Made by a program: the position numbers and the translations under genes. The notes beneath the pieces are model-generated. The model did not search any database, was not told where the DNA came from, and saw nothing but the letters and a program-made list of their open reading frames with translations. Shown here one piece after another: positions 1 through 64,000 of a stretch of DNA of 64,000 bases (positions are counted from its first letter, which is position 1; the number at the start of each line of letters is the position of its first letter). Location: positions 15,111,623-15,175,622 of the forward strand of contig OZ020591.1 in NCBI GenBank assembly GCA_963971535.1, in the 5' to 3' direction. Origin of the DNA: Notolepis coatsorum. Lineage: Eukaryota; Chordata; Actinopteri; Aulopiformes; Paralepididae.

Positions 1-320
1 ATCTGGCGTTGTGGACAGTGACTCCCACAGGTCAGGTCTGGGCGCCTGCACAGCAAAAGACAGGAAGTGGTGAAGGCAGCGTGACCTCCCACGCGTTACA
101 CTTCACCAATGAGAGTCCGCGCTGTCAGGTGAAAAGAGAGCCGCTGGCTGTCTCTGCATGTGTCGGAGGAAGCATGTGGTAGACCTCAGGGCTCCCTAGA
201 CCGACCAGTAGGGGGCACATGCGCACAACAACCAGGGAGGGGGGAATTGGCATAACTACTCAATTGGGATGGGAGGAAAAGCACAGAAAATCAGGCGGAG
301 AAAAAAATATAAATAAATAA
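1..320 (+). repeat. tRNA-derived SINE (family S1), cut by window start
   Basis: This is the 3' two-thirds of a dispersed element also present at 11905-12366, 46251-46729 (minus) and 47205-47640. All copies share a block with GACAGCGACTCCTACAG or close variants, a GTCGGAGGAAGCATGTG-like block and an end close to GGAATTGGCATAACTA followed by an A-rich tail. The head, which is tRNA-like in other copies, lies outside the window. It is non-coding. Confidence 0.7.
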
Positions 321-1180
321 AAGGGCACCGTATGTCCGGGACAAGTAATATTGACGTACAGAGATTGTGAGTTTTCAGTATGACACTGTGAGACAGGCAC
401 TTTCTGATCAGATTGAATAACGTTACTATTCGTTTGGGGAATATATATATATATATATATTTTTTTTTTTACTTGTCCTACCGGACAAGTTAAATTGTAT
501 TATGCTTGTCCGAACATTTTCTTTTACTTGTCCCGGACAATAGGACAAGCCTTAATGTCAAGCCCTGCTAAAGTGAATAGTTTACTGGACCATTTTGTTT
601 AATGCTTCAGTGATGTTGAAAGAGGAGCTGTCACGACAAGTTGCGGAGGCTATTGCACTAGACTCTTGCCATCTTCGGAGCGAATGAGAGGATTTGTTGA
701 CAAGACCGGTCTGTGAGGGGGATGGGCAATGTGTGCACTGCTGCAGCGTGTGTGTGCCTGTGTCATCAACTTGCTGTAGGAGAGAAGACAGCGAGATTCC
801 AACTCCTTTGACAATTGGATCATGTTTTTCGCGCCCGCCGGCAATCGGTTTTCGCAATCGGTCGACTAGAAAGCATGATTGGAATTCCCCAAACTCATAT
901 TTATACTACTGAATATCGTCCGATACCGATCGATCGGGGCATCCCTACATTTACATTGTCATTTAGCTGACGCTTTTATCCAAAGCGACTTGGTATGATT
1001 AATCTGAGCTATTGTTAATACAGCTCTATTTTGTACTTTATTTTAAATGATAATAAAATCTTGAATCTTGATTACTATCTTGACTATTTTCCTTTATCCT
1101 CTTATAAGATCTCACAAGTTTCAAGTTTGAGTGTTTGTTTAAAGTGAGTGTGTGCAATGAGTGTAGATTAATGGGTGTTG
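321..1180. repeat. Mosaic of short repeat fragments, no gene
   Basis: No coding sequence is supported here. A 16-18 bp inverted repeat around TGTCCGGGACAAGTAA (near 331 and 530) may be the ends of a small MITE. Around 905-948 lies the end of a hAT-type MITE (CGATACCGATCG, then GCATCCCTA). At 949-995, on the minus strand, is a retroposon tail containing GCTTTGGATAAAAGCGTCAG, seen again at about 22040. A LINE tail ending in ATCTTGAATCTTGA is at about 1050-1072. A family C LINE 3' scrap, minus strand, is at about 1118-1160. Confidence 0.45.
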
Positions 1181-1369
1181 TTGTAGATGGCCTGGAGGAG
1201 GAGGAGGGGGTTACATTGATTTCTGGGTAGGGTAGTTATACCTTGTAAGAGAAATGGCCCCATTCTCTTTTAACTCATTCAGCGCCGGCCATTTTCCTCA
1301 TCCTGTTCTAGCTAGGCCAGGCTTTAAAAGATAGGACTGCGTCACCTTGTTTGTAGAGCTATATCTATA

Positions 1370-2138
1370 TTCTATATTATACAACGGCATGCAAATTTCT
1401 CGATTCTGATTGGCTGAAACAGTCCATTTACACGTATATATAGGGAACAATCCACGCTCCTGGTCCCAGGACCCGCCCACAACCGAATCACATCACTCCG
1501 CCGGATCACTCCGTCGGAGAAAACAAGATGGCGGACAATAATCTTTAACAAATGGATATGTTGATAGCGTCATAACGACTAAATATGAAGCGATTCTGTC
1601 ACGGCGAATGTCTTAGTCCTTTAAACAATGTTGGATGATGTAATTGATGGGTCATGACATGAGTCATTGTAGAACAAAAGAAAAATCGTGCGAATTGATT
1701 GATTGATTGATTAATTAATTTGCAATTTTTTTTCCTTCCCCTTCCTTGCCAGAGCTCATCTCTCACATTGTCTGGCTTTTTTTTACCTACTTTCAATAGA
1801 AGCATCTAAAAATGAAGTTCTATAGAAAGTAGGTCTGCATCCCCTTAACAATTGTGTGTATTGAGCCGTACTGTATTGTACCCATTCTGCATCTGGTAAT
1901 ACAATTTTCAATCAATCAATCATTCCAATAACCACTAACTTCATAATTAAAAACTAAAGAAAATTGGATGTGTTAGTTGGTTGGATGTCTTAGTTGAAAG
2001 GCAGTTGGATGTGTTAGTTGGTTGGATCAAGCTGCTTCCACATGAGGCAACTTCTCGCAATCATTCCAATAACACACAGTTGGATGTGTTAGTTGGTTGG
2101 ATGCACTTCCGAGCTGCTTCCACATGGAGGCAACTTGT
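1370..2138 (+). repeat. Unclassified dispersed repeat, promoter-like 5' part (copy A)
   Basis: This stretch is repeated with divergence at about 52795-53570. Shared blocks are GATTCTGATTGGCTGAAACA (inverted CCAAT box), CCCGCCCACAACCGAAT, AAGATGGCGGACAATAATCT (YY1-like core at 1524-1535), a GATAGCGTCATAAC block, and a distal CCGAGCTGCTTCCA block. A family E LINE tail (1829-1922) lies inside. The segment GTTGGATGTGTTAGTTGGTT is duplicated at about 2003 and 2082. No open frame is shared by the two copies. The family is unknown; the 5' part could be a LINE or DNA-transposon promoter. Confidence 0.5.
1829..1922 (+). mobile_element. LINE family E 3' tail fragment
   Basis: It matches the end of the family E 3' UTR: GTCTGCATCCCCTTAACAAT, then GTATTGAGCCGTACTG and CCCATTCTGCA, closing with the CAATCAATCAATCA microsatellite. 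No coding part is present. Confidence 0.75.
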
Positions 2139-2395
2139 CTTTTTTGTAGTTTGATTTGATTTTGATTTGATTTTATTAGGGATCCCCATTAGCTGGTGCG
2201 ATAGCAACCAGCTAGTCTTCCTGGGGTCCACGCACAAAAAAACACAAAAACAATCACCATTGCAAAAAAACAAAATTATTAAAAGTCAGTACACACAATG
2301 CATAATGAACCTACTTTAACAATTAATAGCTAAAATTACATTAGTGTAAAACAAAAACAAAAAACCACTTTACAGTGTTAAAAACAATTTAAAAA

Positions 2396-3802
2396 CTATT
2401 TAAGATTCTTTTTAAAAGTGAATCTACTGTAAATGCAGCAGAGGTTCCGAGGCAGGCCATTCCACAGAGTTAATGCTCTAAAAATAAAAGATCTCCCCAG
2501 AGCGCTGGTTCTAGGACCTGGCAATTCAAGCTGCCCACTACTGGAACCTCTAGTGTAATGCTCGTGCACAGTATTACTAAAAACAATCTGATTATGTATA
2601 AAAACAGGAGTCTTACTGCTCATGACCAACTTGAACAGCACAAGTATATTAAAAGACAATCTATTTTCAACGTTAAGCCAAGAGAGGCGGGCATGCATAC
2701 GGCTCACATTAGACCATAGTGAGCAGCCCAGTACCAACCGTGCTGCCCTGTTCTGGACCACCTGGAGCTTCCTGAGGTCACCACTGGCAGCAGATGACCA
2801 CATCGCAGAGCAATAGTCAAGATGACATAAAACTAAACTTTGCACTATCTGACATAAAAGGGGACGGGCAACAAAAGAAGCACATTTCCTGGAAATACCA
2901 ATTGCTCTTCCCATTTTTAAAACAATATAATTAATATGCTGAGACCAAGACAGAGTGCAATCCAGCATCACTCCAAGGAGTTTAGTACTTTCAACTTGTT
3001 GAACTGCTGAATTACACAAGTTTAAATGAAGCTTTGGAAAATGAAGCTTTGGATTTGTAGATAACCTGTGCCTTGTTCCCAGCACAATACATTTAGTCTT
3101 GGAGATATTAAGGACAAGTCTATTACATACTACCCAGTCATGCACAACTTTAAGTTCTCTACTCAAAACTTCATTAAGTACATTGCATGATGGTGCCGCG
3201 TAATACAATGTTGAATCATCTGCATAAAGAACTGTTGTAGCACATTTGGTAGCCCAAGATAGGTCATTCGTAAATACAGAGAAGAGCAAAGGTCCTAGGC
3301 AACTTCCTTGCGGCACGCCACACTCTAGACCTCTGCTACTGGACAGGCTGCCATTTAGATACACCTTCTGTGATCTAGAGGACAAATAACTTAGTATCCA
3401 CTTTAAAGCAGAAGAGTTAAAACCATAACATTTAAGTTTATCAACCAGTAGAGAATGGTCCAGCACATCAAATGCAGCACTAAAATCTAACAGCACAGCT
3501 CCCACCAACATAGAGTTATCTATAGCTTTAAGCCAGTCATCAGTCATCTGTATCAAGGCAGTAGAAGTAGAGTGACCAGCTCTATAGGCATGTTGAGAAT
3601 CTGTTGCAAGCTTGTTTGAAACAAAATACTCTTGAATTTGTGAATGCACCAACTTTTCCATGATTTTGCTCAAGACAGGTAAAATACTTATAGGTCTAGA
3701 ATTTCCCTCATTAAAAGCAGATTTGGTATCCTTAGGTAAAGGAAAAACCTTAGCCTCCTTCCACATCTTTGGAAATAGACCCACATCCAAACATCTATAC
3801 AT
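2396..3802 (-). pseudogene. LINE A ORF2, reverse transcriptase and C-terminal part
   Basis: This 468-codon frame carries the RT palm and thumb of a non-LTR retrotransposon. It contains a SRPISILPVLSK block, YRAGHSTSTA, the catalytic DFSAAFDVLDH, VPQGSCLGPLLF and YADDSTLYY (the catalytic YADD). The C-terminal region has the usual LQVVQNRAARLVLGC and TLWNGLPRNL blocks, then stops shortly before the 3' UTR. The endonuclease and first RT residues sit in the overlapping frame 3688-5283, so one frameshift near 3790 separates them. RT motifs are intact, but the polypeptide cannot be made whole from this copy. Confidence 0.85.
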
Positions 3803-5283
3803 ATAGGAGATGCTATAATACCAGCAGTCATTCTCAGCACTTTACTATCCAGGTTATCTAGGCCTGCTAACTTACTATCAGGAAGAGAGCGGAGTAACCG
3901 CTCCACCTCACTGACTTCAGCCTGATGAAATTCAAATTCACACATTTTGTCTTTCATTATAATATACTTAATACAGTCATTTGTTTTCAGGTTGTTTGAC
4001 ATATTCATAGCATGCCTTAGTTTAGATACTTTACCCACATAATATTCATTAAAATGATTTGCAATCTCACCTGGTTTCGTGAGAACAAATCCATTTGATT
4101 CCACTAAGGGTGTGCACACAGTTGTCTTTCGACCCATCATTTCATTAAAAACATTCCATATTTGTTTGCTATCATTTCTCGCATCATATAACCTTTGTTT
4201 AAAATAGTCCCTTTTTTTTACCTTGTTTAGTTTTGTCACCTGATTGCGTAAAGCACAGTATTTATGCCTGTCATCAATTGAACCAGAACTAACTGAGGCT
4301 TTTTTGGCCATGTCTCTCTCTTTCATTAGGGTCCTGAGACTGCTGTCAAGCCATGGGGCAGATCTATTTTTGACCGTGAATTTTTTTAAAGGAGCATACT
4401 TGTTTACAACACTCATATATCTTGACATAAATAAATCCAGGGCAGCTTCAGGGTCATCCTCACTACACACCATGTTCCAATCTATACTGGATATTTCATC
4501 AATAAATGAATCTTCATTAAATCTTTTATAGGACCGTGTTAATATGATTTTAGCTTTAAGTTTTGGAACCTTTGTCTTTCTAGTGACAGCTATTATATTG
4601 TGGTCACTGAACCCTACAGGGACAGAGACAGCCTTAGAGCATTGTTCAGAAACATTTGTATAAATATGGTCAATGCATGTCCCAGAAATAATACCATCAC
4701 TGCCTAGACTTATTCTTGTTGGAGATGTAACAATTTGAGACAGATTACAAGCATTTAACATAGAGAGCAACTTATTCTTGTTGGGACATGACTTCACCAT
4801 CCAGTCTACATTCATATCACCTAACAAGAAGATTTCTCTATTTTCATCTGATATCTTGTCAAACATCTCACACAACCCATTCATATACATAGCATCTCCA
4901 CTAGGAGGCCTGTAGAAACAACATACTAGAATTGGTTTTAAATAAGGCAAGTGGACTTGCACACAGTTTGCTTCAATGTCTTCCCTCATTAGATCATAAC
5001 GTATTTTGGCAGGTAAATTATTTTGAACATAAATAGCCACTCCACCTCCAAACTTATTTCTATCTTTTCTAAAAACTGAGAAACCCTCAATAGCTACATT
5101 GGAATCAGAGAAAGACTCATCAAGGTGGGTCTCAGAAATAGCAATGATGTTAATACAGTTATCTCTGACAATACACTCTACCTCCTGATGCTTATAACGC
5201 AGACTACATACATTCACATGAGCTAAAACCAGGCCCTTGTGAAGGCCTAACTTAATGCAGGGTATATCAGTATTGGATGTCAT
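3688..5283 (-). pseudogene. LINE A ORF2, endonuclease and RT N-terminal part
   Basis: The 531-codon frame starts MTSNTDIPCIKL and holds an exonuclease-endonuclease-phosphatase domain: LAHVNVCSLR, AISETHLDES, FGGGVAIYV, CCFYRPPS, LLGDMNVDW and VGFSDHN. These match the Asn, Glu, Asp-Asn and Ser-Asp-His catalytic blocks of LINE endonucleases that nick the target. After about residue 240 come a linker and the start of RT (SLPDSKLAGLDNLDSKVLR). The frame then shifts, and the final 40 or so residues read out of frame. ORF1 lies 55 bp upstream. Confidence 0.85.
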
Positions 5284-5337
5284 AGAAATTTATAGAAAAC
5301 AAAAACAAAAATGAAATGAAAACACAACATCCTCCAT

Positions 5338-5928
5338 CTAAAACAGCCAGGGGGTCACCTTTGAGTCTCTATACAGTTGTCCATTTATGTACAGTTTATC
5401 GACTGACAAAGCCACTCTGTGATTCAGGGCCCTGTTTTCCCTCATGATAAGAAGCAGTTGTTTTCTCCTGTCATTGATCTCCACAGGAAAGTGGTCATTT
5501 AACCACAGAGAGGACCCCTTCAACTCCTTACCACGGCTCTTCACCAACTCCTTATGCTTGTAGTGCTCAAACCGAGCTATAATTGGTCTGGTTTTTCCTT
5601 CAACAGGTCGGCCCAGTCTGTGAACCCTTGAGAAGGTTATGTCCCTAACCACCTCAGGGGACAGTTTGAGTTTTTTTGACATAAAGTCTCTTACAATTTT
5701 TTCCGGCTCAGCTTTATCCTCAGCTTTGTCCTCACTGATACCAGAGAAAATCAAGTTGTCCCTCATCTCTCTGCACTGTATTCCCAGTAAGGTCTCTTTC
5801 ATATGCTTCTTCTCCAAGGTGAGAGAGACAGCAGATTGCTGTACCTCCTTCACCACACCCTTAAGGAAGGCATTTTCCTTCATCAAGTCCTCAATCTGCT
5901 TTTGACTAAACTCCAAGCTGGTTTTCAA
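5338..5928 (-). pseudogene. LINE A ORF1-like coiled-coil/RRM protein, 5' truncated
   Basis: The frame has no ATG at its start (TTG at 5928), and an in-frame stop lies a little upstream, so the N-terminus is missing. It shows an N-terminal heptad-like coiled coil (about residues 1-50), then REMRDNLIFSGI, VHRLGRPVEGKTRPIIARF and a basic C-terminal domain. These blocks resemble ORF1 RNA-binding proteins of L1/Tx1-type LINEs (RRM plus CTD), which coat element RNA. Pairing with a CR1/L2-type ORF2 is notable but known in some fish LINEs. Confidence 0.7.
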
Positions 5929-5950
5929 CTCACGGATGTCAGTTGACCAC

Positions 5951-6298
5951 CCCTAGGCATGGTTTATTGTTCACAAACCACTCCTGCGCGTGATGTAATG
6001 CTTAATTATAGCTATGGATACAATACTATGGTCATTTGACAGTAACTATCTTCTGTCCAAGATGCAAAAAATAAAATTCATGAAAAGTTTGCACGTTATC
6101 CCGTGGTGAATATAAGAATAGTTTCTGAGTGATCCAGGCTAATTCCCTAGAATGCCCTACGTGAATTCTAATAAAAGCATTGGCGTTTCATCCCCGGACA
6201 CGCTACTATTTCCAAATCAAATGTATATAGTTTCATCATGAATGCATGAAACGGTTGTCGAGCAAACACGTATATAAACGTTGTTGGCGCAAATTGTG
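5951..6298. other. Intergenic, nothing recognised
   Basis: This AT-rich sequence of about 350 bp between the LINE 5' end and a possible TTAA-flanked element shows no open frame, RNA gene or repeat match within the window. Confidence 0.5.
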
Positions 6299-7239
6299 TT
6301 AACCTCTTTAGCCCGTGCGGTCTGCCGGCGGACCGCAAATGACATCATGTCATAAATCAAGCTCTGCAGACTGTGACAAAATTATCGTTTTCTTTTTCAA
6401 ACGTATTCAAGAATAAACATCATAACCACGTCACATAACATTCCTGATGAATTGAAAATGGGGGACCCTGATGTAAACAAGACGAAAGTCTTTCTCTGGT
6501 CTGCATCCCCTTAACAATTGTGTGTATTGAGCTGTACTGTATTGTACCCATTCTGCAATCTGTTAATAAAGTTTTCAATCAATCAATCAAAACCATGTCA
6601 CAACAGTTATAATGTATATTTTCATCTATACGTTTGTTTACCAATAGGTAATGGGTCAACTCTGGAGAGCTTGATTTATGACGATGTCATTTGCGGTCCG
6701 GCCCCGGTCATTTGTTCTGTTGGATCCAAACAAATGACATTTGTTGGATCTAACAAAATGGTTTGATTGCCAGTAACGGCATTCGTATTGAACACTAAAA
6801 ACGCTGATCAGCTGGATCGGTATAATAACATTGCACGATCAAGCTAGAATTGACGTCAGATCGTCCTTACCTGTGATCGGGAGTATTCCAAAAATAATAT
6901 TCCAATTGTTTGATCGCCATCTGGTCCATCCGATGTCCATCTGGTCCATGACATAACCCACCACAACATATGGATCGGGGGCATTTGAGCAACCGGGAGA
7001 ACCGCTCGACTCGCCCGACCCAGAAAACTGCGCCCGGTGACATTTGAGTGTAACGCAGGGCAAGATATAAGGTTTCAAAGGGTGCTCGATACCGCCATCT
7101 AGCTGGATGTGGCCGGTATTGCACTTTGGCAATCTCAGACTCATTCCCTATGGTAACACCAAGGTCCCTGGATGAATAATGAATAAAAATATCGACGAGT
7201 TAACCCGACTTATCTCGGGTTTGGCAATTAAAGAGTTAA
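6299..7239. mobile_element. Possible piggyBac-type MITE with nested LINE tail
   Basis: TTAA at 6299-6302 is followed by CCTCTTTAGCCCG. On the right, TTAA at 7236-7239 is preceded (reading inward on the minus strand) by CTCTTTAATTGCC. This gives similar inward-reading ends at TTAA sites, as in piggyBac elements. Internal inverted segments around GACCGCAAATGACATC (6331-6366 versus 6666-6699, opposite strands) flank an inserted family E LINE tail at 6447-6592. No transposase is present. The ends are short and imperfect, so this is tentative. Confidence 0.35.
6447..6592 (+). mobile_element. LINE family E 3' tail (CAAT-tail subfamily)
   Basis: It begins at GAATTGAAAATGGGGGACCC and runs through GTAAACAAGACGAAAGTC and CTGTTAATAAAGTTTTCAAT to a CAATCAATCAA tail. 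The UTR variant (GTAAAC…GACGAAAG) is that of the CAAT-tail subfamily. It is strongly 5' truncated. Confidence 0.8.
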
Positions 7240-7449
7240 CGTGATCTAGATGGAAAGACAATGTAACATTACTGGTGAAAAGGTGATTTACCTTGGAACA
7301 CTCCTGTGCCAACTTGCTGTACTTTGCTTGCAGGTCTGCAGCCATTATTGCTGGATTATGAATAGCAATAGTGGCCTTTCCCTTTGTTACTTTCAAAAGT
7401 AATGGTTACAACAAATTACATTTAAATTATTGTATGCCCTTCTTTCTAG

Positions 7450-9584
7450 ACTCCATTGCCTTACAGCTGTGTATCTGTGAAGAGGAGGTTCCCCCTGACC
7501 AGCAGGAGAGGAGCCCCAGTCTGGACCAGGAGGAGCCAGAGCGCCTACAGATTAAAGAGGAACAGGAGGAACTCTGGATCAGTCAGGAGAGAGAGGAGTT
7601 TCCTGTCTCTGTGAAGAGTGAACATGATGAAGAGAAACCACAGTCCTCACAGCTCGGCCAAACCCAGGACACAGAGCCCCTCCAGATTAAAGAGGAACAG
7701 GAGGAACTCTGGATCAGTCAGGAGGGAGAGGAGCTTCCTGTCTCTGTGAAGAGTGAACATGATGAAGAGAAATCTCAGTCCTCACAGCTCGGCCAAACCC
7801 AGGACACAGAGCCCCTCCAGATTAAAGAGGAACAGGAGGAACTCTGGATCAGTCAGGAGGGAGAGCAGCTTCCTGTCTCTGTGAAGAGTGAACATGATGA
7901 AGAGAAACCTCAGTCCTCACAGCTCAGCCAAACCCAGGACACAGAGCCCCTCCAGATTAAAGAGGAACAGGAGGAACTCTGGATCAGTCAGGAGGGAAAG
8001 GAGCTTCCTGTCTCTGTGAAGAGTGAACATGATGAAGAGAAATCTCAGTCCTCACAGCTCGGCCAAACCCAGGACACAGAGCCCCTCCAGATTAAAGAGG
8101 AACAGGAGGAACTCTGGATCAGTCAGGAGGGAGAGCAGCTTCCTGTCTCTGTGAAGAGTGAACATGATGAAGAGAAACCTCAGTCCTCACAGCTCAGCCA
8201 AACCCAGGACACAGAGCCCCTCCAGATCAAAGAGGAACAGGAGGAATTGTGTCGAGATCTAGAGGAGGCTGATGGCTCCAAGATGACCTTACAACCTATG
8301 AAATGTGAAAATGAAGGTGAGAACACTCTGTCCTCACAACTCAGCCAAAACCGGGACCCAGAGCAGATTAAAGATGAACTAGATCAAGGGCTGGAAGAAG
8401 CTGATCTCTGCAAGATCACAGTTCACCCAGTGAAATGTGAAGATGGCCAAGAGAACGCTCTGTCCTTCCAGCCTCTTCAAACCCAAAGGGAGATAAACAG
8501 AGAAGCATACTCTTTACCCAGCACCTCAACTGAACACATGAAAACAGAACCTGAAGGAGAGGACTGTGGAGTAGCGGAACTAGCCAGTAACTTAGATCCA
8601 GCTGGTGATTTAGAACCAACTAGAGATAGCCAGCTTCTCTCTTCAGACTGTTCTCTAACTGAGACTGATGACAGTGATGATGACAGTTCTGGAGCTGAAA
8701 CTGATGACTGTGATGATGACGGTTCTGGAGCTGAGACTGATGACAGAGATGAATGGAAGGAGAGTGGAGGTCCAGGTTTGATGGCACTAAAACGAAAGAA
8801 GACACAGAAAATACAAACGTTGTCTAACAGGCCTGGATTCAGCAAGAAGAGAGATGTGAAGATGCATGTAAAAAATCATACCGGAGTGAAACCATTTGGT
8901 TGTTCTGTTTGTGGGAAAGGGTTCAGTAGGAAGGCACATCTGAAGACACACATGATGATTCATACTGGAGAGAAGCCATTTAGTTGTTCAGTTTGTGGGA
9001 AAGGGTTCAATGTCCAAACAAATCTGAAGATACACATGAGAATTCATACAGGAGAGAAGCCATTTAGCTGTTCAGTTTGTGGGAAAGGGTTCAGTGATAA
9101 AGGACATATGAAGTACCACACTAGAACTCATACTGGAGAGAAACCATTTAGTTGTTCAGTCTGTGGGAAAGGGTTCAATGTCCAAACAAATCTGAAGGGA
9201 CACATGAGGATTCATACTGGAGAGAAACCATTTAGTTGTTCCGTTTGTGGGAAAGGGTTCAGTACGAAGGCACATCTGAAGACACACATGAGAATTCATA
9301 CTGGAGAGAAGCCATTTAGTTGTTCAGTTTGTGGGAAAGGGTTCAATGTCCAAACAAATCTGAAGATACACATGAGAATTCATACAGGAGAGAAGCCATT
9401 TAGCTGTTCAGTTTGTGGGAAAGGGTTCAGGCATAAAGGACATATGAAGAAACACACTAGAACTCATACAGGAGAGAAACCATTTAGTTGTTCCGTTTGT
9501 GGGAACGGGTTCAATGATAAATCAAATATGAAGAAACACACTAGAACTCATACAGGAAAGAAACAATTTAGTTGTTCCGTTTAA
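7450..9584 (+). CDS. C2H2 zinc-finger protein, terminal exon, copy 1 (8 fingers)
   Basis: Likely a nuclear DNA-binding regulator. The exon start is placed at 7450, after a pyrimidine tract and TTCTTTCTAG, by analogy with teleost zinc-finger genes whose last exon opens with a ...EEEVPPEQQE block. Upstream exons were not found. Order: EEEVPPDQQE; five 45-residue repeats ([11 protein letters not shown]… VKSEHDEEK…) at 7545-8219; a sixth, divergent unit; an acidic SD/ETDD-rich stretch (about 8640-8750); a basic KRKKTQK segment; one degenerate finger; then eight C2H2 fingers (CxxC…HxxxH, TGEKP linkers). The frame stops four residues into a ninth finger. Contact residues (-1,2,3,6) for fingers 1-8 are RAHT, VTNI, DGHY, VTNG, TAHT, VTNI, HGHK and DSNK. 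No KRAB, SCAN or BTB domain is seen. The frame is fully open. The real N-terminus is unknown. Confidence 0.85.
7545..8219 (+). repeat. Five exact-length 135-bp coding repeats in zinc-finger copy 1
   Basis: Units start at 7545, 7680, 7815, 7950 and 8085, and a divergent sixth begins at 8220. Each encodes 45 residues with two SUMO-consensus motifs, IKEE and VKSE; the second is followed by an acidic HDEE. Units 2-3 and 4-5 form near-identical 270-bp pairs (KS/LG then KP/LS variants), so the last step looks like duplication of a dimer. Copies 2 and 3 of the gene have only one full unit plus the divergent one. Confidence 0.95.
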
Positions 9585-9605
9585 GCTGAGAGTAGACTTG
9601 AAAAG

Positions 9606-9611
9606 AATAAA
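9606..9611 (+). promoter_or_regulatory. Candidate poly(A) signal AATAAA, proximal, copy 1
   Basis: AATAAA lies 22 bp after the stop codon and is conserved at 57124-57129 behind copy 3. A second AATAAA at 11239-11244, conserved at 58519-58524, could end a long 3' UTR. Which one is used cannot be told from sequence. Confidence 0.4.
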
Positions 9612-9884
9612 GAGAGCAGGTCCCCAAACACAGTTTGCAGTATATTAAATAGAAACCCCATGTACTTCTTTAGAAGAAGAACACACACATGAGAGATGGG
9701 CGACACACAGGAACACTCACGCACACATGCACTGATGAAATGTCTCTCTGCACTTTTCCCATCTCGTCATCCTTCCCCCCAAGGGCAGCCGGGAGCAGAC
9801 ATGGGCCGCGCCCGGGGACCAATCCAAGTGCTCCTGTCCCTCTTTGTCAGGGACACGACAGCGTTAGCGATCTGTTCTACATGT

Positions 9885-10087
9885 TTTTCCTTTGGGTTTA
9901 TTTTATCTGGAGGGGGATCCCTTGCGATCACAGGGAGAACATGCAAACTCCACACAGAAAGGCCTGGGAGATACCCCACCTGGGTACCTGGCATTGCAGC
10001 AACCTGGTCCCCAAGCGAAAAAAAATCGAACACAGGACCTTCTAGCTGTGAGGCGACAGTGTTAACCCCTACATCACTGTGCCGCCC
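9885..10087 (-). repeat. tRNA-derived SINE in 3' flank of copy 1
   Basis: Read on the minus strand from 10087, the head GGGCGGCACAGTGATGTAGG looks like an A box, and CTGTGTTCGAT like a B box. It continues into GGAGTTTGCATGTTCTCCCT, typical of DANA-like and other fish tRNA-SINEs. The same insertion is present behind copy 3 (57400-57600), so it predates the gene duplication. The left limit is uncertain. Confidence 0.75.
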
Positions 10088-10096
10088 AAAAATTCT

Positions 10097-11155
10097 GTTC
10101 CCATACTAAGCAGTATACACAATAGGAACCCCATGTACTTATACTAAGCAGTATACTCAATAGGAACCCCATGTTCTCATACTAAGCAGTATACACAATA
10201 GGAACCCCATGTACTTATACTAAGCAGTATACTCAATAGGAACCCCATGTACTATTGAAGATATAATGTTTGTTTGCAATGTTTGCTGGAGCCACTTCAT
10301 CCAGACGGCACACCCCGGTCAGAGAGCGGACACAGACACAGAGAACCTTTGTAGTTTTATTTAGGATTCTGTTTAATGAGATGGTGTTTCAGAGTGGCTT
10401 CTGTAACACATAAGCAGAAACAAGGAATTATAATACATAATACATAATTAGCAGAGGTAAAGGTCATATGCATCATGCACTATCCACTGCCTGCATTAGG
10501 CCGCTAGGTGACCCATATGCATGACCACGGCTAGTCGCTACCCCGTGCCATGCCCGGCCCATGCGGCCAACCGAGCCAGCGCCAGTGCTGACATGCCAAT
10601 GGAAATATGCCATATAGCATAGCCAGCTGGCTAGCACTAGCTCAATTAGCGGCACGGACCAAACACAACACAAAGCAGCAAACCCCAAGCCATAATCATA
10701 CACACAAATCACAGCGCCCCAACAACACACAATGCAGGCTACATATGACATTTACCTAGCATAAACCACAGGCACTACATTGGAGGCTGGTGATAACTTA
10801 CTTCCTCAAGGACGCACTCTGTCTGCAAATGGAAACACAGGTGCCGGCAATTCACCACCTGTATTTAATTACCAGACTAAGGACCCTTGGGCTGTCTGGA
10901 GAGATGCCTGACTAGGAACAAGAATACCCCCTGGGCTGTCCAAAGTAATGCCTGGATAGAAATAATAATACACAGTATGGCAAAATAGTGGGGAATTTAC
11001 AACATATACTAAGCAGTATACTCAATAGGAACCCCATGTACTTATACTAAGCAGTATACCCAATATGAACCCCATGTACTTATACTAAGTAGTATACCCA
11101 ATAGGAACCCCATGTACTTATACTAAGTAGTATACCCAATAGGAACCCTTAGGAC
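10097..11155. repeat. 38-bp minisatellite, split by a solo LTR
   Basis: The unit ATACTAAGCAGTATA plus CACAATAGGAACCCC plus ATGTACTT occurs about four times at 10097-10255 and about four more times at 11005-11155. The two halves are separated by the LTR-like insert 10256-11004. The homologous array behind copy 3 is longer (57617-58430). Unit variants differ at a few positions (CAGT/TAGT, CACAA/CTCAA/CCCAA). Confidence 0.9.
10256..11004 (-). mobile_element. Probable solo LTR fossil inside the minisatellite
   Basis: The insert splits the 38-bp array and has TG…CA-type ends (TGTTGTAAATTCC and ATATCTTCA on the minus strand). An AATAAA stands near its 3' end. No internal coding region is present. 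It is about 749 bp, its family is unresolved, and no clear target duplication is seen. Because copy 3 lacks it, insertion followed the duplication or the copy-3 array was replaced. Confidence 0.45.
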
Positions 11156-11690
11156 TTATTTTTCTTTTGTGACTGATTTCTGTTTATCTTCATTCATATC
11201 AAAACACAAAGATTCTGTACCTCCTTTCTTGATTTAGTCAATAAAATATATTTTATATGCTTGTTTTGACTCATTCATTGTGAGTGTTATAATAAAAAAT
11301 TCTGCGTAGCCATTAGGACATGATATTTTAGTTAAGTTAAAAGTAGAAATACTCTACAGAAAATAGTTGCTAAATTAAACAAAAAGGTCTAAAGACCTTA
11401 ATGTTGAGTTTTTCAAATGTATTATTTTGGCACAAACCCGGTGCCATTTAGCTCCATTGTATTGCCGTGACAGCGGACTTCTCTAATGCAGATATGTCGT
11501 GCTCTAGTGGGCTTCACTCATAAGTAGTTCAAAGTAGCAGTCAGAAGACTGAGGTGTGACAGCAACAGTGTATTCCTTCAATAACTGGTGGCGCCAGAGA
11601 GCATCTGACAAAACAGAACTGGTGGGTCACGTGCTTGAAGCTCTGATCACTAGCAAGACTTCAGTGGTCAATGTTAAGAGACTTTACATT
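11156..11690 (+). other. Conserved 3' flank of zinc-finger duplicon
   Basis: There is no coding frame. The segment contains AATAAA at 11239-11244 and is repeated behind copy 3 (58431-58790). Its distal part, from CTCTACAGAAAATAG on, recurs behind copy 2 (52380-52730). It is useful as a marker of the duplicated block; its right part continues in copy 2 but not in copy 3. Confidence 0.8.
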
Positions 11691-11904
11691 TACATTATTT
11701 AATTGAAATATGTACACTAATTTAATACAAAGATTTTGTTTTTATTCATATTACCGATGGTATGGCTATATTATTAATTTGTGAGAAATCTCTTAATGTC
11801 TTCACATGGGTCTAACCTATTAGCCCCTCTCCCCGTAATATAAGGAACAGGGAGTGATGTGAACTTTAAAACATGTCTTTATGTCAATAAGAGTTTAGAG
11901 ACGT

Positions 11905-12366
11905 GGGCGGCTACGTGGCATAGTGGGCAAGGCGCTTGCCACGAATGCAGAGAGAGCCCAGCGCTCCACATTGCTTTCAGTTTAGCTGGTCGTTTATACT
12001 AATACACATTGGCCGTATTAGGGGGTGGGAAACTGATGGGTGGGGATCGGGCGTTGTGGACAGCGACTCCTACAGGTCGGTTGGTGCGCCTGCGCAGTAG
12101 AATCAGGAAGTGTCGGGGGCAGCATGAGCCTCCCACGCGTTACTCCTCGCCACTGAGAGATCGAGCTGCGCAGGTGAAAAGATGCGACTGCTGTTACCTC
12201 AAGTACCGGAGGGGACTTGTGCTATGTATGACTTAGTCCACATTGCAGCCGGCTTGTGGGAGGCAAGAAACAGCGTTCGTGACAGGGGAGGGTTGAATTG
12301 GATGATACGAAAATTGGGATGGGAGAAAAATATAGAAAAATGGGAGAAAAAGTGGATAAAAAAAAT
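11905..12366 (+). repeat. tRNA-derived SINE family S1, full length with target duplication
   Basis: The head GGGCGGCTACGTGGCATAGT is an A-box-like tRNA start. The body matches the other S1 copies, and the end is an A-rich tail (GGAGAAAAAGTGGATAAAA). A perfect 13-bp target duplication, AGTTTAGAGACGT, flanks it (11892-11904 and 12367-12379). At about 460 bp it is long for a tRNA-SINE. Small open frames inside have no significance. Confidence 0.85.
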
Positions 12367-12379
12367 AGTTTAGAGACGT

Positions 12380-14034
12380 AACCTAGGCAGAAAAAGAAAA
12401 ATAATGTTTTTTTTAATTTAAAACTAGTGTCTCATTCTCTGTTGCTACTTTACTGTTTGTTGGATACCATTCCCCCACATAGAGAGGAATGTTGGTTTAG
12501 TGCTTCTACACTATATATAATATAATAATTATCTCCTATCAGGTCGGTTCTGTCCACCTGTCTATCTCTGTCGGCAGCTAACCTCACAAACTACAGGGCC
12601 GTTTTTGACAAGTATATAAGTAAATTAATTTCCATCATTGTCCATTGAAATGCATATTCAAATCAAATGTATTTGTAAGGCCCGACAACACACGTTAATG
12701 TCCCCATGGGCCGGACACGTCTTCTTTAAACAAGTCAAGAAGAAACATAACAATAAGTCAAGAACAAAACAAGAACACCATAAGGTCCAACAAATTTAAA
12801 ATAAATGCAAATAAATGAATGAATGAATGCAAGCACTCCCAGACATACCCCACGCGAAGGTAAGGAAAAACTCACTAAAACCTAACAATAGGGAAAAATG
12901 CACCACAGGCAGTGTGGAGGAGAGAAACCTTAGAAGGGCCATTCAAGGGGGGATCTCCCTTAGATGTCGGTGATAGTAGTGTTTCAGACTAACAGTTGGT
13001 AAGCATGCACTCATGTGTGTAGTGAAACACAGATGAGTGCATGCAATAGCAACTGAACATTTTGAAAGATTAAAGATAGAGCTGATAGCGAATCTATTTT
13101 AGGCACAGGGGCGGCGCAAAGAGGGTCGCGTCCTCCCCGTCTTAATCAAGGGACGTTCAACACTCCGGTCATCGCTCCGAGACAGCCAGAGACAGGGAGA
13201 TAGTAGGCGGCGCAGAGAGGGTCGCAACCTCCCGGCCTTCATAGGCTGGTAAAGCTATGCCTCCTAAAATGTGAATCGGAAATACAGAAATACCGGCTAC
13301 AGGCTTTCCGGTTTCCGGGCACCCCCTGATCTGTTTATAGTCCCCAGCGAAACAAACAACAAGCAGGTCTGTCAGCCTGTCGAGGGGGGCGATAACGAGG
13401 TTGTTTCTGGGGGGAATACATTTTCATGAGCACCGTGTCGTGATTTCAGGGGCGGGACTTCCTACCTGATTCCCACTTTCGGCCGTAGTGCTTTACCAGG
13501 CTTTATCTCTCGAGATAAAGCTGGGAACGAGGTTACGGCCTTCATCACTGGACGTCCGACACTCGGGTCAACACTCCGGGACAGCAACTCACAGGGAGAC
13601 GGGACAGGCGTTAGACAGCTCGCGTGATTGTAGTGGGCGGACATAGCAATAGATACAAGTGGTAAGCATATATGTGAATAGAGTAGATATATGAAGTAAG
13701 CATATTATGTGAATAGAATAGAAGTACTTAACCCAGCAATGAAAGCACGTTGACAGACCACAAACCATGTTGACAGACCACGGACAGAAGACGGTAAGGA
13801 GCTGATCCGTGGCCTCAGTGGTGCATGTAGAGCAGTCTCTGCAATCTTGGCCAAGACCCCGAGACATCCATCACCTCAGCACTACGAGACAGGCACTCAG
13901 AGAGATGGGGGGGGGGGCAGGGGTTAGAGAGTTCCCATGTTTGTAGTGCTGCGGAAAAGCAGAGATGGGAGAAAATAGACATCCTAACTAAACTAGACAG
14001 ATTAATCTAAAGGTCAGTCCCCGACCAGGTGAGA
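12380..14034. other. Non-coding repeat-derived stretch
   Basis: At about 12660-12965 lies a dispersed-repeat-like piece (AATCAAATGTATTTGTAAGG; GGAGAGAAACCTTAGAAGGG) of a kind common in teleost genomes. At 13090-13240 and 13530-13625 two imperfect relatives share an ACACTCCGG… GACAG… ACAGGGAGA pattern. A G-run occurs at about 13908-13920. The last 150 bp before the LINE fragment may be its 3' UTR. No gene is supported. Confidence 0.35.
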
Positions 14035-14364
14035 TCAGGGTAGGTTGAAGGAGAGAGAGAAAAGATGGGTCTTAAGCAGGGATTTAAAAGCTTCAACAGA
14101 GCAGGCGCCCCTGACGATGGCAGGTAGTTTGTTCCACAGGTAGGGAGCGCGGTAGACAAAGGCTCTGTGGCCGGCGGATTTCTTTTTAACCCTAGGAATC
14201 CATAGAAGCCCCGCATTTTGTGAGCGCAGAGCACGAGCAGGTGAGTATCGGGAGATGAGATCGGATAGATAGAGCGGTGCAAGCCCATTAAAAATTATGT
14301 AGGTGAGGAGTAGCACTTTAAAGTCAGATCGGGCTTGAATAGGAAGCCAGTGTAGGGCGGACAA
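14035..14364 (-). pseudogene. L2-type LINE reverse-transcriptase C-terminal fragment
   Basis: The 109-codon frame reads LHWLPIQARSDFKVLLLTY, GLAPLYLSDLISRY, KKSAGHRAFVYRAPYLWN and FKSLLKTHLFSL. This is the conserved C-terminal block after the RT in fish L2-like LINEs. The catalytic domain is absent. It is an isolated, 5'-truncated piece. Confidence 0.8.
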
Positions 14365-14857
14365 AACTGTTGTGATAACATTTTCTAGTTCTAGTTAGTA
14401 TCCTCAGTAACTTCAGTATGAAGTTACAGCTTTTTATCAGGGCTGACCAGACATGTGCACTGTGCACCAATCAAGGGGGGGTCACCTCATCGCCCAGCCG
14501 AAGGGCATTGTCTCTGAATAGTACAACGTTGGGGAGAATTAAGAGGGGGGGGAGAATGCAAGGGAACAAACACACAGTAAACAAAAACAACAGCTCACCA
14601 ACAACATATTACATACATAAAATAAACTCCACATAAACTGATGAAAGTCACCACTGAGATGCATTGTTTTTCCATTTTAGTGAAATGGTGATTTTTATGT
14701 TTAAGACACATTTTAAGATACACTGGAAGCCAATTAGCACCACATTTTCAGTAATGGTTAAAGATTATGAAAACAACGGCACAGTGAGTGTTGTATCAAG
14801 AATGACTTGGAACCCACATGTCAAATTACTTTGTTGATATCCAAGGGGATAGAGAGT
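14365..14857. other. Intergenic, nothing recognised
   Basis: The only frame, at 14418-14636, shows no family features and has low-complexity codon content. Confidence 0.4.
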
Positions 14858-16357
14858 TCAAGTTCAAGTTCTTTAATAGTTGTCATACAGAAGTACAGAA
14901 TACTTTCATACAAAATGCTTCTTACTGTTACGCTCCAGAGACTGTGCTAGACAAGATAGTATCAAATAACATAATAACATAATATAGCATGAATTTAGAA
15001 GAAGAAAATGAGGTCACAGTGTTCGGTATAGACATATGTACAATGTTCTGAGTTACCATATAATATACAATACACAATACTATGCAGTGTACTAATGTAC
15101 AGTACTATCTAGTGCAAAGCAGAAATGGGATGAGGTACAATTTTAGGTACAATTTACAGTAAGGTGTACGAGTTGTAGTGCAATCCTTCATCCATAAATA
15201 TAAAGTGTGGGGAGTGGGTGCTACAGTGTGTTTGTTTAAAGTGGGTGTGTGCTATAAGTGTGTGGAGTGGGTGCTACAGTGTGTTTGTTTAAAGTGAGTG
15301 TGTGCGTGTGGATGTGTGTGCTATGTGCGTTTGGTGGTTGTTGTTGTGTAGTGTTCATTCATTGTTCGTTTAGCAGCCTGATGGCCTGGGGATAGAAGCT
15401 TCTTCTGAGTCTTTCTGTGCTCGCCTTGAGACTCCTGTATCGCTTGCCTGACCGCAGCAGTTCAAAGAGGCAGTTGTTCGGGTGACTGGAGTCTTTAATG
15501 ATTCTCTTAGCCTTGCCCTTGCAACGCTTGTAGTAAATGTTCTGGAGGGTGGGGAGCCCCCCTCCAATTGTGCGTTCGGCTGAACGTGTCACTCTTTGTA
15601 GTCTGCTTTGGTCTTGTGCAGTGCTATTCCCAAACCAGGAGGTGATGTTGCCGGTCAAGATGCTCTCTATTGTACATGAGTAGAAGTTCTTAAGGATCTT
15701 CTGGCTGACTTGGAACTTCCTTAGGCGCCTGAGGAAGTAGAGGCGTTGTCGTGCCTTCTTCACAACACTGTTAATGTGTGTGGTCCATGTCAAGTCCTCG
15801 GATATGTAGGCTCCGAGGTACTTAAAGCTGTTGACTCTCTCAACCGGTGCCCCGTCGATGCTGAGGGGGCTGTAGTCCTTGACCCCCGACCTCCTGAAGT
15901 CCACAATCATCTCCTTTGTTTTGCTGACGTTCAGGGAGAGGCTGTTTTCCTGGCACCATCCCGCCAGGACCTTGACCTCTTCCAGGTAGGCCCTCTCGTC
16001 GTTGGCAGAGATCAGGCCCACCACCACTGTGTCGTCAGCAAATTTGACGATTGTATTGCTACTCCGCTGAGCCACACAGTCGTGTGTGTACAGGGAGTAG
16101 AGGAGGGGACTCAGAACACAGCCCTGGGGGGCCCCTATGTTGAGGGTGATGGATGAGGAGGTGCAGTTGCCTGCTCTCACCACCTGGGGTCTGCCAGTCA
16201 GGAAGTCCAAGACCCACTGGCAGAGGTCATAGCCCAAGCCCAGGTCCCTGAGCTTGGCTATGAGTATGGAGGGGACTATGGTATTGAATGCCGAGCTGTA
16301 GTCGATGAATAGCATTCTCACATAGTTCCCCTGCCTCTTGTCCAGGTGTGAGAGCAA
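14858..16357 (-). mobile_element. LINE family C copy 1, 5' truncated
   Basis: The 3' end is on the left: CAAGTTCAAGTTCTTTAATA, i.e. on the minus strand a TATTAAAG… CTTGAACTTGAACT tail. The 3' UTR is 14858-15358 and the RT C-terminal frame 15359-16357. It is nearly the same as the copy at 30624-32335, and only about five residues differ in the shared 330. It is truncated just before the YRPNRSTED block. Confidence 0.9.
15359..16357 (-). pseudogene. LINE C reverse transcriptase, C-terminal two-thirds
   Basis: The frame encodes part of a Jockey-superfamily [16 protein letters not shown], the [19 protein letters not shown] block, the catalytic FADDTVVVG and [14 protein letters not shown], then the tail [11 protein letters not shown] and [13 protein letters not shown]. 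The fingers region and the endonuclease are missing because of 5' truncation, so it cannot work alone. Assignment within Rex1, Nimb or another Jockey clade is open. Confidence 0.85.
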
Positions 16358-17559
16358 AGGGATTTAGTCATAATTTTCTCAACAACAACAGTTCTAACAT
16401 TTTGGGTAATTTTATGTCAACATACATTCTGTTAAAAAAAAGTAAACGTGGCACAATAATTGATCAACGTTTCACACATACCATACTTAAGTATTGATAA
16501 ATGAGGCTCTCAGATTTCTAATAAACCTTTAAGTTCAAAGTTCTACATGTGTCTTATCAATAAATGATCATTAAATAAAAGCCAGACCCAAGTTTATTTT
16601 GTTGTAAGTATGTTGTTTATTTAAACCCACGAACCACGATCATTACAGTATTAAATAAAGTATACCATTGTTAAGTTGTCATTGACATTCTTTAAGCTCG
16701 ATGTCGAGTCAATGCAACACAACAAAGGAGACAGCAGTCAAAGTGGTTTTATAATAAATATTTAATGAAAAAATTACCATGAATGAAATGAAGAATAAAC
16801 TAAAGTAACGACAGACAAGAACACATACTACACAGACAGGCTCAGCACCAGACAAAGGGGAAGACAGAATACTTATACATGAGGGGATGACGAGACAAGA
16901 CACACCTGGGTTAATTGTAAGTGGGTACAGCTGGGGAATGAACGATGGGGACTACAACACCAGGACAGAGAACTACAACTAGACATGACGAATCACATTA
17001 GGAGCGCCTGATCAGGGCACACACATAGACCCACACATAACAACCATAAATAGATGGTATATTGCACTCTATATTTACCTTGATCTTGATCCTATATATT
17101 AGGCATATTTTCGGTTTTAATCTGACATGTATATAGAATGAATAAATGTGCAGATGTACAGATGTTTCTGTTTCTGAGTGACTAAAGCTAAGAAAGGGAT
17201 TAAAAGGAGATGTATTTCTATTGTTGGGGTTAACTTGTGGAACAATGCTGATATACATTTAAGAATAAGTCATTTGCTTTTGGTTTTCAAGAAAATTGTT
17301 TGTATAGCTATTTTTGAGGGTTACAAATGTGAATAATCCTTATTTTCTTTGATTTGATTAGACTTTTATTTGGAAATTACTAACACATCATAAAATCAAA
17401 TGATCATGACCAAGTTGTATTCCTGAGGATATCACCTAAAAGCATGAATTAAAACACTTATTTCCAAGGTGGTCCTCGATGGAAGACATAAAAACACAGC
17501 ACATATAGCCTACTAGGAAGAACTAGAGTTTCAATCCCCTGTCTACTCTAGCCCTGGAA
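16358..17559. other. Intergenic, no gene recognised
   Basis: AT-rich sequence. The part at about 16690-16990 (from GGAGACAGCAGTCAAAGTGG to GAACTACAACTAGACATGAC) has the texture of an old LTR or transposon remnant, but no second copy in the window supports this. Frames at 16709-16903 and 16998-17258 look like chance. Confidence 0.35.
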
Positions 17560-17890
17560 TCTGATGTCCTGCCCTATGGCTGCTGAGACATTTGCTCTTC
17601 CCATAGTTGAGCCTTTACCTTTGTTTTAAAAATGCTTTTAGTTTTACTTTGCTTGGTAGGCAGAGGTAGTTCATTCCAAAGTACAACACCTGTCACTGCA
17701 ATTTCTTCTCCGGAGACAGACTGGTCAAGAGTGATTTCTAGATATTTCACACTTGTTTTGGACTCTATGATGTTCCCTTCACACTGTACTGTGATGGTTT
17801 CCCTTTTCCTGAGCTTCCTTTTAGTTCCAAATAAAATAGACTCTTTCCTAAATGCAATGAGAGTTTGTTATCTATCAGCCAGTCCTTAAT
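17560..17890 (-). pseudogene. L2-type LINE fragment with internal deletion
   Basis: On the minus strand this reads DNKLSLHLGK, then SILFGTKRKLRKRETIT, NIIESKTSVKYL, LDQSV, then GVVLWNELPLPTKQSKTKSI. These are post-catalytic RT and C-terminal blocks of an L2-like LINE, with the intervening region lost. The first half recurs at 58791-58990 in the duplicated block. A plus-strand frame over it is a shadow. Confidence 0.65.
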
Positions 17891-18826
17891 AACGCCAGCT
17901 AGCTATATAACAATATATCATATTTAGTTATTGCCACACTAGTCTGTCGCCTGCTTGCTCTGCTGTTAACATTAGCTAGCTACCTACTACTAGGTTAGTA
18001 AAGCTCTAAAGCTAAACAAACTACAAACGTTGGATGTCTTGCTAGGTAAAAATCTGAGACAATTACATTTAATAAAACTGACTACAAAACATGACCCAAG
18101 CAACATGAAACAAGTGTTTCTTTGACAGCCTGGTTTAGCGCTAACATTTCAAAGTTGAGGAGCCAGACCGAGTCAAAAATAATTTAATAGCAAACACTTC
18201 AGGTAAACCACGCCCACATCTCAGGTAAACTACACCCATGTTTTTATTTATTCCTCCTTTTCCAAAACGCAAAATGAAGGTTATCCTATAACCCTAGTTA
18301 TATGATTACTGGCAAAAAGTCTTGCTTCTCTTATTGGACTATGCTCGCACGGCGCGCCTATGAGTGTTCGTTGAAAGAAGCTTTCATGCACCTATCATTC
18401 ACCTATAGCCACGCCCACCTCCCTAGTATATAACCAGGTGAAGTGGCCATGCTCACCCGTCCAAGCCCGAATTTCACACGAAAAAAGGACTGGGTTCTCA
18501 GGGCTAAAAAAGCAAGACGCTTTGCTAGTAATCATATAACTAGGGTTATAGGATAACCTCCATTATATTTCATACTGGCTTCGCGTCTTGCTCCGCCTAT
18601 TGGACTAATGGGTGGAAAGCAAGTGTGAAGCCCTGATGAAATGTACCCCCTGAGGTCCCTTCAAGACCATGGAAATCGGGGAGGGTCCTAGCCCCACACT
18701 AATGAGGAGCATAAGGATAGAACACAGACACCGTGCGTAACAGGGCGCAGCTCCCTAAAATGCACAATATGTGAGTAAACCGTGTGTAAAACCACAGTCT
18801 ACATCACACATCCCAGCTATTTACAC
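17690..18826. other. Distal part of the duplicated block (copy 1 side)
   Basis: It matches 58791-60128 over its full length apart from minisatellite and internal length changes. It includes the LINE scrap, a GCTAGCTACCTACTAC stretch, the inverted repeat at 18279-18558 and one unit of the 38-bp TATA-bearing repeat (18409-18446). Homology ends at CCCAGCTATTTACACTA. Confidence 0.85.
18279..18558. repeat. 49-bp inverted repeat with 180-bp spacer
   Basis: GGTTATCCTATAACCCTAGT plus TATATGATTACTGGCAAA… at 18279-18328 is repeated inverted at 18510-18558. The spacer holds CCTAGTATATAACC and the start of AGGACTGGGTTCTCAGGG. The same inverted arms flank the expanded minisatellite at 59374-59872. It could be ends of a foldback or CACTA-like element; no transposase is nearby. 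Confidence 0.7.
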
Positions 18827-18950
18827 TAACAGCAGGATGATGATGATAAGGTCCCAGCACTAAGGACCGCATGAGAGACAGAACTCTCAGCCGTGTCCAT
18901 CAGATAGAACCTGATGAAAGGCCCCGGGGAGGACCAAGATGCCTCCACCA

Positions 18951-19545
18951 AGACCCTCTGAGCAGGGCAGAAGAAGACCCTCTGAGCAGGGCAGAAGAAG
19001 ACCCTCTGAGCAGGGCAGGAGAAGACCCTCTGAGCAGGGCAGAAGACGACCCTCTGAGCAGGGCAGAAGACGACCCTCTGAGCAGGGCAGAAGAAGCCCC
19101 TCTGAGCAGGGCAGAAGAAAACCCTCTGAGCAGGGCAGAAGAAGACCCTCTGAGCAGGGCAGAAGAAGCCCCTCCGAGCAGAGCAGAAGAAGACCCTCTG
19201 AGCAGGGCAGGAGAAGACCCTCTGAGCAGGAGAAGACCCTCTGAGCAGGGCAGAAGAAGCCCCTCTGAGCAGGGCAGAAGAAGACCCTCTGAGCAGGGCA
19301 GAAGAAGCCCCTCTGAGCAGGGCAGAAGAAAACCCTCTGAGCAGGGCAGAAGAAGACCCTCTGAGCAGGGCAGAAGAAGCCCCTCTGAGCAGAGCAGAAG
19401 AAGACCCTCTGAGCAGGGCAGAAGAAGACCCTCTGAGCAGGGCAGAAGAAGCCCCTCTGAGCAGGGCAGGAGAAGACCCTCTGAGCAGAGCAGGAGAAGC
19501 CCCTCTGAGCAGGGCAGGAGAAGCCCCTCTGAGCAGGGCAGAGGA
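18951..19545. repeat. 24-bp minisatellite, about 25 units
   Basis: The unit is close to CCCTCTGAGCAGGGC plus AGAAGAAGA. As the period is a multiple of three and stops are rare, several frames on both strands remain open, e.g. repeats of RRRPSEQG. This is an arithmetic effect, not evidence of a gene. A block of six units (S-K-R-S-R-R variants) occurs twice, giving a higher-order pattern. The matching site in the copy 3 block has no array. Confidence 0.95.
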
Positions 19546-19610
19546 AGCCACCACTCCACCAGTATAGAGTGCGCTCTGATCCCTGCGGGGGGAACCTGTC
19601 CAGCCATAGC

Positions 19611-20979
19611 TGTTACGAAGGATCAGATTAAACAGAATATATATATTTATTTATGGATATATATTGAATAGTATTTGTATATCGTTTGATATCCCTTGTA
19701 TATTCCTTGTACATATACACGGAATATCCCTTTAGCCTACTATAGCCCATAATAGTTCATTCTCTTATTGGACAAAGGACCAGGCGCCAGGGGACCAGCC
19801 CCTGGCGTCAAGTTCAAAGGTACCGACGAGACATGTCCGTACTAGCCCCGGCTCCGCTCAGGGATACGGCTACCGAAATGAGAGTGGCACTATTTGTTCA
19901 CCGTGCATATAAATATGGCGCAAGTAAATGTAGAAGTCCCTTAGTCCCTTACCCTTCTTCCCAACTTAGTAACAGAACGTGAAGCCTCACCCACGATACG
20001 ACGTGCGGTGAAGTATGGCCTGTTTGGCCTTAGAATAGCATTGAGACCTCGTGCGAATTAATAACTGAATTGTCAGAGTTTGGCACTGTACCGTCGAGTG
20101 CGACGTATTTCTATTAAGTAATAATAGTCTATCGTGTATGGTGCATCGTGCGGTTAGAGTTCTAAAGTGACCAGCATCTCCAACGCTTCCTCGTGTTATC
20201 TAGAGTCTTATCCAGGTTGGGCCGACCACATGGCGCTTTCATCCGAGGAGATCTAGGCGAGGACCGAGGGACATGTACACTGGATTACCTACCCGACGAC
20301 TGCTGAGCCCTATGCGGCTGGAATATATATTTGCTTTGGTACTGTGATTTGTGGAGCGGATAATCGCCGACGCCTGTGAGTGTTGGATTTACCCCCGAGA
20401 GGAGTCAAGTTGAGTCGGCGCTCAGAGAGACTGAGGTCGCCTAGCTTCTTCTTCATTGTGGAGCTACAGCCTACAAGAGAACCAAGGTGTATTCATCTGC
20501 GGATCAAGAGTCTATCGCACTGTCTTCTGTACTTGAAGTCTCCCTAGATATCGCTGACCAGACGGTCTACTACCGACGGCTCTCCTACCCCCCCTACCGG
20601 CTTACAACCGGGAGGACCCCCTCCAGAATATCCCGCTATATCATTAAGTGTACCATAGATCTAATTCCCTAAGAGCCAGGTTGTATACTTGCTTCCTGCG
20701 TAACCAGAGATTGGACATTCAGTGTTGATTTGCCTACGAGTACTCATTTGCCTTACAAGTGCATTCAAATGATAAATGTAAGATAAATATTCTATGTACC
20801 TTTTGCTATATTAAATATTTGATTATTACCTTTGACTGGAACCGATTTCATTGTGGAAAGTGTTCATCATATTTAGATATCGTGTACTGTATGGCCAGTA
20901 GTTAAAGTACATAAAGCGGTAGTGGTTTAATGATACCATACTTATCAATACAGTCAGGGAATTGTACCCCTCAGTTACA
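19611..20979 (+). repeat. 5' LTR of the BEL/Pao element
   Basis: It begins TGTTACGAAGGATCAGATTA and ends CCTCAGTTACA. It is followed by TTGGTCCTTCGAGCCGGAGG, a sequence typical of the leader and primer-site region in Pao-type elements. A short open frame inside (20487-20672) is repeated in the 3' LTR and is not a gene. Confidence 0.9.
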
Positions 20980-21023
20980 ATTGGTCCTTCGAGCCGGAGG
21001 GTAATTAGTGTAATATTAATATA

Positions 21024-24000
21024 GTGGTATTAATATTGAAATGGCCTATGATGAACAATCCACGAAACGGTCCTCCTAAAGTAGAACGCCCGCAGCGTAG
21101 ACGGCAGCCACCTCAGTACTTAGAGGATTACGCTGCCAGTATACTACCTAGCCTTCTACAAACGGTAAACGCGGTAAAAGTAGAAAGTAAAATTATGTCC
21201 GACCCTATCAACCAGGATACCCCGACCACAGAGGCCCTAGTGGGTTCTAATGTAACTGACCAAGCTCACGGTGGGGACCAGGAGGGAACTGACACGACTT
21301 TACCCCCCGCCAAGACCGAAGAAGTAGTCTCCGGAGAGCTCCGGGAGGAAGACAACCCTCCAGAGATGGAACTCTGCACGGAACAAGATGAGGAGAGCGC
21401 CGAGGAGATAGAGCTCCAGGACTCCCCGCAGGAGAACGCATCCCCAACGAGTACTGCCAGGAGCGGATCACCTCAACCAGCGTCTTCCCCCAGCGAGGCG
21501 GACAAGATGCTGGCACAGGCGTTCCTCGCCAGCCTAGCAGCCTCCACAGAGCGCGATCGGCTCCAAGCACAGACGCTTAGTGAGCGCGAACATTCTACCA
21601 TGGAAAGAGAACGCATTCAAGCGCAGCAACGGAGCGACGAAGAGCGTATACGTCTGGAGATGAGACGCCTTCAGACGGAAGAGAATATGACCAGGGACCG
21701 GGCCGACGCCCAGCGCGCCGCTGCCGGTGCCCAAAGAGAAGCAGAGCGCGACATCGCTCTCAACAAGCGCGAAGCCGAGCGCGACCGACTACAAGCGCAG
21801 CTAATGGAGCAGCTGATCGCCAGGGCAACACCCCCTCCCTCCACAAGGGGAGGGACTAAAGACTCACTTCTTCAACCATTATCTGAATTAAAAAAAAATA
21901 AAAATAAAAAAAATCTAACCCTAACTAACCATACTGTCATGCACTTGTCCTAATAAACTAACCTACACTGTAGCACTCAACACTTTGATGAACATTGTTA
22001 CTCAGCTGATAGAGTTGTGCTCTTCCTGATGGCTTGTCGTACAGAACTTGTAAGTCGCTTTGGATAAAAGCGTCAGCTAAATGACTAAATGAAATGAAAT
22101 GAAATGAAATGAAGGGGTTCCAGGGCCTCGTCAAGACACGGGTCAAGGGCACCCTCCCCTAACCGATTAAGCGACCCTGAGCCCGACCACCAGAGAGAGC
22201 CTATACCCCCCTCCGAACTCCTTCCCCGACTGGTCCCAGTGAGACCCAGCTACAAGGAAGGAACGGCGTACACCGCGGAGAGGCTAAATAGACGACTACA
22301 GGATCTAGATGACCTGACAGAGGAAGAAGAGGGAGAAGAGGAGAGTCAAGCCCGACAGCAGCACAGTACTCCACAGGACCAGGAGGTCCAGTACAGCCCA
22401 GGCTATACCCCCGTGGCTCTGCGCTACAGACCCCCGACTCTATTCACGGGTGAGCATGACGCACGACCAGTCCCGAGGAATAGCACCTGGACCAGCGGGC
22501 CATGGTACCCTCCCGGTACCAGCCCACCGAGAGGCGTAAGAGGAGACTCGCCTAGGAGGCCTCTCTTCCAACGCTCACCGATGTGCCAGCCATCCACGGC
22601 GTCATACATTGGCACACCGACGTTTCCAGACTTCACCCATGAGAACCGAGCACAGTACACGGAGCTACGGATGTGCTTAGAGACAATGATGGTGGATGTA
22701 GCTGATGAACGCCACAAGTATGCTATCCTATTGAAGCACCTGAAAGTGCCCAGAGCGCACAACATAGCGCTAGCTTATGCCACCTCTACGACCCCATACA
22801 CCGCGGCTCTAGCAGCACTAGACCAAAGATATGGACGTATATGGGATTACGTAATACAAGAGATAAGGCATATTGACCGCCTACCCCCAGCAACAGACAA
22901 TCGCTCACTAGACGACCTGTCTATCAAAGTACAATCCCTGGTAGGGATGCTGGGGGCGCAACGAGAAAAGGGTATGCATGAACTATACGCAAACTCGAAT
23001 GTCGAGAGGATTTTAGAGAAGCTGCCGCCCGCCCGACAGGAGCGCTTCAGGCGGCAAAGAGACCACCGTGATCCTAACGGTCCCGAGCCATCCCTCCTAG
23101 ACCTAGCCGACTTCCTGGCGAGAGAAGTCAGCAGCCTACGGTTGGATACGTTCGTGCGGAGCACACCAAGCTCCAGAGAGGGACCTAGGAGAGCAAACGA
23201 TGGCCGAAGATCGGTGACTGTCATGCACCAATCAGAATCAGTACCAAGCAGCAAGAACCACAGTACCCCCTCGATGAAAGAGAAGTGGAAGATGGTGTGC
23301 CCGTACTGCGAAAAGGAACACTGGTTGTCACAATGTGACCTGTTCAAGAAGATGACCGCTGAAGAAGTGAGTCACTGGATAAAGTCCAACAGGCGCTGTT
23401 ACCGATGTGCGCGCAGTCACATGGCAGCCGAGTGCCGCCTCAAGAAGAGGTGTAGTCGGTGCGACGGAGCCCACCTAGATGTCCTACACGACAGTAACAG
23501 AAGAAAGCCTGCACCATCCAGCAGCACAAAGGCAAGTGTTATGTACATTGACCCCGCTAGCAGCGGGGGCGCCCAGGTGCTCTTAAAGGTGGTCCGCGTA
23601 ACACTGAGTTACCAAGATAAGGTCATGGACACTTACGCCGTCCTTGATGACGGGTCAGAGAAGACCCTTCTCCTCGCGTCCACTGCGGCCCAGCTGGGGC
23701 TGCGGGGGAGCGAAAACCAGATGACGATTCGGACAATAAGAAGAGATCTAAAGACGATAAAGGGCGAGAATGTCTCCTTCACTATCGCAGCAAGCGGGCA
23801 GCCAGAGAGACGGTATAGGATTACTAATGCTTTCACCAGCCAAGAAATAGGACTATCGCAGTACACCTACCCCATCGCCAAGCTGATGGATAAATATGTG
23901 CACCTGCGTCAACTACCTATCCCGCTCATAGACGGTGCCACCCCGACCCTGCTGATAGGCTCCGACCATGCAGACCTCATAGTCCCGATAGACCAGGTCC

Positions 24001-26284
24001 ATACAGGACCCAGAGGTTGTCCTGCAGCAGTCGAGACCCGCCTAGGATGGACATTACAAGGCCCCCTCGCTAAGTCTCTTAACCGAACAGCAGCCACTAG
24101 CTGCCTCCACTCCAGAGTGACAGAAGAAGACACCACTCTCCTGCAGCATGTCGAGAGGCTATGGACACTAGAGACAATGCCCTTTAAGAACGAAAAGAAA
24201 GACATTCGTTCTAAGGAAGATATTTACGCTATAGCCCTCCTCGAGCAAGGGACAAAGAGAGTCACAGTCAACGGAGTGATGAGATACGCAACTCCACTCC
24301 TGAGGCGAGAGGGAATGCCTACCTTTCACGCCACAAAAGAAGCGACGGAGCGGTATCTATTGAACACAGAGCGGCGCCTAGCCAGAGACCCCGCTCAAGA
24401 GACTGTGTACCGCGCTGAGATTAACAAGCGAATCACAGCGGGACACATAAAGAAAATTTACTGGCGACGTCGTGCGCTGCTCCGCGCCTCCCTGATCAAA
24501 GACGGCTTTGATCTCCGGCAGCGGGCCAGCAGCGACCCCCCAGTATTGCGCAGCCTCAACCCAGAGGACAAGCCCCTGCTGCGGTTCCTATGGAGAGAGA
24601 GGATCGGAGATGAGCACCCAGCCATCTATCAATGGGAAGTCCTCCCTTTCGGAACCACATGCAGCCCATGCTGTGCTACGTTTGCACTACAAAAACACGT
24701 CGCAGAGGACCCAGCAGCAGATGAAGAGGTCCGACAAAGTGTGACAAATAGTTTCTACGTGGACAACTGTTTACAAAGCGTCTCGACGCCAGAAGAAGCC
24801 GAGGCTCTTCTACTCAAGCTCCGCGCCTCCCTGATCAAAGGCGGCTTTGATCTCAGGCAGTGGGCCAGCAGCGACCCGCAAGTATTGCGCAGCCTCTCCC
24901 CCGAGGACAAGGCAGCGAGCAGCGACACCTGGATGGCGACCATCCCAGGAGAAGCCCAAGAAATGACACTAGGACTAGTCTGGCGCTTCAAAACAGACTC
25001 ACTCCATTATAGACACAAACCCCTGACCAAGGAGCAGGGAAGGTCGACGGCAATACCGACCACCAGACGGAGTGTATACAGAACACTTGCCAGACAATAT
25101 GACCCGTTGGGATGTATTCTACCTTACACCACAAGGTCACAGAGCTGATCATAAAGAAATACGACGAGGATGTGCACCACGCAGGGGCAGAGAGAGTCTT
25201 CGCGGAGATCAGACATCGTTATTGGATACTGCAAGGGAGAGAAGCAGTGCGGCGCTTCCAGCGAACCTGTCTAGACTGTCGTAAGTGGCGAGCCCAGCCC
25301 AGTATACCCCGGATGGCTGACCTACCTCCCTGTCGCCTCCGACTCGGCGACAAGCCTTTTCACTCCACCGGTATGGACTGTTTCGGCCCGCTGTATATAA
25401 AGAAAGGAAGAGGAACCGAGAAGCGGTGGGGTATTGTATTCAAATGCATGACCACCAGAGCGATACATATCGAACTCCTTCCAACCATGAGCACAGACTC
25501 ATTCCTTATGGCCTTCCGAAGATTCACATCACGGAAAGGAAAACCGTCTACATTATTGTCTGATCACGGGACAAACTTCAAAGGCGGAGAAAGAGAGCTG
25601 AGAGAGAGCTTCCAAGCTATGGGCCCAGAACTTAAGACCCACCTCGCTCCATCCCAGATTGACTTCCAGTTTAATCCCCCGAACGCACCTCACTTCGGTG
25701 GAACTTGGGAACGAGAAGTACGTTCTATAAAGACAGCCCTGTACGCCGTGCTTGGGGCCCAGACCGTGGCGGAAGAAGTCTTAATGACGGTCCTCACGGA
25801 GATCGAGGGAGTATTGAACTCAAAGCCCCTCGGTTACGTCTCAAGTGATGTAGCAGATGTCGACCCAGTCACCCCCAACACACTCTTGATGGGGCGGCTG
25901 GACCCCGCGCTACCCCAGACAATGTACAGGCCTGAAGAAGCGAACGGCCGAAGAATGTGGAGGTACAGTCAAGTATTGGCTGACAAGTTTTGGAACAGCT
26001 TCCTACTCCACTACCTACCGTCTCTACAGACCCGCCAGAAATGGGTGAAAGAGAGAGACAATTTGACAGAAGGAACAGTCGTCATGATTATCGACCAGTC
26101 ACTACCCCGAGCTATGTGGCCGGCTGGCCGCGTAAGCGAAGTGATCACCGGTGCCGATGGAAAGGTCCGAGCAGCTGAAGTGCTCGTCCAAGGGCGGACC
26201 TACACCCGACCCGTGGCGAGGCTAATAGAACTGCCAAGGCTCCCTGATACTATCGATGACGACCATGACCCCATGACTTTGTGA
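21024..26284 (+). pseudogene. BEL/Pao interior: gag, protease, RT remnant, integrase
   Basis: Parts recognised, as fossils: a charged coiled-coil gag N-terminal region (21024-21870); a capsid-like and zinc-knuckle region (about 22239-23500); a retropepsin-like region around the LDDGSEKT block (about 23620); an incomplete RT region (about 24300-25100); and an integrase region (25112-26284) with a GMDCFGPL start, a SDHGTNF block and an FGGTWEREV block characteristic of Pao integrases. Not a host gene. Confidence 0.85.
21880..22112 (+). repeat. Retroposon tail inserted in the BEL/Pao interior
   Basis: An A-rich start is followed by CTTGTAAGTCGCTTTGGATA and AAAGCGTCAGCTAAATGA, ending in repeated GAAAT. 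The same tail motif, opposite strand, is at 949-995. It is common at the 3' end of teleost SINE/LINE copies. Its presence inside a young LTR element shows recent activity. Confidence 0.7.
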
Positions 26285-26377
26285 ACTGACTGACCCTCAC
26301 AGCGGACATTGAGTAGTGGACAGTGCGGTTAATCTGTCTCTGCTTAGCTAATTAGGTGGGACTAATTAGGGGGCGGC

Positions 26378-27746
26378 TGTTACGAAGGATCAGATTAAAC
26401 CGAATATATATATTTATTTATGGATATATATTGAATAGTATTTGTATATCGTTTGATATCCCTTGTATATTCCTTGTACATATACACGGAATATCCCTTT
26501 AGCCTACTATAGCCCATAATAGTTCATTCTCTTATTGGACAAAGGACCAGGCGCCAGGGGACCAGCCCCTGGCGTCAAGTTCAAAGGTACCGACGAGACA
26601 TGTCCGTACTAGCCCCGGCTCCGCTCAGGGATACGGCTACCGAAATGAGAGTGGCACTATTTGTTCACCGTGCATATAAATATGGCGCAAGTAAATGTAG
26701 AAGTCCCTTAGTCCCTTACCCTTCTTCCCAACTTAGTAACAGAACATGAAGCCTCACCCACGATACGACGTGCGGTGAAGTATGGCCTGTTTGGCCTTAG
26801 AATAGCATTGAGACCTCGTGCGAATTAATAACTGGATTGTCATAGTTTGGCACTGTACCGTCGAGTGCGACGTATTTCTATTATGTAATAATAGTCTATC
26901 GTGTATGGTGCATCGTGCGGTTAGAGTTCTAAAGTGACCAGCATCTCCAACGCTTCCTCGTGTTATCTAGAGTCTTATCCAGGTTGGGCCGACCACATGG
27001 CGCTTTCATCCGAGGAGATCTAGGCGAGGACCGAGGGACATGTACACTGGATTACCTACCCGACGACTGCTGAGCCCTATGCGGCTGGAATATATATTTG
27101 CTTTGGTACTGTGATTTGTGGAGCGGATAATCGCCGACGCCTGTGAGTGTTGGATTTACCCCCGAGAGGAGTCAAGTTGAGTCGGCGCTCAGAGAGACTG
27201 AGGTCGCCTAGCTTCTTCTTCATTGTGGAGCTACAGCCTACAAGAGAACCAAGGTGTATTCATCTGCGGATCAAGAGTCTATCGCACTGTCTTCTGTACT
27301 TGAAGTCTCCCTAGATATCGTTGACCAGACGGTCTACTACCGACGGCTCTCCTACCCCCCCTACCGGCTTACAACCGGGAGGACCCCCTCCAGAATATCC
27401 CGCTATATCATTAAGTGTACCATAGATCTAATTCCCTAAGAGCCAGGTTGTATACTTGCTTCCTGCGTAACCAGAGATTGGACATTCAGTGTTGATTTGC
27501 CTACGAGTACTCATTTGCCTTACAAGTGCATTCAAATGATAAATGTAAGATAAATATTCTATGTACCTTTTGCTATATTAAATATTTGATTATTACCTTT
27601 GACTGGAACCGATTTCATTGTGGAAAGTGTTCATCATATTTAGATATCGTGTACTGTATGGCCAGTAGTTAAAGTACATAAAGCGGTAGTGGTTTAATGA
27701 TACCATACTTATCAATACAGTCAGGGAATTGTACCCCTCAGTTACA
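26378..27746 (+). repeat. 3' LTR of the BEL/Pao element
   Basis: It has the same length as the 5' LTR and near-identical sequence. It is preceded by a purine-rich AATTAGGGGGCGG stretch and followed by the target duplicate ATAGC. Confidence 0.9.
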
Positions 27747-27749
27747 ATA

Positions 27750-28452
27750 GCCATAGGAAAGGGCGATGCCCTCGCACAACCAATGTGACAGACGTTTGTG
27801 TTGACGTCGCTTTACCCTTGTTAGGACCGGCGTGAGAATTTAAATATGTTTAAGTTAAGTATTGTGTGATTTTGTGTGAAGGGCGGACTAGCAAAGTATG
27901 ATTTTTCATTGTATGGCAAACTGTCTGTTTAACTGTGCATATGACAATAAACAATCTTGAATCTTGACTAAATAAAAGCTCAAAGCCTATGACAGGAAGA
28001 TATAGCCGCAGCATATACTTCCACCGTCGAAGCCGAGAGCCTTTCCAGGATAGACTCAACGAACAATAAACACTATGCAACAACCATCAAATGCACACAG
28101 CACACACACCCACACGCACACACTCACTTTAAACAAACAACTCACTGCAGCACCCACTTTACACACTTTAGAACACCTAAACACACTTTACACTTTATAT
28201 TTATTGGTAAAGGATTTGCACTACAACTCGTACACCTTACTGTAAATTGTACCTAAATTGTACCTCATCCCATTTCTGCTCTGCACTATATAGTATTGTA
28301 TATTAGTACATTGCATAGCAGTGGAGGCTGCTGACCAAATTGTTAGGTGAAGCACAAATTATTATATTATATTATATATTAAATAATATTTTTAAAACAT
28401 CCCCCACTGTGTGTCAGTGGTCAGTGGACACAGATGAAAACATATTAACATT
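27750..28452 (+). repeat. Intergenic with two LINE 3' tails
   Basis: A LINE tail ending CAATAAACAATCTTGAATCT lies at about 27880-27966. From about 28050 to 28320 a diverged family C 3' UTR follows: CACACTCACTTTAAACAAAC, TACACCTTACTGTAAATTGT, CTCATCCCATTTCTGC. No coding sequence. Confidence 0.6.
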
Positions 28453-28665
28453 AGGTGACAGCGGACCTGACCAGATGAAAACATATTAGGTGACAGCGCC
28501 CCTGACCAGATGAAATCATATTAGGTGACAGCGCACCTGACCAGATGAAATCATATTAGGTGACAGCGCACCTGACCAGATCAAAACATATTAGGTGACA
28601 GCGCACCTGATCAGATCAAAACATTTTAGGTGACAGCGCACCTGACCAGATCAAAACATATTAGG
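28453..28665. repeat. 35-bp minisatellite, about six units
   Basis: The unit ATTAGGTGACAGCGCACCTG plus ACCAGATGAAAACAT is tandemly repeated, with AAAACAT/AAATCAT variants. GGTGACAGCGCACC within it is nearly palindromic. It is non-coding. Confidence 0.85.
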
Positions 28666-29040
28666 TGAAGGTGACAAGGAAGCCACAGACTCATACCCCC
28701 CCGACACTCAACTAACCGCCTCGGACAGTCCTTCATACCAGTGGCCATCAGGCTCCACAACAGTGGGCAGCGACTGCTGCCAGACATCGACCTAGAACTA
28801 ATAGGAACCCAAGTAGGACAATAACACTACCTTATGCATACTGCACCTTATGTGGATACTGTGATAGTGTGAATAATGAATAATGTATATTTCAGTTAGT
28901 TAGATAGTAAATTATATTGACCTATTTGTTTACACTGCTTGTGTTGTTTTCACTACCTGTACCCCCCCCCCCTTCCCTCATGCTGCTATGATGCCTGAAT
29001 TTCCCCAAGGGGATCAATAAAGGAATATCTTATCTTATCT
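28666..29040 (+). mobile_element. LINE family G 3' end
   Basis: A short reading frame gives SFIPVAIRLHNSGQ, the last residues of an RT-encoding LINE. A 3' UTR follows, ending in the hairpin-like TTTCCCCAAGGGGATCAATA and a TATCTTATCTTATCTT tail, typical of a common teleost LINE. It is strongly 5' truncated. Confidence 0.75.
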
Positions 29041-29540
29041 TAAAAGGAAAGATGAAATTACCTACCTGGGTTCCATCCTATACAGGCAAATCTTTCCTGT
29101 GACAAAATGGGATCCAATGTAATAAAACTAAGTCAACCAACAAACTAGATTCCTGTACCGGATCTCCTCTCTGGTAAACAAGAATACCTTGAAGACTCTA
29201 ACAGGAGCACTCATTCAAGGGTACTACGACTATGCTTGCACCTCATGGTACCAAAGCACCTCAAAGGCACTAAAAACAAGATTACAAACATCACAAAACA
29301 AACTGGTCAGTTTACAAACTGCTTGACCTTACTCCTAAAACCCACCTCACCCCTGTCCACTTTGACAACCTAGGATGGCTTAGAGTAGACGACAGAGTAC
29401 AGCAACTTGCAATGGGCCTGGTCTACAAGATACACTACACCACTAAGATACCCATGTGCATGTCGAAATACTTCCCAAAGGTCAGTGAATACCACGACCA
29501 CAACACCAGAGGGAGTTCCACAAATCATGTTCAACCCAGA
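29041..29540 (+). mobile_element. LINE family E fragment, 5' and 3' truncated
   Basis: It starts at AAAGGAAAGATGAAATTACC, directly behind the TATCT tail of family G, and encodes degraded YLGSI…, FLYRISSL and ALIQGYYDYACTSWY blocks. It ends near AGGGAGTTCCACAAATCATG. The breakpoint at GGAAAGAYGAAATTACC is shared with the copy at 61443. Confidence 0.8.
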
Positions 29541-29958
29541 TAAAATAATTTAAAAAGTAAAAAAAAAAAAAAAAAAACGTTTTTTTTAATAAAAGAAAAT
29601 AGTCATAACTTAGAAATGAGATTGCATAGGTCTATGAATCGATATCGCGATTCTGTTTCGATTAATTGCCCAGCCCTACAGTGTGTACAGTAAGTTAGCT
29701 TGGTGATTATCATTGTGATGTAGGCTAAGCTGGCTAGCTACTGTTAGCATACAAGCACTGTAGCCTACTTACTTTTTCATCCACAACGTTTTTTCTGATC
29801 CAGATGCATAAATCCACTTCTTCATGTTGCTCAGTTGCTGGTTTATACTTCGGTCCTAATGTTGGCGCAAAGTTTAATTTAGCCTGACTTGACTTGTTAT
29901 AGATGTACAGCTTACTAACTACTAAACAACAACTTTCTCATAGTCTCAACTTTCACAT
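29541..29958. repeat. hAT-type MITE end and unassigned sequence
   Basis: Poly-A/poly-T at about 29560-29595, then ATCGATATCGCGATTCTG and TTGCCCAGCCCTAC at about 29635-29680. Read in reverse this is the GTAGGGCTGGGCAAT end common in teleost hAT MITEs. The other end is absent. The rest is unassigned. Confidence 0.5.
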
Positions 29959-30182
29959 AGTCAAAATGGGCCCAGCTGCATGTCCGGAGGCCAATCTCAA
30001 GTTTCTTTATTAGTTGTCATACAGAAGTACAGAATACTTTTATACAAAATGCTTCTTTATGTTACATTTTGTATAAAAGTATTATGTACTTCTGTATGAC
30101 AACTAATAAAGAAACTTGAGAAACTTGAGATTGGCCCGAGCTAAACCTATCCTCCGGACATGCAGCTGGACCCGTTTTGACT
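29959..30182. repeat. 220-bp palindrome built on two LINE C tails
   Basis: Two inverted copies of the family C 3' terminus (TTTGTATAAAAGTATT… TTCTGTATGACAACTAATAA) face each other around 30055. The arms extend outward beyond the LINE into AGATTGGCCTCCGGACATGC-like flanks. The right arm has an extra AAACTTGAG and about 14 more bases. Short frames in it are shadows. Confidence 0.8.
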
Positions 30183-30623
30183 TTGCAATGCAGAAATCTC
30201 TGATTGGATTTGCAAGGCTGCCAATCATATTCAACCTCCGTGTATTGGATGTCAAGGGCTGTCAATCAATCAACCCTCCATTCAATGGCAAGAGTTTAAC
30301 TGCACAGACCGTGCTTAGATGAAGTTAATAGCCTATTTTGATTCGCTGTTATTTATTATTTATTTAACAATGGGTCACACCTGTGAAGTTTTCTTCACGA
30401 ATAATTACTGCAGGCAATACTGCAGTGCAGGCCTGCTCAGAGCTGTCAATTTTGGCCATTTTTGAAGAAGAAAAAAATTCACTGGCATTTTTTTTACAGA
30501 GGAAAACATTTATTAAACAAAAATAATAATAATAATAATTAAAAAAAATATATATATATATAGTTTTTTTTTTTTTTTTTTTTTTTTTTTATATATGTAT
30601 ATGTAAATTAATAATAATTATGA
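30183..30623. other. Intergenic, AT-rich and low complexity
   Basis: Nothing coding. AATAATAATAAT at about 30523 and a T-run of about 30 at about 30564-30591 immediately precede the LINE. Confidence 0.4.
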
Positions 30624-32335
30624 ATTATGAAGTCCACTATTATCCCTGTACCCAAAAAATCCAAGCCTGCTTGCCTCAACGACTACCGCCCTGTAGCTCT
30701 CACCTCCATAGCCATGAAGTGCTTTGAGAAGCTAGTAAAGGGCTACATCTGCTCCTCCCTCCCCATCAACATGGACCCCCTGCAATTTGCATACCGCCCC
30801 AACAGGTCCACGGAGGACGCCATAGCCCATGTGCTGCACACAGCAGCATCACACCTGGACAAGAGGCAGGGGAACTATGTGAGAATGCTATTCATCGACT
30901 ACAGCTCGGCATTCAATACCATAGTCCCCTCCATACTCATAGCCAAGCTCAGGGACCTGGGCTTGAACTATGACCTCTGCCAGTGGGTCTTGGACTTCCT
31001 GACTGGCAGACCCCAGGTGGTGAGAGCAGGCAACTGCACCTCCTCATCCATCACCCTCAACATAGGGGCCCCCCAGGGCTGTGTTCTGAGTCCCCTCCTC
31101 TACTCCCTGTACACACACGACTGTGTGGCTCAGCGGAGTAGCAATACAATCATCAAATTTGCTGACGACACAGTGGTGGTGGGCCTGATCTCTGCCAACG
31201 ACGAGAGGGCCTACCTGGAAGAGGTCAAGGTCCTGGCGGGATGGTGCCAGGAAAACAGCCTCTCCCTGAACGTCAGCAAAACAAAGGAGATGATTGTGGA
31301 CTTCAGGAGGTCGGGGGTCAAGGACTACAGCCCCCTCAGCATCGACGGGGCACCGGTTGAGAGAGTCAACAGCTTTAAGTACCTCGGAGCCTACATATCC
31401 GAGGACTTGACATGGACCACACACATTGACAGTGTTGTGAAGAAGGCACGACAACGCCTCTACTTCCTCAGGCGCCTAAGGAAGTTCCAAGTCAGTCAGA
31501 AGATCCTTAAGAACTTCTACTCATGTACAATAGAGAGCATCTTGACTGGCAACATCACCTCCTGGTTTGGGAATAGCACTGCACAAGACCGAAGCAGACT
31601 ACAAAGAGTGACACGTTCAGCCGAACGCACAATTGGAGGGGGGCTCCCCACCCTCCAGAACATTTACAACAAGCGTTGCAAGGGCAAGGCTAAGAGAATC
31701 ATTAAAGACTCCAGTCACCCGAACAACTGCCTCTTTGAACTGCTGCGGTCAGGCAAGCGATACCGGAGTCTCAAGGCGAGCACAGAAAGACTCAGAAGAA
31801 GCTTCTATCCCCAGGCCATCAGGCTGCTAAACGAACAATGAATGAACACTACACAACAACCACCAAACGCACATAGCACACACATCCACACGCACACACT
31901 CACTTTAAACAAACACACTGTAGCACCCACTCCACACACTTTATAGCACACACCCACTTTAAACAAACACACTGTAGCACCCACTCCCCACACTTTATAT
32001 TTATTGATGAAGGATTGCACTACAACTCGTACACCTTACTGTAAATTGTACCTAAATTGTACCTCATCCCATTTCTGCTTTGCACTAGATAGTACTGTAC
32101 ATTAGTACACTGCATAGTATTGTATATTATATGGTAACTCAGAACATTGTACATATGTCTATACCGAACACTGTGACCTCATTTTCTTCTTCTAAATTAC
32201 ATGCTATACTATGTTATTTGATACTATCTTGTCTAGCACAGTCTCTGGAGCGTAACAGTAAGAAGCATTTTGTATGAAAGTATTCTGTACTTCTGTATGA
32301 CAACTATTAAAGAAACTTGAAACTTGAACTTATGA
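30624..32335 (+). mobile_element. LINE family C copy 2, longest copy
   Basis: It contains the RT frame 30627-31841 and a 3' UTR ending GTATGACAACTATTAAAG plus AAACTTGAAACTTGAACT. The endonuclease half is missing. It is near-identical to 14858-16357, so the family was active recently. A second, shorter tail copy follows at 32385-32625. Confidence 0.9.
30627..31841 (+). CDS. LINE C reverse transcriptase (404 codons, RT intact)
   Basis: The open frame begins [14 protein letters not shown] and carries RT motifs in order: [79 protein letters not shown] and [12 protein letters not shown]. The tail [13 protein letters not shown] is complete. The frame is uninterrupted, but the first ATG is simply where truncation left one; in the full element the endonuclease would be upstream in the same frame. 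The C-terminal [16 protein letters not shown] block resembles those of Jockey/Rex-type fish LINEs. Confidence 0.85.
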
Positions 32336-32384
32336 GTGAATTTGTGTTTCACGTGTTGTCATAGAGAAACCTCCACTGTTGCAT

Positions 32385-32625
32385 AGTATATTGTATATTG
32401 TATGGTAACTCAGTTACTTCTATTCTGCATCGAACATTGTACATATGTCTATACTGAACACTGTGACCTCTATTTTTACTTCTATTTTACATGCTATACT
32501 ATTTTATTTCATACTTATCTTGTCTAACACAGTCTCTGGAGCGTAACAGTAAGAAGCATTTTGTATAAAAGTATTCTGTACTTCTGTATGACACTATTAA
32601 AGAAACTTGAAAGAAACTTGAACTT
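32385..32625 (+). mobile_element. LINE family C 3' tail
   Basis: It covers GCATAGTATATTGTATATTG through ACATTGTACATATGTCTA to CTTGAAAGAAACTTGAAC. It represents a second, strongly truncated insertion right behind copy 2. Confidence 0.8.
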
Positions 32626-32779
32626 GAGGATGAAACCGAATAAAAAAATAAAGAAATTGGGTCCAAATCCTTAGACAAATCCTCTTACAAATAAAATACA
32701 CCACTCCCCGTAAACAACAGTAGTAGGTGCAGCGCCGCGCTCCGGATGGTATTAATCACTTCAGTGTCAATACCTGTCC

Positions 32780-33500
32780 TTTTCAGATTCAACCTCTCAG
32801 CAGCCAAGCCATCACACGCCCGTGTTGTAGTCGAGTCACTAAATCTCGAGTCCGAGTCCAGTCTCAAGTCCCCAGTGTTCGAGTGCGAGTCACCAAAGAA
32901 GAGTCCGAGTCGAGTCCCCATTACCCTAGTCCGAGTCCGAGTCCAAGTCATCAAGGTTGAGTCCACTCCTCTTGGGCAGTCAAAGAGCTGATGTACAAAT
33001 AAAAAAGGTCTACATTAAACATAAATGACACAGCGGTCACCATTTCAAAGAGTTTACTTACTTTGTGACACAATAGCCAAACAAATGCACTAGCCATCAA
33101 TATCTTATGCTAAATGATTAGGGCCTAATACACAAAATATCTATATTGTAGCGACCCTGGGATTTGAGTGATTGGTCAGCCGAGCTGTCACTCTGCACTC
33201 TACCAACCTGGGGCTGGCAGTCGACACTATTGGTCGCACAAGCCCGGGGTTGGTAGAGGGGAGGGGGCAGGGGCTGACCTGTGGGAAGGTATACGAGGGT
33301 GTTACACCTGAGGGTGCTCTCTTGGTGTATGGGAAGTTCAAATGGAGTTTACTAATTACAGGCAGAGGTGATGCATCCCTTGTATTGATAAATACAATAT
33401 ATTTATCAATTAACAAGTCTGAGTCCTCGTCTGCACCTTCCGAGTCTGAATGCAGTCAGTGCTCAAGTCCAAGTCGAGAGTCCTTTGTCTACCAGAAATA
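32780..33500. repeat. GAGTCC-rich MITE remnant with an inserted sequence
   Basis: Runs of GAGTCCGAGTCC-like hexamers at 32825-32975 and 33415-33485 are typical of a teleost MITE family. Between them, about 33145-33410, lies a stretch starting TGTAGCGACCCTGGG and ending ATTTATCAATTAACA that has LTR-like ends. No second copy in the window confirms this. No coding sequence is supported. Confidence 0.45.
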
Positions 33501-33652
33501 ACAACATTATACATCGTTTATTTCAGTGATGTTGTCTCTGTTTCCTATGTTGTCAAATCCACACACCGAGTTCACTTTATGCCTAGAGAATGTTTGGTTT
33601 GGTTTCAACTTTCAATACATGTAATGGCAATACAATCAATCTAATGGAATCT

Positions 33653-34276
33653 AAGGAATGTGAATCCCTGCCCACATTCAAAACCGCTCTTAAAGAGCAC
33701 CTACGGGAGGCTGCAATTCGAAACTGGCCACCGTAAATGCCCAAAACCCCCACCACCTCCTAATAGACAGTCTCCTCCCCACCGCATGTATAATATATTC
33801 CCTCCCCGCCGTATGTATATTTCTCTCCCACCCACCCACCCCCTCCTAATGTACAGTCCCCTCCCCATCATATGTATATACTCTGTCAGGATCTAGGGGT
33901 AACAGTACTGTATATTTGAATACCGCTTATGTCACAAATGTATCAGTACTAAATAGTAATACCTATATGTCCCTATGCCATAAATGCCATGTATGTTGTG
34001 TATGTCATAAATGTCTATATGAATTGAAAATGGGGGACCCTGATGGAAACAAGACAAACGTCTTTCTCAGGTCTGCATCCCCTTAACAATTGTATGTATT
34101 GAGCCGTACTGTATTGTACCCATTCTGCAATCTGTTAAATAAAGTTTTCATTCATTCATTCATTCATTCATTCATTCATTCATTCATTCATTCATTCATT
34201 CATTCATTCATTCATTCATTCATTCATTCATTCATTCATTCATTCATTCATTCATTCATTCATTCATTCATTCATG
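33653..34276 (+). mobile_element. LINE family E (ATTC-tail subfamily) 3' fragment
   Basis: It begins at AAGGAATGTGAATCCCTGCC, encoding the last residues (ESLPTFKTALKEHLREAA…). The 3' UTR has the GGAAACAAGACAAACGTC variant, then an expanded ATTC tail. It is 5' truncated. Confidence 0.85.
34148..34275. repeat. (ATTC)n microsatellite, about 32 units
   Basis: An almost pure ATTC run of about 128 bp forms the expanded tail of the LINE just upstream. The frames reading FIHSFIHS are shadows of it. Confidence 0.95.
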
Positions 34277-34739
34277 CAATCATTCTTTTAGCAAGATTCC
34301 ATATCCACAAATCCAAATTGAATAAACGCTTATTTATTATTTGAAAATGAAACCAAGCAAATCATGAAAACTATTTTCTCCTCCAAAAACAAGAAGACTA
34401 TTAATAAGACAATTAATTTGTGCCCCTCTTTTAATGTATTTGTATGAATGAACATTATTCTGGCTTTGTATATATTTTTTTGTAATCACTATGTGATAGT
34501 GATTGATTGATTGATGTCACTTGAATGTTTTTTTTTATTGAACTGTGTATAATTAATAAAAGGCCAAGAAGAAGACCAACTTCCGCTGCTGCTGCGAGCG
34601 TGTCTTTATATCTATGGTGTTAAATATGCGTCTATACTTTCCGTAGCCGCATTTCTGCAGGACGCTCTCTGATTGGCCGACGTCAGTTTCTACACTGGTT
34701 AGGCTTAGGCACTCTTTCGAAGTTGGTTAAGGTTAAATC
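34277..34739. other. Intergenic, with one arm of an inverted repeat
   Basis: No gene. ACTTTCCGTAGCCGCATTTC through CTCTGATTGGCC (34636-34680) recurs inverted at 35521-35563, beyond the LINE that follows. It also holds CTCTTTCGAAGTTGGTTA, related to the inverted repeat at 53267. Confidence 0.45.
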
Positions 34740-35415
34740 ATGTAAAATCATGTAAAACCCAGATTCGGCTCAAACAAGGGACTAAACACGTTTCGCAATT
34801 ATGCCACATCAATGTGGAACGCCCTACCCAAAGCTGTAAAGAAATGTGAATCACTACCCACTTTCAAAAGCACTCTCAAAGAACACCTACGGGAGACTGC
34901 AATTCGAAACTGGCCCCTACAAATGTCCTAACCCAGTTGTACAGTAAAGACCAAGTATGGCCTTGTCAGTATTCCAATGTACAATGCCCCCCACCTCCAA
35001 TGTACAGCCCCACCCCACCTACCCAACCTCCTCCAATGTACAGTTTCTATGTCAAATGTATGTCAGTATTCCAATGTACAGTGTACAATGTCCCCACCCC
35101 CCCACCTCCAATGTACAGTTTCTATGTGTCTATGTGTCAAATGTATATACACTCTTTTTCTGGATTTTTTTAGTATCACAAACAGTACTGTATTTGCAAA
35201 TCTGGTATGTCATAAATGTATAGATGTAGCAGTACTGTCTATCTGTATGTCGTGTGTGTCATATGATGAATTGAAAATGGTGGACCCTGATGTAAACAAG
35301 ACGAAAGTCTTTCTCTGGTCTGCATCCCCTTAACAATTGTATGTATTGAGCTGTACTGTACCCATTCTGCAATCTGTTAATAAACTTTTCAATCAATCAA
35401 TTCAATCAATCAGAG
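34740..35415 (+). mobile_element. LINE family E (CAAT-tail subfamily) 3' fragment
   Basis: It encodes the last RT-tail residues (FGSNKGLNTFRNYATSMWN-like, then STLKEHLRETAIRNWPL). The UTR carries repeated CCAATGTACAGT units, then GTAAACAAGACGAAAGTC and TCAATCAATCAATTCAATC. It sits between two inverted flanks. Confidence 0.85.
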
Positions 35416-35520
35416 TTTGTCTTAGAGCATGGCGATAGAACGGCAGGTAGTTTGCAGGCTGTTCGACGCGGAAATGGGCAAAGACACAGCTCGTCATGCG
35501 ATTGGGCAAACATGTCAGTG

Positions 35521-36115
35521 GCCAATCAGAGAGCGTACTGCAGAAATGCGACTACGGAAAGTACCAATGTACAGTAAATTACCAAGTATGGTCTTGTCAA
35601 TATTCCAATGTACAGTATTGTTTGTACAGTTGTACAGTGTCCCCCACCCACCCCTCCTACCCAACCTCCCCCCACTCCTGCCCAACCCCCCCCCCCCTCG
35701 TTGTCTGTGGCTATAACGAGCTAATGCTGCTAATCTCTAACATTAACTCTCTGAACAGATCTAGATGCAGTGATCGTGTAAAGAACGGACTAACTGCAGC
35801 TGCTGGAGACACATCTGAACTAAGGAGGAGTCGAGACTGGCCGTAAACTTCAGAGTGTTGTGAAAGTGAGATGAAGAAACACAAAGCAGGTTTGTTTAAT
35901 CAGAAGGTCCTTTGGACATTATTCTTAATCTTATATGTTCCCGTTTGTGATTACGGTATTTCACAATTGCCTAACCTTAAATAATGTACCCAACAGTTAG
36001 ACCAGCGGTGCTGCCATATATAAAACATTAGATGCGACATTACGCCATAAATCATGGGATAACCGTCCGCCATCTTACCTGGATATTGTTTAGGCAGCAA
36101 CTATGTTTGTCGGCT
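35521..36115. other. Inverted-repeat arm, LINE UTR scrap, unassigned sequence
   Basis: The arm 35521-35563 pairs with 34636-34680. At about 35560-35700 a piece of family E 3' UTR (CCAATGTACAGTAAATTACC, TGGTCTTGTCAATATTCC) follows. A C-rich run is at about 35685. Nothing is recognised from 35705 to 36115. Confidence 0.45.
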
Positions 36116-36556
36116 GTGCAGCCTAGTTACTGTACTAACATGATCAGAGAGACTAGTGCAGCCTAGTTACTGTACTAACATGATCAGAGAGACTAGTGCA
36201 GCCTAGTTACTGTACTAACATGATCAGAGAGACTAGTGCAGCCTAGTTACTGTACTAACATGATCAGAGAGACTAGTGCAGCCTAGTTACTGTACTAACA
36301 TGATCAGAGAGACTAGTGCAGCCCAGTTACTGTACTAACATGATCAGAGAGACTAGTGCAGCCTAGTTACTGTACTAACATGATCAGAGAGACTAGTGCA
36401 GCCTATTTACTGTACTAACATGATCAGAGAGACTAGTGCAGCCTAGTTACTGTACTAACATGATCAGAGAGACTAGTGCAGCCTATTTACTGTACTAACA
36501 TGATCAGAGAGACTAGCGCAGCCTATAGTTACTGTACTAACATGATCAGAGAGACT
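36116..36556. repeat. 40-bp minisatellite, 11 units (left block)
   Basis: The unit GTGCAGCCTAGTTACTGTAC plus TAACATGATCAGAGAGACTA is very homogeneous; one unit is 42 bp. The array resumes at 38021-38301 after two LINE insertions. There are no spacers between units. Confidence 0.95.
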
Positions 36557-36969
36557 GAATGAATGAATGAGAACTTTATTTAACAGATTGCAGAATGGGT
36601 ACAATACAGTACGGCTCAATACATACAATTGTTAAGGGGATGCAGACCTGAGAAAGACGTTTGTCTTGTTTCCATCAGGGTCCCCCATTTTCAATTCATA
36701 TAGACATTTATGACATACACAACATACATGACATTTATGGCATAGGGACATATAGGTATTTAGTACTGATACATTTGTGACATAAACGGTATTCAAATAT
36801 ACAGTACTGTTACCCCTAGATCCTGACAGAGTATACATATGATGGGGAGGGGACTGTACATTAGGAGGGGGTGGAGGGTGGGAGAGAAATATACATACGG
36901 CGGGGAGGGAATATATACATGCAGTGGGGAGGAGACTGTCTATTAGGAGATGGTGGGGGTTTTGGGCAT

Positions 36970-37512
36970 TTACGGTGGCCAGTTTCGAATTGCAGCCTCC
37001 CGTAGGTGCTCTTTAAGAGCGGTTTTGAATGTGGGCAGGGATTCACATTCCTTTACAGCTTTGGGTAGGGCGTTCCACATTGTTGTGGCATAATTGCGAA
37101 ACGTGTTTAGTCCCTTGTTTGAGCCGAATCTGGGTTTAACATGATTTGTTGAGCTTCCTCTGGTGTAGTTGTTGTGGTATTCACTGACCTTTGGGAAGTA
37201 TTTTGACATGTACATGGGCACCCCGGTCGTATAGTGTATCTTGTAGACCAGGCCCATTGCAAGTTGCTGTACTCTGTCGTCTACTCTAAGCCATCCTAGG
37301 TTGTCAAAGTGGGCAGGGGTGAGGTGGGTTCTGGGGTTTAGGTCAAGTAGTAGTCTGACCAGTTTGTTTTGTGATGTTTGTAATTTTGTTTTAAGCGCAT
37401 TTGAGGTGCTTTGGTACAATGAGGTGCACGCATAGTCATAGTACCCTTGAATGAGTGCTCCTGCCAGAGTCTTCAGGGTATTCTTGTTTACCAGAGAGGA
37501 GATCCGGTACAA
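36970..37512 (-). pseudogene. LINE E RT C-terminal region
   Basis: Frame of 180 codons: FLYRISSLVNKNTLKTL-like start, ALIQGYYDYACTS, LDLNPRTHLTPAHFDNLG, VDDRVQQLAMGLVYKIH and LPTFKTALKEHLREAA. It is homologous to the post-catalytic region of L2-type RTs and almost identical to the 61443 copy. It lacks the catalytic core. Confidence 0.85.
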
Positions 37513-37516
37513 GAAT

Positions 37517-37861
37517 CTAGTTCGTTGGTTGACTTTTTTTTATTACATTGGATGCCATTTTGTCACAGGAAAGATTTGCCTCTAGGATGGAACCCAGGTA
37601 GGTAATTTCGTCTTTCCTTGTGACAATATTGTCACCCACTGTAACTGAGAAGCCGTCGGTCTTGCTGAGTTTGTTATTTGAACCGAAGAGAATGGACTCT
37701 GTTTTGCCCATGTGTGATGATAGTTTGTTATCAGCGAGCCATATGCAGAGTTTGCCTAGTTCCGAGCTGGTTTTTTTTTCAACCTGCAACTTGTTTTTGT
37801 CAGAGACCAGCAGGGCTGAGTCGTCCGCAAACAGGAACAAGTTGCAGTCACAGGCTGACAT
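37517..37861 (-). pseudogene. LINE E RT catalytic fragment
   Basis: It contains LFLFADDSALLVSDKNKL with the catalytic FADD, WLADNKLSSHMGKTESILFG and NIVTRKDEITYLGSILEA. It continues into the C-terminal frame after a one-base shift. Upstream RT and endonuclease are absent (5' truncation). Confidence 0.85.
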
Positions 37862-37889
37862 GTCATTTGCATAAATTAGGAAGGACTGT

Positions 37890-38020
37890 GAATGAATGAA
37901 TGAAAACTTTATTTAACAGATTGCAGAATGGGTACTATACAGTACGGCTCAATACACACAATTGTTAAGGGGATGCAGACCTGAGAAAGACGTTTGTCTT
38001 GTTTCCATCAGGGTCCCCCT
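37890..38020 (-). mobile_element. LINE family E 3' tail (ATTC subfamily)
   Basis: A second, 130-bp insertion of the same subfamily in the same orientation, butted against the first. It goes from a GAATGAATGAATG tail to CATCAGGGTCCCCC, where the minisatellite resumes. Confidence 0.85.
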
Positions 38021-38301
38021 GTGCAGCCTAGTTACTGTACTAACATGATCAGAGAGACTAGTGCAGCCTAGTTACTGTACTAACATGATCAGAGAGACTA
38101 GTGCAGCCTAGTTACTGTACTAACATGATCAGAGAGACTAGTGCAGCCTAGTTACTGTACTAACATGATCAGAGAGACTAGTGCAGTCTAGTTACTGTAC
38201 TAACACATGATCAGAGAGACTAGTGCAGCCTAGTTACTGTACTAACATGGTCAGAGAGACTAGTGCAGCCTAGTTACTGTACTAACATGATCAGAGAGAC
38301 T
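38021..38301. repeat. 40-bp minisatellite, 7 units (right block)
   Basis: The same unit and phase type as the left block; one 42-bp variant (TAACACATGATC) and one ATGG variant. The original array of about 18 units was split by LINE insertion. Confidence 0.95.
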
Positions 38302-38364
38302 GAGGAGGCTGGCATAACTTTATACACAATTACACATGAGTATGGAGGAGATTAGATTTTTTTG

Positions 38365-40545
38365 ATTTTGATTTGAAGTCTTTATTTCGAACATGCAATG
38401 AATACAACAAACAATAACAAAAAAGAAAAACAACTCAATCTGCATGTTCGAAAAGGAGTAGGAAGAAGTATACACTTATTTAATCCTACCCCTTTTCCAC
38501 TACTCAAATGAGTGTACTATTTTAAACATAAAAAATAAAAGAAAAAAATATATATATATATGCAAAACAAAAAACAAAAACTATATATGTATAAAATAAA
38601 ATAGAAAACAAAATAAAAATGTAAACACCCGTGAATATCAAGTCCCTTCCTCATCCCTGTACCTTGTGAACATAATTTCCTTATACATCAGTTTGAATTG
38701 TCTCATGTTTGGACATTGCTTTAGCACCACATTTAGACTGTTCCACAGTTTCACTCCACATATTGAGATGCAGTGTTTTCTCATGGTAGTGCGTACGTTT
38801 AGCACCTTTAAATTGTGTTCTCCCCTCAGATTATAACCCCCCTCCCTATCAAAGAACAATTCTTGAATGTTTCTTGGAAGTGCATGACTTTTTGCTTTAT
38901 ACATTAATTGTGCCGTTTTAAATTCCACAAGATCATTTAACTTCAATGTCTTTGACTCCAGAAACAATATGTTAGTGTGATCACGATAACCTGTAATGTG
39001 AACTATCCTTATGGCCCTTTTTTGGAGTATAAAAAGTGGTTGTAGTGTAGACTTATAATTGTTTCCCCAGACTTCAGCACAGTAATTTAAATATGGTAAA
39101 ACTAGTGAACAGTAGAGAATGTAGAGTGATTTTCTATCCAGGATGTGCTTTACTTTACTCATGACTGAAATGCTTCGTGAGAGTTTAGATTGGACATGTT
39201 TTATGTGAGGTTTCCAACAGATTTTATGGTCTATTATTACACCTAGGAATTTATTTTCATAAACTCTTTCAATAATCACATCATTTATTTTAACTTGTAC
39301 CTGAGTATCCAATCTACAGTTTCCAAACAACATAATTTTAGTTTTGCTCAAGTTCAATGATAATTTGTTTCTATCAAACCATTCCTTCAATTTCTTCATT
39401 TCAGATGTGATGACCTCTAAAAGCTGCTGGACATTCTCACCAGAAAAAAAAAGATTAGTGTCATCCGCAAATAAAATACATTTAAATATATTGGATACTT
39501 TACATATCTCGTTAATGTACAAGATGAACAGTTTTGGACCCAACACTGACCCCTGGGGGACACCACAAGCAATGTCCAAACATTCAGATTTATAATCTCT
39601 CATTGTCACAAATTGTTGTCTTTTATTTAGATGGCTTCTCACCCAGTCCAATACTACCCCCCTGATCCCATATCTCTCCAATTTCCTGATTAATATATCA
39701 TGATTAATAGTATCAAATGCTTTTTTTAGGTCAATGAATACTCCAGCTACATGTTTTTTTTGATCTATGGAATTTGTGATTTTTTCAATGAGTTCTATTA
39801 ACGCTAGTGATGTTGACCGGTGTGTTCTGAATCCATACTGGCTATCGGTGAGTAAATTATGTTTATCAATGAATTTATCTAATCTGTTGTTGAAGAGTTT
39901 TTCTAATATTTTTGAAAACTGAGGAAGTAGAGAAACAGGCCTATAATTTGTGAAGTGGTGTTTATCTCCAGTCTTGAACAGAGGTATGACTTTTGCTATT
40001 TTCATTTTATTCGGAAATCGACCAGTTTTGAATGATAAATTGCAGATGTGCGTGAGTGGTTTTGAAATCCCACTAATGACATTTTTTACTATTTTCATAT
40101 CTATTTCATTACTGTCTGTAGATGTCTTGTTTTTACATTTATTAGTAGTTTCTATAATTTCATTTTCATCTACCGCTTCCAGAAACATTGAACTAGGATT
40201 TCTTTCAATGTAATTGTCTTTTATGTCTTCAGGAGTCACTGGATCTGGGATTTTTCCCGCTAATTCTGGTCCAATATTTACAAAAAATGTATTAAAGTTG
40301 TTAACCACATCATCCATATTGCTAATAGTTTGATCCTTTTCCATAAAATACTGAGGATAGTTTATTTGTCTTGATCCATTCCTGATAATACCATTTAATA
40401 TCTTCCAAACACCTTTAATATTATATTTGTTGTTATCTAATATTCTACTATAATGATCCTTCTTACATCTTCTCATAATATTAGTCAACTTGTTTTTATA
40501 TTTCTTATATTTATTTTCTGCCTCACACAAGGCTCAACTACTCTC
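38365..40545 (-). mobile_element. LINE family F (L2-like), 5' truncated
   Basis: The 3' UTR, on the left, has an AAATAAAGACTTCAAATC end and a CAAAATCAAAAAAATC tail. One long frame (38638-40530) follows. 5' truncation removed the endonuclease. Confidence 0.9.
38638..40530 (-). CDS. LINE F reverse transcriptase (630 codons, uninterrupted)
   Basis: After a linker of about 140 residues the RT domain runs: IAKVIPLFKTGDKH, FTNYRPVSLLPQFSKILEK, QYGFRTHRSTSLAL, FIDLKKAFDTINHDIL, CGVPQGSVLGPKLF, the catalytic FADDTNLFF and LSLNLSKTKIMLFG, then the thumb and the C-terminal PLFILQKRAIRIV and GVKLWNSLN blocks. Such enzymes reverse-transcribe element RNA at the nicked target. The frame is intact, the start is arbitrary because of truncation, and a separate endonuclease would be needed. 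L2 clade is likely. Confidence 0.85.
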   Translation of the reverse strand: MCEAENKYKKYKNKLTNIMRRCKKDHYSRILDNNKYNIKGVWKILNGIIRNGSRQINYPQYFMEKDQTISNMDDVVNNFNTFFVNIGPELAGKIPDPVTPEDIKDNYIERNPSSMFLEAVDENEIIETTNKCKNKTSTDSNEIDMKIVKNVISGISKPLTHICNLSFKTGRFPNKMKIAKVIPLFKTGDKHHFTNYRPVSLLPQFSKILEKLFNNRLDKFIDKHNLLTDSQYGFRTHRSTSLALIELIEKITNSIDQKKHVAGVFIDLKKAFDTINHDILIRKLERYGIRGVVLDWVRSHLNKRQQFVTMRDYKSECLDIACGVPQGSVLGPKLFILYINEICKVSNIFKCILFADDTNLFFSGENVQQLLEVITSEMKKLKEWFDRNKLSLNLSKTKIMLFGNCRLDTQVQVKINDVIIERVYENKFLGVIIDHKICWKPHIKHVQSKLSRSISVMSKVKHILDRKSLYILYCSLVLPYLNYCAEVWGNNYKSTLQPLFILQKRAIRIVHITGYRDHTNILFLESKTLKLNDLVEFKTAQLMYKAKSHALPRNIQELFFDREGGYNLRGEHNLKVLNVRTTMRKHCISICGVKLWNSLNVVLKQCPNMRQFKLMYKEIMFTRYRDEEGT

Positions 40546-40951
40546 TTTCTAACACACACACATGCACAAACACTGTTTGGTTGATTGATTGAAAACTTTA
40601 TTGCAAAATGGGTACAATACAGTACAGCTTAATACACAATTGTTAAGGGGATGCTTTCGTCTTGTTTAGACTTTCGTCCCCCATTTTCAATTCATAATTA
40701 CATTACACATACAGATATATATCATGACATACATGTATACAGTACTGTTACATTTGTGACATACAAGATATGCAAATATACAGTATGTTAAACAGAGATC
40801 CTAACAGAAAATATATACATACGAGGGGGAGGAAACTGTACATTAGGAGGGGGTGGGGGGGGGGTTTGGACATTTACAGGGGCCAGTTTTGAATTGCAGC
40901 CTCCCATAGGTCCTCTTTGAGAGCGGTTTTGAAGGTGGGTAGTGGTTTACA

Positions 40952-41416
40952 TTATTTTACAGCTTTGGTTAGGGCGTTCCACATTGATGTGGCATAATTG
41001 CTAAACGTTTTTAGTCCCTTGTTTGAGCCAAATCTGGGTTGAACATGATTTGTGGAACTCCCTCTGGTGTTGTGGTCATGGTATTCACTGACCTTTGGGA
41101 AGTATTTCGACATGTACATGGGTACCTTAGTGGTGTAGTGTATCTTGTAGACCAGGCCCATTGCAAGTTGCTGTACTCTGTCGTCTACTCTAAGCCATCC
41201 TAGGTTGTCAAAATGGGCAGGAGTGAGGTGGGTTCTAGGAGTAAGGTCAAGCAGTAGTCTGACCAGTTTGTTTTGTGATGTTTGTAATCTTGTTTTTAGT
41301 GCCTTTGAGGTGCTTTGGTACCATGAGGTGCAAGCATAGTCGTAGTACCCTTGAATGAGTGCTCCTGCCAGAGTCTTCAGGGTATTCTTGTTTACCAGAG
41401 AGGAGATCCGGTACAA
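40952..41416 (-). pseudogene. LINE E RT C-terminal region (split copy)
   Basis: The 154-codon frame includes LTPRTHLTPAHFDNLGWLR, KVPMYMSKYFPKVSEYHDH and ATSMWNALTKAVK. The frame ends early because the following codons are altered. The LTPRTH and KVPMYM variants assign it to the CAAT-tail subfamily. Confidence 0.8.
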
Positions 41417-41534
41417 GAATCTAGTTCGTTGGTTGACTTTTTTTATTACATTGGTTGCTATTTTGTCACAGGAAAGATTTTGCCTCTAGGACTAGGATGG
41501 AACCCAGGCATGTAATTTCATCTTTCCTTGTGAC

Positions 41535-41830
41535 AAGTGATGCACCGATGTGTAAATTGTGGCCGATATTAATATTGCTGTTCTGGTCGATACCGATGTT
41601 GATATCTCTGTATAGAAAACACTTTTGTATGATAATCAAATAAAGAGCTCTTTTCCAAAACACTTATTTTTATTTATTTTTTACTTTTGTAACTTATTTT
41701 CAGAAATGACTGATATTTTGAAACAATATAAGGCCAAAGCATGTACATTTTTTTTTTTATCGGCTCGTATCGGACCGATACCGGTGTAAAAAAACGGCCT
41801 TATCGGCCGCCGATATATCGTGCATTACTA
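41535..41830. repeat. hAT-type MITE with 8-bp target duplication
   Basis: It is flanked by the perfect duplicate CTTGTGAC (41527-41534 and 41831-41838) within LINE E. The imperfect ends are AAGTGATGCACCGAT and TATCGTGCATTACTA. Removing it restores a continuous LINE sequence, which proves the insertion. Internal GATACCGATG motifs are typical. Confidence 0.85.
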
Positions 41831-41952
41831 CTTGTGACAATATTGTCACCCACTGTAACAGAGAAGCCGTTGGTCTTGCTGAGTTTGTTTAATATTTGAT
41901 TAGAAGAGGATGGAATCTGTTTTACCCAGGTGTAATGATAGTTTGTTATCAG

Positions 41953-42308
41953 TAGGGATGCTCGATATTGGCTTTTTTACCGATACCGATATTGTCCAAC
42001 TCTTAATTTCCGATACCGATATCAACCGATACCGATGTATGCAGGGTTTCCCCCCCCCCCCCCAAAAACCGAATAATTTCAGGTAATTAACATTACATAT
42101 CTCTTGTTGTGGAATTAACACAACATTATGCATACTTTTGACAATAAATAAAATCAGAATTTGTTCTTACTTGCTTGCCTGGGTAAATAAAGGTTATAGA
42201 AATGCAAAAAAATAAAAACCGATACCGATATTTTCCGATATCACATTTGAATGCCAATATCGGCCGATAATATCGGTAGGCCGATAATAATAATATCGGA
42301 CATCCCTA
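41953..42308. repeat. hAT-type MITE with 8-bp target duplication
   Basis: Ends TAGGGATGCTCGATA and TATCGGACATCCCTA. The target duplicate GTTATCAG is perfect (41945-41952 and 42309-42316). The interior is rich in CCGATACCGAT and includes a C-run at about 42050. No coding sequence. Confidence 0.9.
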
Positions 42309-42504
42309 GTTATCAGCGAGCCAGGTGCAGATTCTGCCTAGTTCCCAGCTGAGGGTTTTTTCAACCTGTAACTTGTCCCTGTCAGAGACCAGCAAGGCTG
42401 AGTCGTCCACGAACAGGAACAAGTTGCAGTCACAAGCTGATGACATGTTATTTGCATAAATTAGGAACAGTAATGGTCCTAGTATGCTTCCTTGTGGAAC
42501 ACTA

Positions 42505-44020
42505 CATCTACATCTGCTCCTCCCTCCCCATCAACCTGGACCCCCTGCAATTTGCATACCGCCCCAACAGGTCCACGGAGGACGCCATAGCCCATGTGCT
42601 GCACACAGCAGCATCACACCTCGACAAGAGGAAGGATGTGAGAATGCTATTCATCGACTACAGCTCGGCATTCAATACCATAGTCCCTTCCAAACTCATA
42701 GCCAAGCTCAGGGACCTGGGCTTGAACTATGACCTCTGCCAGTGGGTCTTGGACTTCCTGACGGGGCAGACCCCAGGTGGTGAGAGCAGGCAACTGCACC
42801 TCCTCATCCATCACCCTCACAAACATAGGGGCCCCCCAGGGCTGTGTTCTGAGTCCCCTCCTCTACTCCCTGTACACACACGACAACACAATCATCAAAT
42901 TTGCTGACGACACAGTAGTGGTGGGCCTGATCTCTGCAAACGACGAGAGGGCCTACCTGGAAGAGGTCAAGGTCCTGGCGGGATGGTGCCAGGAAAACAG
43001 CCTCTCCCTGAACGTCAGCAAAACAAAGGAGATGATTGTGGACTTCAGGAAGTCGGGGGTCAAGGACTACAGCCCCCTCAGCATCGATGGGGCACCGGTT
43101 GAGAGAGTGAACAGCTTTAAGTACCTCGGAGCCCACATATCCGAGGACTTGACATGGACCACACACATTGACAGTGTTGTGAAGAAGGCACAACAACGCC
43201 TCTACTTCCTCAGGCGCCTAAGAAGTTCCAAGTCAGTCAGAAGATCCTTAAGAACTTCTACTCATGTACAATAGAGAGCATCCTGACTGGCAACATCATC
43301 TCCTGGTTTGGGAATAGCACTGCACAAGACCGAAGCAGACTACAAAGAGTGACACGTTCAGCCGAACGCACAATTGGAGGGGGGCTCCCCACCCTCCAGA
43401 ACATTTACAACAAGCGGTGCAGGGGCAAGGCTAAGAGAATTATTAAGGACTCCAGCCACCCGAACAACTGCCTCTTTGAACTGCTGCGGTCAGGCAAGCG
43501 ATACCGGAGTCTCAAGGCGAGCACAGAAAGACTCGGATCCCCAGGCCATCAGGCTGCTCAACGAACAATGAACACTACACAACAACCATCAAACGCACAT
43601 AGCACACACATCCACACGCACACACTCACTTTAAACAAACACACTGCAGCACCCACTCCCCACACTTTATATTTATTGATAAAGGATTTGCACTACAACT
43701 CGTACACCTTACTGTAAATTGTACCTAAATTGTACCACATCCCATTTCTGCTTTGCACTATATAGTATTGTATATTAGTACACTGCATAGTATATTGTAT
43801 ATTATATGGTAACTCGGTTACGTCTATTCTGCATCGAACATTGTACATATGTCTATACTGAACACTGTGACCTCATTTTCTACTTCTAATTTACATGCTA
43901 TACTATATTATTTGATACTTATCTTGTCTAGCACAGTCTCTGGAGCGTAACAGTAAGAAGCATTTTGTATAAAAGTATTCTGTACTTCTGTATGACAACT
44001 ATTAAAGAAACTTGAACACC
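42505..44020 (+). mobile_element. LINE family C copy 3, degraded
   Basis: It was inserted into LINE E within a GAACAC site (TTGTGGAACACTAC left, TTGAACACCACAG right). RT frames 42440-42907 and 42777-43274 and the tail frame 43349-43570 are separated by small indels, so three or more frame changes break it. The 3' UTR ends GACAACTATTAAAGAAACTT. It is more diverged than copies 1 and 2. Confidence 0.85.
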
Positions 44021-44039
44021 ACAGCTCATTGGGAGGTGT

Positions 44040-44965
44040 TTTTTTTTTTATTAATTCATTTTATCATTATAGATCCTACGGGGGGCAGCATTGCATAGTC
44101 TATCGGTGAAACATTTTTTATTTACAGTGGTGGCTGTTCATGTAAACATGTAAACAAAGCACTCAGACGAAAATAAAGGGAAAAGACGACCCGTATCGCG
44201 GTCCGACAGCAGTCAGACATAATATCGTACAACTGAGACTCACTTTCTGCCGCCGGCCCGGTAGAACATCGTGGTATGAAGTGGAATAGCCGTCGCATGT
44301 CTCCCAGAAGCGTTCTGGTCTGGCGGGCTTGAACTTTCCATAAATGTGTATCCAATCCATAAATCCATTTAGTTAGATCCAGTACTGACTGTCTGATGAT
44401 GTCCAAAGCAAGGAAGTCCACAATGGAGTCAAATAACTCCTTCTTTCTCTTCTCGCTCATTGGTTTATTATCAAATTGCAGTAGTGTCTGCGTGGTTGAG
44501 GAGGTGGGCCCGCCGTCCAGATCCAGTTTATGTACCTAAAATAATGAATTTGTTATTATTATTAGCCTATATAATTTTGTTCTTATTACATTTATTTGAG
44601 GCCAGGCCAACAGGGCATCGCGCAGCAGTCTGCACATGGCGAATGGCGATACTTCTAATTAGCGCCCAATACTTAAATTTTTTAAATGAGCAGCCAGATT
44701 TGATGTGCCACCGTGGAATGCCAAGTGCTTGTCGCACATTTGACAGCCTTTCCTTTATCCTCCGCTAATTTAAAGTGTTTCCACACAGGTGCCTTCTTCC
44801 CACTTCTTGCCGTTACAGCTGCTATGAATAATTGAGCCGAGCGGTGACGCGCGCCTCCTCACCTCGACTCGACTCGCGCGCCTCGTTTTATTTTTATTTT
44901 TGCGAACCCATTAATTAAACGCCAGCGTAACAAACGAACGTTCGAACGTTCAGGCTCAGCCTTAG
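44040..44965 (-). pseudogene. hAT (ZBED-type) transposase remnant with intron
   Basis: On the minus strand, a BED zinc finger appears at about 44830-44650: KKAPVWKHFKLAEDKGKAVK, then after a one-base shift KHLAFHGGTSNLAAHLKN. An acceptor-like CATTATTTTAG (about 44538) opens a second exon reading VHKLDLDGGPTSSTTQTLL, KPMSEKRKKELFDSIVDFLA, and it stays open to 44122. This matches the N-terminal layout of hAT transposases. The catalytic domain is absent. A T-run at 44041-44052 marks the left edge. Confidence 0.65.
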
Positions 44966-45045
44966 GGGGGGATAGAGTACCGTTTACCACCACCATCTGT
45001 TCTCCCCCTCCAGGTAGGATTGCATCCAGCTCACTGATAAACTAT

Positions 45046-45756
45046 CAAAACTAGGGGTGCACGATATTGATTTTTTTACCCCGATATCGATACCGATAAC
45101 TTTCTGCTCCTCAAGGTCGATACCGATGACAGATATATATATTTATTGTATTATCATTATATTTTTTGTATGTATATTCCTGTAGTTTTGACCTAACCAG
45201 ATTTATCATGACATGAACGTTACTACTATGAACAAAACGAAGCCAAGAGAACAGTTTTGACTCTTCAAATAAAGTGACTATATTTATTTTTCCAAATAAA
45301 TATAATTTGAGTCAATCACAAAATTCACAATCCGTCAATGTCATTAACAATGTGTTTCCCTGAACAATGAGTGAACTAAAAACCAACAGGTATTGTGCTT
45401 TGTCAGTAGGGATGGGTACTGTTCACATTTGAACCGATACGGTACCGGTACCTGTGAATCGATACGGTACCTTTTTTCGGTACTTTAGTCACTAAAAATG
45501 TAATCTACCTACCTCAGTTGTAAAAAAAAAATCCAAACTTCAAATAACCACATTTTCGACAGTTTTCGGCTTGCCATTGCCCCGACTGCTTTGTTGTTGA
45601 ATCAAGTCAAATCCTACGTAAGCATATATTTGTGCGTGTGAACGTTGACATGAAAAGAAAAAAGTTAAAAATAAAAATAAAAAATATTATTATCGGAGCT
45701 ATCAATACTTCGGGATGACGTCATAATTGCTGATATCGGCCCGATAATTATCGTAC
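45046..45756. repeat. hAT-type MITE, with a second MITE scrap inside
   Basis: Ends TAGGGGTGCACGATA and ATTATCGTACATCCC interrupt LINE E (GATAGTTTATCAGTGAG side and CAATTGCTTTTAGC side). At about 45408-45500 an unrelated end GTAGGGATGGGTACTG with GATACGGTACCGGTACC is nested. The target duplicate is not clean. Confidence 0.65.
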
Positions 45757-46250
45757 ATCCCAAAACCAATTGCTTTTAGCTTGTCAATCAGAATGGAGTG
45801 ATTGACAGTGTCCAAAGCCTTTTGGAGGTCCAGCATGACCATGCCGCAGTATCACCTCTTGTTTGATGTGGTCGTTCAAATAGAGAAGGCATGTGTCAGT
45901 GGAGTGGGATGTTCTGAAGCCAGATTGGAATTCGTAGATTTGATTTTTTCCCGCAAGTTATATTTCATTTAGACCGTAGAGAGACTATTTTTTTCCATGA
46001 CTTTCGAGATGGAGGTAAGAATAGAAATCAAATCTTCTGCCTGTTTTGTGCAGGGGGGTCACTCTTGCAATTTCTCTTGCAAAGTCTTTGGGGACGTGTC
46101 CCTGTTTTATGGAGAGTTTTATTATGTGTGTGATGACTGGGATGATGGCGGCTGCTGAGTCTCTGAGGAATTTGGAGGGGATATTGTCGTGGCCTTGTCA
46201 GGTTGGAGGGCGCTCAGTTTTTTTGAGTACCTCATCTGTTGTTACCATTT

Positions 46251-46729
46251 ATTTTCTTTTTTATTGATCTTTTCCCCCCTCCTTTTTCCTCCGATTTTCT
46301 CCCATCCCAATGTTAGTCATTATGCCAATTCCCAATCCCCTTCCTGGTCGCTGCGCACTTACCCCCCACAGTCGGTCTGGGAGAGTGGAGGCTATCACGT
46401 GCTTCCTCCGACACACGTCTAGCCAATCAACCGCTTCTTTTCACCTGGCAGCGCGGACTCTCACTGAGAGGGTGTAACGTGTGGAAGGATCACACTACCC
46501 CCCCTTAGATCCTATCCGCGCTGAGCAGGCGCCCCTACCGAACTGTAGGAGTCGCTGTTTACAACGACCCGGACCCACCCCTCCAGCTTTCCCACCCTCT
46601 AATACTGCCAATTGTATTAGTGTGAACGGCCAGCCAAGCTGGACGCCGGGAGCTAGATTCGAACAGGCGAATCCAGCGTCTCCGGCGTTGGTGACGAACG
46701 CAATCTCCGCTACGCCACCTGACCGCACT
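46251..46729 (-). repeat. tRNA-derived SINE family S1, full length
   Basis: The head on the minus strand is GTGCGGTCAGGTGGCGTAGC (A box), and CTGTTCGAATCTAG is the B box. The body matches the S1 copies, and the T-rich left end is its A tail. A perfect 14-bp target duplicate TGTTGTTACCATTT lies at 46237-46250 and 46730-46743, within LINE E. Confidence 0.9.
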
Positions 46730-46840
46730 TGTTGTTACCATTTCAAGTTTGAAGTCGTCTTTGCGGACCCCTAGGTTTTTGTAGTAGGCTAGGATGTGTT
46801 CTACCCCAAAATGGGGTAGTTTATTAACCAGTGTTGTGGC

Positions 46841-47848
46841 CAGGGGTGTAAAAAGTACCCAGAAATTATACTTAAGTGAAAGTATGGGTACCGTCTCAAA
46901 ATCGTACTCAAGTAAAAGTCAGAGTATCTGGCTAAAAACACACTTGAGTAAAAGTAAAAAAGTTTCTATTTTTAAATGTACTAAAAAGTTAAAGTAAAAA
47001 CCTTTTTTCTGACTGTCTATTCTTCTGATAGCAGGTGTTTAATCAAAGATCCCCGCTTTCTAGTCTTGCACAAGGACCAATCAGCATGGGTATGGGCAGG
47101 TTCATTTTCCATTGATGGGGATTTGATTGGCTGTCTTTAAATAAAGCGCGGCCGCAGGATTAAAAACGTTAAAGTTAGTTCGGCCAGAGAAACAAATATA
47201 CTAATTAAAATTGTTGGCCCTCCAACGCAAGAGACACTGGTATCGAATCCAGCTGTCAGCGTTGCTTCCGGTTTGGCCGGCCGCCATACTGGGTCGATTG
47301 GCAGAGTCAGCGGGAGGGAAGCCGGAGGGTGGGTCTGGGTCGTTGTGGACAGCGACTCCTACAGTTCGGTCGCGGCGCCTGCACACGAGGGAAGGAAGAG
47401 AGGTAGTGTGACCTTCCACACGTTACACTCTCTCGGAGAGAGTCCGCGCTGCCAGGTGAAAAGAAGCGGTGGGCTGGCTACACATGTGTCGGAGGAAGCA
47501 TGTGATAGTCTCCGCCCTCCCAGACCGACGGTAAGGGGTAGAGTGCGCAACGACCAGGAAGGGGATTGGGAATTGGCATAACGACTAACATTGGGAGGGG
47601 AGAAAAACGGAAAAAGAAGGGGAAAAAGATAATAATAAAAAATGTGGACCTGCGAGATTTGTACTTTGTACTTTGTAGGTCTGTATTTTAAATGTAAGGA
47701 GTAAAACGTGTGTTTTTTTCCTCTGAAATGTAATTGAGTAAAAGTACAAGTATACAAACCTAATAATACTCAAGTAAAGTACAAATCCCCCAAAACAGTA
47801 CTTAAGTATTGTAACAAAGTACAATTACTCAAGTACTTTACACCCCTG
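46841..47848. repeat. hAT-type MITE with 8-bp target duplication, carrying a SINE
   Basis: Inverted ends CAGGGGTGTAAA/TTTACACCCCTG and the perfect duplicate GTTGTGGC (46833-46840, 47849-47856) inside LINE E. Subterminal ACTCAAGTAAAAGT-type repeats point inward from both ends. An S1 SINE at 47205-47640 is nested in the middle. Confidence 0.9.
47205..47640 (+). repeat. tRNA-derived SINE family S1 inside a MITE
   Basis: The B-box-like GGTATCGAATCCAG is near the left edge; the A box is not clear. The body has GACAGCGACTCCTACAG, GTCGGAGGAAGCATGTGA and GGAATTGGCATAACGACTAA, then an A-rich tail. Confidence 0.75.
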
Positions 47849-47931
47849 GTTGTGGCTATGTTTGTAAAGAATATGTTTAAGTATTTGGCCACATCCAGCT
47901 TGTCTGTGATGAGACATCGATTGCAGGCACC

Positions 47932-48717
47932 TGCATCGTATCGTGGCAGACTTTGTGATATCGGCAAATATTGTATCGTTGTCCAAAGAATCGATATAGT
48001 ATCGTATCGTGATGAAGCTGGTGATTCCCACCCCTAGTAGAGTCCATACATCCAACACCAAATCCCATAATTCCTTACACGTTACGTGTCTGGCTGTGTG
48101 ACGTCAACTCGTCAGCATGAAAATGACAGCACCAGGATAGCTTAGCACAATAGCTTAACTCATTGGACGCCAGTCACAATGATAGTCGGGTTAACTCGCC
48201 ATCGCTTGTGCACCAGACCTGAGTATAGTCAGGTTTTAATCGTTATTTCTTTTATTAGCGATATCCATTCATTTTCATCCATCCAACCTGATGTTATCGT
48301 TGGGAATTTGTCTGAGCTCGCAAAAGGGCAAATACCGCCGCCTATGCCTTCCAGTTGGTATTGCACCCCATTGGGAATGGTCTAGTTTCTATTCTGAGAT
48401 GATCCAAGCCGTGCGGGCGTGGTTTAAATACTCAGGCAGGTAACCTGATTCATACATACATCTGCGAGGCTGTTGAACGTGGCACGGACCTCTGCGCCCA
48501 GTACTTCAAATGGCGATGAGATAATTGGATTATTTCTTTTGCATTACATCAGATACAAGGTAAGAAGATTATATATAAATTTGATTGTTGATCTGATATG
48601 TATTTCTACCCCGATCGACGCTGTATCTGTGTGTATGTGTGGCTGTTTTCCGTTGGGTGGAGGGGGGGGGGGGGGGCGCCGCGCTACGAGGGCCATTTCA
48701 TGTAAGCACGAGGAAGG
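47932..48717. repeat. MITE end, then unassigned sequence
   Basis: 47932-48033 is one end of another hAT-type MITE (GATTCCCACCCCTA, i.e. TAGGGGTGGGAATC reversed) truncated against LINE E. From 48034 to 48717 nothing is recognised, apart from a G-run at about 48660-48676 and a donor-like CAAGGTAAGAAG at about 48556 with no supported exon. Confidence 0.45.
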
Positions 48718-48725
48718 ATAATAAT

Positions 48726-49528
48726 TAGGGATGTCCCGATCCAATCACGTGATCGGGATCGGGGCCGATCACGTGATTTTCCAAAGATCGGGGGGAAAAA
48801 AATGCTTTTTTTTTTTTTTTTTTTTTTTTGGTTCAACAAACATGACCATGTTCACGTCTTAAACTCATACTGAGGCCTTAGTTTTGGTTTTAAATTGCAT
48901 ATCATCATTCATTTATTTATTGTCACACAGAGCAGAAGAATTTTGCCAAAACAAACCAATAGTATCCAGCTGCCGAACGGCAGACCAGCCAAACTCTTGG
49001 ACCCAAATTTAAAATATATATATATTTATTTTTTATCCCAATTTCTCACATTACATTCACCTTGAATGTTGACGTTATCCAGGTAAAAAGTTTACTTCAT
49101 TCAAGCGAGACATTGCAATCCTTGACATAAATCATTTGATGTATAATTAAATCAAAGGAAATGCGTTTGGGTCTGAGAGTGTGGCTGGTCTGCCGTTCTG
49201 CAGCTGGATACTATTGGTTTGTTTTGGCAAAATTCTTCTGCTCTGTGTGACAATAAATAAATGAATGATGATATGCAATTTAAAACCAAAACTAAGGCCT
49301 CAGTATGAGTTTAAGACGTGAACATGGTCATGTTTGTTGAAAAAAAAAAAAAAAAAAAAAAGCATTTTTCCCCCCCGATCTTTAAGACGATCTTTAAGAC
49401 GTGAACATGGTCATGTTTGTTGAATAAAAAAAAATTATCGGATCGGGAAAGATCGGTATCGGTAAATACTCAAAATCACATGATCGGGATCGGATCAGGA
49501 GCAAAAAAACATGATCGGGACATCCCTA
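48726..49528. repeat. Foldback MITE with 8-bp target duplication
   Basis: Ends TAGGGATGTCCCGATC and GATCGGGACATCCCTA; perfect target duplicate ATAATAAT at 48718-48725 and 49529-49536. The interior is one large inverted repeat: about 170 bp at 48830-49000 (CATGACCATGTTCACGTCTT … CTGCCGAACGGCAGACCAGC) recurs inverted at about 49180-49350. The two arms differ at very few positions. No transposase is encoded. Confidence 0.9.
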
Positions 49529-49536
49529 ATAATAAT

Positions 49537-49814
49537 GGTGATCTAGCGTTGATTTCAAGAAGATTCGATAATCAGCCGAAAAATTCCGTGTTCTCGAGGG
49601 ACTTATTTTATTTGGAATATAATGACTGTATATGCAAAAGTAGCCTAGTTTTAAGTTAAAATATTATAAATCTACATGCCTTGAGGATGTCATTCTTTAT
49701 ATAGCCTGCCTATCAATTGTTTTTAAGCTCAATAAACTGACCGGAATTTCTCACATTTGTCCGGGAGATTGAAATCTTCCAGGACACGGAGACCGGCCCA
49801 ATATTTTCTAACTG
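49537..49814. other. Intergenic with a dispersed repeat piece
   Basis: 49613-49713 (TAGCCTAGTTTTAAGTTAAA, AATCTACATGC, GATGTCATTCTTTATATAGC) recurs inverted at 62572-62665, so it belongs to some dispersed element. The rest is unassigned. Confidence 0.5.
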
Positions 49815-49993
49815 AAACCCTGAAAGGGTTAACCTTCTGTAGTGTGGCAGTGAAAGGGTTAACCTTCTGTAGTGTGGCAGTGAAAGGGTTAACCTGCTGT
49901 TGTGTGGCAGTGAAAGGGTTAACCTTCTGTGTATATTGTCTCAGTGAAAGGGTTAACCGTTTGGTAGTGCGGCAGTGAAAGGGTTAAGAGTGT
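49815..49993. repeat. 30-bp minisatellite upstream of zinc-finger copy 2
   Basis: The unit GTGAAAGGGTTAACCTTCTG plus TAGTGTGGCA occurs about six times, the last units diverging. A matching array of about five units lies upstream of copy 3 (55355-55500), so the duplicated block extends this far for copies 2 and 3. Copy 1 lacks it. Confidence 0.9.
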
Positions 49994-51003
49994 AGGGTGG
50001 ACGGTATAAACGGTATACGGTATAAACGGTATGAATTTGCTCTATGGTATGGATTTTGAGTATACCGTGTAACCGGTAGTGCAGCTCTAAAATAGCAATG
50101 ACGTCATGTAACCACAGCGCGACTATTTCACTGGCATTTGCCCCTAAAAATAGATAGAATTAGTCATAGATAATAGATATGTGCGAACTGGAAAAAGTTA
50201 TTTAGGAGGCTTCGCGCAGTGGGCGTGCCAGCCCCTACCGCACGCATGTAAACACGGGTCTAGTAGTCTAGTGGGACGGGACACGGGAGCTGTCGGCGTC
50301 TCCCTGAGCTAACGTTAGCTTAGCTACCGTTACAAAATGACCCAGTCAACTATTCACTTTTAGTTTAATACATGATGGGGCATTGTCTAACCGAACGGTA
50401 TCTAGTCGGCCAGCTACCGATAGCTCCTGACATCAACAAACGCTCCACAAAGTCTAGTACTAGAGACGTGTATGCTACCTGTTAGCTCACGTTAACACAA
50501 GTTAGTTCACCGTTCAAAACGAAATGTCCCATTGAACTAAATAATTCACTGAGGCGTTGTATTAACGTTATATATGCAGTAGCTACAGATAGCTCATGAT
50601 ATCAATGTCTTATAACACTGATTCGATGCATATTCGAGCTGAGGGCTTGCTAACGTTATAATACCAATACAATAGGGTCCAGGTGCAGCGCCGGAGAATC
50701 CTGGCCGTAGCTCTGCTCGAGGCTACTCGAGTATAGGTCCAGGTGCAGCTCCGGAGAATTCTGGCCGTAGCTGGAGGCTACTAGAGTACACACAGACAGT
50801 GGAGCTTGTTGCGTGGTGGCGATGTCTCGCAGATAATACCAGTACAAGTCTAATTATATAATATATATATTTTATAAAAAAAAATATATATATAAAATAA
50901 AAAAAAAAAAGTATCAAAAACGATGATACCGTGATATATACCGTTACCGTCTATGCTTCAAATTATACCGTGATATAAATTTTAGACCATACCGTCCACC
51001 CTA
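49994..51003. repeat. MITE with TAGGGTGGACGGTAT ends
   Basis: Inverted ends TAGGGTGGACGGTAT and ATACCGTCCACCCTA. The interior includes a 60-bp tandem duplication (GTCCAGGTGCAGCKCCGGAG at 50678 and 50738). The paralogous site upstream of copy 3 is empty, which shows insertion after the block duplicated. The target duplication is unclear. Confidence 0.75.
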
Positions 51004-51009
51004 AAGTAG

Positions 51010-51805
51010 CCTCTTTTCCATTGCATAGTACCTACTCGACTCTACCCTTCTCTACTCTACTCGCTTTAGGTGCCTGGTACTTCGTTCCTTTCCCACTGCA
51101 GGTAGTACTCCGTTTGTCTCCGTGTGGGGAGGCGGGGCCGCTGGCGTACAGCATGAGAGCTCCGTGAGGGCTTGGAGCAAGCCATAGTAAACACAGTTTC
51201 AATCAATCAATTGAACGTTAACGTTAGCATTAGGTAATAACCGGTTTAAAATGGATGATAATTACCTCACGTTGTGTCTATTCTACTAGCATTAACGTTA
51301 CTAGTACAAACAATCAATAGCGAGTTATATTGATCACGCTATGTACGCTAGCCATGGTCAAATGCAATCACATTAGCACGTAAGCTAACAACAAGCTTAA
51401 CAAATCAGCTATATTTTTGTGAGACTAAACTCTCCGCTCGGTGGTAAATTGTGTTGATGTTGGTTTTGTTTCATCAATAAATGAGGCAGAACACACAGTG
51501 AATGTATCCTTTTTTGTTTATTGCACTTGTTCCTGCTGCAAACAAATAATGAATCCTAAGCGAGGCATTAAAGATGGCAGCGTTCTGTTTTTGTGCAGAC
51601 GCTCCAACGTGTGACGCTTCTCTCTTCTGACCAATCAGTGGTCTGCAGTGTTTCACGTCACTTTTCTTGGTTCTGGTACCACTTGTACTCGCTTGGAACC
51701 TCGACAGAGCAGGGACTAAAAAAGTACCCAAAAGTACCTGGCACCAGGTATTTTGGCAATGGAAAACCCAAAAGGCAGAGTAGAGTCGAGTCGAGTAGGT
51801 AGGTA
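51010..51805. repeat. MITE with TTTTCCATTGCATAGTACC-type ends
   Basis: Ends CTTTTCCATTGCATAGTACC on the left and, reversed, CTTTTCCACTGCATGGTACC on the right, each followed by TACTCGACTC. This resembles a widespread teleost MITE group, probably Harbinger-like. It adjoins the preceding MITE and lies just before zinc-finger copy 2. No coding sequence. Confidence 0.75.
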
Positions 51806-51910
51806 CCATGCAGTGGAAAAGGGGCAAAAGTGCCCTGTCCCTTTTTGTTACTTTCAAAAGCAATGGTTACAACAAATTACATTTAAATGATTGTATGCCC
51901 TTCTTTCTAG

Positions 51911-52419
51911 ACTCCATTGCCGTACAGTTGTGTATCTGTGAAGAGGAGGTTCCCCCTGAGCAGCAGGAGAGGAGCCCCAGTCTGGTCCAGGAGGAGCCAG
52001 AGCGCCTACAGATTAAAGAGGAACAGGAGGAACTCTGGATCAGTCAGGAGGGAGAGGAGCTTCCTGTCTCTGTGAAGAGTGAACATGATGAAGAGAAACC
52101 TCAGTCCTCACAGCTCAGCCAGACCCAGGACTCAGTGCCCCTCCAGATTAAAGAGGAACAGGAGGAACTGTGTCAAGATCTAGAGGAGGCTGATGGCTCC
52201 AAGATGACCTTACAACCTATGAAATGTGAAAATGAAGGTGAGAACACTCTGTCCTCACAACTCAGCCAAAACCGGGACACAGAGCAGATTAAAGATGAAC
52301 TAGATCAAGGGCTGGAAGAAGCTGATCGCTCCAATATTACAGTAGACTCAGTGAAATGTGAAGATGGTGAAGAGAATGCTCTACAGAAAATAGTTGCTAA
52401 ATTAAACAAAAAGGTCTAA
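51911..52419 (+). pseudogene. Zinc-finger copy 2: acidic exon without fingers
   Basis: It has the same exon start as copy 1 (TTCTTTCTAG, then DSIAVQLCICEEEVPPEQQE). One full 45-residue unit with IKEE and VKSE is followed by the divergent unit ([19 protein letters not shown]) and [16 protein letters not shown]. At about 52378 the coding sequence jumps into what is 3' flank in copies 1 and 3, giving the tail LQKIVAKLNKKV*. The finger array, 3' UTR and both AATAAA signals are gone. If transcribed it would give an acidic protein with no DNA-binding domain, but with an uncertain 3' end. Confidence 0.8.
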
Positions 52420-52730
52420 AGACATTAATGTTGAGTTTTTCAAATGTATTATTTTGGCACAAACCCGGTGCCATTTAGCTCCATTGTATTGGAGTGACAG
52501 CGGACATCTCTACTGCAGATATGTCGTGCCCTAGTGGGCTTCGCTCATAAGTAGTTCAAGGTAACAGTCAGAAGACTGAGGTGTGACAGCAACAGTGTAT
52601 TCCTTCAATAACTGGTGGCGCCAGAGAGCATCTGACAAAACCTCAGAGCCTGTTTCACCACAGAACTGGTGGGTCACGTGAAGCTCTGATCCCTAGGAAG
52701 ACTTCCGTGTTCAATGTTGAAAGACGAACA
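52380..52730 (+). other. 3' flank of the duplicon behind copy 2
   Basis: It matches 11350-11690 (CTCTACAGAAAATAGTTGCT, CCAGAGAGCATCTGACAAAA, GAACTGGTGGGTCACGTG). This fixes the right-hand end of the copy 2 deletion. Non-coding. Confidence 0.85.
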
Positions 52731-52794
52731 CATCACTTTGGACCTTGACTTCAATTTAAAAACAGAAATGGACTTTCATAATGTTATTACTGAA

Positions 52795-53570
52795 TATATT
52801 TTATACAATGGCATGCACATTTCTTGATTCTGATTGGCTGAAACAGTCAAGTTACACGTTGTTATTTCTCATAACACACTCCACGTGACCCCAGAACCCG
52901 CCCACAACCGAATTAAGTTTTTTTCGAATCACTCCGCCGTTCGGCTTTTTAGGAATGAAACCAAGATGGCGGACAATAATCTTTATGAATGGATGTATTG
53001 ATAGCGTCATAACTACTCATTCAAAAACTATTCTGTCACGTGGAATGTGTTAGTTGCTTACACAATGTTGGATTATGTAGTTGGTTGGGCATGACTCATT
53101 GTGAAACAAAATATAAATCGCGGGAAGTGTGTTGTTAGATGCCATTCGTTGTAGAACCTCCTCTCCTTCAAAAGGACACTCTCATTTCACTGTTAATAAA
53201 ATGTTCAATCAATCCAATAACAACCGCTCACTTCACTGTTAGATGCCATACTTTGAAGCAACCTATTGCTTCGAAGTGGTTATGCTTTGGCCCTCTTTCG
53301 AAGTGGGTTATGCTTAGAGTTTATCTTTAGAGCAGGGCGATAGACCACCAGCCCTGATTCCAAACTCTAAGCATAACTCACTTCGAAAGAGGGTCAAAGC
53401 ATAACCACTTCGAAGCAGAGAATATTATGTACAAGGCGGACATTAATAAAAATGTCAATCAATCAATCCAATAACAACCACTCACTTCACTCTTAGATGG
53501 AATGCGTTGAAACACTGCACCTCCGAGCTGCTTCCAGACACGGAGTCAACTTTTTTTTTTTTTGTTTAAC
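52795..53570 (+). repeat. Unclassified dispersed repeat (copy B) with inverted repeat
   Basis: Second copy of the element at 1370-2138. It has the CCAAT-type block at about 52829, GATGGCGGACAATAATCTTT at 52966-52985, a GATAGCGTCATAACTACT block, AATAAAATGTTCAATCAATC near 53200, and the distal CCGAGCTGCTTCCA. In this copy, a 56-bp inverted repeat (53267-53322 and 53372-53417) is present. Confidence 0.55.
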
Positions 53571-53605
53571 CTACTTTTTCGGTGGATGGTTTTGTGAATA
53601 AATCT

Positions 53606-53780
53606 CCATTATGCTTCAATTAATGCGTGTTTATTGTATAGCAATAAGGTTGGATGAATTCGGCAATTGTATAAAGATGTAGCACTGTCTATCTGTAATA
53701 CATTTTCAACAAACAAACATGTTTCAGCCCTCTGACCTTCGTCAGTGTTTACAGTGGCTAGGTGGAAAATACATACATAT
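53606..53780 (-). mobile_element. Penelope-like element terminal fragment (possible hammerhead motif)
   Basis: On the minus strand, CACTGACGAAGGTCAGAGGG plus CTGAAACATG (53746-53719) resembles the CTGANGA…GAAAC core found in the terminal repeats of Penelope-like elements, which encode hammerhead ribozymes. The intervening AGGTC/GGGCT can pair with one mismatch. No coding part is attached. Only moderate support. Confidence 0.4.
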
Positions 53781-54004
53781 GAGAGAGAGACAATCATAGT
53801 CATCATAGTCTCTCTGTTCAGCCTGATCTTGCTTAAAATATGTAAATAAAGTACTTAATTGACCACAGGGAAAAGGTATATAATGTAAGTTAAGTTATGT
53901 CAATAAGTAATATAGTTACGTTTTGTATAATATATTTACATTTCGTATCAGCTAAAGTAAAAATATATATATATTTGGAGTCAAACTAACAATGCTCTGG
54001 GTGG

Positions 54005-55200
54005 GGGGTCGAGTTCGGTTCAAATAACAAACTCAGCAAGACCGACGGCTTCTCAGTTACAGTGGGTGACAATATTGTCACAAGGAAAGAAGATATTACC
54101 TACCTGGGTTCCATCCTAGAGGCAAATCTTTCCTGTGACAAAATGGCATCCAATGTAATAAAAAAAGTCAACCAACGAACTCGATTCTTGTACCGGATCT
54201 CCTCACTGGTAAACAAGAATACCCTGAAGACTCTAGCAGGAGCACTCATTCAAGGGTACTACGACTATGCTTGCACCTCATGGTACCAAAGCACCTCAAA
54301 GGCGCTACAAACAAAATTACAAACATCTCAAAACAAACTGGTCAGACTACTGCTTGACCTTACTCCTAGAACCCACCTCACCCCTGCCCACTTTGACAAC
54401 CTAGGATGGCTTAGAGTAGACGACAGAGTACAGCAACTTGCAATGGGCCTGGTCTACAAGATACACTACACGACCAAGGTACCCATGTACATGACAAAAT
54501 ACTTCCCAAAGGTCAGTGAATACCACGATCACAACACCAGAGGGAGCTCCACAAATCATGTTAAACCCAGATTCGGCTCAAACAAGGGACTAAACACGTT
54601 TCGCAATTATGCCACATCAATGTGGAACGCCCTACCCAAAGCTGTAAAGGAATGTGAATCACTACCCACTTTCAAAAACACTCTCAAAAAACACCTAAGG
54701 GAGACTGCAACTCGAAACTGGCCCCTGTAAATGTCCGAACACAACCCCCTCCAATGTACAGTAAATTACCAAGTATGGTCTTGTCAATAATCCAATGTAC
54801 AGTGTTTGTGTGTACAGGTGTACAGTGTCCCCCCCCCCCCCACCCACCCATCCACCTCCAATGTACAGTCCCCCCCCACCCCCACCTACCCAATCCAATG
54901 TACAGTTTCTACGTCTAATGTATATACTCTTTTCTTTCTGGACTCTTTTTGTATCACAAACGGTACTGTAATTGCAAATCTGGTATGTCATAAATGTATA
55001 GATGTAGCAGTACTGTCTATCGGTATGTCATGTATGTCACATATGTTACGATGAATTGAAAATGGGGGACCCTGATGTAAACAAGACGAAAGTCTTTCTC
55101 TGGTCTGCATCCCCTTAACAATTGTATGTATTGAGCTGTACTGTACTGTACCCATTCTGCAATCTGTTAATAAAGTTTTCAATCAATCAATCAATCAATT
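54005..55200 (+). mobile_element. LINE family E (CAAT-tail subfamily), 3' half
   Basis: It starts near GGGTCGAGTTCGGTTCAAAT, includes the RT C-terminal frame 54062-54730 and a long 3' UTR, and ends CAATCAATCAATCAATCAAT. It is the best-preserved copy of this subfamily in the window. Confidence 0.9.
54062..54730 (+). pseudogene. LINE E RT C-terminal region (222 codons)
   Basis: The frame runs GDNIVTRKEDITYLGSILEA, VNQRTRFLYRISSLVNKN, ALIQGYYDYACTSWYQS, LDLTPRTHLTPAHFDNLGW, TTKVPMYMTKYFPKVSEY and LPTFKNTLKKHLRETATR. Stops follow immediately with the UTR. It is uninterrupted but 5' truncated before the catalytic FADD block. The first residue shown is not a real start. Confidence 0.85.
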
Positions 55201-55500
55201 AGACCAAGCCACCCATCCTGATACAAACACAGCAATACTTTGATTATGGTTTGGTTTAACGTTAACATAGAAAGTTAGCATTTTCAGTGAGATGGGGTTG
55301 CTCAAGACTACAGAGACACACTTTTCTGATGTAGTGCGGTTACCATCGGTCGTGTGATGGTAAAGGGTTAACCTTCTGTAGTGTGGCAGTGAAAGGGTTA
55401 ACCTGATGTTGTGTGGCAGTGAAAGGGTTAACCTTCTGTGTATATTGTCACAGTGAAAGGGTTAACCGTTTGGTAGTGCGGCAGTGAAAGGGTTAAGAGT
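55201..55500. repeat. 30-bp minisatellite upstream of zinc-finger copy 3
   Basis: 55201-55354 shows nothing recognised. From 55355, about five units of GGGTTAACCTTCTGTAGTGT plus GGCAGTGAAA follow, homologous to 49815-49993. The array ends 90 bp before the exon. Confidence 0.85.
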
Positions 55501-55591
55501 GTAGTGTGAAATAGTGGCCTGTCCCTTTGTTACTTTCAAAAGCAATGGTTCTAACAAATTACATTGACATTATTTTATGCCCTCCTTCTAG

Positions 55592-57102
55592 ACTCCATTG
55601 CGGTGCCCTTCTTTCTAGACTCCATGGTCTTACAGCTGTTTGTCTGTGAAGAGGAGGTTCCCCATGAGCAGGAGAGGAGCCCCAGTCTGGTCCAGGAGGA
55701 GCCAGAGCACCTACAGATTAAAGAGGAACAGGAGGAACTCTGGATCAGTCAGGAGGGAGAGGAGCTTCCTGTCTCTGTGAAGAGTGAACATGATGAAGAG
55801 AAACCTCAGTCCTCACAGCTCAGCCAAACCCAGGACACAGAGCCCCTCCAGATTAAAGAGGAACAGGAGGAACTGTGTCAAGATCTAGAGGAGGCTGATG
55901 GCTCCAAGATGACCTTACAACCTATGAAATGTGAAGATGAAGGTGAGAACACTCTGTCCTCACAACTCAGCCAAAACCGGGACCCAGAGCAGATTAAAGA
56001 TGAACTAGATCAAGGGCTGGAAGAAGCTGATCGCTCCAAGATCACAGTTCACCCAGTGAAATGTGAAGATGGTCAAGAGAACGCTCTGTCCTTCCAGCCT
56101 CTTCAAACCCAAAGGGAGAAAAACAGAGAAGCATACTCTTTACCCAGCACCTCAACTGAACACATGAAAACAGAACCTGAAGTAGAGGACTGTGGAGTAG
56201 CAGAACTAGCCAGTAACTTAGATCCAGCTGGTGATTTAGAACCAACTAGAGATAGCCAGCCTCTCTCTTCAGACTGTTCTCTAACTGAGACTGATGACAG
56301 TTCTGGAACTGAGACTGATGACGGTGATGATGACAGTTCTGGAGCTGAGACTGATGACTGTGATGATGACAGTTCTGGAACTGAGACTGATGACGGTGAT
56401 GATGACAGTTCTGGAACTGAGACCGATGATGGCGATGAATGGAAGGAGAGTGGAGGTCCAGGTTTGATGGCACTAAAACAAAAGAAGACACAGAAAATAC
56501 AAACGTTGTCTAACAGGCCTGGATTCAGCAAGAAGAGAGATGTGAAGATACACGTAAAAAATCATACCGGAGTGAAACCATTTGGTTGTTCCGTTTGTGG
56601 GAAAGGGTTCAGTAGGAAGGGAGATCTGAAGAGACACATGTTAACTCATACTGGAGAGAAACCATTTAGCTGTTCAGTTTGTGGGAAAGGGTTCAATCAG
56701 CAAACACATCTGAAGAAACACATGAGAATTCATACAGGAAAGAAACCATTTAGTTGTTTAGTTTGTGGGAAAGGGTTCAGTGATAAAGGAAATATGAAGA
56801 AACACATGATAATTCATACAGGAGAGAAACCATTTAGTTGTATAGTTTGTGGGAAAGGGTTCAATCACCAAACACATCTGAAGACACACATGAGAATTCA
56901 TACTGGAGATAAACCATTTAGCTGTTCAGTTTGTGGGAAAGGGTTCAGGCATAAAGAGAGGCAGAAGACACACATGAGAATTCACACAGGAGAGAAGCCA
57001 TTTAGCTGTTCAGTTTGTGGGAAATGGTTCAGTGATAAAGGAAATATGAAGCAACACACTAGAACTCATACAGGAGAGAAACAATTTAGTTGTTCCGTTT
57101 AA
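55592..57102 (+). CDS. C2H2 zinc-finger protein, terminal exon, copy 3 (6 fingers)
   Basis: Paralogue of copy 1, likely a nuclear DNA-binding protein. Two in-frame acceptors, CCTTCTAG (exon from 55592) and TTCTTTCTAG (exon from 55619), arise from a short tandem duplication. The protein has one full 45-residue acidic unit, the divergent unit, [33 protein letters not shown], then an ETDD/DDDSSG repeat of about five units, a basic KQKKTQK segment, a degenerate finger and six C2H2 fingers. Contact residues (-1,2,3,6) are RGDR, QTHK, DGNK, HTHT, HERT and DGNQ. Finger 5 has Gln where helix-packing Leu/Met is usual. As in copy 1, the frame stops four residues into an extra finger. AATAAA lies at 57124-57129. 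Earlier exons are not seen. Confidence 0.85.
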
Positions 57103-57399
57103 GCTGAGAGTAGACTTGAAAAGAATAAAGAGAGCAGGTCCCCAAACAGTTTGCAGTATATTAAATAGAAACCCCATGTACTTCTTTAGAAGAAGAACAC
57201 ACACATGAGAGATGAGCGACACACGGGAACACTCACACACACATGCACTGATGAAATGTCTCTCTGCACTTTTCCCATCTCGTCATCCTTCCCCCCCAAG
57301 GGCAGCCGGGAGCAGACATGGGCCGCGCCCGGGGACCAATCCAAGTGCTCCTGTCCCTCTTCGTCAAGGACGCGACAGCGTTAGCGATCTGTTCTACAT

Positions 57400-57600
57400 G
57401 TTTTTCCTTTGGGTTTATTTTATCTGGAGGGGGATCCCTTGTGAGCACGGGCAGAACATGCAAACTCTACACAGAAAGGCCCGGGAGATACCCCACCTGG
57501 GTACCTGGCATTGCAGCAACCTGGTCCCCAAGCGAGAATCGAACACAGGACCTTCTAGCTGTGAGGCGACAGTGTTAACCCCTACATCACTGTGCCGCCC
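57400..57600 (-). repeat. tRNA-derived SINE in 3' flank of copy 3
   Basis: Same insertion as 9885-10087, with the head GGGCGGCACAGTGATGTAGG at 57600 on the minus strand and a cleaner B box (TGTTCGATTCTCG). It is shared by both copies, hence older than the duplication. Confidence 0.75.
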
Positions 57601-57616
57601 AAAAATTCTGTTCCCA

Positions 57617-58430
57617 TACTAAGCAGTATACACAATAGGAACCCCATGTACTTATACTAAGCAGTATACTCAATAGGAACCCCATGTTCTTATACTAAGC
57701 AGTATACACAATAGGAACCCCATGTACTATGCAGTGTACATTAGTACACTGCATAGTATTGTGTATTGTATATTATATGGTAACTCAGAACATTGTACAT
57801 ATGTCTATACCGAACACTGTGACCTCATTTTCTTCTTCTAAATTCATGCTATATTATGTTATTATGTTATTTGATACTATCTTGTCTAGCACAGTCTCTG
57901 GAGCGTAACAGTAAGAAGCATTTTGTATGAAAGTATTCTGTACTTCTGTATGACAACTATTAAAGAACTTGAACTTACTTATACTAAGCAGTATACTCAA
58001 TAGGAACCCCATGTTCTTATACTAAGCAGTATACACAATAGGAACCCCATGTACTTATACTAAGTAGTATACCCAATAGGAACCCCATGTACTTATACTA
58101 AGCAGTATACCCAATAGGAACCCCATGTACTTATACTAAGCAGTATACACAATAGGAACCCCATGTACTTATACTAAGCAGTATACTCAATAGGAACCCC
58201 ATGTTCTTATACTAAGCAGTATACTCAATAGGAACCCCATGTACTTATACTAAGCAGTATACACAATAGGAACCCCATGTACTTATACTAAGTAGTATAC
58301 TCAATAGGAACCCCATGTTCTTATACTAAGTAGTATACTCAATAGGAACCCCATGTTCTTATACTAAGCAGTATACACAATAGGAACCCCATGTTCTTAT
58401 ACTAAGCAGTATACCGAATAGGAACCCTTA
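57617..58430. repeat. 38-bp minisatellite behind copy 3, split by a LINE C tail
   Basis: About three units at 57617-57727 and about twelve at 57976-58430. It has the same unit as 10097-11155. A 248-bp family C 3' tail (57728-57975, ending TATGACAACTATTAAAGAAC) sits between. Copy 1 and copy 3 arrays thus took different insertions in the same array. Confidence 0.9.
57728..57975 (+). mobile_element. LINE family C 3' tail in the minisatellite
   Basis: It runs from ATGCAGTGTACATTAGTACA through TCTCTGGAGCGTAACAGTA to CTTGAACTT. Absent from the paralogous array behind copy 1. Confidence 0.85.
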
Positions 58431-60128
58431 GGACTTCTTTTTGTTTTGTGACTGATTTCTGTTTATCTTCATTCATATCAAACACAAAGATTCTGTACCT
58501 CCTTTCTTGATTTAGTCAATAAAATATATTTTATATGCTTGTTTTGACTCATTCATTGTGAGTGTTATAATAAAAAAATTCTGCGTAGCCATTAGGACAT
58601 GATATTTTACTTAAGTTAAAAGTAGCAATACTCTACAGAAAATAGTTGCTAAATTAAACAAAAAGGTCTAAAGACATTAATGTTGAGTTTTTCAAATGTA
58701 TTATTTTGGCACAAACCCGGTGCCATTTAGCTCCATTGTATTGGAGTGACAGCGGACTTCTCTACTGCAGATATGTCGTGCTCTAGTGGGCTTCACTGCA
58801 ATTTCTTCTCTGGAGACAGACTGGTCAAGAGTGATTTCTAGATATTTCACACTTGTTTTGGACTCTATGATGTTCCCTTCACACTGTACTGTGATGGTTT
58901 CCCTTTTCCTGAGCTTCCTTTTAGTTCCAAATAAAATGGACTCTTTCCTAAATGCAATGAGAGTTTGTTATCTATCAGCCAGTCCTTAATAACACCAGCT
59001 AGCTATATAACAATATATCATATTTAGTTATTGCCACACTAGTCTGTCGCTTGCTTGCTCTGCTGTTAACATTAGCTAGCTACCTACTACTAGGTTAGTA
59101 AAGCTCTAAAGCTAAACAAACTACAAACGTTGGACGTCTTGCTAGTAATAATCTGAGACAATTACATTTAATAAAACTGACCACAAAACATGACCCAAGC
59201 AACTTACCATTTAGTGTTTCTTTGACAGCCTGGTTTAGCGCTAACATTTCAAAGTTGAGGAGCCAGAAGGAGTAAAAAATTATTTAATAGCAAACACTTC
59301 AGGTAAACCACGCCCACATCTCAGGTAAACTACACCCATGTTTTTATTTATTCCTCCTTTTCCAAAACGCAAAATTAAGGTTATCCTATAACCCTAGTTA
59401 TATGATTACTGGCGCTTACTGCACCTATCATTCACCTAGCCACGCCCACCTCCCTAGTATATAACCAGGTGAAGTGGCCACGCCCACCTCCCTAGTATAT
59501 AACCAGGTGAAGTGGCCATGCCCACCTCCCTAGTATATAACCAGGTGAAGTGGCCACGCCCACCTCCCTAGTATATAACCAGGTGAAGTGGCCACGCCCA
59601 CCTCCCTAGTATATAACCAGGTGAAGTGGCCACGCCCACCTCCCTAGTATATAACCAGGTGAAGTGGCCACGCCCACCTCCCTAGTATATAACCAGGTGA
59701 AGTGGCCACGCCCACCTCCCTAGTATATAACCAGGTGAAGTGGCCACGCCCACCTCCCTAGTATATAACCAGGTGAAGTGGCCATGCTCACCCTTCCGAG
59801 CCTGAATTTCACACGAAAAAAGCAAGACGCTTTGCTAGTAATCATATAACTATAGGGTTATAGGATAACCTCCATTATATTTCATACTGGCTTCGCGTCT
59901 TGCTCCGCCTATTGGACTAATGGGTGGAAAGCAAATGTGAAGCCCTGATGAAATGTACCCCCTGAGGTCCCTTCAAGACCATGGAAATCGGGGAGGGTCC
60001 TAGCCCCACATTAATGAGGAGCATAAGGATAGAACACAGACACTGTGCGTAACAGGGTGCAGCTCCCTAAAATGCACAACATGAGAGTAAAACCACAGTC
60101 TACATCACACATCCCAGCTATTTACACT
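58431..60128. other. Distal duplicated block (copy 3 side)
   Basis: 58431-58790 matches 11156-11520. At GGGCTTCACTGCAATTTC it jumps to the equivalent of 17691. 58791-60128 then matches 17696-18826, with the 38-bp repeat expanded and part of the inverted-repeat spacer lost. No gene of its own. Confidence 0.85.
59440..59781. repeat. 38-bp TATA-bearing minisatellite, 9 units
   Basis: The unit CCACGCCCACCTCCCTAGTA plus TATAACCAGGTGAAGTGG repeats at exactly 38 bp from 59440. One unit has CCATGCCC. The homologous site in the copy 1 block (18409-18446) has a single unit, so the array expanded after duplication. Confidence 0.95.
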
Positions 60129-60585
60129 ATATGACTTACCAGATGGAAACCGACGTTGTGGTTCATGTGCTCAATGTCACTTCACAGAAAAATGCACTGT
60201 TTTCTATCACCCAACAACTGGGAAAGAGATAAAAATAAGAGGCAAAATAACATGTACAACTACCAATGTAATCTATATGCTTAAGTGCCCATGTGGTAAG
60301 GCGTATGTCGGTAAGACAACACATGCTTTAAAAACACGTATTGCTGAACACAGGAGTACGATACGGAATGGGGATGAAAAAAGCCCAGTAGCTTTACATT
60401 TTAAAAAGGCACACCACAATGTCTCATCACTAAGATACCTTGGAATAGAGAGAGTGCATCTTCCAAGACGAGGGGGAGATATAGATAATCTCCTAATGAG
60501 GAGAGAAGTATGGTGGATCCATTATCTTAAAACGATGGCACCAACAGGACTCAATGAGGACTTTGACATTAGACCTTATTTGTAA
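60129..60585 (+). pseudogene. GIY-YIG endonuclease domain of a Penelope-like element
   Basis: The open frame reads YDLPDGNRRCGSCAQC (a Cys cluster typical of the linker ahead of the nuclease), then KIRGKITCTTTNVIY, LKCPCGKAYVGKT, LKTRIAEHRS, PVALHFKKAHH and REVWWIHYLKT, ending DIRPYL*. VIY/YVG correspond to the GIY-YIG pair, with the Arg and Glu-His downstream. Such domains nick DNA for Penelope-like insertion. The frame has no start of its own, since RT is absent. A shorter reading would start at 60277. Confidence 0.85.
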
Positions 60586-60893
60586 ATTTAACTTATAGAG
60601 GGAGACAGTCAATGGACTTTGTTTTTTGTTTGTGTTTTTTTCATTTTTGTTTTCAGTGACTAACACTGCTGCCTATCTGTAAATTATGTCTTAAATGTTG
60701 TGTTTAACATAGCTATTTCTCTAATCTTCTAAAAAATGTCAAATGAAAATAAATTGTTACTTAATCATGTATAGAATGTATAATGCAAATCTTGGGACCG
60801 CCCCTGATCACCAGGTGGGGCTGATATTCAATTTAGTTCACTTCCTGTATAAAAAGATGTCAGTGTTGTGTTGTCTTCATGCTTGAAGAAGAC
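60129..60893 (+). mobile_element. Penelope-like element, 3' fragment
   Basis: GIY-YIG coding end (60129-60585) followed by a 300-bp UTR. The last bases, CATGCTTGAAGAAGACC, look like the first half of the CTGAAGAAGACC… hammerhead-type motif of such elements, cut by the next repeat. The RT part is missing. Confidence 0.75.
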
Positions 60894-61442
60894 CAGGGCC
60901 CTATTCCCCGTACCTGGTTCAACTAAGTCGATCAAGAGTCACATTATCCAGATTCAGTTAACCCGATGTTTGAAGCCGGGATTTTCCTGTTCCTCGAAGG
61001 TGGATTCAGTCTCGTTAACTCAAACCAGACTTGAGACCCAGGATAAGTGCGTGCGGCCGCTTCATTTGAAAAGCCAGCACGTATCGATAGCAGAGATCCT
61101 GATTCTCTAGCGGCATTGATTGATTAATTGATTTAAAACTTTATTAACATATTGCAGTACGGCTCAATCGCCTCGCCGACAAGTTAAATGCGTTATCTAT
61201 AGGCTAATTTTAAGTCCCTCATTACCTCAATCAATCAGATTATATTTCTTTAAACTTGCCTGCTGGATTGAATAATCAAATGAGATCTTGCTAGCGAAAA
61301 TAATTAGTTAAACTGTTATACAGAATAACGATACGGCTCCCTTACCCATTGATTGATGTATGGTCGATCTTTTACTTATCTCCACTGTGGTGTAACGGGT
61401 TCTTCTTTTGACTTTCACGCAGACGACCGGGGTTCGAAACCT
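60894..61442. other. Repeat junctions: possible MITE end, LINE tail scrap, tRNA-like head
   Basis: 60894 begins AGGGCCCTATTCCCCGTACC, the start of a possible MITE whose partner may be near 63120 (TACGGGGAACGGGAAAG). At 61120-61165, minus strand, is a short LINE E tail (TTGATTGATTAATTGATTTA, AACTTTATTAACA). At 61384-61441 a tRNA-like piece (GTGGTGTAACGGGTT … CCGGGGTTCGAAACC) directly abuts the next LINE. Confidence 0.45.
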
Positions 61443-62090
61443 AGGAAAGACGAAATTACCTACCTGGGTTCCATCCTAGAGGCAAATCTTTCCTGTGACA
61501 AAATGGCATCCAATGTAATAAAAAAAGTCAACCAACGAACTAGATTCTTGTACCGGATCTCCTCTCTGGTAAACAAGAATACCCTGAGGACTCTGGCAGG
61601 AGCACTCATTCAAGGGTACTATGACTATGCGTGCACCTCATGGTACCAAAGCACCTCAAAGGCGCTTAAAACAAAATTACAAACATCACAAAACAAACTG
61701 GTCAGACTACTACTTGACCTGAACCCCAGAACCCACCTCACCCCTGCCCACTTTGCCAACCTAGGATGGCTTAGAGTAGACGACAGAGTACAGCAACTTG
61801 CAATGGGCCTGGTCTACAAGATACACTATACGACCGGGGTGCCCATGTACATGTCAAAATACTTCCCAAAGGTCAGTGAATACCACAACCACTACACCAG
61901 AGGAAGCTCAACAAATCATGTTAAATCCAGATTCGGCTCAAACAAGGGACTAAACACGTTTCGCAATTATGCCACAACAATGTGGAACGCCCTACCCAAA
62001 GCTGTAAAGGAATGTGAATCCCTGCCCACATTCAAAACCGCCCTTAAAGAGCACCTACGGGAGGCTGCAATTCGAAACTGGCCACCGTAA
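61443..62090 (+). pseudogene. LINE E RT C-terminal region
   Basis: The frame reads KDEITYLGSILEANLSC, VNQRTRFLYRISSLVNKN, LDLNPRTHLTPAHFANLGW, TTGVPMYMSKYFPKVSEYH and LPTFKTALKEHLREAA, then stops. It is nearly identical to 36970-37512. The frame extends a little upstream into the tRNA-like flank by chance. No catalytic core. Confidence 0.85.
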
Positions 62091-62512
62091 ATGCCCAAAA
62101 CCCCCACCACCTCCTAATAGACAGTCTCCTCCCCACCGCATGTATATATTCCCTCCCCGCCGTATGTATATTCCCCTCCCACCCACCCACCCCCTCCTAA
62201 TGTACAGTCCCCTCCCCATCATATGTATATACTCTGTCAGGATCTAGGGGTAACAGTACTGTATATTTGAATACCGCCTATGTCACAAATGTATCAGTAC
62301 TAAATACCTATATGTCCCTATGCCATAAATGTCATGTATGTTATGTATGTCATAAATGTCTATATGAATTGAAAATGGGGGACCCTGATGGAAACAAGAC
62401 AAACGTCTTTCTCAGGTCTGCATCCCCTTAACAATTGTATGTATTGAGCCGTACTGTATTGTACCCATTCTGCAATCTGTTAAATAAAGTTTTCATTCAT
62501 TCATTCATTCAG
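61443..62512 (+). mobile_element. LINE family E (ATTC-tail subfamily), 3' half
   Basis: It starts at AGGAAAGACGAAATTACC, the same truncation point as the copy at 29041. RT C-terminal coding runs to 62090, then the UTR with GGAAACAAGACAAACGTC, ending ATTCATTCATTCATTC. Confidence 0.9.
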
Positions 62513-62571
62513 TCTTTTCCTTCTTTTTGCAATATAGGAATAATTCAATTTGGTGCACGTTGAGAGCTATA

Positions 62572-62665
62572 TAAAGAATGACATCCTCAATGCATGTAGA
62601 TTTATAATATTTTAACTTAAAACTAGGCTACCTTTGCGTATAATCATTAATATTATATTCCAAAA
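62572..62665. repeat. Dispersed repeat piece, inverted relative to 49613-49713
   Basis: GACATCCTCAATGCATGTAG, ATTTATAATATTTTAACTTA, AAACTAGGCTACCTTTGCG match 49613-49713 on the other strand with few changes. The element is unidentified. Confidence 0.6.
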
Positions 62666-62694
62666 AATTATATTGGAAACACAGGGTTTCGAAC

Positions 62695-62757
62695 ACCGGT
62701 CGCCGGGTTGCCAGGATTGAGCACTACCGCTGCGCCACTGTGCCAGATGGGATAAAT
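62695..62757 (-). repeat. tRNA-derived SINE head
   Basis: On the minus strand GGCACAGTGGCGCAGCGGTA is an A-box-type start and CCGGTGTTCGAAACCC a B box, as in DANA-like fish SINEs. The cloverleaf is too degenerate for a working tRNA gene. No recognisable SINE body follows. Confidence 0.6.
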
Positions 62758-62769
62758 TCATTGTTTATA

Positions 62770-63187
62770 CATTAATGAACGAGAGACCCGTGTTTAGAAT
62801 ATTCTTTATTTTGTTATTGTTGCACCGAGCGAGCGCCACGGTATATAACGTGCATTATTTAGGACAAAGTGAATTTAGTATCAGCATTTTGGGTCTATTT
62901 TACATTTCAAAAGCCCCCTCTGGAAGAATGGAGCACAAAAACGTAATTCAGAATGGTATAATGCAGATCCTAGACTGTGGGAATAATTTCAGGAAACGCG
63001 CTGTCACTTCTTTGCGGGGGCGTGGCGATGGTTCATCCGGCTAACTTGAACTTAAACCCTGCTCTCGACCAGGCTCAAACTTTTGGATCTGTTGTCATGG
63101 TGATTTGGACAATCCAGGTACGGGGAACGGGAAAGTCCGGCTTAAGTCAGACTTCACCTAAAGTTATCCGGCTAACTCAGTTATCCA
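62770..63187. other. Intergenic, nothing firmly recognised
   Basis: It contains TACGGGGAACGGGAAAGTCC and GTTATCCGGCTAACTCAGTT, which may be the right end of the MITE starting at 60894. Frames here look accidental. Confidence 0.35.
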
Positions 63188-64000
63188 GGTGCTATTCCTC
63201 GGGGCTGGTCGTGCGTCGTGCTCACCCGTGAATAGAGTCGGGGGTCTGTAGCGCAGCGCCGCGGGGGTATAGCCTGGGCTGTACTGGACCTCCTGGTCCG
63301 GTGGAGTACTGTGCTGTCGTCGGGCTTGGTTCTCCTCCTCTCCCTCTTCTTCTTCTATCAGGTCCTCTAGATCCTGTAGTCGTTTATTTAGCTTCTCCGC
63401 AGTGTATGCTGCTCCTTCCTTGTAGCTGGGTCTCGCTTGGACCGGTCGGGGAAGGGGGTCTGCGGGGGGTATAGGCTTGGTCTGTTGGTCAAGTTCAGGG
63501 TCGCTTGCTCGGTTAGGAGACGCTGCCCTTGACTGTTGTCTCGACGAGTTCCTTGAACCCCTGGCGGAGGGAGAGGGTGTTGCCTTGAGGATCAGCTGCT
63601 CCATTAGTTGCGCTTGTAGCTTGTCGCGCTCGGCTTGTAGTCTGTCGCGCTCGGTTTCGCGCTGGATGAGAGCGAGGTCGCGCTCTGCTTCTCTTTGGGC
63701 ACCGGCAGCGGCACGCTGGGTGTCTGCTCGGTCTCTTGCCATATTCTCTTCCGTCTGAAGGCGTCTCATCTCCAGGCGTATGCGCTCTTCTTCGCTCCGT
63801 TGCTGTGTCTGGAGTCGATCGCGTTCACCCTGAAGTCGATCGCGTTCACCCTGGAGTCGATCGCGTTCGGTAGAGGCTGTCAGGCTGACGAGGAACGCCT
63901 GTGATAGCATCCTCTCCGCTTCGCTGGGGGAAGACGGTTGTAGAGGTGAGCCGCTCCTGGCGGTACTCGTTGGGGAGTCCTGGAGCTCTATTTCCTCTGC
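63188..64000 (-). mobile_element. Second BEL/Pao fossil, gag part, cut by window end
   Basis: It matches the gag region of the 19611-27746 element (coiled-coil region rich in ERDRLQ and QREAER, then a GYTP… RYRPPTLFTGEHDARP block). It lacks the retroposon insertion that the other copy carries there. It starts abruptly at 63188 and continues beyond 64000. It is a fragment as seen here. Confidence 0.85.

Follow-up and report, generated by a model that had tools for sequence, protein, structure and literature searches.

The locus described here raises the question of how the amplification of a short protein module bears on the function of a zinc-finger protein. Within the window, i.e., the 64-kb stretch of DNA that was analyzed, the same large exon of a C2H2 zinc-finger gene occurs three times on the plus strand, and in the first of these copies a unit encoding two psi-K-x-E motifs, which match the SUMO consensus, stands five times in tandem. 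The original prediction was that this array could form a multivalent SUMO platform replacing KRAB. Our own reading, to which we give about even chances and which is drawn from sequence analysis, is that the exon may provide a disordered region with multiple SUMO acceptor sites that acts as the effector of the whole family.

Architecture of the exon and its array

Copy 1 (7450–9584, plus strand) is a large coding exon composed of an N-terminal psi-K-x-E region, an acidic linker and the zinc fingers. It is contained in an open frame that extends from 7362 to 9584 on the plus strand and presumably starts at 7450, directly behind a splice-acceptor-like sequence (ttctttctag) that ends at 7449 and is common to all three copies. 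The fivefold, in-frame amplification of a 135-bp unit that had been claimed for this exon is indeed present: five head-to-tail units occupy 7548–8222 of the plus strand, namely unit 1 (7548–7682; an R1 module with the motifs IKEE and VKSE), unit 2 (7683–7817), unit 3 (7818–7952), unit 4 (7953–8087) and unit 5 (8088–8222). The span first assigned to the array (7545–8219) identified it correctly but in a register that is off by three bases, and a tandem-repeat scan (TRF) reported 7537–8246 with 5.3 copies and 96% matches. All five units also exhibit the acidic HDEE that had been noted behind VKSE. Units 2 and 4 differ by a single base and units 3 and 5 are identical, compared with three differences between units 2 and 3 and four between units 4 and 5. 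Near-identical pairs of units thus exist as stated, but the true partners are 2/4 and 3/5 rather than 2/3 and 4/5, with the block of units 2 and 3 corresponding to the block of units 4 and 5; consequently, the latest duplication was presumably that of a 270-bp dimer. Seven sites vary across the five units, six of them amino-acid-changing, one silent and none in a motif codon, a number too small for any inference from dN/dS within the array.

The array is followed by two older, diverged repeats, R2 (8223–8363; IKEE and MKCE) and R3 (8364–8492; IKDE and VKCE), by a final psi-K-x-E motif, MKTE (8538–8549), by 2.6 copies of a 36-bp acidic repeat whose number differs among paralogues (8659–8752) and by an array of 84-bp C2H2 fingers (8876–9584), all on the plus strand. 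Pfam zf-C2H2 matches eight stretches in copy 1, six in copy 3 and none in copy 2. Fingers are present in 77 of 95 loci; across the 392 distinct ones, the contact positions −1, 2, 3 and 6 show entropies of 3.36, 2.42, 2.81 and 2.54 bits, as opposed to 1.12, 0.70 and 0.50 bits at positions 1, 4 and 5. The fingers are diversified at their DNA-contact residues and conserved in their framework.

Copy 3 (55619–57102, plus strand) contains a single unit (55714–55848), R2, R3, MKTE and fingers. Copy 2 (51911–52419, plus strand) likewise has a single unit (52009–52143) and is without fingers, its homology stopping at about 52382. Within the interval 51911–52725, the sequence past this point recurs behind copies 1 and 3 (11348–11682 and 58627–58797), as if the finger part of copy 2 had been deleted. 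The flank just upstream of copy 3 (55338–55508) has a 94% match 2 kb upstream of copy 2 (49827–49999), as if the upstream flank of copy 2 had gained an insertion. A 38-bp minisatellite (beginning ATACTAAGCAGTATAC) occurs downstream of copies 1 and 3 (10103–10253, 11005–11148, 57616–57728 and 57976–58427). Elsewhere in the window, a 24-bp unit is repeated 25 times with several frames open on both strands (18950–19547), one 40-bp unit makes up two separate arrays (36116–36556, 11 times; 38021–38301, 7 times), and the translations of long frames at 22113–26284 resemble what we take to be a Pao/BEL-type retroelement polyprotein.

Genes with a single unit are already modular, as the R1 unit is followed by R2 (IKEE...MKCE), R3 (IKDE...VKCE) and the last MKTE; in copy 3, the successive motifs are spaced by 20, 25, 24, 23, 21 and 36 aa. 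Four module types hold both motifs and have diverged in the remainder (the first motif of R3, where the aligner placed a gap, was assigned by eye). A 26-bp box, CAGATTAAAGAGGAACAGGAGGAACT, is common to the R1 unit and R2, and its two occurrences lie 135 bp apart in copies 2 and 3. The box at 55714–55739 (plus strand) in copy 3, with an exact second copy at 55849, probably seeded the unit. The amplified unit is therefore as long as the spacing of pre-existing direct repeats, and unequal exchange at this 26-bp repeat would be the simplest origin of the array. The same arrangement suits a neutral explanation, according to which unequal exchange took place among the many short direct repeats of the exon, in a disordered linker that tolerates in-frame acidic inserts, and the multiplication of motifs is a by-product: in single-unit genes, the distance between the two exact repeats is precisely that of one unit, and the differences between the units of copy 1 are mostly amino-acid-changing. 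Furthermore, when the motif region is sliced into windows of 45 residues in copy 3, 99% of the slices contain at least one motif, and 66% contain two. Since almost any slice of this region would carry a motif, the amplification of motifs alone is no evidence of selection for them.

The motifs themselves are far denser than the composition of the exon would lead one to expect. Strict motifs, defined as [VILMF]KxE, were counted in the exon upstream of the fingers, which gave 15 (copy 1), 6 (copy 2) and 7 (copy 3) and thereby reproduced the totals originally stated. Composition shuffles yielded means of 1.03, 0.51 and 0.53, respectively, and none of 20,000 shuffles attained the observed count in any of the three copies. 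With the array of copy 1 collapsed to a single unit, seven motifs remain against a shuffled mean of 0.51 (again 0 of 20,000 shuffles). In copies 1 and 3, the fingers have 32 and 26 lysines, respectively, yet not a single psi-K-x-E. Acidic residues downstream of psi-K-x-E, the feature of the negatively-charged-dependent SUMO motif (NDSM), are present as well (15 strict motifs in copy 1; acidic context judged by reading).

Among Pfam matches with E values up to 10, KRAB is absent from the N-terminal region of copy 1 (7452–8875), and no credible Pfam domain precedes the fingers. Neither a regular-expression search nor a query with a presumed first-exon sequence located a first exon within the 64-kb window, and the term “KRAB-less” therefore holds for the exon of copy 1 only. 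The five-unit stretch alone was matched by EKR (PF10371; 29.9 bits against a curated cut-off of 27, E 4.9e-7). This candidate was rejected as repeat-driven, since no single stretch passes the cut-off, the best one covers 12 residues and the score is 25.2 on the whole N-terminal region. A sequence search of the PDB (E up to 10) retrieved no relatives of the N-terminal region, and five pattern matches in viral contigs included no confirmed relative. An AlphaFold model of copy 3, based on an alignment of only three rows, has a mean pLDDT of 47 and four short helices; the putative effector stretch is probably disordered.

Unit number and unit types among the paralogues

The genome to which the window belongs is 3.42 Gb in size and, to judge from the gene type, probably that of a teleost. 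A search of this genome with the N-terminal region identified at least 150 related places with 91–95% identity, one of them copy 3; in view of 6503 first-look candidates, this number is a lower bound. Two of the 150 places show a stop inside the match, as judged by eye. With a four-unit query, copy 1 ranked first and many further arrays were found among the 180 matches listed. The open frames that bear arrays reach 1262 aa, which speaks against neutral instability.

Unit number was determined by means of the KSEHD core in 83 loci and the three window copies, which represent 78 distinct genes or fragments once seven duplicates and the frameless locus L052 are dropped. When long and short units are taken together, the core occurs once in 52 genes, twice in 8, three times in 8, four times in 4, five times in 2, and six and seven times in one gene each, and is missing from 2. 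Counting the 45-aa unit alone in 64 genes, 47 have one unit, seven have two, seven have three, and five, six and seven units are found in one gene each. As most array genes were retrieved by the unit query, neither series of counts represents frequencies. Among the best 52 of 150 matches to a finger-proximal query (50 loci together with L007 and L012; L052 and L040 were unscored, L071 and L074 are short), five loci carry two or more units (7, 5, 3, 2 and 2, the second being copy 1). Most single-unit genes contain seven motifs, and the maximum is 19. One array gene, L010, resembles copy 2 in being without its downstream part, a loss that counts against our own reading. The array of copy 1 lies at the upper end of a tendency, seen across the family, to amplify such units.

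Further unit types have been amplified, as seen in 17 loci chosen from the matches to the unit query. A block of 39–42 bp accounts for the difference between the 135-bp unit and units of 174/177 bp, and the latter form arrays in L079–L082, L084–L086, L091 and L093; units of 153 bp are found in L083 and L094, and units of 147 bp, which are of the R2 type, in L087–L090. A 75-bp unit with the core IKEEQEEEKPQSSWFNQTQDPESL is repeated at least seven times in L095 (G000 C1:261654200–261655000) and contains the first psi-K-x-E (IKEE) only. All five amplified unit types retain psi-K-x-E at least once and in most cases twice. The acidic repeat of the same exon, identified by its ETDD core, varies from one to seven copies in 67 genes, and its copy number is not correlated with the number of units (rho −0.10, p 0.43). 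A second repeat in the same exon thus varies as freely, and unit number may likewise reflect neutral instability.

Constraint on the motif residues and competing explanations

Replacement of the motif residues was first quantified in a close family of 42 single-unit genes, i.e., the 50 loci of the finger-proximal query without L035, L051 and L056 (duplicates, also multi-unit), L052 (frameless), L040, L071 and L074 (short) and L043 (multi-unit). Motif lysines are replaced in 3 of 291 codons, and motif lysines and glutamates together in 4 of 582, compared with 353 of 8927 non-motif codons before the finger linker. The predicted conservation of motif lysines relative to their neighbors thus holds against non-motif codons in general but not against the other lysines, which are replaced just as rarely (5/544, or 2/166 without the columns inside the search query), so that the motif lysines are not special in this set. 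As a control, the columns were slid along the alignment, and in 8 of 246 shifts their conservation equaled that of the motif Lys/Glu columns. Comparison of copies 1–3 revealed no replacement at motif residues, but these copies show too little divergence to be informative.

Repeated modules were compared in addition. Among 49 distinct long-type modules, neither motif lysine is replaced (0/49 each, the second with four silent changes), one motif glutamate is changed to aspartate in two, and two other lysines are replaced in six and one of 49, respectively. The filter for these modules may have used the motif glutamate for some units, and a pooled count of 182 distinct modules of four types is preferred, as its patterns leave the motif letters free. 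In the pooled count, 5 of 364 motif lysines are replaced compared with 9 of 220 others (Fisher p 0.050), and 6 of 364 motif glutamates compared with 67 of 1268 others (p 0.002), these p values being too small because the modules are related to each other; the remaining codons are replaced in 422 of 5609 cases. The ratio of replaced to silent codons differs between motif and other residues for glutamate (p 0.003) but not for lysine (p 0.14), with the same reservation. Where the psi residue is replaced, 53 of 54 cases are exchanges among I, M, V and L. Counted on trees, motif lysines and glutamates underwent 10 amino-acid changes in 16 columns and other lysines and glutamates 39 in 33, roughly a twofold but borderline difference (binomial p 0.043), and the tree-based ratio of changed to silent codons is not different between the two groups (p 0.32). 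In 45 distinct short units, the non-motif residues Q1, L9, W10, S12 and K30, among others, are equally invariant. Taken together, the alignments suggest a modest constraint on motif lysines and glutamates.

The proposal of a multivalent SUMO platform in place of KRAB consequently stands in part. It is favored by motif density, by the range of one to seven units among paralogues, by the amplification of further unit types, by motif lysines and glutamates that belong to the conserved positions and by the lack of KRAB in the exon, and it is weakened by motif lysines that are no more conserved than other lysines in the close family and by the borderline excess on the trees. Neutral instability, which the freely varying acidic repeat supports, is at odds with the lower replacement of motif lysines and glutamates relative to other lysines and glutamates and to the remaining codons, a difference that does not extend to lysine alone in the close family. 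We regard the neutral explanation as possible, if doubtful.

An unlikely alternative holds that copy 1 is non-functional as a gene, its finger exon having been copied without the first exon to a position beside another gene where it is untranscribed. Its homology to the other copies extends no farther than about 85 bp upstream of the exon, copy 2 is truncated, and the window yielded no first exon, but the query for the latter was a presumed sequence. On the minus strand directly upstream (7289–7345), a short frame, MAADLQAKYSKLAQECSK, is oriented head to head with copy 1; gt comes next. It resembles what we presume to be the N-terminus of PPP1R21, a weak match of 18 residues (7342–7289, E 0.028) that would fit the neighboring gene. 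Against this stand an open frame of 740 codons, eight finger stretches and five intact units. Very unlikely, finally, is a protein-docking or activation motif formed by acidic residues on either side of an invariant L and W within KEEQEELW, with psi-K-x-E as a mere consequence of the K/E-rich composition. In its favor, the short unit shows no variation at W10, L9 or the QEE core, and co-immunoprecipitation is reported to suggest that TRIM33 may interact with KRAB-like and FiNZ zinc-finger proteins of fish (PMC11603059), but the ELW tryptophan is missing in R2, R3 and the 153-, 147- and 75-bp units, where psi-K-x-E is kept, and the motif count far exceeds the expectation from composition.

Proposed mechanism and comparison with known systems

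In the SUMO acceptor model, the exon would encode the effector portion of a C2H2 family of very large size and would be built from modules that each place two psi-K-x-E motifs, 20–25 residues apart, among acidic residues. Provided that the genes are expressed, as we assume, several of the motif lysines would most likely be conjugated to SUMO, and the resulting SUMO cluster would recruit SIM-bearing repressors to the DNA site that is read by the fingers, a role analogous to that of KRAB in tetrapods and to that proposed for FiNZ in cyprinids. Besides SIM proteins, TRIM33, the suggested partner of KRAB-like and FiNZ proteins in fish (PMC11603059), would be a candidate reader of the modules. The array would have arisen by unequal exchange between pre-existing QIKEEQEEL boxes 135 bp apart, followed by the later duplication of the 270-bp dimer, and similar events may have amplified the other unit types in other members. 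A wider version of this model, which we consider rather unlikely, is that at least 150 zinc-finger genes use multivalent SUMO conjugation as a silencing domain whose strength is tuned by module number, alongside finger changes that choose the target. Since the SUMO consensus modules of the putative effector exon can be counted, natural paralogues with one to seven units would allow a direct test of unit number against repression and offer a natural series for the question whether SUMO acts by valency. If true, zinc-finger proteins would have a way to silence DNA without the switch used by mammals.

The progesterone receptor, Nurr1, Sp3 and FOG-2 are likewise transcription factors whose regulatory portion contains psi-K-x-E sites, known as SUMO consensus or synergy-control motifs. 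According to the available excerpts of this literature, the progesterone receptor and Nurr1 have one site each and FOG-2 has four, whereas the present family usually has seven and up to 19, arranged in tandem and variable in number among paralogues. SUMO is described in the available text to weaken repression by FOG-2 (PMC3511347), and its direction toward repression is therefore not guaranteed. The combination of psi-K-x-E and subsequent acidic residues is also that of the NDSM, as outlined in the accessible part of its description (PMC3395311).

The accessible portions of two papers on FiNZ proteins do not contain the term “SUMO” (PMC10547256; PMC11603059). Within the open-licence literature, the titles and abstract beginnings among the matches listed do not mention SUMO-motif arrays in fish zinc-finger proteins. 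In KRAB genes, the effector is conserved and the fingers evolve under positive selection. The same pattern is reported for FiNZ genes in the available part of their description, which lists the mode of repression by FiNZ proteins, and hence by expanded zinc-finger families of fish, among the open questions (PMC10547256). The present family resembles both the tetrapod KRAB-ZNFs and the cyprinid FiNZ-ZNFs, as far as the latter are covered by that text, in its very large size, its Glu-rich, acidic N-terminus and its contact-diversified fingers. It differs from the KRAB-ZNFs in that the exon of copy 1 contains no KRAB. FiNZ, compared here by its description only, is a domain of 28 aa that is encoded by a separate exon and unique to cyprinids (PMC10547256, available part). 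In contrast to both systems, the putative effector of the present family is a variable array of psi-K-x-E modules that shares one open frame with the fingers.
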